From a virus, in IMG/VR virus record IMGVR_UViG_3300037062_000005, positions 1 to 41,744 of that record: DNA of 41,744 bases. One strand, given 5' to 3'. Shown one piece after another: positions 1-41,744 of the stretch. The number at the start of each line of letters is the position of its first letter. The stretch's first letter is position 1. The notes under the pieces are model-generated. The model worked only from the letters and a program-made list of their open reading frames with translations. It had not been told where the DNA came from and did no database searches. The position numbers were made by a program, and so were the translations under genes.

Positions 1-47
1 GCGACGATGGTGATGGTTTTGGCCTTTTCGTCCAATGTAATCTTCAT
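1..47 (-). CDS. 5' fragment of the 87-aa beta-rich protein (duplicate of 41618-41664)
   Basis: Only the first codons of the gene are present here, because the window cuts the circle inside it. The full gene is at 41401-41664. The start codon is the complement of 45-47, preceded on the minus strand by AAGGAG with a 7-base spacer. Confidence 0.8.
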   Translation of the reverse strand, partial: MKITLDEKAKTITIV

Positions 48-127
48 TACAGGACTCCTTAATAGAAAACATCACCTACACGGTGAATCAATCGCAAGAT
101 ATAAAAGAGCTTTATTCTTTACTCTGA
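1..127. repeat. Terminal direct repeat, left copy (assembly overlap of a circular genome)
   Basis: Bases 1-127 are identical to 41618-41744. An exact 127-base end overlap equals a common de Bruijn k-mer size, so this is most simply the unresolved overlap of a circular contig and not a biological terminal repeat. It implies a circular map of 41617 bp and fits circularly permuted (headful-packaged) ends. It contains the 5' end of the gene that is complete at 41401-41664, whose start codon appears here at 47-45. Confidence 0.95.
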
Positions 128-131
128 TTAA

Positions 132-160
132 AGTATTGTTTACGTTTTACTGTTTGCCAA
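132..160 (-). promoter_or_regulatory. Leftward sigma70-like promoter (copy 2) for the 41664-41083 operon
   Basis: On the minus strand TTGGCA (160-155) is followed after 17 bases by AATACT (137-132). The -35 box sits in ATTAATTTGGCA and the -10 is followed by AGAGTAAA. The same arrangement occurs at 472-445, so the two promoters look like duplicates. Transcription would start near 125, about 80 bases upstream of the 87-aa gene. Confidence 0.6.
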
Positions 161-217
161 ATTAATTCCGAAAATTATTTGTAGTCCTATAATTGCGGCA
201 ATCCATTGCCTTTGTGT

Positions 218-388
218 TTAGTCCGGTAATACACGCAAGTCCAATTCGACTAATTCTTTCCTGGCTTTGTTGATATCTCTGTGTTTTTCCTTTGTCACCG
301 TTTTGATAAATCTTTCTGTTTCGACATTGGTTTCGCAAACTCTAAACCATTGCCCGAGTTTGCAGACACTAAATTGCCGGAGTGCCAT
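218..388 (-). CDS. Small basic hypothetical protein (56 aa)
   Basis: A 56-codon ORF reads MALRQFSVCKLGQWFRVC at its start and ends with an acidic/basic helical stretch and VLPD. The start codon (388-386) follows AAAGGA at a 6-base spacing. A good leftward promoter (472-445) lies about 50 bases upstream, which supports a real gene. I recognise no family. The C-terminal half is rich in K, E and R and probably alpha-helical, so a small regulatory or host-interaction protein is possible. It is followed by about 170 non-coding bases carrying the second promoter. Confidence 0.6.
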   Translation of the reverse strand: MALRQFSVCKLGQWFRVCETNVETERFIKTVTKEKHRDINKARKELVELDLRVLPD

Positions 389-444
389 TGCCTTTCCTTT
401 CAGTATTAAATTGTCAAAGATTGGTTTGTGTTTACTCTACTGAA

Positions 445-472
445 AGTATAATCACAGATTAGTCATTGCCAA
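445..472 (-). promoter_or_regulatory. Leftward sigma70-like promoter (copy 1) for the 56-aa gene
   Basis: Minus strand TTGGCA (472-467), 16-base spacer, TATACT (450-445). It shares ATTAATTTGGCA at the -35 and the 3' context ATACTTT..AGAGTAAA with the promoter at 160-132. Transcription would start near 438. Several ATTGCC hexamers lie around it (205, 349, 373, 387, 465, 495), one of them overlapping the -35 box. Confidence 0.6.
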
Positions 473-513
473 ATTAATTATTAAATATATTTACATTGCC
501 ATTGTGTAGTAGT

Positions 514-609
514 ACCGCGCACGCGCGTTACAAGTCACGCGCGCACGCGAGCGCACCCGCACGCGCGTTGGTGGGTGCGACCCCCACTACCCCCAGACGC
601 CCACCCGCC
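514..609. other. GC-rich alternating purine-pyrimidine island
   Basis: In an otherwise AT-rich genome this stretch is dominated by CGCG/CACG alternation (514-575) and then by C-runs with a short hairpin-capable GTGGG...CCCAC (about 571-587). ORFs through it give Ala/Pro/Arg/Ser-rich low-complexity translations and I do not accept them. The rest of 480-730 is non-coding, ending in a pyrimidine tract (about 640-670) before the ribosome binding site of the gene at 733. A packaging site, a replication element or an imported segment are possible; nothing here decides between them. Confidence 0.5.
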
Positions 610-732
610 ATTAAACTATATAGTCCACCTCTCCACCCACCACGCTTTTCGATTCTCTTTTTTTTACTCCAGAATTATACTCCATTGACACCGCCAACTA
701 GCATTTATATATTACAGGTAAAGGAGTAAAAT

Positions 733-1107
733 ATGAAAAGTGATAGATGTCAAGTCGATGGTTGTGAATTACCCCCAGCATACGCAGGCATTAGGCACGG
801 AAAAAAGAGATACAAGTGTTTCTGTAATAAGCACGATGGCGAGCGTAGAAAGTTAAAAAAGGAGTTATCTGATGAACCGTGTCAGGTATGCGGATGGAAG
901 CAGTCATATTGTGATACTCACAGGGTGAGGTTTGGTAAGAATGGAGGGCGATATGTTAGAGAGAATGTTTTGGTGGTTTGCCCTAACCACCACAGGCTAA
1001 TACACGATAAAAAGCTATTTGTAAGAGAGACGTGGGAAGCCAACTGTCCCTCTTTATTTCCTGACAAAGACCCTCAATTAACCTTTATTTTCACGGAGGC
1101 CATATGA
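733..1107 (+). CDS. HNH-like zinc-binding endonuclease-type protein (124 aa)
   Basis: The ORF starts at an ATG after AAAGGAGTAAAAT. The N-terminus has a Cys cluster (CQVDGC, then KCFCNKH). Residues about 50-97 resemble a compact HNH nuclease core: CQVCG, then CDTHR, and VLVVCPNHHRLIH, where two CxxC-type pairs would hold zinc and the His residues would form the beta-beta-alpha metal site. HNH proteins are common in phages as homing or packaging-associated nucleases. The stop overlaps the start of the DnaB-N gene (ATGA), so the two are translationally coupled. The nuclease activity is inferred from the motif only. Confidence 0.75.
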   Translation: MKSDRCQVDGCELPPAYAGIRHGKKRYKCFCNKHDGERRKLKKELSDEPCQVCGWKQSYCDTHRVRFGKNGGRYVRENVLVVCPNHHRLIHDKKLFVRETWEANCPSLFPDKDPQLTFIFTEAI

Positions 1108-1406
1108 CCAAGGAAAGAATTGCGGAGTGTGCGGTTTTGGGTTATTTGATGATGGAGTCGAATTGCCTGCATTATATGGAAGATATTAAGTTTTCCTGTT
1201 CAGCTAATGTTATTTTATATAATGCGATTAGGCATTTAGCCAAAAAACACGGCACTATTGATGTTTGTAAATTGCGTGAATATTTAGATAGTAGGGGGCA
1301 ATTAGAGTTTATAGGAGGCGTTGAGTATCTAGCTAAATTGATTCAATCGTCTTCAAGTTTGATGGATGTGGCATATTTAATTAGTATTATTAATAAGAAT
1401 ATTTGA
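1104..1406 (+). CDS. Stand-alone DnaB-type helicase N-terminal domain protein (100 aa)
   Basis: The whole protein matches the pattern of the DnaB N-terminal domain (primase- and loader-interacting, PF00772-like): an ERIAECAVLGYLMM opening helix, an FSCSANVILYNAIRHLAKKHG block, then IDVCKLREYLDSRGQ, IGGVEYLAKLI and a closing helix with ISIINK. DnaB proteins are usually over 400 aa and continue into a RecA-like ATPase; here the ORF stops at residue 100 and no helicase ATPase follows in any frame. It may bind host DnaG primase or the DnaB hexamer to redirect or inhibit replication. The fold assignment is strong, the role is inference. Confidence 0.8.
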   Translation: MTKERIAECAVLGYLMMESNCLHYMEDIKFSCSANVILYNAIRHLAKKHGTIDVCKLREYLDSRGQLEFIGGVEYLAKLIQSSSSLMDVAYLISIINKNI

Positions 1407-1438
1407 CACCCACCACTCCCATCTCTATATTCAACAAT

Positions 1439-1717
1439 ATGAAAACGATGATAGCCTCTTTTGTTTTAATAGCAATAGCAGTTATATTATTAACCACCAC
1501 CGCTCCTTTTGCAGACACCCAGACTGTACGCATTACTGTCATTCCCAGACCAGTAGATGCTAACTACATAGTGGCGGTAGGACACTCGGTGACGATATAT
1601 ACTGACCCTAACTGCTCGCTAGTATATAAAGTGAACCTGAAGGCGGTTAAGGGCATTACACGGGTTGATTTAAAGGTGGGTAATGTTTACAAAAGGGTTG
1701 ATATAACTGTAAAGTAG
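1439..1717 (+). CDS. Small exported protein with N-terminal signal/anchor (92 aa)
   Basis: MKTMIASFVLIAIAVILLTT is a basic start followed by a hydrophobic helix, typical of a Sec signal or membrane anchor, with a possible cleavage after the APFA of TTAPFADTQ. The mature part is about 65 aa of short beta strands. I chose the ATG at 1439 because it starts the signal peptide directly; an upstream TTG at 1403 would add an unusual leader. No ribosome binding site is obvious for either. No family recognised. It lies between the DnaB-N gene and a lipoprotein gene and probably acts at the envelope. Confidence 0.55.
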   Translation: MKTMIASFVLIAIAVILLTTTAPFADTQTVRITVIPRPVDANYIVAVGHSVTIYTDPNCSLVYKVNLKAVKGITRVDLKVGNVYKRVDITVK

Positions 1718-1762
1718 GGCAGGTGATGTGTATAAAAGAGAGAGTAATAACTAACTACAACA

Positions 1763-1789
1763 GCCGACGGCTTAGTTGCTGGCGTCGGC
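1763..1789 (+). terminator. Intercistronic hairpin upstream of the lipoprotein gene
   Basis: GCCGACG (1763-1769) pairs perfectly with CGTCGGC (1783-1789) across a 13-base loop, followed by GGAATTATTCTTT. The trailing T-run is weak, so this may be a partial terminator or an mRNA-stabilising hairpin in front of the strong AAGGAG site of the next gene. Confidence 0.5.
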
Positions 1790-1814
1790 GGAATTATTCT
1801 TTAAGGAGTAAATT

Positions 1815-2240
1815 ATGAAAAAGTATATGTTCGTGTTGTTACTATTATGTGTTGCTGGCTGTGTAACCACCACCTCGCCAACTGGTGTCAAAAGTGTAGC
1901 TCTTGACCCGAACACTGGGTTAGCTATACAGCAGGGATTGGATGTAGCAGCAGGAGCAACTACTGGTGTTTCAGCTATATGGCCCTGGATGGTTCCTGTA
2001 AGTATGATTATTACCGCTATAGCAGGAGTATGGCGTAAGACGAACCCTGTGTTAGCACAAGCAACCTCTGAACAGCAGAAGTACTATGATGTAACTCAGG
2101 GTATTGTGACGGCTATAGAGTCATTTAAAGAGGCAGCACCTACAGAGTGGGAGAAGTTGAGTACGCAGTTAGATAAGACGCTAGGACCAGAAGCTATCAA
2201 TGTGATTAGAGCTTTAAGAAACTTACCACCTAAGGTTTAA
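1815..2240 (+). CDS. Phage lipoprotein with internal membrane segment (141 aa)
   Basis: The start follows TTTAAGGAGTAAATT. The N-terminus MKKYMFVLLLLCVAGC is a lipoprotein signal with a lipobox ending VAG/C at residue 16. Residues about 56-72 (IWPWMVPVSMIITAIAG) form a second hydrophobic segment, and the C-terminal half is a charged helical domain. This layout resembles small phage lipoproteins near lysis genes, and a role at the inner or outer membrane in lysis or superinfection exclusion is possible. I do not recognise a defined family. Confidence 0.7.
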   Translation: MKKYMFVLLLLCVAGCVTTTSPTGVKSVALDPNTGLAIQQGLDVAAGATTGVSAIWPWMVPVSMIITAIAGVWRKTNPVLAQATSEQQKYYDVTQGIVTAIESFKEAAPTEWEKLSTQLDKTLGPEAINVIRALRNLPPKV

Positions 2241-2252
2241 GGAGATTAACTG

Positions 2253-2438
2253 ATGGATGAAAGCAATGTGATAAGTGATAGTCGTGCTTCACAACTAGCA
2301 CTTCTATCTATGCAGGAGTTAGCTAGTTGTATCAACGAGATAAAGCGGAGGATGGTTGAAGAACCCAATAAATCTGAGCTAGAGGCTATTATTGCGGAAC
2401 TGGTGTCAGTTGAAGCCCGAAAATATACTCAGGTGTAA
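2253..2438 (+). CDS. Small helical hypothetical protein (61 aa)
   Basis: It starts 8 bases after GGAG, 12 bases beyond the lipoprotein stop. The product is mostly alpha-helical and acidic (LSMQELASCINEIKRRM, then ELEAIIAELVSVEAR). No family recognised. Its 3' end overlaps the next ORF by 47 bases. Confidence 0.6.
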   Translation: MDESNVISDSRASQLALLSMQELASCINEIKRRMVEEPNKSELEAIIAELVSVEARKYTQV

Positions 2439-2640
2439 GTGTGGCAAATACGCTCACGTCAAAGATGTTCTGGAGAACCCATTCCCAGATAACCCTACCC
2501 CGTGTTTAGATTGCTATTTGAAAGTATGCAAGGTACGCAATGAAAGAATTAGAAGTAGCAAACCACAGGCTAAACCTGTTCGAAGATATTACGTCCCTGA
2601 TGAGAGACACCCAACTAACCCTAACAAACCTCATGGATAA
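2392..2640 (+). CDS. Zinc-ribbon-like hypothetical protein (up to 82 aa)
   Basis: Four cysteines in CKCG...CLDC spacing (residues about 15-40), followed by a further Cys and a basic Pro-rich tail, suggest a small zinc ribbon. The start is unsure: TTG at 2392 or 2410, both inside the previous gene. Its last 100 bases overlap the gene starting at 2540 in another frame, so the true 3' boundary of function is uncertain. Confidence 0.5.
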   Translation: MRNWCQLKPENILRCKCGKYAHVKDVLENPFPDNPTPCLDCYLKVCKVRNERIRSSKPQAKPVRRYYVPDERHPTNPNKPHG

Positions 2641-2752
2641 GCAATCAACCGCTAAGGAACGGCGGGCGATTGGTCGGGTGCAGAAGAAGTTGTTGGCGTG
2701 GGAGTCTCAGGATTTGAGACTACTGAAGAAGAACCTGCTGGCGGTAAAGTGA
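2540..2752 (+). CDS. Small basic helical protein (70 aa)
   Basis: ATG start with a weak AAGG 8 bases upstream. The product is Leu-, Lys- and Arg-rich with heptad-like spacing (LRLLKKNLLAV) and is probably an alpha-helical nucleic-acid or protein binder. It overlaps the upstream ORF by 101 bases and the converging minus-strand gene by 101 bases, so one of the overlapping reading frames may be an extension without function. Confidence 0.45.
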   Translation: MKELEVANHRLNLFEDITSLMRDTQLTLTNLMDKQSTAKERRAIGRVQKKLLAWESQDLRLLKKNLLAVK

Positions 2753-2924
2753 TTTTGGTATATTCTATCTTCTGGCAGAGTATCTTTTCCGCCTTAACAC
2801 CATAGCATCCCCACTTGGCTAGCATGTAGAACATATCTCTGGTACAGTGGTCGTAGGTCATTTGTGCTATTTCTGTGAGTTGTCTAAGTTGTTGGTCTTT
2901 ATTGTGTTGTTCGTATTCGCTCAT
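2652..2924 (-). CDS. Small hypothetical protein with Pro/Ser/Thr-rich tail (90 aa)
   Basis: The ATG at 2924 (MSEYEQHNKDQQLRQL) follows GGAGAAGAA, better than the GTG at 2942. The N-terminal 60 aa look helical and folded; the last 30 aa (PPAGSSSVVSNPETPTPTTS) are disordered and lie antisense to the converging gene at 2540-2752. It overlaps the upstream gene by 4 bases, the sign of a coupled operon. No family recognised. Confidence 0.6.
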   Translation of the reverse strand: MSEYEQHNKDQQLRQLTEIAQMTYDHCTRDMFYMLAKWGCYGVKAEKILCQKIEYTKITLPPAGSSSVVSNPETPTPTTSSAPDQSPAVP

Positions 2925-3127
2925 TTCTTCTCCTCTAAACACCGCTCTATCCTGGTTCTCTTGTCTATCGCACCCAACCCTCTAACGCACGGTGCTGATA
3001 TATCCATTATATCTTTATATTCCTGAATGTTTGTAAACTGTTTACTAAACTTCCTTATATCTAACCACACCTGCCTTACAGCTAACCTTTGTATGCTATC
3101 GTTTATATATACCATTTTTCTTAGCAT
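2921..3127 (-). CDS. Small hypothetical protein (68 aa)
   Basis: Basic helical protein beginning MLRKMVYINDSIQRLA. Its start overlaps the stop of the upstream gene by 7 bases and its stop overlaps the start of the downstream gene by 4 bases, so it sits in a tightly coupled minus-strand operon. No recognisable domain. Confidence 0.6.
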   Translation of the reverse strand: MLRKMVYINDSIQRLAVRQVWLDIRKFSKQFTNIQEYKDIMDISAPCVRGLGAIDKRTRIERCLEEKK

Positions 3128-3300
3128 CTGTGCGCTCCCATTATATAATCAATTTCCTCTTTAGAGTAACCTCTTTTCTCGTACTTCTCCCTTCGCCACT
3201 CAGGTGTACGTAGCCTAGCTTTGGCTTGCACTTTACGCTCTACGTAAGCATGTTGTTGTTTCTTTGTTAAACTTAACCACCACTTGCTCTTGTTCTTCAT
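3121..3300 (-). CDS. Small very basic hypothetical protein (59 aa)
   Basis: The ATG at 3300 follows GGGAG; a GTG at 3309 is also open. The sequence is rich in Lys and Arg (WWLSLTKKQQHAYVERKVQ, then RREKYEKRGYSKEEIDYI) and looks like two or three helices. It opens the downstream part of the minus operon after a 280-base gene-free stretch. No family recognised; nucleic-acid binding is plausible from charge only. Confidence 0.6.
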   Translation of the reverse strand: MKNKSKWWLSLTKKQQHAYVERKVQAKARLRTPEWRREKYEKRGYSKEEIDYIMGAHRC

Positions 3301-3309
3301 ACTTAGCAC

Positions 3310-3582
3310 TCCCGTTGGTCGTGATTACGAACTGGGTGTTCTAAACAATGATTTCGAGAAGGAAAACGGCTAGAGAACCGCCACCACAAAGGTAGCGACG
3401 GTTACATACTGACCCCGATTAAGGTTTCCGTATATCAAACCCACAAACATTTCAGGCTTATTCCTTTTCAGGCGAGTAGGTGGTGTTTATGTTCCCCTAG
3501 TCTTTCGACTGCACACAAGGCGCGGTGAACTCCTTATGCGTCTATAGTAATCCTTTACCCATTTAAGTAACCAACTGCGTCG
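3310..3582 (-). ncRNA. Gene-free region with a GNRA-capped hairpin, candidate structured RNA
   Basis: About 270 bases without a convincing gene lie between two minus-strand genes. On the minus strand AGTC-GAAA-GACT forms a hairpin with a GNRA tetraloop (about 3505-3516), enclosed by GTGT...ACAC. Base composition is more even than in neighbouring genes. A 38-codon frame ending GNLNRGQYVTVATFVVAVL also runs through it without a good start or ribosome site, and I do not accept it. The RNA call is inference from these local features. Confidence 0.3.
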
Positions 3583-3807
3583 CTATTCCCCGTCCATGGG
3601 TGGACGTTTATTATCCTCGGCGAGTAACGAATCGTCGGGTTTGCGTACTACGTTATGTCTTAACTTTAAAACACTACGCTTATCATATTCCCTGTATATT
3701 AGATTTATATTCGTAGATTTGTCAATTATTTTTTCTGAGACAATATGCCATCCTATATCGTCTTCATATGCGCACACCTGCAAGTTTAAGTAGTAGGTAG
3801 GTTTCAT
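3583..3807 (-). CDS. Hypothetical beta-rich protein (74 aa)
   Basis: The ATG at 3807 follows AAGAAGGACCT and overlaps the stop of the upstream zinc-ribbon gene (ATGA). Sequence MKPTYYLNLQVCAYEDDIGW, then alternating strands and a charged tail. A TTG at 3852 is open too but lacks a ribosome site and would overlap the upstream gene. No family recognised. Confidence 0.6.
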   Translation of the reverse strand: MKPTYYLNLQVCAYEDDIGWHIVSEKIIDKSTNINLIYREYDKRSVLKLRHNVVRKPDDSLLAEDNKRPPMDGE

Positions 3808-3974
3808 AGGTCCTTCTTGATATTTAAAAAAGTCTTTAATTCTTCTATACAACTACGGCACAAATCAACGGTTCTATTTATATCGCACTGATGAACCACC
3901 TCTATGCTTCTAATTTTTTCTTCGCTATCCACTGGGTGACCACATCTATCACAAGTTATATTTCGTTTAATCAT
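3804..3974 (-). CDS. Zinc-ribbon protein (56 aa)
   Basis: Two CxxC pairs, CDRC (residues 8-11) and CRSC (39-42), frame a short beta segment, giving a zinc-ribbon-like module followed by a helix IEELKTFLNIKK. The start overlaps the stop of the radical SAM gene and the stop overlaps the next start, both ATGA, so three genes are translationally coupled. The target is unknown. Confidence 0.65.
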   Translation of the reverse strand: MIKRNITCDRCGHPVDSEEKIRSIEVVHQCDINRTVDLCRSCIEELKTFLNIKKDL

Positions 3975-4932
3975 AACCTATACTTCTCCGCAAATCCTAT
4001 ATCATCCGGTATCAAGCTCTTTTCTTTAGACTCTATTATCGTACTGTCAAACTGAGGAAATAATCTTCTATATGGTGCTAGTCTCTTAGTATTCAAAGCC
4101 TCGGCGAAGCCCGCTTGCGTAAACACCGCCATCTGACCGCACCAACTCGCTAGTGCGATGAGGTCTGGGCGGTCATAGCATTTCTTGTCACGCATTAAAT
4201 ATACACCTTGCTGCTTATCTCTTAGTATGTTTATTCGCTCGAATACATCCTCGAATAAGTCCTCTGGACCAGCATAAACATACCAACGACTGTCCCAGTC
4301 CTTTTGACCGCATTTCTTCAAGAGTTCGCACGCTCGTAAAACAGCAGGTTTTACTCCCATGGAGTCGAAAGCAAAGCGTGTTTCTTTTCTTTTTACACTT
4401 AGAAGTTCTTGGCATAAATCCTCCGTCAGTAGTCTGCAATCAAGTCCTTGGTTAAAATCTACTGTAATCTTTTCTTTTCTCACTTGTGCTACAATCGTTT
4501 TAAAATGCTCAGGAACGGCTAGGATATTATTATCCATTACAGTCAGTAGTTTGGAATGGCCATCCCAAAAATCATATATATCTCCTGTAATCCTGATTTG
4601 TCCCTCTTTACGAGGGACTACACAAAAGGGCAGCGTCTAATACACCCCCTTGTCGTAAACCCGAAGTTTAGTTTTGGCTTCATAGCGTCAATTTCTGGTG
4701 GGAGGGTGGAACTTAAATCCCAACCACTCCCACCAACTTCGACATCCTTGCCGAGCCATTCATGGCCTTTACTCTTATTCCAATCGAATATGATGGATAC
4801 ATATGTCTTATCTACTGGAATTATAGGCATATTCCAATAGACCTCATCTCCCTGCTGCTTGTGAAATAATTCTATCTTATGCAGAGCTAAATTAGGAATC
4901 GTTGAATCAATATCAATTATCATGACCCGCAA
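3971..4932 (-). CDS. Radical SAM protein expressed by an apparent -1 frameshift (about 320 aa)
   Basis: Two overlapping minus-strand frames make one protein. The first (4932-4618, 104 codons) begins MRVMIIDIDSTIPNLALHK and ends FTTRGCIRRCPFV-stop. The second carries on with CVVPRKEGQIRITGDIYDF and runs to 3971. Joined at the slippery CCCTTTT (4630-4624) they restore CIRRCPFC, the C-x3-C-x2-C motif that holds the 4Fe-4S cluster of radical SAM enzymes; the zero-frame product lacks the third Cys. The remainder (DNNIL, DFNQGLDCRLL, RFAFDS) matches the barrel of this family. The start is TTG 4932 or ATG 4923. Substrate unknown. A one-base assembly error or a true mutation in the T-run is the alternative. 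Confidence 0.75.
4600..4650 (-). promoter_or_regulatory. Programmed -1 frameshift signal in the radical SAM gene
   Basis: Reading the minus strand: an SD-like AGGGGG (4650-4645), 14 bases, the heptamer C CCT TTT in the correct phase (4630-4624), a 5-base spacer holding the zero-frame stop TAG (4620-4618), and a perfect 7-bp hairpin GTCCCTC-GTAAA-GAGGGAC (4618-4600). The order matches bacterial -1 frameshift cassettes such as dnaX. The shift re-reads the last T and yields TGT (Cys), the missing cluster ligand. Confidence 0.6.
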
Positions 4933-4990
4933 GGTTATCTATCCATTCTCCACCATTATTATCGACACCTGTGGCTGGTCGAGGAAAAGG

Positions 4991-5173
4991 TTAACTGATT
5001 GCGTGTTTATGTAACCTTCTGATATATTCAGACATACTGACACTAAGACTTCTAGCTGTTTGTTGAAAAGATTCCCACTCTTCAGACGTTACAGACACCC
5101 CCATCGTTGTTCTGTTACTTTTTGGTTTAGATGCTTTTGCGTCCTCAAACAGTTTTTCAATTTCTTTTTTCAT
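4991..5173 (-). CDS. Ribbon-helix-helix DNA-binding regulator (60 aa)
   Basis: The ATG at 5173 follows GAAAGGAGTGAAATT. The C-terminal 45 aa (MGVSVTSEEWESFQQTA, then SVSMSEYIRRL) fit the CopG/Arc ribbon-helix-helix pattern: one beta strand then two helices, the second with SxSEYIR. Such dimers bind operators, often repressing their own promoter. The gene lies directly opposite the terminase/late operon, with both promoters within the 128 bases between them, so it is well placed to regulate early and late transcription. That role is inferred. Confidence 0.75.
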   Translation of the reverse strand: MKKEIEKLFEDAKASKPKSNRTTMGVSVTSEEWESFQQTARSLSVSMSEYIRRLHKHAIS

Positions 5174-5195
5174 AATTTCACTCCTTTCAAACGCC

Positions 5196-5223
5196 ATTTT
5201 AACTACAAAAAACGGGATTGCAA
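5196..5223 (-). promoter_or_regulatory. Leftward promoter of the regulator/radical SAM operon
   Basis: Minus strand TTGCAA (5223-5218), 16-base spacer, TAAAAT (5201-5196) followed by GGCG. The layout TATTG..TTTTTTGT..TTAAAATGGC is closely matched by the promoters at 36115-36088 and 39461-39433, which suggests a common class of leftward promoters. Confidence 0.55.
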
Positions 5224-5261
5224 TAGAAATCTGGGATTTTTTGAAAAAATTTTTAATTTTT

Positions 5262-5293
5262 TTGTACGCGCGCGACCACACATGTGTTATAAT
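5262..5293 (+). promoter_or_regulatory. Rightward late promoter with extended -10 in front of terL
   Basis: TGTTATAAT (5285-5293) is an extended -10 (TG-N-TATAAT). A possible -35 TTGTAC (5262-5267) is 20 bases away, longer than ideal, which an extended -10 can tolerate. The predicted start, about 5300, falls 1-2 bases before the terminase ATG at 5302. The CGCGCG and poly-A/T tracts at 5236-5274 may be operator DNA. Confidence 0.55.
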
Positions 5294-5301
5294 CCCTACA
5301 A

Positions 5302-6975
5302 ATGGAAGAACCTGTTCTAGATAAATCCGACCCACGCCACCCATTAAACATGATGGCTGCCGACCCAGCCGCCTGGATGATATATTCAAAGATGAAACTC
5401 CCAAATGGTCAAGAGTTCTCTTTCACCAATCACGAGTATCAGTTGGAATGGTATCAGACCCTTCATAAAAAGATATGCTATATGAAAGCCACAGGCGGTG
5501 GCGTATCAGAGTGCGAGATTTGGAAGTCAAACCATGGACTACGATACGGACGATACCCTCAAGGGGTTGCTTATTGGTTTCCAACAAATGATGATATGTT
5601 GGATTATTCTAAAACCCGATTCGGACCTATCTATAAGCTTAACTATGATGCCATAGGTAAGTACATGAAGTCAGGAGGTAAGGGTGCGACAGACTCGGCA
5701 GCAGTTAAAAGGATATGTAATAGCAACTTGTACCTTCGTGGAGCAAGACTCGCACCAATGGGAGAAGGCGACACGAAAATCAGTACTAAGACTTCCGGTA
5801 TCCACGTTGATAGAAATGTACTTGATGAGGTCGACCAATTCGACCCCGATTCTTTGTCTAAAATTGAAGGACGACTTGGACATTCAGAAATTGCTGAAAC
5901 GGTATACATTGCTAATCCATCGGATGAAGATTACGGGATTGACCTAATCTGGCAACAATGCGACCAACGCCACTGGTTCCGTAAGTGCTGTAATAAGTGG
6001 CAATGTGCAGAACTTGACTTCCCAGACATTCCAATCAAATATAAGGATGGAAGGGGTTATATAGCCTGTAAGGTCTGTGGTGGAAGGTTGCCAATTTGGA
6101 ATGGTGAAGGCACGGCAGAATGGCGACCAATGAAAGAAGGCGCAAGAATCACCGGCTGGCGGTGGTCTCATCTGACTAGTATATTTCACGACCCTGCTGA
6201 TATACTAGATAAATTCAATAATCCTCCTCAGGGCAACTTGGCGGATGTCTATAGGTTGGATTTAGGGCTGCCATACTCCAGCAAGGAGGATAAACTTAGA
6301 CGAGAGGATGTCTTAGCGTGTTGTGGTCTTGATTCACAGGCTGATAGTGCGTTAGGACCATGCGCCATGGGCGTAGATAATGATATGCGTAAGCATGTTG
6401 TTATCGGTATTAGAACGGGTCAAGATAGATTCGAAGTATTAAAAGTGGCAGTTTGTAAAGACTTCGAAGAAGTACACGACCTTGCTAGAAAATTCAATGT
6501 TCGTTCTACTGTGTGCGACCGAAAACCTAATATCGACGCAGCTATGCAGTTCCAGAAGAACGAAGGACCTATAGGTAACCGAACGTGGCTATGCGAATAC
6601 TCTGATACTTTATTGGCGGAGACTCAATGGAATGATAATACCCAGATTGTTCGTGTTCATCGTACTGGTTGTTTTGATGGGAGCCATCGTATCATTACTA
6701 GAGGTGCTGTTCGTCTTCCTCGTCAGTCTCCTCAACTAGAGGAGTTTGCCCGTCAGTGTTGTAACGTAGCACGCTTTAAAGAAAAGGATAAAAAGTCCGG
6801 TATAGACGTATTTCGATATAGAACAACTGGTGGAGATAAGGCTGACCATTTTAGAAACGCATTTAATTACTTTACATTGGCCGCAGGAAATAATAGGATA
6901 TGTGTGGTCAACGAAAGATTTAGAGGTTCTTCAGAACCGAAGTATGTTGTTAACGACATGGGAAGATATATATAA
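5302..6975 (+). CDS. terL: Terminase large subunit, GpA-like (557 aa)
   Basis: Packaging motor ATPase and nuclease. A Walker A-like KATGGGVSE lies at residues 62-70, Walker B VLDEVD at 173-178, and a zinc-binding insertion with Cys/His at about 220-259 (CNKWQC, CKVC), as in the GpA superfamily. The C-terminal RNase H-like nuclease begins with GVDND (357-361), with a further Asp at 406 (VCDRKPN). Length fits the family. The ATG at 5302 has no Shine-Dalgarno sequence and the predicted transcript begins 1-2 bases upstream, so translation may be leaderless; an alternative ATG lies at 5350. It is followed by an antisense HNH gene and then the portal gene. Confidence 0.9.
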   Translation: MEEPVLDKSDPRHPLNMMAADPAAWMIYSKMKLPNGQEFSFTNHEYQLEWYQTLHKKICYMKATGGGVSECEIWKSNHGLRYGRYPQGVAYWFPTNDDMLDYSKTRFGPIYKLNYDAIGKYMKSGGKGATDSAAVKRICNSNLYLRGARLAPMGEGDTKISTKTSGIHVDRNVLDEVDQFDPDSLSKIEGRLGHSEIAETVYIANPSDEDYGIDLIWQQCDQRHWFRKCCNKWQCAELDFPDIPIKYKDGRGYIACKVCGGRLPIWNGEGTAEWRPMKEGARITGWRWSHLTSIFHDPADILDKFNNPPQGNLADVYRLDLGLPYSSKEDKLRREDVLACCGLDSQADSALGPCAMGVDNDMRKHVVIGIRTGQDRFEVLKVAVCKDFEEVHDLARKFNVRSTVCDRKPNIDAAMQFQKNEGPIGNRTWLCEYSDTLLAETQWNDNTQIVRVHRTGCFDGSHRIITRGAVRLPRQSPQLEEFARQCCNVARFKEKDKKSGIDVFRYRTTGGDKADHFRNAFNYFTLAAGNNRICVVNERFRGSSEPKYVVNDMGRYI

Positions 6976-6979
6976 TATG

Positions 6980-7396
6980 TTATTTACCAATACAATGAAG
7001 AATCTTGTGGCACTTATAACACACCGGAATCACATCAAGTTGATGTTCTTTGTTGTAACCTTTATGATGATGGTAATGTTTGGCTTGATTTTGGCAGTTA
7101 GAACATTTCATGGTGGAAATTTTAGGCAACTTGCCATTTCTGACGGCAACACTAACAACTATTTGTGCGTTTATTTTTTCTCTATGGTTGCGTTTATATT
7201 CCAACCTCCACTGTTTGAATTTTTCCGTACATTGATATATCTTGATATATTTCTTTTGGTATTTTTTATATTCAGAATTTTGATGATACTCTTTGCGACA
7301 CAGATTACAAGTGGAATCAAAACCGTCCTTTGTCGCACGGTTTTTGTAAAAATCAGAAACCGGCTTAATTTTCTTACAAGTACAACACTTTTTCAT
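6980..7396 (-). CDS. Free-standing HNH homing endonuclease, antisense insertion (138 aa)
   Basis: The N-terminus has two Cys pairs (CCTCKK, CNLCRK), and the C-terminal half an HNH core: CSNCQ, YHHHKGYNKEHQLDVIPVC, then CHKILH. This is the pattern of phage HNH homing endonucleases with an N-terminal zinc finger. It lies on the opposite strand to the late operon, filling the gap between terL and portal almost exactly (5 bases from the terL stop, 35 from the portal start), and is more AT-rich than they are. This suggests a selfish insertion. Confidence 0.85.
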   Translation of the reverse strand: MKKCCTCKKIKPVSDFYKNRATKDGFDSTCNLCRKEYHQNSEYKKYQKKYIKIYQCTEKFKQWRLEYKRNHREKINAQIVVSVAVRNGKLPKISTMKCSNCQNQAKHYHHHKGYNKEHQLDVIPVCYKCHKILHCIGK

Positions 7397-7430
7397 TTGT
7401 TAAATTATACACCTAACGAGGGTTTTGTCA

Positions 7431-9065
7431 ATGGATGATAATGCTGTTAAAATTATTCAAATGGCAGAAGTTGAAAAAGACAAAGCAAGTAATTTTATGC
7501 AACTGTACCAGCAGTTTGCTGATTTGGGATACCCTGTTGAAAACCAGATTACCACCAAACGAACTCCTGGTGAAGATAAGTCTCTTGATATACGTGACCC
7601 CACCGCAGTATTCGCTTTAGACAAAGCCACGTCAAACTTTATTGGTGCTTGGATTCCTAGAGAGCGATTCTTTTTTGGTATAAAGCCACAAGATAAAGAG
7701 CGTGGTTCTACACCAAACGCAAAGATGTGGTGCGCTAAAGCAGTAGAGCAAGCTCACGATTATCTATTTGCTAGTAATTACATGATGCAAAAACACAACA
7801 CTATCAAATCTTGCATTGGATTCGGCACAGGCAACTCATATTGCGAATGGTCAGATAAGAAACAGAAACTAATGTTCCGTGATTGGCATGTATCTCAATA
7901 TACATTTAAGCAAGATGAAGAGGGTATTGTGGATACAATGATTTTAAGATACGACCGTACCGCACGCCAGTTATGCGATAAATTCGATGAACCAGGTAAT
8001 GAAGCTATAAAGGCAGCCGAAAAACTCGAAAACGAAAGTAAGTTATTCTCCATAATCCATATAGTCCGGCCACGTATACGTAAGACATATAAACTTATAA
8101 ACAAAATGAATATGCCATGGGAAAGCGTATATGTCAACGTCAAAGAAAAGAAAGTAATGCAGACGGGAGGCTATGAGGAATTTCCATTCTCCGTGCCAAG
8201 ATGGGAGCAATCTTCCTGCGAAAAGTGGGGTCGTGGTCGTGGTATAGCAATGCTTTCATTTATTAAAGAACTCCAACAGATGCGTAAAGATTATATGGAA
8301 GCATGTAATCGCTGGAATCATTCTCCATATGAAGTTATTAAAAATAACATCGAAGGAGAAGTAAATCTAAAACCTGATGGCAGAACTGATGTTTATGAAC
8401 GTGATTCGGTTAGACCTGTAAGTCCTCAGTTAAATGGAAATATTCCAATCACAGTAGAAGCCCTTGAAGAGCAACGCAAGATAATCAAAGAAGGTTTCTA
8501 CATGGATGTCTTTAACCAGTTTGGAGAACTTAAAGGCGACCGTAGAACCACAGTAGAAATTGAGTTGCGATATAAAGAAAGTATGCGTCAACTTATATCT
8601 CCTGTATCACGTATTGAAAATGAAGGATTTACCCCCGAACTTACTAGAGTAATAAATATACTCATACGTAAAGGTAAAATTAGCCCTCCTCCCCCAGAAC
8701 TTCGTGGCCAAAACTACGGAATTGAGTATATGGGCGAACTAGCAATGGCTATGCGCGACCTTCAGTCACGAGGCTTCGAGAGAGGCATGACGATGGTTAC
8801 GAATATGGCAGCAGTATTCCCAGAAGTTAGAGATGAAATCAATTTAGGGCGTGCTATGCCTGATATTCTCGTAAACTATGGTATGAAGTCAGAACACCTT
8901 AATACCGAAGACGAAAAGGCAGAACTTAAACAGAAACGTGCCGAAGAAGAGGCGCAGATGAAAAAGGCTGCTGCCACACAAGTTGCTAGTGACGCTTACC
9001 ATAAAACCAAAGATAAACCCGAAACCGGTAGCCCAGCAGGACAACTGATGGGTGCTACTTCTTAG
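7431..9065 (+). CDS. Portal (head-tail connector) protein, podovirus type (544 aa)
   Basis: The dodecameric portal ring at the capsid vertex. The length, the N-terminal pattern RDPTAVFALDKATSNFIGAW followed by PRERFFFGIKP, and the C-terminal Glu/Lys/Ala-rich helical tail match the podovirus head-tail connector family (PF12236-like). The ATG at 7431 follows GAGGG by about 10 bases; a TTG two codons upstream is less likely. It is followed by small head-assembly genes, as expected. Confidence 0.9.
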   Translation: MDDNAVKIIQMAEVEKDKASNFMQLYQQFADLGYPVENQITTKRTPGEDKSLDIRDPTAVFALDKATSNFIGAWIPRERFFFGIKPQDKERGSTPNAKMWCAKAVEQAHDYLFASNYMMQKHNTIKSCIGFGTGNSYCEWSDKKQKLMFRDWHVSQYTFKQDEEGIVDTMILRYDRTARQLCDKFDEPGNEAIKAAEKLENESKLFSIIHIVRPRIRKTYKLINKMNMPWESVYVNVKEKKVMQTGGYEEFPFSVPRWEQSSCEKWGRGRGIAMLSFIKELQQMRKDYMEACNRWNHSPYEVIKNNIEGEVNLKPDGRTDVYERDSVRPVSPQLNGNIPITVEALEEQRKIIKEGFYMDVFNQFGELKGDRRTTVEIELRYKESMRQLISPVSRIENEGFTPELTRVINILIRKGKISPPPPELRGQNYGIEYMGELAMAMRDLQSRGFERGMTMVTNMAAVFPEVRDEINLGRAMPDILVNYGMKSEHLNTEDEKAELKQKRAEEEAQMKKAAATQVASDAYHKTKDKPETGSPAGQLMGATS

Positions 9066-9077
9066 AAAGGGAATAAA

Positions 9078-9248
9078 ATGTCAGATTCAAATACTAATAG
9101 TTACGATGAAGGTGTCAAAGATAGGGAGTCAGTAGAAAAACAACGTGACCGTTCTACTAGACAAAAGAAGCGTGGCGCTCTATCGAAACTGGCTATGATA
9201 ACACTTGGAAAACGCTACACAAGCGCAATGGATGTTATAGATAAATGA
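9078..9248 (+). CDS. Small basic head-region protein (56 aa)
   Basis: ATG after AAAGGGAATAAA. The product is highly charged, with a Lys/Arg-rich centre (QRDRSTRQKKRGALSKLAM), and ends by overlapping the next start (ATGA). No family recognised. The position between portal and scaffold genes suggests a role in head assembly or DNA packaging. Confidence 0.65.
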   Translation: MSDSNTNSYDEGVKDRESVEKQRDRSTRQKKRGALSKLAMITLGKRYTSAMDVIDK

Positions 9249-9514
9249 GCGAACCTGAACCTCAAATAATCCAAGATTATCAGAACTGTTTTACCTCTGA
9301 TTCAGGTAAAAAGGTACTAGATGACCTTCGACGTGTATTCAAATTCGATATGTCGGTTGTCCCGATTGGAGAAGATGCTCATATAGACGTCAATAGGCTC
9401 ATTAGAAACGAAGGTCAGAGGTCGGTGCTTATTCATATATTATCTCAAATGAGCAAAAAGATTGTAACCGCAGAACCAAAAGTCGAAACGAAAGTCGAAA
9501 ACTATATCGAATAG
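9245..9514 (+). CDS. Bbp19-like head-region protein (89 aa)
   Basis: The core (DYQNCFTSDSGKKVLDDLRR, then RNEGQRSVLIHILSQM) matches the small family typified by Bordetella phage BPP-1 Bbp19, which lies between portal and scaffold genes in many podoviruses. The function is unknown; DNA packaging or head completion are usual guesses. Translationally coupled to the upstream gene. Confidence 0.7.
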   Translation: MSEPEPQIIQDYQNCFTSDSGKKVLDDLRRVFKFDMSVVPIGEDAHIDVNRLIRNEGQRSVLIHILSQMSKKIVTAEPKVETKVENYIE

Positions 9515-9526
9515 GAGTGAATGACA

Positions 9527-10513
9527 ATGCCAGAATCTATAACCGCCCCGCCAGCTGCACCAGCCGCGACTGAGCCGCCAAACGCCGCTGCGCCCCCGCA
9601 ATCGGACTCGCAAACGCAAACTTTCAATGTAGGCGATTATATCGCTTCTGACGGAAAGTTTACCGACAGATTCAAAGAGATTATTCCTGAAGACTTGCGG
9701 GGCAATAAAGTTTACGACATTTTCTCGGATGTACAGGGACTCACAAAGTATGTTGGCAATGCTGCCTCTGAACTTGGAAAGTATCGTGCTGGTAAGGGTG
9801 TGATGCCGATAACAGATAAATCTTCACAGCAGGAGATTGATGCGTGGCATATAGCACATGGTGTTCCTAAAGATTCAACAGGGTACACATGGAAAGCACC
9901 TGAAGAAATTTCAATAGAAGATTTGAGCCCTGAGTTTACAAAAGCTACATTTGACGAGTTTCACAAAAATCATTTTACGCCTAAACAGGTTGAATCAACG
10001 ATGAATATGTACGCTCAACATATTCAGTCTATTGAAAAAGCGGTAGATGAGGAAATGAGTAAGCGCGTCTCAGATGCTGAAAATAGGATGCGTGGAGAAT
10101 ATGGTGACCAGTTTGATGCAAAGGTAAATCTTGCCAAAGAATTTATCACAAACGTATCTGGTCATTGGGATAAAGCGAAATACGAACATCTTTTTGGCAA
10201 AGAGGCAAAGCTAGAAGATGGTACTACTGCTAGAATTGGTGGTATAAACGACCCTGAGTACGCTGATATGAGGGTGTTGCTCATAGACTTGTTCGCTAAC
10301 ATACAAGAGAAGTATGGTATAGAGGATAGCGCGTTAACACCTGAATCAACAGGTCAACCTCATAAGAGCTTAGAACAACAGGTAGCTGATGCTGATAAAG
10401 AAATATATGAGAATGTCAAATTGAGAGAATCTCTTGACCACAGGGATAGAGAAAAATATGAAGAATTGATTAAGAAAAGAGATTTACTTTACAAGAAGTT
10501 ATACCCAGTGTAA
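9527..10513 (+). CDS. Capsid scaffolding protein (328 aa)
   Basis: The N-terminus is Pro/Ala-rich and disordered (residues 1-35), followed by an acidic, helical body (many Glu, Lys and Gln) and a C-terminal coiled coil ending KLYPV. This composition and the position just before the major capsid gene fit a podovirus scaffolding/capsid assembly protein. I prefer the ATG at 9527 (9 bases from GGAG) to that at 9521 (3 bases). Assignment is by position and composition, not by a catalytic motif. Confidence 0.75.
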   Translation: MPESITAPPAAPAATEPPNAAAPPQSDSQTQTFNVGDYIASDGKFTDRFKEIIPEDLRGNKVYDIFSDVQGLTKYVGNAASELGKYRAGKGVMPITDKSSQQEIDAWHIAHGVPKDSTGYTWKAPEEISIEDLSPEFTKATFDEFHKNHFTPKQVESTMNMYAQHIQSIEKAVDEEMSKRVSDAENRMRGEYGDQFDAKVNLAKEFITNVSGHWDKAKYEHLFGKEAKLEDGTTARIGGINDPEYADMRVLLIDLFANIQEKYGIEDSALTPESTGQPHKSLEQQVADADKEIYENVKLRESLDHRDREKYEELIKKRDLLYKKLYPV

Positions 10514-10665
10514 TATGTAGTTAGCTGTTAACTCTCACGAGACCAGCGGCAGGCGTGCCAAATCGCAAACGTCTAGCAGACGTAAAATGCAGCAGGAACG
10601 CCAAAAGCTAAATCCTACGAAATGGTTAGTCGAACTTGACGAATTGTTTTTTAAGGAGAACGCTG
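10514..10665 (+). other. Intergenic leader of the major capsid gene
   Basis: About 150 bases with a small perfect hairpin ACGTCT-AGC-AGACGT (about 10569-10583) and the strong AAGGAG site of the capsid gene. A frame from the ATG at 10587 would encode a basic 43-aa peptide running into the capsid gene, but it has no ribosome site. The leader may control the high expression needed for capsid protein. Confidence 0.4.
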
Positions 10666-11619
10666 ATGGCCTTACCGATAAGTATAGACACAGCCTTCAA
10701 ACGTACATACTCAAACGTATTTGAGTATCTGTACCAGCAGACCCAATCTGAACTTTCTTCTTGTGTTCGTAATGAATTTCAGGAAGGCGAAATGAAGTTG
10801 TGGGATTTTGTTGGTCCAACCTCAGTCGTTTGGGATTTGCCCAGAAATTCAGATACACCTAATATCCCAACTCCCTATACTCGCAGGAAAAATGTTCTGC
10901 ATAGAGCTAACTGGGGAGAGTATATTGATACGTGGGATAAGATTAAGATGTTGAAAGACCCAACATCTGACACAATCAAAATGGCAGTAGCTTCGCTTAA
11001 TAGAGCTAAAGATGAAAAGATTCTTGAGGCTATGGCTGCAACTGTTTACACAGGTAAAGATGGTGATGTTGCAGTAAATAGTTATGATGTTGGCGAAAGC
11101 CGATTGATTGACGCTGCCGGAACAATAGTTGCTGCAGGAAGCGATTTCTCAACTGCTACAGAGACAGGTCTTACATTAAAGACAATCGGTATGTGTGGAG
11201 GATTGATGGATGATGCTTCTGTTCCGATGAACGATAGGTATATTGTAGCCAATTCTGACCAGAAGTGGTTCTTACTTGGTGTTACAAAGGTCGGAAGTTA
11301 TGACTATAACACTGTTAAGGCTCTTGCTGCTGGAGAAATAGATACGTTCATGGGGTTCAAGTTTAAATGGTTGCCGACCGATAGATTCCATGTTTCGACA
11401 GCAGATACAACTGGTACGATTATAGATTGTTTTGCTTTCCAGAAACAGGCAGTTTTGCTTGGTTCGGCAAAGGATATTACCACCACAGTTGATGTTATCC
11501 CTACAAAAACTAATAGCGTTTTAGCTCAGGCTGAGATGTTTATTGGTGCGGTCAGATTGCAGGGTCCAGGCGTGGTAAGATTCCAGGTGGATGCTCATCC
11601 GACTCTTGTTTACACCTAA
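10666..11619 (+). CDS. Major capsid protein, HK97-fold (317 aa)
   Basis: Main shell protein of the head. The sequence (FKRTYSNVFEYLYQQTQSEL, then NEFQEGEMKLWDFVGPT and IKMLKDPTSDTIKMAVASLNRAKDEKI) matches a widespread family of phage capsid proteins (PF19821-like), and the C-terminal VRLQGPGVVRFQVD strand is typical. The ATG at 10666 follows AAGGAG by 7 bases; a TTG at 10636 would read through the ribosome binding site. Position and size agree with this call. Confidence 0.85.
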   Translation: MALPISIDTAFKRTYSNVFEYLYQQTQSELSSCVRNEFQEGEMKLWDFVGPTSVVWDLPRNSDTPNIPTPYTRRKNVLHRANWGEYIDTWDKIKMLKDPTSDTIKMAVASLNRAKDEKILEAMAATVYTGKDGDVAVNSYDVGESRLIDAAGTIVAAGSDFSTATETGLTLKTIGMCGGLMDDASVPMNDRYIVANSDQKWFLLGVTKVGSYDYNTVKALAAGEIDTFMGFKFKWLPTDRFHVSTADTTGTIIDCFAFQKQAVLLGSAKDITTTVDVIPTKTNSVLAQAEMFIGAVRLQGPGVVRFQVDAHPTLVYT

Positions 11620-11649
11620 ACTTGAAATCCTTTATTAAGGAGATTTAAT

Positions 11650-12480
11650 ATGCCTACAGAAATTACTCCATCTGGTCTGAGTTTAAGTTTAGACCAAGAG
11701 TTTGGCGGACGACCGATAGATGGTTATTATAACCAATCTAATCCTTCTACTGCCGGTAAACTTTACCACTATGGTAAACGTATGATGTCCTTTGATGGAA
11801 AGGTGTACAAATACGGCCATACAAAAGGAGCGTGCTATGGTGGTTTTGGTGCGTTCAATGTTTTTCCAGTAAGTAAGCATCTAACATATGCTGTACTTCC
11901 AATAGCTATAAAAGCTGGAGATTTATTCACAACTTTGACATATCCAAGTTCAGCTGGATACGCAAGTACAGGATTTGCAAAGGATGAACTTGTAGGTGGT
12001 TATATTGTTGTTGGTCATACATCATTGCAACTCGCAGAAACACATTTTATAGCTGGAAATGATGCTATTTCAGCAACAACTTCCACCGTCAAGATTAAAG
12101 TCGCAGATAAGTTTGGTTCGGCTCATACAGTTTCAGATGGTGCAGAAGCTTACCCGAATCCTTATGGGTATTTAATTTCTGGTCCAAGTGTAGGATATAG
12201 TTATCAGTCTGTAATGGGCGTTCCTATTATGTCCATGACAAGTGGTTATGATGGTTGGTTCCAGACATGGGGTCCATGTTGGCTTAATCCAGGTAGTGCA
12301 GATACCACAATGGGTGAAGGTGCAAGTAACCGAGAAGTATTCTTTGTTGCAGATGGTTCAGTAAACTCTGGACTTACTATAGCAATAGAAAGTGGTTATC
12401 AACATGCTGGCTTCCAGATTGATACTACATCATCTGGTGTAACATCAATGCCTCTGGTAATGTTGCAGATTTCCATATAA
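11650..12480 (+). CDS. Head decoration or minor capsid-like protein (276 aa)
   Basis: Beta-rich, Gly/Ser/Thr/Tyr-rich protein without charged helices, starting after AAGGAG directly downstream of the major capsid gene. Such a composition and position are common for head decoration or fibre proteins that coat the capsid. No conserved motif is recognised, so the assignment rests on context. Confidence 0.5.
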   Translation: MPTEITPSGLSLSLDQEFGGRPIDGYYNQSNPSTAGKLYHYGKRMMSFDGKVYKYGHTKGACYGGFGAFNVFPVSKHLTYAVLPIAIKAGDLFTTLTYPSSAGYASTGFAKDELVGGYIVVGHTSLQLAETHFIAGNDAISATTSTVKIKVADKFGSAHTVSDGAEAYPNPYGYLISGPSVGYSYQSVMGVPIMSMTSGYDGWFQTWGPCWLNPGSADTTMGEGASNREVFFVADGSVNSGLTIAIESGYQHAGFQIDTTSSGVTSMPLVMLQISI

Positions 12481-12482
12481 CT

Positions 12483-12668
12483 ATGAGAAATGAGTTAGTA
12501 CCAGATAACGTAAGTCAGTCGGATTTACGTGATGAAGTAAATCGACGCTCTTCCAAGGCTGGCTATACAACCAGCCTTGGGGAGTGTCCATATAGAACAA
12601 AGATTATGGCCGCGCCTCCAAATAAGCAGTATGAAGAAAATTATAGAAAAGCGTTTGGTCACGATTAG
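12483..12668 (+). CDS. Small hypothetical protein (61 aa)
   Basis: It begins two bases after the previous stop and carries charged, probably helical segments (SQSDLRDEVNRRSSK, then YEENYRKAFGHD). A hairpin follows its stop. No family recognised. Confidence 0.6.
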   Translation: MRNELVPDNVSQSDLRDEVNRRSSKAGYTTSLGECPYRTKIMAAPPNKQYEENYRKAFGHD

Positions 12669-12683
12669 TCATCTATCACTCCG

Positions 12684-12717
12684 GCTGGCAGGGAACTATC
12701 TCCTCCGCTCTGCCAGC
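12684..12717 (+). terminator. Hairpin/terminator after the capsid genes
   Basis: GCTGGCAG (12684-12691) pairs perfectly with CTGCCAGC (12710-12717), followed by TATATTTTA. The 18-base loop is long and the T-run is weak, so it may attenuate rather than stop transcription, lowering tail gene expression relative to capsid. Confidence 0.55.
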
Positions 12718-12736
12718 TATATTTTAAAGGTGAAAT

Positions 12737-13645
12737 ATGGCCTTTACTGCAAATGAATTGAAAGTTGTCAATCAGGCGTTAGGCCGGATTGGTGCTACAA
12801 ATATAAAAGACTCCGAAAACGGCTTAGCAACTTGCAATAACTACGCACAAGCCAACCTTCATTACACGCAGACCAGAGATGCCTTACTGCGTTCTTATGA
12901 ATGGAACTTCGCTTTAGCACAAGCAAAACTCGACTTGATAAGCACCTTGGTTCTAGACACTCAACCGCTACCCGATAACTGGGTAGTTGGAGATACTATA
13001 ACCGGAGTAAATTCAAACGTAACCGCAGAGATTCTTACTGTTACATCAGGCACAGAGTATGAAATTATCTATCTTTCAGGCGTGCTTACTGATGGCGAAA
13101 CAATTACAAACTCAACAGTATACCACGTATACTGGGAACAGATACCACTAACATGGGAAGGCGAGAATGTATGGTGGTATGATGATACATACGACCAAGT
13201 CAACTGCGGAGTTGGTTATCCTATAGTTACTTCTATAACACCAACATATAGATATGGATTCCAATACCAACTACCTGCTGACTTTGATAGATTGCAGCGA
13301 AGACATAGAAATTGGAGTAGATACGAAATACAAGGTAATCGTCTCTTAACTCACGACGATACAGTTAAAATAACATATGTCAAAAAAATAACAGACCCAG
13401 ACGATTTTGACCATTTGTTTACGGAAGTATTGATTCTTAAACTGGCTCTTAAACTGCTTACGCCGCTTGCTGGCACACAAACGACTACATTCCGGCAGGA
13501 ACTATCCCTCGAATTGAGAGACGCAATGGCGCGGGCTAGAACAGTTAGTTCAGCAGAAGATAATTGTACTGGTGAGTCATCATGGAATCTTGCAAGATAT
13601 GGAAGCGGTAAAATTTACCCATTGGATGCAACACATATTTATTGA
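12737..13645 (+). CDS. Tail tube / adaptor protein, T7 gp11-like (302 aa)
   Basis: The N-terminus AFTANELKVVNQALGRIGA and DALLRSYEWNFALAQAKL matches the pattern of podovirus tail tubular protein A (adaptor ring below the portal). The family is usually about 200 aa; the middle here (residues about 75-175) holds an extra beta domain around PDNWVVGDTITGVNSN. The C-terminal helices (LKLALKLLTPLAG) resume the family pattern. It starts just after the hairpin and precedes the small beta-rich and nozzle genes. Confidence 0.75.
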   Translation: MAFTANELKVVNQALGRIGATNIKDSENGLATCNNYAQANLHYTQTRDALLRSYEWNFALAQAKLDLISTLVLDTQPLPDNWVVGDTITGVNSNVTAEILTVTSGTEYEIIYLSGVLTDGETITNSTVYHVYWEQIPLTWEGENVWWYDDTYDQVNCGVGYPIVTSITPTYRYGFQYQLPADFDRLQRRHRNWSRYEIQGNRLLTHDDTVKITYVKKITDPDDFDHLFTEVLILKLALKLLTPLAGTQTTTFRQELSLELRDAMARARTVSSAEDNCTGESSWNLARYGSGKIYPLDATHIY

Positions 13646-13657
13646 AAGGAATAAGAC

Positions 13658-14053
13658 GTGGCAGACCTCAAGGAAAAAGCAGAAGCTTTATTATCTAGAA
13701 CAACAGGTGCTAGTTTTACTGCTGGTTCTAAAGTTACATTGTATACAGTTCCTGCTGGTAAAAGTTGCGTAGTGGTTAAGGTTGTTATCCACGATTCAAG
13801 TGCATCTCTTGCTGCTACTACAGCCATTTCGTTTGGTGGTAATGCTACAGACGCAAACGACTGGACTGGAGGAACAACTATAACTCTAGCAAAACATACA
13901 GCAGCTACAATGACATCTTTGATTAGGGCACAAGATTATACAGCGACAACTTTACAGCCATTCTATCTTACAGGGGCATTGTTTGGCTATAAAGTAACTA
14001 CTGGCGCAACTGGTGCTACAGCAACAATAGACGTATTTGGATATATATACTAA
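13658..14053 (+). CDS. Small beta-sandwich tail-region protein A (131 aa)
   Basis: GTG start 7 bases after AAAGGA. Thr/Ala/Gly-rich beta protein with VTLYTVPAGKSCVVVKVVI, a motif found in small phage head-tail accessory proteins. It is a paralogue of the protein at 14579-14989: both contain LYTVPxGK and end in xFGaromatic. A structural role near the tail is likely; host receptor contact is possible. Confidence 0.6.
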   Translation: MADLKEKAEALLSRTTGASFTAGSKVTLYTVPAGKSCVVVKVVIHDSSASLAATTAISFGGNATDANDWTGGTTITLAKHTAATMTSLIRAQDYTATTLQPFYLTGALFGYKVTTGATGATATIDVFGYIY

Positions 14054-14577
14054 TGAGCTACGAAGTTAAGTTCGGATATATCACCGGATTTAGCCTTGTA
14101 TTTACCGCTTATTTGCCTGCTGGGACAGCGCGCGGTGAAGTATATCAGCCATTACCTGAATTAGCAGAAGGTTACTATGGTGCATCTCCCGCGACAGACC
14201 TTGTGGCTGGCGATGAGATTATAGCTTATGTAGCGGAATACGTAACTTATGATGGCACACAGGTATATGTTCTTGGTAATGATTACATATACTGGGAAAA
14301 CGATATAGTAAACTACGAAGGCGTATTGATTAGTGCAGGTGACGAAACAGATTTGAAAGTTACTTATCTTGGTGCGGTTGTCGGTGCGCAAGAGTATGAA
14401 AAACCTGCTGATTGGTATAATATTCTTTTAGCTGATACATTAACTATTTCCACTTCAGTTGGAAGTATAGGTTCGTCATCTAATATAGATGAAAGCGGAA
14501 TAGATAATAATGGTCAGCCAAGATTAGTGAATGTTGGCGTGATAGGTTACGACGAAGATTTTGTAAAGGAATTATAA
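14053..14577 (+). CDS. Tail-region beta-rich protein (174 aa)
   Basis: Overlaps the previous stop by one base. Tyr- and acid-rich beta protein (EVKFGYITGFSLVFTAYLPA, then YWENDIVNYEG). The opening resembles phage proteins used to describe tail or appendage domains, but I cannot name a family. It is part of a run of three small genes between the adaptor and nozzle genes. Confidence 0.5.
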   Translation: MSYEVKFGYITGFSLVFTAYLPAGTARGEVYQPLPELAEGYYGASPATDLVAGDEIIAYVAEYVTYDGTQVYVLGNDYIYWENDIVNYEGVLISAGDETDLKVTYLGAVVGAQEYEKPADWYNILLADTLTISTSVGSIGSSSNIDESGIDNNGQPRLVNVGVIGYDEDFVKEL

Positions 14578-14578
14578 A

Positions 14579-14989
14579 ATGTCAGAACTAAGTGAAAGTT
14601 GTATAAAACTACTTGGAACAGCAACTATAGCAGATTTCCACATTGATACTGTTTATGATTTATATACTGTTCCTCAGGGCAAAACGCTTGTTCTTGATAC
14701 CGTGTTCATAAAAGGTGCTGGCGCTTTGGTTCAAGCAAGATTTACTATAGGCCAATCAACTGCCCTGACAGATTTTTCTATCGGTGTAACGGCATCTACT
14801 GGAATAGTAATACCAACAAACGTGGCAGCATCTGGTGATGTTATTGCAATAAGACCATCTTTCATAAGTGCTGCTACTCCAACTAAACAAAAAACATATG
14901 CAGCTGGAACTGTAATACAACTTGATATAACAACCATAAATACCGCTTCTGTAGCTGGAACCGCATATATATTTGGATTCTTATTCTAA
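14579..14989 (+). CDS. Small beta-sandwich tail-region protein B (136 aa)
   Basis: Paralogue of the protein at 13658-14053: YDLYTVPQGKTLVLDTVFI corresponds to VTLYTVPAGKSCVVVKVVI, and both end with an aromatic FG pair. Thr/Ala/Ile-rich and probably all beta. The stop overlaps the ATG of the nozzle gene. Duplication next to its copy suggests diversification of a surface protein. Confidence 0.6.
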   Translation: MSELSESCIKLLGTATIADFHIDTVYDLYTVPQGKTLVLDTVFIKGAGALVQARFTIGQSTALTDFSIGVTASTGIVIPTNVAASGDVIAIRPSFISAATPTKQKTYAAGTVIQLDITTINTASVAGTAYIFGFLF

Positions 14990-17900
14990 TGAATCAGCCA
15001 ATATTATCTTTTAACGCTGGCGAGTTAAGTCCGTTAATAGACGCACGAAGCGATGTCGAAAAATACGCTTCTGGTTGTAGGCATCTAGAAGGATTTTATC
15101 CTAGAATCTATGGTGCTGCTGAACGTAGACAAGGGACTAGATATGTCTCAACTCAATATGATGATACAATACAAACCGTAAGACTTATACCGTTTATTTA
15201 TTCATCTACGGTTTCGTATTCACTGGAATTTGGTGACCAATATATTCGGCCAAGAAGTGTAGTTACTAATGATGGTGAAAGAGTTTGGGACAACGGCAAT
15301 GAAGTATTTGATAGTTTAAATGCTATAGCATCCCCATATCTTGCCGCCAACTTATTTGAATTACAAGTCAAACAGATTGGCGATACGATGTGGATTACAC
15401 ACAGAGATTACCCGCAGTACAAGTTGATAAGAACAAGCGGGACATCATTTTCGCTAGACGAAGTGATTTATAAAAAAGGGCCATTCCTGCTTCGCAATGA
15501 CCTTATTAACCCAGACCATACGACAGATTCGGCGTATATGATTTTGGACTCTACTACTAATATGGGAGACGCAACAGTTCCTGGTGGTGTATCTTTAAAT
15601 ATATACAAAGGTGCTGGTGGAGACGTTTTTCAGACTCAAACCATATTAGCATTATATGATATGACCTTCTCATCTATTTGGCTTTCTATAAGCAAAACTG
15701 GGACAAATACAGATTTCATTGTAACTATAAGCAAGGCTACTACCGATAATGAGTTAACTGGTATTCCTGGTGCAGTTGCGCTTGCTACATCAACAATAGC
15801 AGCAGCAAGTGTACCTGCATCTAAAACTTGGGTTGAATTTGTTTTATCTGCTCCGGTAACATTTCAATCTGGGAAATTATACGCAGTAACGGCTACCACT
15901 CCTGGACCTGGAGGTTCTTCGTCAAATAAGAATAATTGGTTTAGATACGCTGACGATGGCAGTAGTACTTTTGTTGGTCACACATGGAGTTCAAATGATG
16001 ACGGAGCAACATGGATTATTTCTACAAATTCAGATTTATCAATTAAAATAGTAAATGCTACTATCAGCACTCTTACTGTCGGTATGTCTGGAACAATGTC
16101 CTGTGTTCAATCTGATGGCACTACGCCTATTAATTATTTTGAATCAGGCCATATTGGTGCGTTGTTTAAACTAACTTTTCCCAGAGAAACCAAAGTAAGT
16201 ACAGATAAATATCATAGTGGAGATTCTGTTGCTGCTCCTGGATATATAATTTGTCCGGCTATAGATATTAAAGGCAGTATGCGGTTTGAAGCAAAGGGAC
16301 ATCTTAAATCAGCTACACTTGAATTACAGCGCAATGAAAATGGTGCTGGTTGGGAAACGGTTGAAGTTTGGGAAGTTTTAGCTGATATAAATTCTACATT
16401 TACTAAAGTCGAAGATGCAGATAATGTTCAATATAGAGCAGTTGTAACTGCTATAGAATTTGTATATGCCGACCCATATCTGAAAGCTAGTATAACTTGT
16501 AGCAATAGTACACAAGATTGTATTGTTATGGCGACATCTATAAATAGTACATCTCAAACTATTATAGAAATAATAAGTGGAACTTCTGTTACTTCTGTAA
16601 CTCGACGTTGGGCAGAAGGTGCGTGGAGTCCATTGAGAGGTTATCCTGTATCAGTAGACTTCTTTGAAGATAGATGTTGTTTTATAGGTATGCAGGACAT
16701 ACAGACGCAAGTATTATACGACAATGCACCACCTCACTCCGAACCATCTATAGGCAAAGGTTGGCTTAGCCATACAGGAGATTATGAAAACTTCGAGGAA
16801 GATGTCAAAGATGCTGATTCGTTTATAGTAACTATTCCATCAACCGAAGATGTTATTTGTATTAGTTCTCTTGAAAGCCTGATAGTATCTACGTTTGCTG
16901 ATGATTGGGAGATTGGTTCAAATAAAATGAGACAACCAATCACTCCCACAAACTATTCGGTAAAGGGCATATCATCATATGGAAGCAATGGAGTGCAACC
17001 GATAAAGGCCAACGAATCGGTTTTGATGATTACCAATAGAAGGGTATATGAATCTATATATAACGCAGGTGATTCTAAAAATAGAGCCAAAAATCTTACA
17101 GCGTTATCTGAACATATAACACAGTCAGGTATTGTCAATGTTGCTATTCAGTATAATCCAGACCAGATTCTATGGTGCGTACTTGGCGATGGTTCACTTG
17201 TGGGAATGATTTACGAGAGAGATGAAAACTGCGTGGCATGGTTTAAGTGTCCTATAGATGGATTTGTTCAAAGCGTATGTGTTACTACAAGTTCTCCTGA
17301 TGAAGATGACGTGTGGATTTCTATTAAACGAAACATTGCTGGCACGGATTATATATATATTGAAAAGTTAGCACCACGAGCGTTTGACTATATCGAAAAT
17401 GCCTATTACGTTGACTGTGGTTTAACATATACCCTGTCAGATATAGTTACTTGGGAAAATGACGATTTACTTTATGAAGGTAGGCAAGTATTAATTGGCG
17501 CAAGATTCTCAACGGTATCTGGCCTATCTCACTTAAACGGCGAAACTGTTTCTATGTTAGCTGATGGAGTTTCGTATACTGGTTTACAAGTAGCCAGTGG
17601 TGCTGTTACTTTACCAACTGGCGTGTACGCACAAATAGTTAATGTTGGATTACCATATAAAAGCAAACTACAACCGATGCGAATTGTTGCTGGAAGTCGT
17701 GGTGGTTCATCGCAAGGTACTATTACTAGAGTGCCAAAAATGGATATATCGTTCCATAACACAACTGCCGCTGAATATGGTGCAAATGATAACGACCTGT
17801 TCGCTATCAACTGGGATGACCCAAAGTGGGAAAACTCCGCAGATTCTATTGGCGGATTATTTACTGGTGAAGTAGAAGTTACGTTAGATGGCGGATTCTC

Positions 17901-17991
17901 GGTAAGCAATCCGATTATAATATCAACAGACGCACCACTACCTTGTGTTGTGCGAAGTATGATGCCTAGATTAGATGTTACTGGGAGTTAA
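14989..17991 (+). CDS. Tail nozzle / tail tubular protein B-like (1000 aa)
   Basis: The N-terminus LSFNAGELSPLIDARSDVEK, then CRHLEGFYPRIYGAAERRQG, is the hallmark of the large podovirus tail nozzle protein that closes the tube. The body is beta-rich with a middle domain (residues about 190-340) that looks like an inserted carbohydrate-binding or lectin-like beta sandwich (IWLSISKTGTNTDF, then SAPVTFQSGKLYAV). The family is commonly 700-900 aa, so the insertion explains the extra length. It follows the adaptor genes and precedes internal virion genes, as expected. Confidence 0.85.
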   Translation: MNQPILSFNAGELSPLIDARSDVEKYASGCRHLEGFYPRIYGAAERRQGTRYVSTQYDDTIQTVRLIPFIYSSTVSYSLEFGDQYIRPRSVVTNDGERVWDNGNEVFDSLNAIASPYLAANLFELQVKQIGDTMWITHRDYPQYKLIRTSGTSFSLDEVIYKKGPFLLRNDLINPDHTTDSAYMILDSTTNMGDATVPGGVSLNIYKGAGGDVFQTQTILALYDMTFSSIWLSISKTGTNTDFIVTISKATTDNELTGIPGAVALATSTIAAASVPASKTWVEFVLSAPVTFQSGKLYAVTATTPGPGGSSSNKNNWFRYADDGSSTFVGHTWSSNDDGATWIISTNSDLSIKIVNATISTLTVGMSGTMSCVQSDGTTPINYFESGHIGALFKLTFPRETKVSTDKYHSGDSVAAPGYIICPAIDIKGSMRFEAKGHLKSATLELQRNENGAGWETVEVWEVLADINSTFTKVEDADNVQYRAVVTAIEFVYADPYLKASITCSNSTQDCIVMATSINSTSQTIIEIISGTSVTSVTRRWAEGAWSPLRGYPVSVDFFEDRCCFIGMQDIQTQVLYDNAPPHSEPSIGKGWLSHTGDYENFEEDVKDADSFIVTIPSTEDVICISSLESLIVSTFADDWEIGSNKMRQPITPTNYSVKGISSYGSNGVQPIKANESVLMITNRRVYESIYNAGDSKNRAKNLTALSEHITQSGIVNVAIQYNPDQILWCVLGDGSLVGMIYERDENCVAWFKCPIDGFVQSVCVTTSSPDEDDVWISIKRNIAGTDYIYIEKLAPRAFDYIENAYYVDCGLTYTLSDIVTWENDDLLYEGRQVLIGARFSTVSGLSHLNGETVSMLADGVSYTGLQVASGAVTLPTGVYAQIVNVGLPYKSKLQPMRIVAGSRGGSSQGTITRVPKMDISFHNTTAAEYGANDNDLFAINWDDPKWENSADSIGGLFTGEVEVTLDGGFSVSNPIIISTDAPLPCVVRSMMPRLDVTGS

Positions 17992-17993
17992 TT

Positions 17994-18221
17994 ATGGGCA
18001 ATATAGCTAAAAGTTCTCAAAGCGCATTTTTCAAATATGATATGGCAACCAAAGGATTAAAAGGTCTTGAAGGTAAATCTCCACCTAAACCGCCACCTGC
18101 TCTTGCTCCATTAGATACTAGACAAGCAGATGCTGCTGGAGAATCTGCAATGATGGACCAGAGGCGTAGAAAAGGTTTTGAGAGTGCGTTTACTGGTGGA
18201 AAGAAAACAACGTTAGGATAA
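17994..18221 (+). CDS. Small virion-associated protein (75 aa)
   Basis: Short protein with a Pro-rich centre (SPPKPPPALAPLDTRQA) and the C-terminus RRRKGFESAFTGGKKTTLG, a layout often seen in small genes before the internal virion genes of podoviruses. No defined family. Starts two bases after the nozzle gene. Confidence 0.6.
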   Translation: MGNIAKSSQSAFFKYDMATKGLKGLEGKSPPKPPPALAPLDTRQADAAGESAMMDQRRRKGFESAFTGGKKTTLG

Positions 18222-18222
18222 T

Positions 18223-18642
18223 ATGAAGTTACGCGACGCTACACAAACTGATTTTGATTTCGTGACTACTAACTCTGCTTTTCCACAGCACAGTTTTAAA
18301 GAACCATCACAGTCTATATATTGCGTGGCATTAGAGCAAGATAACGATGTGGTTGCGGTTGGTGGACTAGCAATGATAACTACCACTACAGCTTGGGCAT
18401 TTTGCGAAATTACAACTTTTGCTAACGAACACAAAATCGAGTTAGTTAGAAATATGAGAGACTATCTCGATATGATGATACTAGACTTAGGTATAACAAG
18501 ATTACAGGCGTGGGTTGACCAAAGCAGACCTGAAGCTATTAAACTTGTAAAACATCTTGGATTTGTTGATGAATTTATAATGAAAGATTTTCTTGGGTTT
18601 GATAAACCTGCTATTATGTTTGTCAAACTTACAGGAGTATAA
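18223..18642 (+). CDS. GNAT-like acetyltransferase in the internal-virion position (139 aa)
   Basis: MKLRDATQTDFDFVT, then VAVGGLAMI, a strand-helix core and EAIKLVKHLGFVDEFIMKDF match the GNAT fold; the acetyl-CoA loop (usually Q/RxxGxG/A) is not clear (a degenerate NEHKIEL region), so it may be catalytically weak. In T7-like phages the equivalent gene, gp13, encodes a GNAT-related internal virion protein (PF11090), and the position here is the same. Whether it acetylates anything cannot be told from sequence. Confidence 0.7.
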   Translation: MKLRDATQTDFDFVTTNSAFPQHSFKEPSQSIYCVALEQDNDVVAVGGLAMITTTTAWAFCEITTFANEHKIELVRNMRDYLDMMILDLGITRLQAWVDQSRPEAIKLVKHLGFVDEFIMKDFLGFDKPAIMFVKLTGV

Positions 18643-18643
18643 C

Positions 18644-19075
18644 ATGGGTCAAGTAATAATGGCTGCTGGACAAATGGGTATGTCTCTTGGTGCTGCTGGA
18701 CAGCAAGCAGGTCAACAGAACGCTACAGGAATGTATAACCAAGGCATTTCCCGTATGCAGGCTAAAGAGATTGAACAAAAAACTGCATTTGACCAAGTAC
18801 GGCAAGCTGAAGAAGGTTCTCGTCAAATGTCATCTATGGAAGTAGCACAAGCATCAGGTGGTGGTGGATATAACTTACTTGCCTTAGCTAAACAACGTTC
18901 TGAGTTAGAATTAGAGAATCTTAATATAGGTAGAGAGGGTGCTATTGCAGCTAGTAAAGCAAGAGCAGAGGGATCAATGGCTAGATGGCAAGGAAAAATG
19001 GCATCAAAGCAATCTTGGATGGGAGCAGGAGGTTCATCAATGGGTGGGTTTAGCGATATGATGGGAAAGAAATAA
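18644..19075 (+). CDS. Internal virion protein, gp14-like (143 aa)
   Basis: Met/Gln/Ala/Gly-rich helical protein (MGQVIMAAGQMGMSLGAAGQ, then coiled coil with EIEQK..VRQAEEGSRQM) typical of the small internal core protein that forms the first part of the ejection conduit. The ATG at 18644 follows CAGGAG; a TTG at 18593 would overlap the GNAT gene. The assignment is by position and composition. Confidence 0.65.
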   Translation: MGQVIMAAGQMGMSLGAAGQQAGQQNATGMYNQGISRMQAKEIEQKTAFDQVRQAEEGSRQMSSMEVAQASGGGGYNLLALAKQRSELELENLNIGREGAIAASKARAEGSMARWQGKMASKQSWMGAGGSSMGGFSDMMGKK

Positions 19076-19076
19076 C

Positions 19077-20531
19077 ATGGCGCAATTTCCTGGAAGTATA
19101 GATTATAAGAACGTTTCACCATCAGGTAATATATCTGCTGTAGGAAAACCACAGACACCAACTGGCGGCCTAGAAGCTATTGCGCGTGGAATGGAAGATT
19201 TAAAACAGGGATTCGATAGAGTACAGGAACAAAAAGATGCCAGCGAATATTCCACAATGAAACGCAAATTCGATGAATCAGCTAATGCTCACTTGCAGAC
19301 ATATATTCAAACCGGAGACCCAGAAGAAAGAAAGAAAATCTTACAGAAATGGAACGAAGACGTAGAATCAATAAGAGGTGGTAGTGATAGAGTTAACAGA
19401 CAGTTTCAAATGTATAAAGATGCAAGGATTCCTGATGTTGGTCAGACGTTTGCTAACCACGAACTAGCTATACAGACTAGACAAGTCGATGATAACGATA
19501 AAATAAACATCACAGCTGCAATGAAAAACGGAGATTTGACAGAAGCGGCCACGATATATCACAATCGCTATAAGTTAAATCGTATATCAGAAGCCGAGAT
19601 GAATCAGGCAATAACCGAACTACCAAACGAAGCGGTACTAACACAGGCCGAAAATGCCATAGGTAATAATAATGGACAAGAAGCACTTAAGGCTTTGTCA
19701 AAAGCCAAAGATATGACAATTCAACAAACGGAAAAATGGCACAAATTAAATGCTTGGGCAAAACAAGTAGGAAAAAAGACTTCTGATGAGGCGAAAGTAT
19801 CTGCAATCGACTTAATGAACCAAAACGAAAACGCTCTTGGAAAAGATAAAGATGTAATTTCTGCACAGATAATGACAAATTTAAAAGATTCAGGAGTAGG
19901 TGGAGATGATTATCTTCAATGGGCTGGTCCTGGTGGTGTCATAGAAAGATGGAAGGCAGGTAAATACGAACAAGATAGTCCAGAACATGCATCTCAAATA
20001 GATAGAGATATAAGAGACGCTTCATTGGGTCAACAACGTAGAGGTGATGTGGATGATTATATTCGTAAAGCTGTATCAGATGGTTATTTAACTCCCAAAA
20101 TGGCCAGTGAAAAACTCAAAACAAACTATGACGATTATAAGAAATATCAAAATAACGCCATTAAAAAGTTCGTTGATGAGTCTGAAAAGATATTGATACC
20201 TAAAAAACGTGCTTCAAGTGATATGTCGGTAGATGAATTATTGAGTACCGAAACATCAGTAGTAAATACCCAAGACGAAATAGATAAAAAGAACGCAGGT
20301 TATCAAAAGCTAAACTGGGTAGATGAGCAACTTAGAGATTTTGTTAAGAATAGCCCTAATGCTAATGAGTCTGAAATATATATCCAATATAAGCGTATTT
20401 TAGCTACTGCTCAACGTGATGTAAAGAATTACACTCCTGAGTATTTTGTATATAACGACGAAGACTATCAAGCATTACCCCATGGTGTTGTATTCAAATC
20501 TCCTGACGGCAGAATTATGAGGAAACCATAA
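19077..20531 (+). CDS. Internal virion protein, gp15-like (484 aa)
   Basis: Long, charged, helical protein without membrane segments (QGFDRVQEQKDASEYSTMK, then several Glu/Lys/Gln helices), placed between the gp14-like and gp16-like genes. In T7 the equivalent protein forms part of the ejection core. No conserved catalytic motif. Shares one base with the next gene. Confidence 0.65.
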   Translation: MAQFPGSIDYKNVSPSGNISAVGKPQTPTGGLEAIARGMEDLKQGFDRVQEQKDASEYSTMKRKFDESANAHLQTYIQTGDPEERKKILQKWNEDVESIRGGSDRVNRQFQMYKDARIPDVGQTFANHELAIQTRQVDDNDKINITAAMKNGDLTEAATIYHNRYKLNRISEAEMNQAITELPNEAVLTQAENAIGNNNGQEALKALSKAKDMTIQQTEKWHKLNAWAKQVGKKTSDEAKVSAIDLMNQNENALGKDKDVISAQIMTNLKDSGVGGDDYLQWAGPGGVIERWKAGKYEQDSPEHASQIDRDIRDASLGQQRRGDVDDYIRKAVSDGYLTPKMASEKLKTNYDDYKKYQNNAIKKFVDESEKILIPKKRASSDMSVDELLSTETSVVNTQDEIDKKNAGYQKLNWVDEQLRDFVKNSPNANESEIYIQYKRILATAQRDVKNYTPEYFVYNDEDYQALPHGVVFKSPDGRIMRKP

Positions 20532-23500
20532 TGGAATGGGAGAAAGCACAAGTTTTGAGCGATGATAGTTCCTTGTCTCCTGACGAAGCCCAGAAATGGG
20601 CTACTGATTCTCTAAATGTAGCTACCGAACAAGGTATGCCATTGGACGCAGCAGAAAGATATACCAAGCCATCTAAATTAGTTGACCAGAAATATAGTAT
20701 AGTCCAGAATACAATGAACGAAGTTGCACGCTCTAGTAAGGCAATAGGATACAATACAGCAGAATCTTGGTCAGAAGGGTTTGGTTCTATAGCTAATCAC
20801 TTGGACCATATCAATAGTTGGATGCGTGGTTGGGTAGATAAATATGAAGATTTAAGAAAAAGTAGTTCGTTTCGAGAATGGCTTCCTCAAGAAGGTTTTA
20901 GAGGAGAGCAATTCTTTAATAATAACGAAGATTTCTTCGGTCAAGTAGCCAAGAAATTCGAGGCTGACAAAGAGTATTATGCACAAAAGGCTAAAGAGCA
21001 AGGACCATCATTCCTTGAAGAGCTTATTGGAGATGCTACTGGTGGTGCTGCTCCTGGAGTATCGGAGTTTGTTTTTGGTGTTCCATATTCTATGGTAGAA
21101 GGAGCATCAGAAGCTAAAGAACAAGGCACAAGCCAGATTAAGGGCGCATTAACAGAAGCCGCTAAACGGTTAATGCTGGGTAAGATTTTCAAAGGAATTG
21201 AAGATTACAGCAGACCTATACGAGCATCTGTTATGGCTACTGTATTTGGTGGTCAAACTGCTATAGGAGGTGGTAGTCCAAGAGATATAGCCAAGGCTAT
21301 TGGAACTGGCATTGGTTATGGGGTTGCTGGACCAAAAGGCGAGATTGGTATTAAGGATATAATGCCCGAAAAAGCGTCCAGGATGCCCGTAGATGCACAA
21401 AGGGCAGAAGAAAGGCCACCAGAACCACCGCAATCCCAAGAGGCCAAACTGATAGAGAAAACCAAAGAGTTGAGTTCTCCCGATATACCGATAAGTGAAC
21501 GTGCCAAAAACGCAGTGAACGATAAATACACGACATCTAAAGAAGCTATAGGCAAAAGTATAGAAAAGGGTAAAAATGCTTCTGCTACTATTTTCAATGA
21601 TGCTAAATCAGGAGAGTTATTCAAACCAAAGGTTACGGATTTAGATGCTACAAAAGGAGAATACATAGGAAGCTTACAAATAACAGGCTTAGAATCCAAG
21701 AAATTAGCTGCTACTATACGTAAGCAATTCCCCGATAAACTAGGACGAGAAGCTATTGTTAATTATATTCAAGCAAATGGCGATTTAGCAGAATTGCAAA
21801 GAATGTCCGAAGCTTCAACTGGAAAAATAAAAAAAGGCTATGAACGTGCCTTAAAACTTACAGATGATGAAAAGGCATTTGCTTTCCAAATAGGGCAATA
21901 CTTTGATGCTAAATTAGATATGGCTCAAAAGGCTGGAATGTTAGAACATGGCGTAGAAAACTATGTCAATCAGATATGGAAGTCAGATAACCCTACGTCC
22001 AAAAGATTAAAAAGCGATATAGCATATAACAAATTACAACCCAATCCATCGCTTACAAGAAAGAGAATTTTTCAATCTTATTTCGAGGGGGAACAAGCTG
22101 GTCACATACCAAAAAATAAAGATATAGGCCATCTAGTTACTATATATGACCAATCATTTAATAGAGCCATAGCCGCTAGAGCGTTCATAAAGAATATACA
22201 TGAATTAAATGCTTCTGATGGTAGACCTATGGTATCAGTAAGTGGATATAGTAGACAAATAGATGGTACAGGAAACACAGATAAAGCGTATTTAATAAAG
22301 CCAAGATTGAAATTTGAGGAGACATCTGATTACAGAGTGCTTGACCATCCATCTCTAAGAAGTTGGAAGTGGGCAGGCAAAGATGCTGATGGGAATCCGA
22401 TATTCTTACAGGGAGATTTGCTAGTTCATCCAGAAGCCTATAATTCCTTAAATAATTTATTAAAAACATCAGCATTGAGACAAAATAAAGTAGGTCGTGC
22501 GGTACTAAAAACTCAGGCGACGCTAAAAGGTACACTTCTTTCGTTATCTGGTTTCCACCAAACGCAGATAGGAATACATGCTATCTTCCATAAAGTAAAT
22601 CCGTTTGACGCAGCTGAAATAGACCCTACTAATCCGTTGCAGAAAGCACTTATAAATAATGGTGTGATAGTATCTGACTATAAGAATATGGAATTATTCT
22701 ATGAGGGTATGTCCGGTGGAGGTTTAGTGACTAAAATACCAGGGTTAGGAACATATGCTCAAAAATATACAGACTGGCTTTTCTCTGACTATATACCACG
22801 TATAAAAATGAAAATGGCTATAGCTGCCCACGAAAGAAATACTGAGAGGTATCAAGGCAAATTAACTGAACAGCAAATTTTAAGTTTAACAGCAGACCAA
22901 GCTAATGCTGCTTTTGGAGAATTAAACTATGCAAAAATGGGTAGGAATCCATCTTTCCAAGATGCGCTGAGATTGGGTTTTTTAGCACCAGACTTTTTAG
23001 AGGCTAGAACAAGATTCGCAGCACAATCGGTTTTACCATACGGCAGAGAACAGGCAGCAGCTTTATTGCGTGGGGCAATAGGTATGTACGCAGCTGCCAG
23101 AATAGCAAATTATGTATTGGATGACGATTTTCATTGGGATAAACCGTTTTCTTTGGTTGCTGGGAAATATGAACTATCATTAAGGTCTATACCTGGAGAC
23201 TTATATCATTTAGCTACAGACCCAAGAAGTTTTATATATCACAGAATCAATCCTATGTTAGTTAAGCCAATAGTAGAAGGATTGACATCAAGAGACCAAT
23301 ATGGACGTTATAGGACTGGAGAAGAACAACTAAAGGACTATATAACTGGATTTGTTCCTATACCAGCACAAGGATTAAGCGATTCGCAAAAGAAGATATG
23401 GGAATCTGCTTTATCATCGGCTGGCGTATCTGTATATAAATCCAGAAGTAGTTTTGATAAAGCATTAACTGAAAAGATAAGAGAACGTGTAATTCATACA

Positions 23501-23872
23501 ACTCCTCCAGAATCACGAGACCGATACGCTTTAGTCAATAAGTATTCTGATAGATGGAGAGATGCTATAGCCGACAAAGATAAAGAGGCTATCAATAAAA
23601 TAAAAGCTGATATATCTACCGATAATAAATCTGGGAAATTATATAGAGAAGACGTTGCTAAAATAATTGATTATATAAAACATGACAAACTGGAACGTGT
23701 GCTGAAATCGGCAACAATAGAAGAAGTTATGTCTGTTTGGGATAAGGCCAGTAAAAAAGAAAAGACTTTGTATGAACCTATCGTCAAGGAAAAGATATTC
23801 AATATGCGTGAAAAATATCCTGAACGATTTAAAGATATGCTTCCAGAGCTTAAAAAGGTGTTTAAAAAATGA
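20531..23872 (+). CDS. Large internal virion/ejection protein, gp16-like (1113 aa)
   Basis: It occupies the place of the T7 gp16 ejection protein. A Pro/Lys-rich linker (about 275-300) separates an N-terminal helical part, with a hydrophobic Gly-rich stretch at about 235-265, from a large C-terminal helical domain. The segment FAAQSVLPYGREQAAALLRG with AARIANYVLDDDFHWDKPFS resembles C-terminal modules of phage polyvalent/ejection proteins (LPD38-like). I see no clear lytic transglycosylase motif, unlike T7 gp16. Confidence 0.65.
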   Translation: MEWEKAQVLSDDSSLSPDEAQKWATDSLNVATEQGMPLDAAERYTKPSKLVDQKYSIVQNTMNEVARSSKAIGYNTAESWSEGFGSIANHLDHINSWMRGWVDKYEDLRKSSSFREWLPQEGFRGEQFFNNNEDFFGQVAKKFEADKEYYAQKAKEQGPSFLEELIGDATGGAAPGVSEFVFGVPYSMVEGASEAKEQGTSQIKGALTEAAKRLMLGKIFKGIEDYSRPIRASVMATVFGGQTAIGGGSPRDIAKAIGTGIGYGVAGPKGEIGIKDIMPEKASRMPVDAQRAEERPPEPPQSQEAKLIEKTKELSSPDIPISERAKNAVNDKYTTSKEAIGKSIEKGKNASATIFNDAKSGELFKPKVTDLDATKGEYIGSLQITGLESKKLAATIRKQFPDKLGREAIVNYIQANGDLAELQRMSEASTGKIKKGYERALKLTDDEKAFAFQIGQYFDAKLDMAQKAGMLEHGVENYVNQIWKSDNPTSKRLKSDIAYNKLQPNPSLTRKRIFQSYFEGEQAGHIPKNKDIGHLVTIYDQSFNRAIAARAFIKNIHELNASDGRPMVSVSGYSRQIDGTGNTDKAYLIKPRLKFEETSDYRVLDHPSLRSWKWAGKDADGNPIFLQGDLLVHPEAYNSLNNLLKTSALRQNKVGRAVLKTQATLKGTLLSLSGFHQTQIGIHAIFHKVNPFDAAEIDPTNPLQKALINNGVIVSDYKNMELFYEGMSGGGLVTKIPGLGTYAQKYTDWLFSDYIPRIKMKMAIAAHERNTERYQGKLTEQQILSLTADQANAAFGELNYAKMGRNPSFQDALRLGFLAPDFLEARTRFAAQSVLPYGREQAAALLRGAIGMYAAARIANYVLDDDFHWDKPFSLVAGKYELSLRSIPGDLYHLATDPRSFIYHRINPMLVKPIVEGLTSRDQYGRYRTGEEQLKDYITGFVPIPAQGLSDSQKKIWESALSSAGVSVYKSRSSFDKALTEKIRERVIHTTPPESRDRYALVNKYSDRWRDAIADKDKEAINKIKADISTDNKSGKLYREDVAKIIDYIKHDKLERVLKSATIEEVMSVWDKASKKEKTLYEPIVKEKIFNMREKYPERFKDMLPELKKVFKK

Positions 23873-23911
23873 GTATACCTGAAGAAGAAAGTTACGAGGA
23901 AGGTATTAGCG

Positions 23912-25216
23912 ATGAGTAGGTTTCGCCTTATTTCTAAATCTGGTGATGGAATTGGCATAGCCAACCGCATCAAGCAAGAAGGCCATGACATAGACTTCTA
24001 TCTTGAAGATGAACATGGTCCAAATCTCTACAAAGGTATCTTACCAAGAGTAACGAATTGGCAACGCAATATTAACAAAGATATGATATTGATTTATGAT
24101 ATGGTTGGTTTTGGTAAAGAAGCTGATACTCTTAAGAAAGAAGGCTATAAAGTATTTGGTGCTAGCGATATTGCTGATAAGCTAGAACTCGACCGCGCGT
24201 TCGGTCTGGATATAGCAGGCGAATATGGTATTGAAGTTCCTTATTCGGAGGACTTTCAAGACTATGAAAAAGCTAAAAAGTTTCTCGAAGAACAAGACGA
24301 AGATGACGACACAGGCTGGTGCTTTAAACCAGAACATAATAAAGAAGGTATACACACGTTTGTGTCTACCAGTACTGCTCAGATGCTTTCTATGCTTGAC
24401 TACTGGGCTACCAAATGGACCGACGGAGTTGATTTTATACTGCAAAAAGTCCAGGAAGGTATTGAGGTTTCAAGCGAAGCGTGGTTTGTAAACGGAGAAT
24501 ATATACCCAATAGCTATAATAACACTTGGGAACAGAAGAAGTTTCTCGTAGGTTCTCTTGGACCAAACACAGGCTGTATGTCATCTACTGTAAAATTCAA
24601 TGCTTGTCCAACGCTCTACAATGAAACATTCAAGAAACTAGAACCTTGGATTAAGTTAAAGAAATATACCGGACCGCTAGATATTAACTGTATTATTGGT
24701 TATGATGGAACACCCTACATGCTTGAATGGACGGCACGTATGGGCTATTCCGCTATATACGCTTTCTGCGTATTACTTAATATGCCAATCAGCGAATTTA
24801 TTGAAACTATTGCTAGTGGTAATATACCTAATATTGAACCATCTGATGAATGGTCAGGTGCATTAAGATTAACAATGCCTCCTTATCCGCATTGCGAAGA
24901 AGCACCCGAACGAGAAGGGATACCAATAGGAGAGATAGAAGAATTCGACCATTACTGGCCTTTAGATGTAATGAAAGTTGACGATAAATTGTTTTGTTCT
25001 GGCTTTGATGGTATAATATTAGAAGTAACTGATAAGCATCCTAACCTATCCGTGCTATGGGATTATATATATGACTTCGCAAGAATAATTGAGATACCAG
25101 ATTGCCAATATAGGGTTGATGCTTATGAAGATGTATCTGAACGAATAAACGCACTAGTTTCTATGGGAATATGTGATGCAACTAAACCCGATACCGACGA
25201 AGAGCTTATTGAATAG
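23912..25216 (+). CDS. PurD-like ATP-grasp ligase (434 aa)
   Basis: N-terminal Rossmann-like domain (KSGDGIGIANRIKQEGHDID), then ATP-grasp features: GASDIADKLELDRAFGLDI, WCFKPEHNKEG (lysine and adenine region), GVDFILQKVQEGIEVSSEAW, and TGPLDINCIIGYDGTPYMLE followed by ARMGY, which is the PurD/carboxylate-amine ligase signature for Mg-ATP. It would join a carboxylate to an amine using ATP. It lies within the late operon, between the ejection protein and the tail fibre, so the product may modify a virion component or a nucleotide or peptide. The start overlaps a 16-codon mini-ORF beginning at 23869. Confidence 0.8.
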   Translation: MSRFRLISKSGDGIGIANRIKQEGHDIDFYLEDEHGPNLYKGILPRVTNWQRNINKDMILIYDMVGFGKEADTLKKEGYKVFGASDIADKLELDRAFGLDIAGEYGIEVPYSEDFQDYEKAKKFLEEQDEDDDTGWCFKPEHNKEGIHTFVSTSTAQMLSMLDYWATKWTDGVDFILQKVQEGIEVSSEAWFVNGEYIPNSYNNTWEQKKFLVGSLGPNTGCMSSTVKFNACPTLYNETFKKLEPWIKLKKYTGPLDINCIIGYDGTPYMLEWTARMGYSAIYAFCVLLNMPISEFIETIASGNIPNIEPSDEWSGALRLTMPPYPHCEEAPEREGIPIGEIEEFDHYWPLDVMKVDDKLFCSGFDGIILEVTDKHPNLSVLWDYIYDFARIIEIPDCQYRVDAYEDVSERINALVSMGICDATKPDTDEELIE

Positions 25217-27029
25217 CGATAGTCCAACATTTTCAGGAATGATATTGAGTGGCTTAACACCATCTCGCCTAGTCCAAACTGACGTAAGTAACGCGCTTGT
25301 ATCAACCGATTTAGTGAGTTGGGTTACTGGAACTTACAATCAGATTACTGTGACCGATGATACGGATGGAACAGTTACACTATCTACTCCACAGGATATA
25401 GCGACTACGAGCAGTCCGACGTTTACAGGATTGTTTTTAACGGGGTCTACTGTATCCTTTACTGCTGCGGGCAATATAACCGCTACACAAGCAGGGTCTG
25501 GATTATCCTTTTATACTAGCCCTACTCCGGTATCAGGGACTGTTTCTGGCCAGATGCTTTTTCATAGTGGAAATACTATAAATGCAGGAACCGGCCCAAT
25601 TGTAATCCAAAGTGGGTCAGTTTTAGGAGCGTCTGGGGGGCCATACACCAGTGGTGCTGTGCAAATAGAAAGTGGCAGCGTGTTAGCAGGGATTACGGGT
25701 GGCAGCGGACAATTTATTTTACGTACAGGAACTGGGAGGGGAGTGGGAAGTCAGTCGGGAAATATGACCCTTACTGTTGGTTCCGCCTTAGATGGAGCTA
25801 CACAGGGGAACATAACTCTTTCAAGCGGTACAGGCAACATTATTCTTAATTCTCTCACTGGCCTCCTCAAAGGCACGTCCGGCGTGGTATCTGCTATAAC
25901 AGATAATTCAGCAACGTGGAACGCAGCACAGGCAGGTCACGCTAATCTTACCTCTCTATCTGGTATGGCGACAACTGTTGGTTTAGTCAAACAGACCTCG
26001 GCGAATACGTTTGGGATAGACGCAACATCATATTTACCTATCACTGGTGGAACATTAACAGGCAATCTTCTGTTCACCGATGCTACTTATGATATTGGTG
26101 CAACTGGTGCGACGAGACCAAGAGATTTGTTCCTTTCGAGAAATGCCACGATAGGTGGACTTACTGCCACACGAATACCGTTTGCTGGAGTTGGTGGACT
26201 ATTATCAGATGTCTCCACTTTAAACTGGGTCAGCCCTACATTATTTACTCCACAGATTCAGACCACAGGGCCGGTAGCGTTTGGAACAGCAATATCTTCT
26301 GTAATAGGAGCTAACTGTTCCATTACGACCACTTCGGCTGATACTTGGGGTGGCCAATTTGTTGTGTCGAGCAGTGGAAATAACCCCGTCGGTCTTATAG
26401 GTTCAGCGACAAGCACGAAGAACGCTTTCGGTGCTACAAATATATTAGGTCTAACTTTTGGAGCAAGTTGGACTCCTACAACCTTAACTGGCAATAGAAG
26501 TATGGTTGCTCAGGTAGGTGCGATTACTGGTGCAGCTGTTACGAGTCCTGCTGGCTCTACGAACACAATGACTTTAAGTGCCGCCTCTGGATACCGGACA
26601 TCATTTTCTTTCACACAAGGAGGTAGTGGCGTCCTCACTATATCCGACCTTAGGCATTTTGAAGTTCGTTCAATATCAACATCAGGAAGTCCAACTATTC
26701 CTGTTCAACATGGATTTTACTGCCCATCACTAACAGCGGCTACGGAAAACTGGGGTCTCGGTATAAATACGGCAAATAATTATATCAATGGTTCGTTAAG
26801 AATAGGCTCAGCAGTTGCCCCCACCGTTGCCCTTGATGTTACAGGACAAATAACGGCCAATAATGTAGTGACTGGAACGTACTTCCAAACAAGTACCGCA
26901 GCAACAGCAAACAGTACAGGAACCGTTGCTATCGTGGCGAAAGATGCAAACTTGCTTACAGCCAATGCTGGTTGGATGCCTATTAAAAAATCAGACGGAA
27001 CAACAGTTTATATACCTTATTGGGATTAG
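25176..27029 (+). CDS. Tail fibre / receptor-binding protein (617 aa)
   Basis: Gly/Ser/Thr-rich fibre with the repeated SSPTF(S/T)G-type strand (NSDSPTFSGMILSGLTPSRL and TTSSPTFTGLFLTGSTVSF) that is common in trimeric beta fibres, and a C-terminal end GWMPIKKSDGTTVYIPYWD seen in many metagenomic phage fibres. It likely binds the host surface. The start is uncertain: ATG 25176 lies 41 bases inside the ATP-grasp gene and has only a weak GGGA site. Confidence 0.75.
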   Translation: MQLNPIPTKSLLNSDSPTFSGMILSGLTPSRLVQTDVSNALVSTDLVSWVTGTYNQITVTDDTDGTVTLSTPQDIATTSSPTFTGLFLTGSTVSFTAAGNITATQAGSGLSFYTSPTPVSGTVSGQMLFHSGNTINAGTGPIVIQSGSVLGASGGPYTSGAVQIESGSVLAGITGGSGQFILRTGTGRGVGSQSGNMTLTVGSALDGATQGNITLSSGTGNIILNSLTGLLKGTSGVVSAITDNSATWNAAQAGHANLTSLSGMATTVGLVKQTSANTFGIDATSYLPITGGTLTGNLLFTDATYDIGATGATRPRDLFLSRNATIGGLTATRIPFAGVGGLLSDVSTLNWVSPTLFTPQIQTTGPVAFGTAISSVIGANCSITTTSADTWGGQFVVSSSGNNPVGLIGSATSTKNAFGATNILGLTFGASWTPTTLTGNRSMVAQVGAITGAAVTSPAGSTNTMTLSAASGYRTSFSFTQGGSGVLTISDLRHFEVRSISTSGSPTIPVQHGFYCPSLTAATENWGLGINTANNYINGSLRIGSAVAPTVALDVTGQITANNVVTGTYFQTSTAATANSTGTVAIVAKDANLLTANAGWMPIKKSDGTTVYIPYWD

Positions 27030-27038
27030 GAGTGATAT

Positions 27039-27209
27039 ATGGAAAACAGTATAGAGACAAAAACTAGCGAAGAACTTGGTCTATTATTACAGCAACAGTA
27101 CGAACAACTCTTTGCAACACAGCAGAACATCAAAATTCTATCACAAGAACTAGGCAAACGCCTTGAACAGCACAAAAAATTAGAAAAGGATACAACTGAT
27201 GGCGCATAG
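27039..27209 (+). CDS. Small coiled-coil protein next to the holin-like gene (56 aa)
   Basis: ATG after AGGAG. Gln/Glu/Leu/Lys-rich single coiled coil (LLLQQQYEQLFATQQNIKIL), overlapping the next gene by 11 bases. This type of short coiled-coil protein is often seen beside lysis genes. Function unknown. Confidence 0.65.
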   Translation: MENSIETKTSEELGLLLQQQYEQLFATQQNIKILSQELGKRLEQHKKLEKDTTDGA

Positions 27210-27411
27210 CGACGATGTTTGTCAATTCCATTCGGGAATAGAAACGGATATATCTACGATTAAGGAATCTATAAAAACGATTGAATTGAAGATTGACCGT
27301 CCACCAGTGTGGCTATCCTTTGTGTTCTCAGGTATGTCTTTCGTGCTGGGTGCTGCTTTTACGTGGATAATACATCTTCACAAAATTACAAGCGCGATGG
27401 CATCTAACTGA
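27199..27411 (+). CDS. Holin-like protein, XhlA type (70 aa)
   Basis: N-terminal helix with heptads (IETDISTIKESIKTIELKID), then a single membrane segment (WLSFVFSGMSFVLGAAFTWI) and a short tail. This matches hemolysin XhlA-like phage proteins, which act with holins or as holins in host lysis. No endolysin is recognisable next to it. It ends the rightward block; its stop overlaps that of the converging minus gene by 8 bases. Confidence 0.65.
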   Translation: MAHSDDVCQFHSGIETDISTIKESIKTIELKIDRPPVWLSFVFSGMSFVLGAAFTWIIHLHKITSAMASN

Positions 27412-27754
27412 AATCAGCTAACGTGATTTGTTCTATGCGGGCTTCCCACTTCTTGGCCTTACCGCCTCGTTTTTTGAGAAGCTGACGCCAGCCCCACAAC
27501 TCTACGAAACCACCACAACGCAACCATTTGCGAGCATAATCACTTGCAAGTATTTTATCTTTATGCTCATTGAATCCTGATGGTCCAGTACATTGAATAG
27601 CGATTATACCTTGTGGTGCTAAACACACCGCATCCGCAAACCCAAACAAGTCCTGCCTAACATGCGCAAACGGATTCCACACCTCTGTCTTCCAGAAATC
27701 ACGTCCCATCTCCTTGCACTTTTGCTTAGTCATTGATAGATACGAGATACTCAT
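27404..27754 (-). CDS. PD-(D/E)XK-type nuclease / resolvase-like protein (116 aa)
   Basis: The pattern VRQDLFGFADAVCLAPQG then IIAIQCTGPSGFNEHKDKI fits a compact restriction-fold nuclease: Asp in FGFAD, the strand with IQCT in place of E-x-K, and a downstream helix. Similar small proteins in phages are called Holliday junction resolvases or VRR-like nucleases. A ribosome site GGAGGG precedes the ATG at 27754. It probably resolves replication or recombination branches before packaging. The Q-C-T replacement makes the catalytic assignment tentative. Confidence 0.65.
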   Translation of the reverse strand: MSISYLSMTKQKCKEMGRDFWKTEVWNPFAHVRQDLFGFADAVCLAPQGIIAIQCTGPSGFNEHKDKILASDYARKWLRCGGFVELWGWRQLLKKRGGKAKKWEARIEQITLADFS

Positions 27755-28167
27755 TTTCCCTCCTTGATTGAGGCAAGGGCGGCTTCAATGTCCTGATTTA
27801 AAACCGAGTACTGAAAATCACCAGAATAATTAAAGCCAATATATCCGACAGTTTTGTTTAGTAATTTCGCCAGCTTTTCAATCGTCGCCTGCTGTGAGGC
27901 AATCTGCCCATCTTGGCTGTTTATTTTTACAAGCTGCTGGCTGTTAATCTCTGCTATTTCCTTGATTTTATTTCTCATAGTGACTATTGAGGCGTTTAAT
28001 TTCTCAATCTGTCTACCCTTTTCTTCCATTTCCTGCTGTATAGAGGCGAGAAGAGTTCTGGCTTTTATTATATCTTCTCGAAAAGGAGGACAAGTGCTTT
28101 TTGTGCCATCTTCTTCGATGTATTTACTGTCTTGTAATAGCTCAATCACTTCGTCAATCTTGCTCAT
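27751..28167 (-). CDS. Coiled-coil protein (138 aa)
   Basis: ATG 28167 follows GGAGGATATA and shares a base with the upstream stop. Residues about 40-115 form a long coiled coil (QQEMEEKGRQIEKLNASI, then QDGQIASQQATIEKLAKLL). The C-terminus is short and beta-like. Part of the replication gene run, between the replisome-organiser-like and nuclease genes. No family recognised. Confidence 0.7.
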   Translation of the reverse strand: MSKIDEVIELLQDSKYIEEDGTKSTCPPFREDIIKARTLLASIQQEMEEKGRQIEKLNASIVTMRNKIKEIAEINSQQLVKINSQDGQIASQQATIEKLAKLLNKTVGYIGFNYSGDFQYSVLNQDIEAALASIKEGK

Positions 28168-28586
28168 TATATCCTCCAATCGTGTTCAGCTGCGATTTTC
28201 CGCCTTTGTTCAGGAGTGGCAATTTCGATTGCGGGGGCTACATTTGCCCTAGTTTCGGGACTTTTTGAATCCTGGGGCGTTGTAGTGCGTTTAATGGCGT
28301 TTTGTGCGGAGTCATAATCGGGAAATTCTCTTTCCCAACTGCTTTGATTAAGCCACGTCTGGAAGTTCTGCCAAGGAGGAACGAATCGGTTGGTGTTTCT
28401 AAGCCAAGAATACACCTTCTTCTGGTAGTCTATTTTGCTGCATAGTATTGGTATTATATCTTTCCAGTTTTTGTGGTGGTGTCTAAAGTTCTCAAACTCA
28501 ACACCACACCCCCTTTTAGAGCCTGGATATGACTTTCGAGCTAAGTCGAATATGCTTTCAAGCGTATCTCTGGTTAGTTCTTCCAT
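28167..28586 (-). CDS. Replisome-organiser / primosomal protein-like (139 aa)
   Basis: The sequence IFDLARKSYPGSKRGCGVEF, then ENFRHHHKNWKDIIP and FVPPWQNFQTWLNQSSWE, matches the C-terminal region of phage replication initiation proteins and helicase-loader helpers, where WxNFQTWxNQxxWE is typical. The N-terminal DNA-binding domain of those proteins is missing, so this is a short version. The start codon sits 7 bases after a perfect 9-bp hairpin without a clear free ribosome site. Likely role: initiating replication with host helicase. Inferred. Confidence 0.65.
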   Translation of the reverse strand: MEELTRDTLESIFDLARKSYPGSKRGCGVEFENFRHHHKNWKDIIPILCSKIDYQKKVYSWLRNTNRFVPPWQNFQTWLNQSSWEREFPDYDSAQNAIKRTTTPQDSKSPETRANVAPAIEIATPEQRRKIAAEHDWRI

Positions 28587-28593
28587 AAAATAT

Positions 28594-28623
28594 GGGCGGT
28601 GGCCATCGCTTTAACCACCGCCC
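28594..28623 (-). terminator. Perfect 9-bp intercistronic hairpin
   Basis: GGGCGGTGG (28594-28602) pairs with CCACCGCCC (28615-28623) between the OB-fold gene and the replication gene, followed on the minus strand by ATATTTT and then ATG. It may attenuate transcription, protect the upstream mRNA 3' end, or limit translation of the next gene, whose start is 7 bases away. Confidence 0.6.
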
Positions 28624-28640
28624 TCCGTGAGAGTGATGAA

Positions 28641-29237
28641 CTATCCGTTAGAACTAGCATCCTTCTTAGAATACGGGTTAATTCCTGTTATTACGAAATC
28701 TGCTATTTGTAACGCCCAATCGTATACAGCTTCTCGTTCGTCATCTGTCTTAAATGATAGATTGAGTTTGTTAACATCTATACAGTAACTAAATGCTACT
28801 CCACGTTCTCTACGCATATCGCTTAGCGGTATCTGGCTTGCTGTTTTTTGTATTGGCGAGACTTGAATGATTTGTGCATGTTCATCGAACATCGGCTCTG
28901 TCTTACTGACAACTTGTGTTTTTGGCGGAGTACGTTCAGCGAATTTACACTTTTCAAGAGTAAACTGCGGAACGCCTTTTTTCATATAACTACCCAATGT
29001 GCCACCTTTTACTCCAACTGGGTCTCCAGACCGTAATTCAAACTGCGTATCACAACTAACCTCTACCATAATCTCGCCGGTGTCGTCTTTAAGAACTATC
29101 TTTTGTGCGTGAAAGTCCCAAGCCTGCTCACCTTTACCACCTACTACATGCCTTACCAGTCCTGCCCACTTTACATAACCTTCTACCGCAAGACCTATTT
29201 GGCCTATTGGTAGAGTTATCGCTTGTACAATCTTCAT
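28641..29237 (-). CDS. OB-fold single-strand DNA-binding-like protein (198 aa)
   Basis: Residues about 10-105 look like one OB fold: LAVEGYVKWAGLVRHV, KIVLKDDTGEIMVEVSCDT, RSGDPVGVKGGTLG and PQFTLEKCKF, with alternating strands and the DDTG turn typical of nucleic-acid OB domains. The C-terminal part is helical (DDEREAVYDWALQIADFVI). It begins directly after the stop of the 57-aa gene. Coating ssDNA during replication is the likely role, from fold and context. Confidence 0.65.
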   Translation of the reverse strand: MKIVQAITLPIGQIGLAVEGYVKWAGLVRHVVGGKGEQAWDFHAQKIVLKDDTGEIMVEVSCDTQFELRSGDPVGVKGGTLGSYMKKGVPQFTLEKCKFAERTPPKTQVVSKTEPMFDEHAQIIQVSPIQKTASQIPLSDMRRERGVAFSYCIDVNKLNLSFKTDDEREAVYDWALQIADFVITGINPYSKKDASSNG

Positions 29238-29411
29238 CTATTCAATCCTTTCATCGTTATTATATCCATCGTTAATTGCGCTTTCTAGTTCTTTACGCGC
29301 ACGTTCTATTCTCTTTAATCGCTTATGAACCCACTTGTTAAAGAAATCTTGTTCATCACCACGGAGTTTCCGTATTTCTAAACTTATCTGGTCGCTCGAC
29401 TCGAAATCCAT
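29238..29411 (-). CDS. Small charged helical protein (57 aa)
   Basis: ATG at 29411 after AAGGAGGCAAGGTG. Helical and charged (LEIRKLRGDEQDFFNKWVH, then KRLKRIERARKELESAI). Its stop is directly followed by the start of the OB-fold gene, so the two are coupled and may work together in replication. No family recognised. Confidence 0.7.
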   Translation of the reverse strand: MDFESSDQISLEIRKLRGDEQDFFNKWVHKRLKRIERARKELESAINDGYNNDERIE

Positions 29412-29447
29412 CACCTTGCCTCCTTGACATAAACCTATTTATCCTAT

Positions 29448-29654
29448 CTAACAAAACCAACCTGAAAGAAGACCCTTTACGAAACCACCTAAGCCTCCTA
29501 CGTTCGTATTTTTCTTTGGCTGCAAACATTTTGGCATCCGGTCGAACGGGCTTGTCAGGTGTATATCGTTGCATCTTTCGTCTTCTTCTTGGCGTAATTG
29601 CCTTTGCAAATCATCACGGTCATCTTGTTCTCTAATCCATTCAGGAGTATTCAT
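29448..29654 (-). CDS. Small hypothetical protein (68 aa)
   Basis: The start overlaps the stop of the upstream dockerin gene (ATGA). N-terminal half charged and helical (EWIREQDDRDDLQRQLRQE), C-terminal half short and hydrophobic (GGLGGFVKGLLSGWF). I prefer this frame to a 72-codon ORF overlapping it on the same strand because of the coupling. Confidence 0.5.
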   Translation of the reverse strand: MNTPEWIREQDDRDDLQRQLRQEEDERCNDIHLTSPFDRMPKCLQPKKNTNVGGLGGFVKGLLSGWFC

Positions 29655-30343
29655 ATGCCAACATCAATCCATCTTTCCGTAAGCTCCTGTAAATCCAAAA
29701 GATTTATGCTTCCATCGCAATTATAGTCCTGTTCATCATCAACAAGACCTGTCATCAACCACTTGTCAGCTAATGCTGCAAATTCGTGAAAATCATAATC
29801 TCTGAAAAATAAAGAACCATTGCAATTTATCGGAGAATCAAGCAGCACATTATAATAAAAGAATTTAACTGTTCCTCCATAACCACCCTGCCACATCCAA
29901 CTTTCCATTTCCTCAATAGTACAAACAGATTCTGTTAGTTGATTCCAAGTGCCGTTTATGGCGTTAATCTTGCCATCCACTTTATCGAAACCACTCTTAA
30001 AGAACGTGGCCAGCCCATTGCCGGATTTAACATTAAAGGCACAAGTTGTTCCTACTATCTTTAGTTCCATATGCAATCCAAGATAAGGTATAACCCTTCT
30101 CGTTTCGCAACAGTACATACTTATGTACACATTGACATCATCTCTGTATTCCCATTTCGTGCTTCGGTCATTAAAATCTAACACATATTCTCCGTTTATT
30201 GACTGCGCTGATATAACATGAGGATAAGAATCTACCGTGCAATTATTAGGAACTACATCTTGTATTAGCACCAACAAACTACTTTGCCCCAAAAGACTAG
30301 CTTGCACTCCCAATAACACCAAAATCACAATCACATTTCGCAT
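29651..30343 (-). CDS. Secreted dockerin-like protein (230 aa)
   Basis: The ATG at 30343 follows AGGTG. Signal peptide MRNVIVILVLLGVQASLLGQ, then a beta-rich domain of about 150 aa, and a C-terminal module FHEFAALADKWLMTGLVDD, then DYNCDGSINLLDLQELTERW. This paired helix and calcium-loop pattern (DxNxDGxxNxxDLxxLxxxW) is the dockerin-like repeat abundant in planctomycete extracellular proteins. In bacteria dockerins dock to cohesins; in a phage the protein could be secreted by the infected cell or bind host surface structures. Probably acquired from the host. It precedes the 68-aa gene by an ATGA overlap. Confidence 0.7.
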   Translation of the reverse strand: MRNVIVILVLLGVQASLLGQSSLLVLIQDVVPNNCTVDSYPHVISAQSINGEYVLDFNDRSTKWEYRDDVNVYISMYCCETRRVIPYLGLHMELKIVGTTCAFNVKSGNGLATFFKSGFDKVDGKINAINGTWNQLTESVCTIEEMESWMWQGGYGGTVKFFYYNVLLDSPINCNGSLFFRDYDFHEFAALADKWLMTGLVDDEQDYNCDGSINLLDLQELTERWIDVGI

Positions 30344-30562
30344 GTTCGTCACCTCTGATAATTAAATCCGAAGTTACTCTATACGATGCAGATTTATAAT
30401 GACAAAGAAGGGTGGCTCGTGGTCGATGGAGAAGGTTCGGTAACGCCACCCTTCGAGGAAGGTAAGGAATGTCCTGTGGGTCGTGTTTGCGAACGAAAGG
30501 AGAGGGATGATTCCCACAGGACGGGGCTTGTGATAGATTTTTATCATCGCTTGTTCGCATAC
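30344..30562 (-). promoter_or_regulatory. Structured 5' leader of the dockerin gene
   Basis: A gene-free stretch downstream of the promoter at 30595-30568 holds two perfect 10-bp inverted repeats, GAAGGGTGGC/GCCACCCTTC (30407-30416 and 30445-30454) and GTCCTGTGGG/CCCACAGGAC (30471-30480 and 30513-30522). A third arm, GTGGGTCGTGTTTGCGAAC (30476-30494), shares five bases with the second repeat and is nearly complementary to 30553-30569 over the promoter. The alternative pairings suggest an attenuator-like leader or an operator pair. ORFs here are not convincing. Confidence 0.5.
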
Positions 30563-30567
30563 GACCC

Positions 30568-30595
30568 ACTATATAGATTTATACTAACTTGTCAA
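30568..30595 (-). promoter_or_regulatory. Leftward sigma70 promoter of the dockerin gene
   Basis: TTGACA (30595-30590), 16-base spacer, TATAGT (30573-30568) on the minus strand; the -35 is a consensus match. The -10 overlaps one arm of the inverted repeat described in the leader. Confidence 0.65.
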
Positions 30596-30852
30596 TTGCC
30601 ATTTTCTTCTTCCCAACAACCGCTATCGAGATACATTGTTTTCCAAAACTCCCACCCTTCGGTGGTTTTTGCTTTGTTCACAAAATCTCCAAAGTTGTAT
30701 ATGTCAAGAGGCACGCCGTTCTCATAATACACCTTCATCTTCAGAAGGATTTTATCTTGAATCCTTTTACTTAACTTCGACCTACGAACCTGATTGTATA
30801 TCGCAAGCGTGTTAAACTTTGGGCGTTTTTTTCGTCCGTTTAATATAGGCAT
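30592..30852 (-). CDS. Small basic hypothetical protein (86 aa)
   Basis: ATG at 30852 within the 3' end of the preceding gene (41-base overlap). Basic N-terminus (NGRKKRPKFNTLAIYNQVRR), then an aromatic, acidic C-terminus (GWEFWKTMYLDSGCWEEENG). Possibly nucleic-acid binding by its N-terminal charge. No family recognised. Its 3' end overlaps the -35 box of the downstream promoter. Confidence 0.65.
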   Translation of the reverse strand: MPILNGRKKRPKFNTLAIYNQVRRSKLSKRIQDKILLKMKVYYENGVPLDIYNFGDFVNKAKTTEGWEFWKTMYLDSGCWEEENGN

Positions 30853-30982
30853 CTATTTCTCTTTTCAGTTTCCTTACCTTTGCTGTTCTAACTTTGGTTA
30901 ACGCACGTCTTTCCTCTATTTCGTTCTCATATGCTTTTAGCTCTCCCTCAGCTATTTGCAACTCAACAATAGTCTTTATCAT
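30812..30982 (-). CDS. Small coiled-coil protein (56 aa)
   Basis: ATG at 30982 after GAAAGGCGCAACG. A single charged helix (IVELQIAEGELKAYENEIEE, then RRALTKVRTAKVRKLKREI). It overlaps the following gene. The small size and coiled coil suggest an adaptor or regulator; not recognised. Confidence 0.6.
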   Translation of the reverse strand: MIKTIVELQIAEGELKAYENEIEERRALTKVRTAKVRKLKREIDAYIKRTKKTPKV

Positions 30983-30994
30983 CGTTGCGCCTTT

Positions 30995-31294
30995 CTAGGT
31001 AATAGCTTTTATGTTTTTCGCCGAGAACAACTTCACCATATCTTGCACTTTGTGTGCTGGTGCGTCTGTGGTGAACTTGCTGACTTGAATACCCAACTCT
31101 CCATCTCCGTTACGGTATATTCTCGGAGATACACCGCACTTTTTTCTTATGCGTGATATTTGGTTATGGGTTAACCCTAAATCTCTTTCTATGCACTTAT
31201 AACTTAAACCTGTGTGCAACTTCAATTCACACCGCTTCTCGATGTCATCTTTCGCTATCGCTAAATCCTGTGCCTTTACTATACCATTTGCCAT
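30995..31294 (-). CDS. Helix-turn-helix DNA-binding protein (99 aa)
   Basis: ATG at 31294 after TTGGAGGTTAAA. A helix-turn-helix is visible at about residues 26-52 (LSYKCIERDLGLTHNQISRI, then RKKCG), and the C-terminus is a small mixed domain (LGIQVSKFTTDAPAHKVQDM). Probably a phage transcription regulator. It is coupled to the zinc-finger gene just upstream, whose terminal codons encode this gene's ribosome binding site. Confidence 0.65.
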   Translation of the reverse strand: MANGIVKAQDLAIAKDDIEKRCELKLHTGLSYKCIERDLGLTHNQISRIRKKCGVSPRIYRNGDGELGIQVSKFTTDAPAHKVQDMVKLFSAKNIKAIT

Positions 31295-31295
31295 T

Positions 31296-31745
31296 TTAAC
31301 CTCCAAGAATGAGTATTCGTTTACCTGTTTCTCTTTCTATACGTAATATACAAGGTAATTCGTAATATGGGAGTGGTGTTTCGGTAATCTGTGTTGTTGT
31401 TGATATTCGCTTGTGATAGAAATTTTTAGTGGTGGTGGGCAAGTCCACGTTTTTGTGGGTTACCCCTAACTTGATTTTATGTCCAGGATGGCTATTTTGC
31501 ACGTGACAGTAAGTACCAGAGTAACCCCTAACTATATTGTCATTGCATATAAGACACACGCAATGACGCTCTTTTGTGGTATTTTGCCCTCTAAATTCTG
31601 GTGGTTTCGGATAATCCACATAATCGTGGCTTACGCCAAGTTCGTGCTTAGCTCGGTGAACTTTATCAAGGTGCTTATATCCTTCGCTTGACGAAAAGTG
31701 CTTATGTGGGTTACATAGTAAACACCTGAACGTTTTTGTTGCCAT
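31296..31745 (-). CDS. Two-zinc-finger protein (149 aa)
   Basis: Two similar units: FRCLLCNPHKHFSSSEGYKH followed by LDKVH, and HCVCLICNDNIVRGYSGTYC followed by HVQNSH, each C-x2-C plus His ligands, followed each time by a (H)ELGVSH/KLGVTH strand. A tandem zinc-finger DNA- or RNA-binding role is likely. It ends in Leu-Gly-Gly, but those codons coincide with the GGAGG ribosome site of the next gene, so a ubiquitin-like tail should not be read into it. Confidence 0.7.
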   Translation of the reverse strand: MATKTFRCLLCNPHKHFSSSEGYKHLDKVHRAKHELGVSHDYVDYPKPPEFRGQNTTKERHCVCLICNDNIVRGYSGTYCHVQNSHPGHKIKLGVTHKNVDLPTTTKNFYHKRISTTTQITETPLPYYELPCILRIERETGKRILILGG

Positions 31746-31775
31746 CTATCTATCCTTTCAAAAGTATAATTACAG

Positions 31776-31805
31776 GCTGCCGTTATTTTATAGTCCGACG
31801 GCAGC
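31776..31805 (-). terminator. Intercistronic hairpin before the zinc-finger gene
   Basis: GCTGCCGT (31776-31783) pairs perfectly with ACGGCAGC (31798-31805); the transcribed minus strand continues with CTGTAATTATACTTTT. It may be a weak terminator; a TATACT -10-like hexamer follows but has no good -35. Confidence 0.5.
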
Positions 31806-31827
31806 TAAAGGACTCCCACACCAAATA

Positions 31828-32544
31828 CTATCGCCACGCAGGTTGGCGGTTCTTTTTGACGGCGAAGAGCTTCCAGAACTTTTCTCTATCAACTTCTTCA
31901 TCTTTGTCGATATATGACTCATAACCGACTAGCATTTTGTTGATGTTTTCCCAGTAACTTTGACCTTCTTTTGTTAAGTCCCAATCAAAGAAGGAAATTG
32001 AAGGTCTGACTTCATCACAATCAGTGTTATTGTCTTCAGTCCAACCACAATCAGCCTCTTGGTTACTGACTATGCGGGAAATCTTTTTCAAGACCTCATC
32101 TCTAGTCTTAACTGGAAGGTCTTTTATGTTGCCACACGCTTCGATATTTTCGCCTGATTGTTCGCGTAAACTGGCAACCGCTGAAGGTTTAAGCATATAT
32201 CTCATATATGCTCTTCCAGGACATCCCATCTTCGTCATTCTTCCTGATTTTATTGCTTTAACTATTTCCTTCGGGAAATTATCAGGAGACGAAAAATTTG
32301 TACATTCCATATCTCGACCAGCTTCAAGAGGAATTTCTTCGCCGTTTTCATTCAGTTTGCCGTAAAACCATCTGGTAGAACCGTGACCGTTTAGGCTTAT
32401 TCCATCCGTAGAACCCATAGCCTTTTGAAGTTGTTTACCTCTCTTACTGTTAAATATATCGTCACTGGTGAGAAACAACACTTCCTTCTTTTTGCCAACC
32501 TTCTTTTCTATCCAAGATACGAACTCACAAATAGTACACCTCAC
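31828..32544 (-). CDS. Hypothetical protein downstream of the ubiquitin-like cassette (238 aa)
   Basis: It starts with GTG at 32544 (MRCTICEFVSWIEKKVGKKK); the ribosome site is poor and a later start cannot be excluded. The body is mixed alpha/beta with a Gly-rich stretch SLNGHGSTRWFYGKLNENGE and scattered Cys (CTIC, MGCPG, ACG, DCGW, DCDE) but no clear zinc motif. I recognise no family. Its position in the same operon as the E1/E2/JAMM genes makes it a candidate partner or target, by context only. Confidence 0.6.
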   Translation of the reverse strand: MRCTICEFVSWIEKKVGKKKEVLFLTSDDIFNSKRGKQLQKAMGSTDGISLNGHGSTRWFYGKLNENGEEIPLEAGRDMECTNFSSPDNFPKEIVKAIKSGRMTKMGCPGRAYMRYMLKPSAVASLREQSGENIEACGNIKDLPVKTRDEVLKKISRIVSNQEADCGWTEDNNTDCDEVRPSISFFDWDLTKEGQSYWENINKMLVGYESYIDKDEEVDREKFWKLFAVKKNRQPAWR

Positions 32545-32582
32545 TTTCTTTTATTGTTTGCATATTCAGTTTTACCTTTTAA

Positions 32583-32630
32583 AGCTAAGGGCAGGACTTG
32601 AACCCGCCCGTAGGCCTAACCCTTTTAGCT
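32583..32630 (-). other. tRNA-like element (T-arm and acceptor remnant)
   Basis: On the minus strand GCGGG-TTCAAGT-CCTGC has the form of a tRNA T-arm, followed by an acceptor-like TTAGCT that pairs with AGCTAA 36 bases upstream; a short AGGCCT palindrome lies between. There is no room for D and anticodon arms, so it is not a functional tRNA. It could be a tRNA remnant, an attachment site copied from a tRNA 3' end, or a chance hairpin between genes. Confidence 0.4.
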
Positions 32631-32641
32631 GGAGGAGATGT

Positions 32642-33169
32642 TTACATCGCCTGTGTACGAATGACGATTTTCTCGTTGGGCTGAAGCTTCGCTTCTGCTT
32701 CGTCCGTGTCCATACCGGCCATAAATGCCGCTGTGGTTGCGTCAGGGGCGAGAATACCGGTAACGGTATTGATGATTCTCTCGGAAATACCTTCGATTGC
32801 CGTTGTTTTGACTGCTACGATTGCTACTGTGTAAATCGGGCTACAAGTCATTTTGTTCACTCCTGAAAATGGTTTAACTTCGCAGTTACCAAGAGGTTGT
32901 AACCTCACGTTTGGTATCTGGTTTTTATAGCGTATTATTTTGTCTTGCAACGAATCCGCTATTGACTCCCATTTATTCGCTGCTGATTGAGCTTCTTCTC
33001 GCTCTTCTCGTGTCTGTTCGAGTTCTGATTGAAGTTCTGATATTTCGTCATCAATATCAAACTCGTGACCGCACTCAGGACATTCGACATATACTGAATC
33101 ATCGTCTAATTCTCCTATGTTTTGCGGAGAAGGGAAAAGACCTCCACCACCCAGCTGATTTAGGTTCAT
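32642..33169 (-). CDS. Zinc-ribbon/coiled-coil protein with internal start (175 aa; inner product 69 aa)
   Basis: The ATG at 33169 follows AAGGAGTGAACG. Residues 1-40 hold CPECGHEFDI, 45-75 a coiled coil (SELQSELEQTREEREEAQSA), and 107-175 a separate domain starting MTCSPIYTVAIVAVKTTAIE. An internal ATG (32851) in the same frame has its own site, AGGAG with 8 bases, so the last 69 aa are probably also made alone (32642-32851). This C-terminal domain is a paralogue of that at 38362-38562 (shared GILA..xAA..A....KLxP...V.T). Next to the JAMM gene in the same operon. Confidence 0.65.
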   Translation of the reverse strand: MNLNQLGGGGLFPSPQNIGELDDDSVYVECPECGHEFDIDDEISELQSELEQTREEREEAQSAANKWESIADSLQDKIIRYKNQIPNVRLQPLGNCEVKPFSGVNKMTCSPIYTVAIVAVKTTAIEGISERIINTVTGILAPDATTAAFMAGMDTDEAEAKLQPNEKIVIRTQAM

Positions 33170-33190
33170 CGTTCACTCCTTAAAAGATGG

Positions 33191-33985
33191 TTAATCATAA
33201 TTCGCCCAATAATTATGCCATACAGCACAATTATAACATTCATTGCCTTGTTTTTTACAGTTAGTACACGCATCTACATCAATGACCTTACCTTCATTAT
33301 CCAGTTCCTCAACACCATACAAGGTACGCAGATAAGCACTATCTTTGCCAGTGTCGGCTTTTTTTTTATGCTTACCTTCACGAGCTTCTTCCTGCTCTAG
33401 CCGAGTTTGGTATTGTCCACCAACAACAACGATATTCTTTTTCTCTGTGATATTGCCTTCGTTAATCTTCGGCAACCCTGTGATGAATATCTTTACATTA
33501 ACATACCCAAACCCACCACACGGAGTCTTAATCTGTCGTGACGCAACATACCCTGTATGGGATAACACAATCGAGTAGTCAAATAACCGTCTCTCGTGTT
33601 CATCGTCTTGACCGCTGTGGCCGCTCACATTTAATCCGTGATGAGAATGGACAAAGCCATTGAAGTTATCGAGTTCTTTGCGGTCTGGGAAGTCGATAGA
33701 GCCAGCAGTAACTTCTTGCTTGGGTATTAAGTAATCGGTAACTAACTGCTGTGTGATAATAGGCTCTACGTTCGCCTTGCTGGTTTTTACGGTTTTGACA
33801 TTATACACCGCACTCCACTCTAGACTTCCCATCCGACTCATCAACCATAACCAATCAGACCATATACTCCAAGGTATATAAAGTTCTTCCTCTTTATCAC
33901 CACAAAACCCACATTCGCCATAGTGCTGTACTTTGACGCCAAGAACGTTGTCATTACCACCTATCACTAAATTATACTGGTTCAA
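33191..33985 (-). CDS. JAMM/JAB metalloprotease, deubiquitinase-like (264 aa)
   Basis: The motif HSHHGLNVSGHSGQDD (residues 113-128) is a JAMM zinc site, H-x-H-x8-S-x2-D with one residue more than the usual x7; the upstream catalytic Glu is probably E56 (SLEW). The N-terminus has CGFC and the C-terminus CTNC...CYNC, two extra zinc-knuckle-like pairs. Such enzymes cleave after the C-terminus of ubiquitin-like proteins, maturing or removing them. The start is a TTG (33985) with a strong AAGGAG at 6 bases, overlapping the E1 stop. A close analogue of the JAB protein of Bil and PRTRC operons by context. Confidence 0.8.
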   Translation of the reverse strand: MNQYNLVIGGNDNVLGVKVQHYGECGFCGDKEEELYIPWSIWSDWLWLMSRMGSLEWSAVYNVKTVKTSKANVEPIITQQLVTDYLIPKQEVTAGSIDFPDRKELDNFNGFVHSHHGLNVSGHSGQDDEHERRLFDYSIVLSHTGYVASRQIKTPCGGFGYVNVKIFITGLPKINEGNITEKKNIVVVGGQYQTRLEQEEAREGKHKKKADTGKDSAYLRTLYGVEELDNEGKVIDVDACTNCKKQGNECYNCAVWHNYWANYD

Positions 33986-34973
33986 CTTTATCTCCTTCCA
34001 CTACTGGCTTATTAAACAAAAACATCTCCGCCTTAGGCACATAATTTTTCTCTACTTCTGAACGTAGAATGTAGTAATTTGGAATATCCATCAATGCCAT
34101 ATAGTTTTTTTCAACTTCTACCCAAGATATATATTTCTTATCTATAGCATCTGTTATCCTTTTTCCAGCTTCTTCGTTTTCTATTTCGTGCGCTATTTCA
34201 ATAATAGTGTCGTTAGGGTTTCGGTAATCGCAGTTATTACAATCTCCTCTATCACAACCATCACAGTCATTATCAACTTCTATCCCGTAAAAATTTGGGT
34301 CAGCAACAACCTTATTTATCGTATTTTTTTCAAGCTTCTTAGTTATATGCTGAGGTATAACAGTGGAGTTTTTGGTGCATAGTTCGGACATAGACTCCGT
34401 GATAACTATATTGCCTTTGCCATTTAACTGCGACCATACGCCAATAGCAGCTGCGGCAGCAGCAGGGCATACTTGGCTTGGCACAATATCATAACCACCA
34501 GGAAGGTTGTCATCAAACGTCATAGGAAATGCGTTAGATACATTGAGTGTATCACCATCATATCCTATTCTCTGATACGGTAAACCATTCTTCCTGCAAT
34601 AAGCGCAAATGAGTTGTTGGCTCTGTATGTTGTCGGTACAGCAGAACACCGGACCGTCACGCAAGATGATGCAATCTTCAGGCTTAATAAGTTTGATTTC
34701 GTGTACTTCAATACGCACATCTGGTCGTATATGGATTATTTTTTCATATAAACAATTAACTTTAGCCCAACCTTTGTATCCTTCTTCTAACGGCAATCTG
34801 TTAAAGTTGGTTTCTTCTATTACATCAGCATCCACCACTATCAGATTCTTGACACCTGACATCGCCAGAAAATACGCTGCCCAGAAGCCAGTACCACCTA
34901 AACCTACCACGCAGGCGGTATCTGGAATCTTCAATCCTTCCATCAGTTCTTGTCTACCGTAAATACCTGGCAT
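33972..34973 (-). CDS. E1/ThiF-like ubiquitin-activating enzyme (333 aa)
   Basis: ThiF/MoeB/E1 adenylating domain: ATP loop GLGGTG (residues 24-29), LIVVDADVIEETNFNR (45-59) with the Asp that binds ribose and the N-x-N-R motif, and CCTDN (111-115). A possible catalytic Cys is C169 (PSQVCPAAAAAAIGV); C111 or C112 cannot be excluded. A Cys cluster CDGCDRGDCNNC near residue 245 may bind zinc. It would adenylate the C-terminus of the small beta-grasp protein encoded two genes upstream and pass it to the E2-like protein. Flanked by E2 and JAMM genes in one operon. Confidence 0.85.
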   Translation of the reverse strand: MPGIYGRQELMEGLKIPDTACVVGLGGTGFWAAYFLAMSGVKNLIVVDADVIEETNFNRLPLEEGYKGWAKVNCLYEKIIHIRPDVRIEVHEIKLIKPEDCIILRDGPVFCCTDNIQSQQLICAYCRKNGLPYQRIGYDGDTLNVSNAFPMTFDDNLPGGYDIVPSQVCPAAAAAAIGVWSQLNGKGNIVITESMSELCTKNSTVIPQHITKKLEKNTINKVVADPNFYGIEVDNDCDGCDRGDCNNCDYRNPNDTIIEIAHEIENEEAGKRITDAIDKKYISWVEVEKNYMALMDIPNYYILRSEVEKNYVPKAEMFLFNKPVVEGDKVEPV

Positions 34974-34982
34974 AATAACTTC

Positions 34983-35753
34983 CTACAGTATGGGTTTTAT
35001 GAATTTCTTAATCAGTTCACCACGCTCTTTGCCTTCGAGTAATCCGTTTACCATAGCGCAAATAGCTTCTGATAACTCTTTATATTCAGGTGGAAGATAC
35101 ATCTCACGGAATCCTCCAGGAGAACCTGTATTGATAACCTCAAGTGCTTTAGCTATAAACGCACAATTCTTCTTTAAGTTGCCCATATTATCATTGTTGA
35201 GAAGATAAACATCTCCGAAGCATATTGGCTTAAAGCTATCGTCGATATTATTTTTACCGTGAAAATGAACGCCTATTTGCGGTATGGCTCTATAATACTC
35301 AACATAAGACGTATCTTGTTTATTTATAGCACCATATATCTTGAAGTTCTCTATAACGATAGGCTTTTTAATACTATACATCTTCTTTGTTATGTAATGA
35401 TATAGCCTGCCTATAGTCAGAGTTCCTTCCCATCCCTTTATGAATATATGCCGTCCCTCTTTGAAACCATCGTAGTTCTCGTTACCGAACGGCATCTTGA
35501 CAGTTTGCTTTCTGAGTTGATGTAAATCTTGATGATACTTATTATCTAATTCTCTTATATAGTAATCGGATTGATTAGCTATTCTGCATAACTTAACATC
35601 GCTGAATACTACCTTTTCATCGGTAGGTTGAACCAAAATGTTTACTTTAACACCAGCAGCTTGAATCCTATCAAGTGCTTTTTCAACTTCTTCCATATTA
35701 TTCGGATTATGTAATTGGTGTTCCATATAATTGCTGGCAGGTAGGCCTGCCAT
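34983..35753 (-). CDS. E2-like conjugating protein (256 aa)
   Basis: The core GVHFHGKNNIDDSFKPICFG (residues 161-180) mirrors the prokaryotic E2 signature HPH...G.ICLG, with C178 as the putative thioester Cys and H163/H165 preceding it. Before it come FIKGWEGTLTIGRLYHYI and KKPIVIENFKIYG, strands shared with the paralogue at 37052-37672. The N-terminal 60 aa is extra. ATG 35753 and GTG 35756 are both possible. It lies between the ubiquitin-like and E1 genes, 10 bases from each. The fold is inferred from the motif and operon. Confidence 0.7.
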   Translation of the reverse strand: MAGLPASNYMEHQLHNPNNMEEVEKALDRIQAAGVKVNILVQPTDEKVVFSDVKLCRIANQSDYYIRELDNKYHQDLHQLRKQTVKMPFGNENYDGFKEGRHIFIKGWEGTLTIGRLYHYITKKMYSIKKPIVIENFKIYGAINKQDTSYVEYYRAIPQIGVHFHGKNNIDDSFKPICFGDVYLLNNDNMGNLKKNCAFIAKALEVINTGSPGGFREMYLPPEYKELSEAICAMVNGLLEGKERGELIKKFIKPIL

Positions 35754-35763
35754 CACTCCGATA

Positions 35764-36033
35764 CTACCTCAGCACGTTTCCAGGTTTCACTGAACGCTGT
35801 ACTTCAACAGATGCACACTCGCCGAACGTCGCCGGAATGGTCTTTGAGTCCATAATCTCACGGCCATCAATTATGAGGGCGAAACTGTCGATGCCAAGGT
35901 TGGCTAACATAACCTTCAGTGTCTTGGCGGTTGGGTCGCCTCTGTTTACAGGATACGATTTTCCTGCTATGAGAACGCTCATCTGGCCGTTGTTTGGTTG
36001 AGGGTTGTCGTTTGCCAATGCTTCCATATCCAT
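35764..36033 (-). CDS. Ubiquitin-like beta-grasp protein (89 aa)
   Basis: After about 17 variable residues the sequence reads as a beta-grasp: two strands (MSVLIAGKSYPVNRGD), a helix (TAKTLKVMLANLGID), strands (FALIIDGREIMDSKTIPA) and a final strand CASVEVQRSVKPG. It ends PGNVLR, not Gly-Gly, so it may be processed at the Gly, or conjugated or recognised in another way. The ATG at 36033 has AAGGAG at 8 bases; the GTG at 36042 is too close to it. First gene of the conjugation cassette. Confidence 0.75.
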   Translation of the reverse strand: MDMEALANDNPQPNNGQMSVLIAGKSYPVNRGDPTAKTLKVMLANLGIDSFALIIDGREIMDSKTIPATFGECASVEVQRSVKPGNVLR

Positions 36034-36087
36034 CTTATTCACTCCTTATAGGGTTAGTAAAAAAGTTTTTTTGTCCGCAATAGTGCC

Positions 36088-36115
36088 ATTTTACACACAA
36101 AAACGCACAAATCAA
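36088..36115 (-). promoter_or_regulatory. Leftward promoter of the ubiquitin-like cassette
   Basis: TTGATT (36115-36110), 16-base spacer with a T-run, TAAAAT (36093-36088) followed by GGC on the minus strand, about 50 bases upstream of the ubiquitin-like start. Close relative of the promoters at 5223-5196 and 39461-39433. The upstream DNA to 36211 is AT-rich with several T-tracts, possibly UP-element-like. Confidence 0.6.
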
Positions 36116-36211
36116 TACTTTTTTCGACTTTTTTGCACTTTTTTTGAAAAATGTCGCGCCGATTGTAACGATTGTGTCGATTTTGTCGGCAAAGTTTTTT
36201 TGTTCGCATTA

Positions 36212-36283
36212 TAGCCTATAAGGGAGTCGAACCCTTGTTTACGGAACGAAAGTCCGTTATCCTAACCGCTGGATGAATAGGCC
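36212..36283 (-). tRNA. tRNA-Glu (anticodon TTC)
   Basis: 72 bases fold into a standard cloverleaf: acceptor GGCCTAT/ATAGGCT, D-loop AGCGGTTAGGA, anticodon stem ACGGA/TCCGT with loop CTTTCGT, so TTC reads GAA (Glu), T-arm AAGGG-TTCGACT-CCCTT, discriminator A. No CCA is encoded. GAA is a frequent codon in these genes, so the tRNA may boost translation. It lies between two minus-strand gene groups. Confidence 0.9.
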
Positions 36284-36344
36284 AGCACAATACTCTTGTT
36301 TCTCTCTTAACCGCCCTAGGATTGACAAAGTGCAGTAAAAGACA

Positions 36345-36509
36345 CTATTTGGCCTTTGAACAATAAGCCCCACAAATACCACCTATAAAACCATTTGCTA
36401 TACCAAGCACAAAGGCATAACCAGAGTTTACAGGAAATGTTCTGGCGTATTCTAAGCCTAAAATACCGCATAATGTACAACAAAACCAACATATAAGTAT
36501 TTTTTTCAT
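36345..36509 (-). CDS. Small two-segment membrane protein (54 aa)
   Basis: MKKILICWFCCTLCGILGLE gives a first hydrophobic segment and YAFVLGIANGFIGGICGAYC a second, with a short basic tail. The start lies two bases from the stop of the SLOG gene. No ribosome site is clear, so translational coupling is likely. Not recognised; membrane partner of the SLOG protein is possible. Confidence 0.65.
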   Translation of the reverse strand: MKKILICWFCCTLCGILGLEYARTFPVNSGYAFVLGIANGFIGGICGAYCSKAK

Positions 36510-36510
36510 T

Positions 36511-36903
36511 CTACGGCTCTAATATCACAATAACCTTCTTTAGTTTACGGGCATAGCGTATAGTTGCCCACGTGCCAGACCTTACCACTTCTTGCTCTGT
36601 GTTAGGCATTGCTATCAGTAAATCACAGACACTAACAATGACGTGGTTACGGTCAATGTAATCCATCTCAGGCATTATCATAGCAGCATCAGAGTAATCA
36701 AACACAGCCTTCTTGTTGATAGGCGGGTGTACGATTATCTTACAATCCTTCATAAACTTAGCTATCTTATGACAGTATTCATCTGCACAGATACAGCCGC
36801 CGTGATGAACTTCGGTAGGTTTATATTCAGCGAATAACCTAATGAGGCGTTCTTTCTGCTTGTCGGTTATTGCAATATGAGTGCCGGTAAAGCCAATAGT
36901 CAT
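36511..36903 (-). CDS. SLOG/Rossmann nucleotide-binding protein (130 aa)
   Basis: ATG at 36903 after GGAAGGGAAGAACA. MTIGFTGTHIAIT, HHGGCICADEYCHKIAKFM, a DYIDRNHVIVSVCDLLIAMP strand and RSGTWATIRYARKLKKVIVI match the SLOG (LOG/DprA-like) fold, with a GxTG start, a GG...AD loop and GTW near the C-terminus. SLOG proteins bind or process nucleotides and nucleotide-derived signals. It lies in the operon with the second E2-like gene and a small membrane protein, an arrangement reminiscent of sensor-effector pairs, but the role is unproven. Confidence 0.75.
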   Translation of the reverse strand: MTIGFTGTHIAITDKQKERLIRLFAEYKPTEVHHGGCICADEYCHKIAKFMKDCKIIVHPPINKKAVFDYSDAAMIMPEMDYIDRNHVIVSVCDLLIAMPNTEQEVVRSGTWATIRYARKLKKVIVILEP

Positions 36904-37055
36904 TGTTCTTCCCTTCCAAAAGGATAAGCTATTCTCTCCCATTGAGGTCTATATCCAGCCATTTTAGCCACAGCGTTATTTAATTCCCAGTTACTTCTAT
37001 GGTCTATTGGTGTAACTTTTTTACATGTCTTTTTACGTTTAGTCTTAACTTTCAT
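36900..37055 (-). CDS. Small basic hypothetical protein (51 aa)
   Basis: MKVKTKRKKTCKKVTPIDHR then WELNNAVAKMAGYRPQWERI. It is linked by ATGA overlaps to the E2-like paralogue upstream and the SLOG gene downstream, so all three are coupled. Too short for a domain call. Confidence 0.65.
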   Translation of the reverse strand: MKVKTKRKKTCKKVTPIDHRSNWELNNAVAKMAGYRPQWERIAYPFGREEQ

Positions 37056-37672
37056 AATATCTCCACAAAATACTTATCAAGGTCTGGTGTTTGTGAGTTT
37101 ATATTTCTGTAATACTTCTTAATAAACTGGCACACACCTTCGTACGGACTATCTTTAGGCCATATCTCGTCATCGTGAATTGTTTCAACGGATACCGTCT
37201 CAAATAACTTAGATAGATGTATTGTGCATAAGTCTTGTAGCTCTTTGAATGTTTCGGGCTTTTCAGAATGGAAATTTCCAAAGCAAGTTGCGTGCATATT
37301 AACTCTATCATCAATATACGCACCGTGGAACATATATGGACAACTAAATAAGAAATTATCGTGAGTACCATTATACAATCTCTGCCATATACTAACATCC
37401 GGCATCACGATAGGATTTATGAATCCGTACATCTTGCCGTTGGCGATACATAACTTATTTGTAACCATCGTACCGGACCAACCTTTAATATATAGGTATT
37501 GACCTATATTCATAAACTCGTAATCTTCATCTGGATAGACGATAGTTTGGTTTTTGTTATTCTTAGCTTCAAAGGCGAGTTGTTGCTTATGAGATTGCTT
37601 GATTATTCCCATAGCCTTTTCTTTATATGGCTTAGCAAATGGCTTTGGTGGTTCGAGTTCGTCGTTCTTCAT
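37052..37672 (-). CDS. Second E2-like protein, divergent paralogue (206 aa)
   Basis: It shares with the E2-like protein at 34983-35753 the block YIKGWSGTMV (FIKGWEGTLT there), then a K-x-MY...PIV stretch, and MFHGAYIDDRVNMHATCFG, matching HFHGKNNIDDSFKPICFG. C130 is the putative thioester Cys, with H116 in place of the HxH pair. It lacks the 40-60 aa N-terminal extension of the other copy. ATGA overlap with the upstream zinc ribbon and the downstream basic protein. Two E2-like proteins for one E1 suggests target specialisation. Confidence 0.65.
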   Translation of the reverse strand: MKNDELEPPKPFAKPYKEKAMGIIKQSHKQQLAFEAKNNKNQTIVYPDEDYEFMNIGQYLYIKGWSGTMVTNKLCIANGKMYGFINPIVMPDVSIWQRLYNGTHDNFLFSCPYMFHGAYIDDRVNMHATCFGNFHSEKPETFKELQDLCTIHLSKLFETVSVETIHDDEIWPKDSPYEGVCQFIKKYYRNINSQTPDLDKYFVEIL

Positions 37673-37899
37673 TTTACCTTAGTTACCTTTCCATTACACC
37701 ACACTTTGACTTCCATAGTCTTGGTGGTGTAAAACGCCTCTTTAGTTTGGTCATATACATACACATTGCCGTGTTTTATCGGCTTATCTTCGAATATCCT
37801 GCCACAGTTAGAACACTTGTACTTCTGTTTAGGCTTATCTTCTACCCTATAGAACCCTTGGTCATCCCAACCCATCATCCAATCTTGCTTAAATACCAT
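37669..37899 (-). CDS. Zinc-ribbon protein (76 aa)
   Basis: ATG at 37899 after AGGAGGCGTAG. YKCSNCGRIFEDKPIKHGN gives a CxxC zinc half-site; a later Cys (VWCNGK) may complete it. Overlaps the E2-like start by ATGA. No family recognised. Confidence 0.65.
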   Translation of the reverse strand: MVFKQDWMMGWDDQGFYRVEDKPKQKYKCSNCGRIFEDKPIKHGNVYVYDQTKEAFYTTKTMEVKVWCNGKVTKVK

Positions 37900-38100
37900 C
37901 TACGCCTCCTGCACTTCGGTATTTGGTAGCTCTTCTTCAGGGAAATGCTCAAGTCGTATTCCTTGGTTACAAGCGTCAGTTAGATGTTTTTCAAGTTGGT
38001 CAGCCAAGTTACGTAGTTCGTGGATAAGATTAACTACTGCTGATTCTTTGCTATCTCCCCACCCGCTGATGGTGATGGTTGCTTCGGTTGTGTTAGACAT
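37900..38100 (-). CDS. Small hypothetical protein (66 aa)
   Basis: ATG after AGAGGAAGTA. Beta strand then helix (ATITISGWGDSKESAVVNLI, then HELRNLADQLEKHLT) and an acidic tail (EEELPNTEVQEA). The layout is common in small phage early proteins. Not recognised. Confidence 0.65.
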   Translation of the reverse strand: MSNTTEATITISGWGDSKESAVVNLIHELRNLADQLEKHLTDACNQGIRLEHFPEEELPNTEVQEA

Positions 38101-38281
38101 TACTTCCTCTTACGATAATTTGTGGTTCGTACCAAAAGTCTATACCTTGTGTTAGAACTAACATCTTTCCAACAGTTGATATAGCTTCTGGTCTTGTGAA
38201 TAGTTGGTCTGGTATTCTACCAGAATCCTTGGTTTTTTTATCCTTCCATCGTACGATAAACTTCTTATCACTCTTACACAT
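38093..38281 (-). CDS. Small hypothetical protein (62 aa)
   Basis: ATG after AAGGAG at 5 bases. Lys-rich N-terminus (FIVRWKDKKTKDSGRIPDQL), then beta strands. Overlaps the next gene by 8 bases. It follows a long hairpin that separates it from the upstream gene. Not recognised. Confidence 0.6.
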   Translation of the reverse strand: MCKSDKKFIVRWKDKKTKDSGRIPDQLFTRPEAISTVGKMLVLTQGIDFWYEPQIIVRGSNV

Positions 38282-38301
38282 ATATACTCCTTATAATTGC
38301 A

Positions 38302-38352
38302 ACCACCTGCCCATCGAAGGTTTGGCACGCTTCGGGAGGAAGGACAGGTGGT
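38302..38352 (-). terminator. Branched intercistronic hairpin
   Basis: ACCACCTG (38302-38309) pairs with CAGGTGGT (38345-38352); inside, CGAAG (about 38315) pairs with CTTCG (about 38330). It lies directly after the stop of the 157-aa gene on the minus strand. Without a T-run it is probably an mRNA-protecting or processing structure rather than a full terminator. Confidence 0.55.
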
Positions 38353-38361
38353 GAAATAGTC

Positions 38362-38835
38362 CTAGAATCCTCTTGTCTTCACCTTCACAATCGCCTTCGG
38401 TGTAAGCTTGACATCCGCAATCAAACACGCAGCTGCAATAGCTGCTTCCGAGGTCTCAGCTAAGATACCAGACGCATTGACGAGATTGTTGCGGGTGATG
38501 TTGCCTGCACCATCGTTGATTTCTTCGTACACTAACACGTCATAAGAATTTACTGATGCCATACCATCTACTCCTTTTTTGGGCGTTGCTGCCCAAGATT
38601 TATCCGCCTCTGTCGGGGGCGTAACCGCTGCATTAGGTGCAGATTTTTTAGCTTCCATATCGAACTGGGCTGGTGGGTGGTGGTCGCAGATATCTCCAAT
38701 GAAATGGTTGCAGTTCTTCCAAGCCAAACAATCATGGCCATCAATATTGCAATTAGCCCCATTATTATCTATACGCCATTGTATTTGTGAGCATTTATGA
38801 CAAACAAGAACAAACCATTCCTTATTCTTATACAT
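38362..38835 (-). CDS. Cys-rich protein with internal start (157 aa; inner product 66 aa)
   Basis: Residues 10-55 are Cys/His-rich (VCHKCSQIQW, CNIDGHDCLAW, CNHFIGDICDHH), followed by an Ala/Pro linker and a C-terminal domain MASVNSYDVLVYEEINDGAG to KVKTRGF. An internal ATG (38562) in the same frame has a strong site, AAGGAG with 8 bases, so the last 66 aa are likely also made separately. That domain is a paralogue of the last 69 aa of the gene at 32642-33169. The two genes share the same plan: metal-binding N-terminus, linker holding a ribosome site, small C-terminal domain. Confidence 0.65.
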   Translation of the reverse strand: MYKNKEWFVLVCHKCSQIQWRIDNNGANCNIDGHDCLAWKNCNHFIGDICDHHPPAQFDMEAKKSAPNAAVTPPTEADKSWAATPKKGVDGMASVNSYDVLVYEEINDGAGNITRNNLVNASGILAETSEAAIAAACLIADVKLTPKAIVKVKTRGF

Positions 38836-39055
38836 TATTAGCCTTCTTCCTAGCTCTCATATTAGCCACGTATGCAGTATTATAAGTCCTATTCTTTATC
38901 TTACACTGCTCAAGGAACACCTTCCTGCACTTATCTGAACACTTTCTATTCCAATCACCTTTAGATTCGAACTGCTTACCGCATACATCGCAGGTGGTTA
39001 GTGGTATCTTCACAAACACGGACTTCTTATACTCAACTCGCTTGTAGGTACGCAT
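38828..39055 (-). CDS. FCS/treble-clef zinc-finger protein (75 aa)
   Basis: TTCDVCGKQFESKGDWNRKC then SDKCRKVFLEQ gives C-x2-C and C-x3-C, a treble-clef-like finger flanked by basic sequence. Overlaps the upstream stop by one base. Nucleic-acid binding or regulation is likely. Confidence 0.7.
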   Translation of the reverse strand: MRTYKRVEYKKSVFVKIPLTTCDVCGKQFESKGDWNRKCSDKCRKVFLEQCKIKNRTYNTAYVANMRARKKANNV

Positions 39056-39228
39056 TAGAACTCCTCGGCTGCTTTATACGCTCTTCTTGCGGTTCGTGCG
39101 GGTGCGATGCCATCGGTATAGTCGGTATAGTAATCGTAGTCAGGTATATCATCAGAGTTAACACCTATCATATTCAATAGACAAGCGTTTACCTCATCCT
39201 TCCATTGCTCAAATGTACGCTTTAGCAT
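39055..39228 (-). CDS. DUF5419-like small phage protein (57 aa)
   Basis: The ATG at 39228 follows GGAGG at 5 bases; the ATG at 39240 would include that site. MLKRTFEQWKDEVNACLLNM, IGVNSDDIPDYDYYTDYTDG and APARTARRAYKAAEEF match the plan of small phage proteins annotated DUF5419 (W-x-x-x-V, then DxxDxx(W/Y)xDxxxDGxxP). Function unknown. First gene of the leftward early operon, behind a structured leader. Confidence 0.7.
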   Translation of the reverse strand: MLKRTFEQWKDEVNACLLNMIGVNSDDIPDYDYYTDYTDGIAPARTARRAYKAAEEF

Positions 39229-39270
39229 ACCATCCTCCATTGTCTTATGCTTGTTAGTTTCGTTATTATG

Positions 39271-39382
39271 ATACCAAGCAGGTTGTTCGGCATACTGTCA
39301 TACGTCTATGACCCTTAATCTAACGGGCAGTGTTAACCGCTGTCTTAAGCCGTAGTAAGGAACTATTTCCCCTGCTTGGTAT
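39271..39382 (-). ncRNA. Structured leader RNA of the early operon
   Basis: A 12-bp perfect inverted repeat, ATACCAAGCAGG (39271-39282) with CCTGCTTGGTAT (39371-39382), closes 88 bases that hold further hairpins: GTCATA-CGTC-TATGAC (39297-39312), CCC...GGG (39312-39327), CAG...CTG (39328-39342) and GGAA...TTCC (about 39359-39370). It lies between the promoter at 39461-39433 and the first gene, so it would be transcribed. It does not match a riboswitch I know. Confidence 0.5.
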
Positions 39383-39432
39383 TAACTTGTTATTATCGTT
39401 CGCAAAAAACTGAGAAAAACCGCATTTCAAGC

Positions 39433-39461
39433 ATTAAAACACATTTTTTGGCAAAAGTCAA
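39433..39461 (-). promoter_or_regulatory. Leftward early promoter
   Basis: TTGACT (39461-39456), 17-base spacer, TTTAAT (39438-39433) on the minus strand, with TATTGACTTTTGC and GTTTTAATGC contexts like those of the promoters at 36115-36088 and 5223-5196. It would drive the leader RNA and the early operon. Confidence 0.55.
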
Positions 39462-39541
39462 TACAAATCTCGGAATTTTTTAAATTTATTTTTCTATCAG
39501 GGATACACAGCAATCGTTATAACCGTTACATCCCTCCCATA

Positions 39542-39571
39542 TTGACACAAATATATTAGATTTATTGTAAT
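39542..39571 (+). promoter_or_regulatory. Rightward promoter of the small terminase operon
   Basis: TTGACA (39542-39547), 18-base spacer, TGTAAT (39566-39571). The -35 is consensus, the -10 is fair. The transcript would carry the hairpin/iteron region as a leader of about 200 bases before the gene at 39784. Confidence 0.4.
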
Positions 39572-39624
39572 TATTGCTATTTTTCTCTTGCTTTTTCCCT
39601 ATTTCCCCCTTACAATCCCTGTTG

Positions 39625-39732
39625 TCGCTCGTATCATTGCGTGCTTGCTTGCTTCGTGCCACTTGCGACGAGCGAGTACAAGAACGGACGGCCAATAAGA
39701 AGGGCCAAGTTGGCCGTTCTTGCCACGAGCGA
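39625..39732. other. Iteron and long-hairpin region, candidate origin or packaging site
   Basis: ACGAGCGA occurs at 39668-39675 and 39725-39732 and inverted (TCGCTCGT) at 39625-39632. Between the last two lies a large hairpin: CAAGAAC/GTTCTTG (39679-39685, 39716-39722) and GGCCAA/TTGGCC (39690-39695, 39710-39715) with a GGAC bulge. The flanks are very AT-rich (39480-39600). There is no convincing ORF from 39241 to 39783. A replication origin, a terminase recognition site next to the small terminase gene, or an RNA leader would all fit. Confidence 0.4.
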
Positions 39733-39783
39733 GTCTCGTACATCGTACCTCTTGCTTTTTGATTTTTTATGGAGTACTATGTT

Positions 39784-39942
39784 ATGGCGTACCGTAGAGC
39801 TAATTGCAAGATATGCGGATGTAAGATATACGATTGCTATGAGTATTGCTTAGACCACGTGTCACCTACTAAGCGTAAGGCGTGGTATGATGCTAAGACA
39901 GCTAAGAAGAAAGAACAAGAAAAATGCCTAAAAGCCAAATAA
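39784..39942 (+). CDS. Small Cys-rich zinc-binding protein (52 aa)
   Basis: MAYRRANCKICGCKIYDCYE then YCLDH gives several Cys and a His in treble-clef-like spacing, followed by a Lys-rich helix (WYDAKTAKKKEQEK). A GGAG lies 11 bases upstream. It overlaps the start of the small terminase gene. Possibly a DNA-binding helper of packaging. Confidence 0.6.
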   Translation: MAYRRANCKICGCKIYDCYEYCLDHVSPTKRKAWYDAKTAKKKEQEKCLKAK

Positions 39943-40472
39943 CTATCCTAAAAGAACCTAACAAACAACAATGGATGTTCATTAACGCCTACCTATCAAA
40001 TCAAGGTAATGCTCTAAGTGCCTATAAGACAGCTGGTTATAAAATTAATAGTAATGCAAGGATGTATGCCTATGAATTATTACAACGCCCATACATTAAA
40101 GCAGCGATAGAACATCAGTTATTCATACGCCAAAAACATCAGGATACTAAGGTTTTAATAAATCTTGATACTATGACGGATAAAATATCAGACCTTGCTG
40201 AAAGATGCTTTAAGGCTGGCGATAGAGCGAATGAGTTGGCTGCTTATACGCTGTTAATGCGTTCAAGAGGGTTGCTAACAGATAATGTAAATGTTGGTGA
40301 TACTGATAGACTTAACCAGATTGATAGAAAGATATTGGCTGATGCTAAGATATATACCCAGCTGCCAATAGTAAAAACTAATTTGCTTACTTCTGGTAGA
40401 GCTGATAATGCGCGTGTTGGTGATGTTAATAATAGTATTGGTAATACGGAGAATGATGAGAAAAAAGGTTAA
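39924..40472 (+). CDS. terS: Terminase small subunit (182 aa)
   Basis: NKQQWMFINAYLSNQGNALS, AYKTAGYKIN and ELLQRPYIKAAIEHQLFIRQ match the Terminase_2-type small subunit: an N-terminal helix-turn-helix DNA-binding domain that recognises the packaging site, then an oligomerisation coiled coil. Length is normal. It is separated from the large subunit by about 6.4 kb across the circle join, where the two genes are usually adjacent. It overlaps the upstream Cys-rich gene and the downstream HNH gene. Confidence 0.8.
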   Translation: MPKSQITILKEPNKQQWMFINAYLSNQGNALSAYKTAGYKINSNARMYAYELLQRPYIKAAIEHQLFIRQKHQDTKVLINLDTMTDKISDLAERCFKAGDRANELAAYTLLMRSRGLLTDNVNVGDTDRLNQIDRKILADAKIYTQLPIVKTNLLTSGRADNARVGDVNNSIGNTENDEKKG

Positions 40473-40878
40473 TGAAATAAGTCGAACTAACTGCAAAAAT
40501 TGCGGTGATACGTTCATAAATACCAATAACACTCAAAAGTATTGTTCTGTAAAATGTAGAACAGAATACTGGACTAAGAGCATTAACCAACAAAGAGCAG
40601 CCAAAGACAAAACAGGGAACTATTTACAGCTACGATTTGAGATACTTAAGCGGGATAACTTTCGTTGTGTTTATTGTGGAAGAAATCCAAAGGAAGACAA
40701 CATTAAACTGGCTATTGACCATATACATCCAAAAGCAAGAAATGGCGATAGCAACGCAGATAACCTCATTACCACTTGCTATGACTGCAACACAGGCAAA
40801 AGCGATATTTTGTTATCTGAACGCAAAATAAAAAAATCTCAATTTTTACAATCGACGCGACTCGTAAAATTGCATTAA
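40456..40878 (+). CDS. HNH endonuclease next to the small terminase (140 aa)
   Basis: N-terminal zinc finger (NCKNCGDTFINTN, then CSVKCRTEYW) and a canonical HNH domain: FEILKRDNFRCVYCGRNP, LAIDHIHPKARNGDSNADNL, TTCYDCNTGKSD, with both CxxC pairs, DHIHP and the NL...C motif complete. HNH nucleases near terminase genes often assist genome cleavage or packaging. ATG 40453 or 40456 follows CGGAG closely. Active site is intact. Confidence 0.85.
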   Translation: MRKKVNEISRTNCKNCGDTFINTNNTQKYCSVKCRTEYWTKSINQQRAAKDKTGNYLQLRFEILKRDNFRCVYCGRNPKEDNIKLAIDHIHPKARNGDSNADNLITTCYDCNTGKSDILLSERKIKKSQFLQSTRLVKLH

Positions 40879-41019
40879 AACGCCACAAATGCCCTAGGAT
40901 TGAAAATCTTTTAAAATCTGTGCCGTTGCATTGCCAAAAACGAGATTGTCGATTGCCGCCAATTCTGGAAAGTTTTTGTCGCCAATGGCGTTATTATAGG
41001 ACTATTGATATGGTGACAT
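40879..41019. other. Intergenic region between converging operons
   Basis: About 140 AT-rich bases without a gene. It contains two ATTGCC hexamers (about 40934 and 40951), the palindrome CGCCAATGGCG (about 40980-40990), and CCCTAGGATTGA (40892-40903), which also occurs at 36314-36325. These may be operator sites. Confidence 0.4.
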
Positions 41020-41056
41020 AAAAAAGGACGTGCAAGCTATCGGTCAAGCCTGCACG
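41020..41056 (-). terminator. Rho-independent terminator of the leftward membrane operon
   Basis: CGTGCA (41029-41034) pairs with TGCACG (41051-41056), extended by an inner GCT/AGC pair; on the minus strand the stem is followed by TCC and six Ts. It ends the 41664-41083 transcript. Confidence 0.75.
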
Positions 41057-41082
41057 CCTGTGGGAAGGAAGGAGAAAACACA

Positions 41083-41190
41083 CTAATCTTTTCGCATTGT
41101 CATACCCAGCGCGTATAATCCACCAAAGATTATACCCATCAGGGTACAGAACTTAACAATGCCTTCGATAGACCATTGTCCAGCATCCAT
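41083..41190 (-). CDS. Tiny single-span membrane protein (35 aa)
   Basis: ATG at 41190 after GGAGGACATT. One hydrophobic segment (IVKFCTLMGIIFGGLYALG) and a short basic tail. It lies just before the terminator and next to a lipoprotein gene, which fits a lysis accessory (antiholin or spanin partner) or a small membrane toxin. Not recognised. Confidence 0.65.
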   Translation of the reverse strand: MDAGQWSIEGIVKFCTLMGIIFGGLYALGMTMRKD

Positions 41191-41199
41191 AATGTCCTC

Positions 41200-41352
41200 C
41201 TACTTAAAATGATGTTCTATTCCGACAACATACACTGGTTGACGTCCAGTGTCGATAGCCATTGCGTATGGCTTTGTGGTTGCGCACCCGCAACAAGCGA
41301 ATACGATGAACAATGCAAGCCATGTGATGGCAGCATAAACCAAGTATTTCAT
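41200..41352 (-). CDS. Small lipoprotein, o-spanin-like (50 aa)
   Basis: ATG at 41352 after TTGGAGGATATATT. MKYLVYAAITWLALFIVFAC then CGC is a lipoprotein signal with the lipid attachment Cys at about residue 20-23; the remaining 27 aa are exposed. Size and context resemble outer-membrane spanin (Rz1-like) proteins, but no clear inner-membrane partner is adjacent except the 35-aa protein. Confidence 0.65.
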   Translation of the reverse strand: MKYLVYAAITWLALFIVFACCGCATTKPYAMAIDTGRQPVYVVGIEHHFK

Positions 41353-41374
41353 AATATATCCTCCAAGTATAATA

Positions 41375-41398
41375 GCTGGGCATCCGTGCCCTTGCAGC
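41375..41398 (-). terminator. Short hairpin after the 87-aa gene
   Basis: GCTGGGCA (41375-41382), loop TCCG, TGCC (41387-41390), then after four unpaired bases CAGC (41395-41398). On the minus strand it is followed by TATTATACTT. Possibly an attenuator between the first and second genes of this operon. Confidence 0.5.
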
Positions 41399-41400
41399 CC

Positions 41401-41664
41401 TTACGCCTGCATCGGCTTGACACCATCCGCTTTTTTGGCAGGGTGACTGATAACGGTGAACCCGATATTCAGCTCATTGCCAAGCGAATTGTGAACGCCT
41501 GTTCTTACTGGCCAGCCACCACCAGCTTTGCAATGGATTAGTCCATCGCCAGCTTCAGACATCGTGCCATCTTTCAACTTGTGCGCCTTCTGAGGGACGC
41601 CCTTTGGGTCGTAGTTGGCGACGATGGTGATGGTTTTGGCCTTTTCGTCCAATGTAATCTTCAT
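41401..41664 (-). CDS. Small beta-rich hypothetical protein (87 aa)
   Basis: ATG at 41664 with AAGGAG at 7 bases. MKITLDEKAKTITIVANYDP, then GDGLIHCKAGGGWPVRTGV, NELNIGFTVISHPAKKADGV. Mostly short strands and glycine turns; no signal peptide. First gene of the leftward small-membrane operon behind the promoter at 160-132. No family recognised. Confidence 0.65.
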   Translation of the reverse strand: MKITLDEKAKTITIVANYDPKGVPQKAHKLKDGTMSEAGDGLIHCKAGGGWPVRTGVHNSLGNELNIGFTVISHPAKKADGVKPMQA

Positions 41665-41744
41665 TACAGGACTCCTTAATAGAAAACATCACCTACACGG
41701 TGAATCAATCGCAAGATATAAAAGAGCTTTATTCTTTACTCTGA
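41618..41744. repeat. Terminal direct repeat, right copy
   Basis: Exact copy of bases 1-127, see that entry. Coordinates beyond 41617 duplicate the start of the circle. Confidence 0.95.

Follow-up and report, generated by a model that had tools for sequence, protein, structure and literature searches.

The window analysed here (the whole stretch of DNA, 41,744 nt) carries at positions 33191-36033 four adjacent minus-strand genes in the order Ubl-E2-E1-JAMM, with spacings of 7 bp (Ubl/E2) and 9 bp (E2/E1) and an overlap of 14 bp between E1 and JAMM (Table 1). All four open reading frames listed in an earlier, sequence-only reading of this DNA are present, and each has significant homologues in many other contigs, with order and strand preserved; the set therefore lies far beyond chance. 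Scans of the cassette against Pfam, PHROGs, NCBIfam and PADLOC put a name to one of its members only, the E1.

The record belongs to a podovirus-like phage, as had been supposed, with PHROGs matches to the terminase large subunit, head-tail connector, major head protein and tail genes, and with an exact 127-bp direct terminal repeat (window positions 1-127 identical to 41618-41744). Since both ends carry this repeat, we probably have here an entire phage genome, circularly closed and 41,617 bp long. Searches of this genome found no PolA-type polymerase, beta clamp, gp45-like clamp or tyrosine integrase.

Upstream of the Ubl gene, the promoter-like site that had been proposed to serve the whole cassette does exist, but such sites around the cassette number 17 against 17.4 in shuffled sequence, i.e. 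there is no excess. The pattern GCGNACAAAAAAACTTT has exactly two zero-mismatch matches in the window, 129 bp apart and both in the interval that separates the tRNA gene from the Ubl gene, the number expected in the window at up to three mismatches being 0.67. Downstream, the gene for a zinc-ribbon and coiled-coil protein is a possible operon member of the cassette; no relatives of its product were found in other cassette loci. Elsewhere, 36511-36942, upstream of the cassette, encodes a small protein with weak matches to SLOG/LDcluster4 (0.006) and phrog_289 (1.2e-5), and 3971-4537 gives a radical-SAM-like match (phrog_9298, 7e-19) over the C-terminal part of the profile.

Table 1. Features of the cassette and its surroundings in the window
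Feature	Coordinates	Strand	Details
Ubl, 89 aa, single predicted beta-grasp	35764..36033	-	ATG at 36033 behind AAGGAG; longest ORF from GTG 36042
E2-like protein, 257 aa	34983..35756	-	Cys179 (Cys178 if counted from ATG 35753; codon 35222-35220), His164
E1/ThiF-MoeB-type adenylyltransferase (predicted), 333 aa	33972..34973	-	GLGGTG; Pfam ThiF 4e-20
JAMM/JAB metallopeptidase (predicted), 264 aa	33191..33985	-	start TTG at 33985, overlaps E1 gene
Second E2-like paralogue, 206 aa	37052..37672	-	keeps FHG..CFG, the same His and Cys motif
Zinc-ribbon and coiled-coil protein, 175 aa	32642..33169	-	21 bp after JAMM; from sequence and weak zinc-ribbon matches
Promoter-like site	36088..36115	-	TTGATT-16-TAAAAT, consensus match, upstream of Ubl gene
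Direct repeat GCGGACAAAAAAACTTT	36062..36078	-	upstream of operon; second copy GCGAACAAAAAAACTTT at 36191-36207
tRNA-Glu (TTC) gene	36211-36284	-	directly upstream of cassette; sole tRNA found in window

The four cassette proteins

Homologues of the Ubl occur on 10 genome contigs (1e-10 to 1e-15), and those of the phage family are reached by profile. The AF2 model (pLDDT 75.5, seven sequences) follows the order strand-strand-helix-strands, and its top Foldseek matches are the parkin Ubl, ubiquitin, SUMO and ISG15 (probability 0.8-0.99, E 0.01-0.05, TM about 0.45). The window protein ends in ..VKPG-NVLR, i.e. in Gly85 and a four-residue tail. Gly is the C-terminal residue in 24/42 Ubls, whilst 17/42, the window protein included, continue for one to six residues past a Gly; in 41/42 relatives a Gly thus stands at the C-terminus or no more than six residues from it, and the short tails fit trimming by the JAMM protein. 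We predict with moderate confidence that the Ubl has a beta-grasp fold with a C-terminal Gly, as a Ubl conjugation cascade requires, the reactivity of this Gly being putative.

The E2-like protein contains the motif ..HFH..ICFGD.., and its homologues (1e-13 to 1e-21) are always encoded between Ubl and E1. The CFG-type Cys to which the sequence-only reading had drawn attention is well supported, Cys179 and Gly181 being invariant (50/50 each) and His164 kept in 49/50. The accompanying UBC assignment fared less well: Foldseek searches of PDB and BFVD, Pfam and PDB profiles returned no UBC match, and the AF2 model reaches a pLDDT of 69 and a pTM of 0.58, its succession of helix, strand meander, His..Cys loop and helices being nevertheless the order of a UBC domain. 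Structure prediction, proposed earlier as a check, therefore gave a ubiquitin-like Ubl but an E2 model without a UBC match. We use the term E2-like on the basis of gene position, the conserved Cys/His motif and predicted topology, from which we infer a UBC fold. Eukaryotic E2s have the pattern FHPN...NG.IC.DI, which the putative active-site stretch of the Omnitrophota E2s, FHYLGLSNEGHAICTGDI, resembles. The second E2-like paralogue of the window matches the first in phmmer at 4.9e-8 (39/197 residues identical) and the E2 of locus L109 at 1.2e-11. No E2 relatives were found among 50,697 annotated phage records.

For the E1, both the GLGGTG motif and the ThiF identity are confirmed, and the best NCBIfam and PDB matches are ThiF, MoeB and TcdA. 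The protein has one ThiF domain and is longer in the window than in the phage clade (333 versus about 195 aa); a Cys-containing C-terminal extension is common to the window and its Omnitrophota relatives. C169, previously put forward as the catalytic residue, is rejected as the E1 nucleophile, being Cys in 1/46 relatives (Val in 33 and Ile in 8), whereas 45/46 retain C112 of the CTDN motif. The CTDN motif is also found in MoeB-type enzymes. Because C169 is not conserved and C112 alone is kept, the predicted E1 is probably an adenylyltransferase without a thioester step of its own.

The JAMM protein has homologues down to 1e-40, in which E56, H113, H115, S124 and D127 are kept throughout (48/48). 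The HSHH..SGQDD motif described earlier is present and its ligands are conserved, but the window protein alone remains below threshold in Pfam (0.13), and its identity as a JAMM peptidase is supported by its relatives, which pass the Prok-JAB cut-off (1.3e-8). In the window motif the spacing from the second His to the Ser exceeds that of the relatives by one residue, which counts against a role in conjugation.

Distribution of related cassettes

Scans of viral contigs with the window E1, E2 and JAMM as single proteins returned no relatives, and annotated phages and plasmids contained no close relatives of these three. Relatives were reached through a fixed-spacing JAMM DNA pattern, from there to viral contigs and then by an E1 profile, which yielded 46 viral and 14 genome loci; one match to the JAMM pattern (L003) seems to have arisen by chance within a tail gene and was set aside. 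With all open reading frames of these loci searched using the family profiles, the order Ubl-E2-E1-JAMM on one strand was found nearly everywhere, on 11 genome contigs (that of L100 ends before the Ubl gene) and at more than 40 viral loci, whose E1s range down to about 30% identity with that of the window. The cassette family is more widespread than the window sequence alone could show.

The nearest relatives of the window set are on genome contigs rather than phage contigs, mostly of Candidatus Omnitrophota, and their E1s are 40-50% identical to the window E1, C-terminal extension included. A related cassette is carried by the complete chromosome of Candidatus Velamenicoccus archaeovorus, and full-length E1 occurs in 6/285 genomes of the Omnitrophota phylum. 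In the E1 tree the window falls inside the Omnitrophota branch (supports 95-99), adjoined by a separate branch of phage cassettes. Two Omnitrophota-type loci adjoin TraH, and one of them TraF too, so that conjugative elements are the likely carriers of these TraH-adjacent cassettes; no match to the terminase of the window turned up in nine cassette-bearing genomes and hence, by this test, the cassette there does not lie in a related prophage.

Several loci depart from the common arrangement or have other neighbours of note. In a second viral class (L002 and L005-L054, e.g. L008, L016 and L042) the order is mostly JAMM-E1, and the E1s form a clade of their own. Some cassettes contain two E2-like genes in tandem or a pair of Ubl-like genes (L071 and L095; L068 and L109), and five loci (L056, L067, L072, L090 and L111) have open reading frames on the opposite strand, within or between cassette genes, that by sequence pattern resemble GIY-YIG homing endonucleases. 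In Velamenicoccus a DUF6791-ThiF protein is encoded a few kb upstream of the cassette (L107:3457-4644) and a Fic protein downstream. One Omnitrophica and one Dehalococcoidia MAG (loci L104 and L105) share a single cassette, its family scores being identical in both, which reflects either a binning error or a very recent transfer.

Replication genes beside the cassette

At 42 viral-type loci, forming 34 clusters at 95% and 32 at 90% E1 identity with a median pairwise E1 identity of 52%, a clamp-loader/sliding-clamp block of gp44-gp62-gp45-like genes stands immediately before the cassette; about 30 large T4-like viruses hold it in this position, directly behind the sliding-clamp genes. The first gene of the block encodes an AAA+ ATPase (AAA 1.7e-9, Gp44_lid 3.6e-4; one locus begins after it), the second a phage clamp loader A subunit (PF16790, 8.4e-11, over cut-off) and the third a protein of about 247 aa without a Pfam match. 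A profile of this last protein matches archaeal sliding clamps in seven of the eight PDB chains among the matches listed, each weakly (E about 0.2), and on account of these matches and of its place in the block it is likely to be a gp45-like clamp. The start of the Ubl gene lies 34 to 819 bp beyond it. T4-type portal was over cut-off in 6/36 records and Terminase_6N in nine, many of the others being short fragments.

No clamp gene lies beside the cassette at the Omnitrophota loci or in the window, and in 8/9 cassette-bearing genomes a bacterial dnaN was found away from the cassette. Of 17 plasmid regions viewed around PRTRC cassettes, six have an annotated dnaN nearby, a raw count that includes two from related Pseudomonas plasmids. 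Matches to the gp45 profile in the class with JAMM-E1 order (L007, L010) were weak and turned out to be GIY-YIG-like open reading frames. Two contigs of one Thermoplasmata MAG (L112, L113) both have the clamp and cassette block and may be mis-binned phage contigs.

Comparison with known systems

Bil operons share the Ubl, E2, JAMM and E1 activities with the cassette, and processing of the Ubl tail by JAMM is plausible in both. They run Ubl-E2-JAMM-E1, whereas the order in the window and its relatives is Ubl-E2-E1-JAMM, a difference that the sequence-only reading had seen correctly. BilA has two ubiquitin-like domains, and BilD comprises an inactive and an active adenylation domain together with a Cys domain bearing a conserved Cys (PMC11354881); the cassette, by contrast, has one Ubl domain in 89 aa, and its E1 has neither pseudodimer nor Cys domain, consisting of 333 aa with one ThiF domain and with Cys at position 169 in 1/46. 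The CEHH motif of the Bil E2, i.e. Cys followed by Glu at +6, His at +8 and His at +13 (PMC11354881), is absent from the window E2, where FGDVYLLNNDNMG after C179 offers no Glu or His at those positions. With several Bil-defining features absent, membership of Bil has to be given up.

PRTRC gene sets likewise bring Ubl, E2, JAMM and E1 together on mobile elements, but in the plasmid layout ParB-E-C-F-B-A-ThiF (C-F-B-A-ThiF) rather than Ubl-E2-E1-JAMM. The suggested kinship with PRTRC survives, as a distant one, for two of the four proteins: in hhalign the JAMM family is related to protein A at 95.9% and the E1 family to ThiF at 97.5%, but no relation was detectable between the E2s (protein B, 2.3%) or the Ubls (protein C, 0.1%), and neither has an NCBIfam match. 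The JAMM relatives match TIGR03735 (PRTRC A) at 4.6e-6, below the curated cut-off, whilst the E1 falls under the TIGR03736 cut-off and outside the PRTRC E1 clade, which is separate (100/99). For the E2s, hhalign was not significant, the best short alignment lying over both Cys motifs (P 0.02-0.04). No ParB match was found among the scanned neighbouring open reading frames, nor were PRTRC E and F recognised.

The cassette ThiF-type E1 is also weakly similar to PADLOC E1-E2 fusions of type II CBASS (Cap2/Cap3; 1.7e-11) and to Citrobacter BubCD of the Bub system (0.002), but unlike these systems the cassette has no E1-E2 fusion and no recognised nucleotidyltransferase. The bacterial operon types that combine E1-like, E2-like, JAB and Ubl proteins, as set out in the relevant passages of Iyer 2006 (PMC1779556), are of the same general class; in the operons described there E1 is typically fused to JAB, or other genes are present, whereas the cassette consists of four separate genes and occurs in phages and conjugative elements. 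The sole phage Ubl-JAB case in those passages is that of the lambda/T1 tail proteins I/K, which lacks E1 and E2 (PMC1779556). Complete Ubl-E2-E1-JAMM sets are known from bacterial defence operons and plasmids; the literature searched reports no phage-borne family and no phage cassette of this kind, a weak negative given the many subscription papers outside the search, and a survey of jumbo phages makes no mention of JAB, UBC or Ub-like proteins.

Proposed mechanism and alternatives

We consider that the cassette probably encodes a self-contained, reversible ubiquitin-like conjugation system on mobile elements, and assign this reading a probability of about 0.68. It draws on the shared gene order, the conserved E2 Cys/His and JAMM ligands, and the ThiF and Prok-JAB matches over cut-off, and further on the near-terminal Gly of the Ubl, its ubiquitin/SUMO-like model, the active-site stretch of the E2s and an E1 without a conserved Cys. 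All catalysis, including Ubl processing and the hand-over from E1 to E2, is what we infer from these features. In the mechanism envisaged, JAMM would trim the NVLR tail of the Ubl and expose its terminal Gly, which the E1 would then adenylate; the adenylate would be handed directly to Cys178/179 of the E2-like protein, with no E1 thioester, and the Ubl moved from there to a target amine, from which JAMM could also take it off again.

A Cys-less E1 and a terminal Gly are, however, also features of MoeB/ThiF sulphur-carrier systems, which counts against conjugation, as do the lack of a UBC match for the E2 in sequence and fold searches, its mediocre model and the non-significant hhalign comparison with the PRTRC E2. 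The Ubl might accordingly correspond to ThiS/MoaD and the E1 to MoeB, providing a thiocarboxylate for tRNA or cofactor modification, with JAMM only trimming. The ThiF, MoeB and TcdA matches of the E1 agree with this, as do the radical-SAM-like and tRNA genes elsewhere in the window, but a sulphur carrier would leave unexplained why a gene with an invariant Cys and a near-invariant His always stands between Ubl and E1, and the recurrent neighbours are clamp and clamp loader, with no sulphurtransferase or biosynthetic partner recognised among them. We therefore regard this function as unlikely.

The sequence-only reading had looked instead to the blocking of defence, the protection of virions or the exclusion of other phages, whereas the gene neighbourhoods in related phages direct attention to the replication sliding clamp. 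Exclusion of superinfecting phages, by Bil-like tagging of the structural proteins of competitors, could draw on the four activities held in common with Bil and on the sporadic occurrence in conjugative elements and phages; it seems to us rather improbable, since the Bil-defining features are absent and the T4-like cassette stays by core replication genes at a median E1 identity of 52%, unlike typical mobile defence cargo. Phages in general encode inhibitors of host defences, and the JAMM protein, alone or with the cassette, might strip or compete with Ubl-type conjugates of host Bil or CBASS systems. Such a stripper would need no Ubl, E2 or E1 of its own, and all four genes occur together in nearly every full-length locus, which makes counter-defence very improbable despite the presence of the JAMM protein.

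Within the conjugation reading, the position of the cassette directly behind the clamp genes in T4-like phages suggests the clamp as the leading substrate candidate in that branch and, taken with the dnaN genes close to some PRTRC cassettes of plasmids, it allows a concrete guess at the substrate. Common ancestry of one gene block, with no functional tie, could have produced the clamp-cassette pattern in phages. It is a tentative proposal, and one we would put at clearly less than even odds, that phages modify the DNA sliding clamp with a Ubl of their own, the T4-like cassette acting as a gp45 switch, for example between replication, repair and late transcription, as a prokaryotic counterpart of PCNA ubiquitination/SUMOylation, and the window/Omnitrophota branch acting on a host clamp or another replication protein; the target of the window phage itself could be the host clamp or something else. 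Clamp modification by ubiquitin-like proteins has hitherto been thought eukaryotic, and these loci make a counterpart in viruses of prokaryotes testable. The family also provides a very small E1 without a conserved catalytic Cys.
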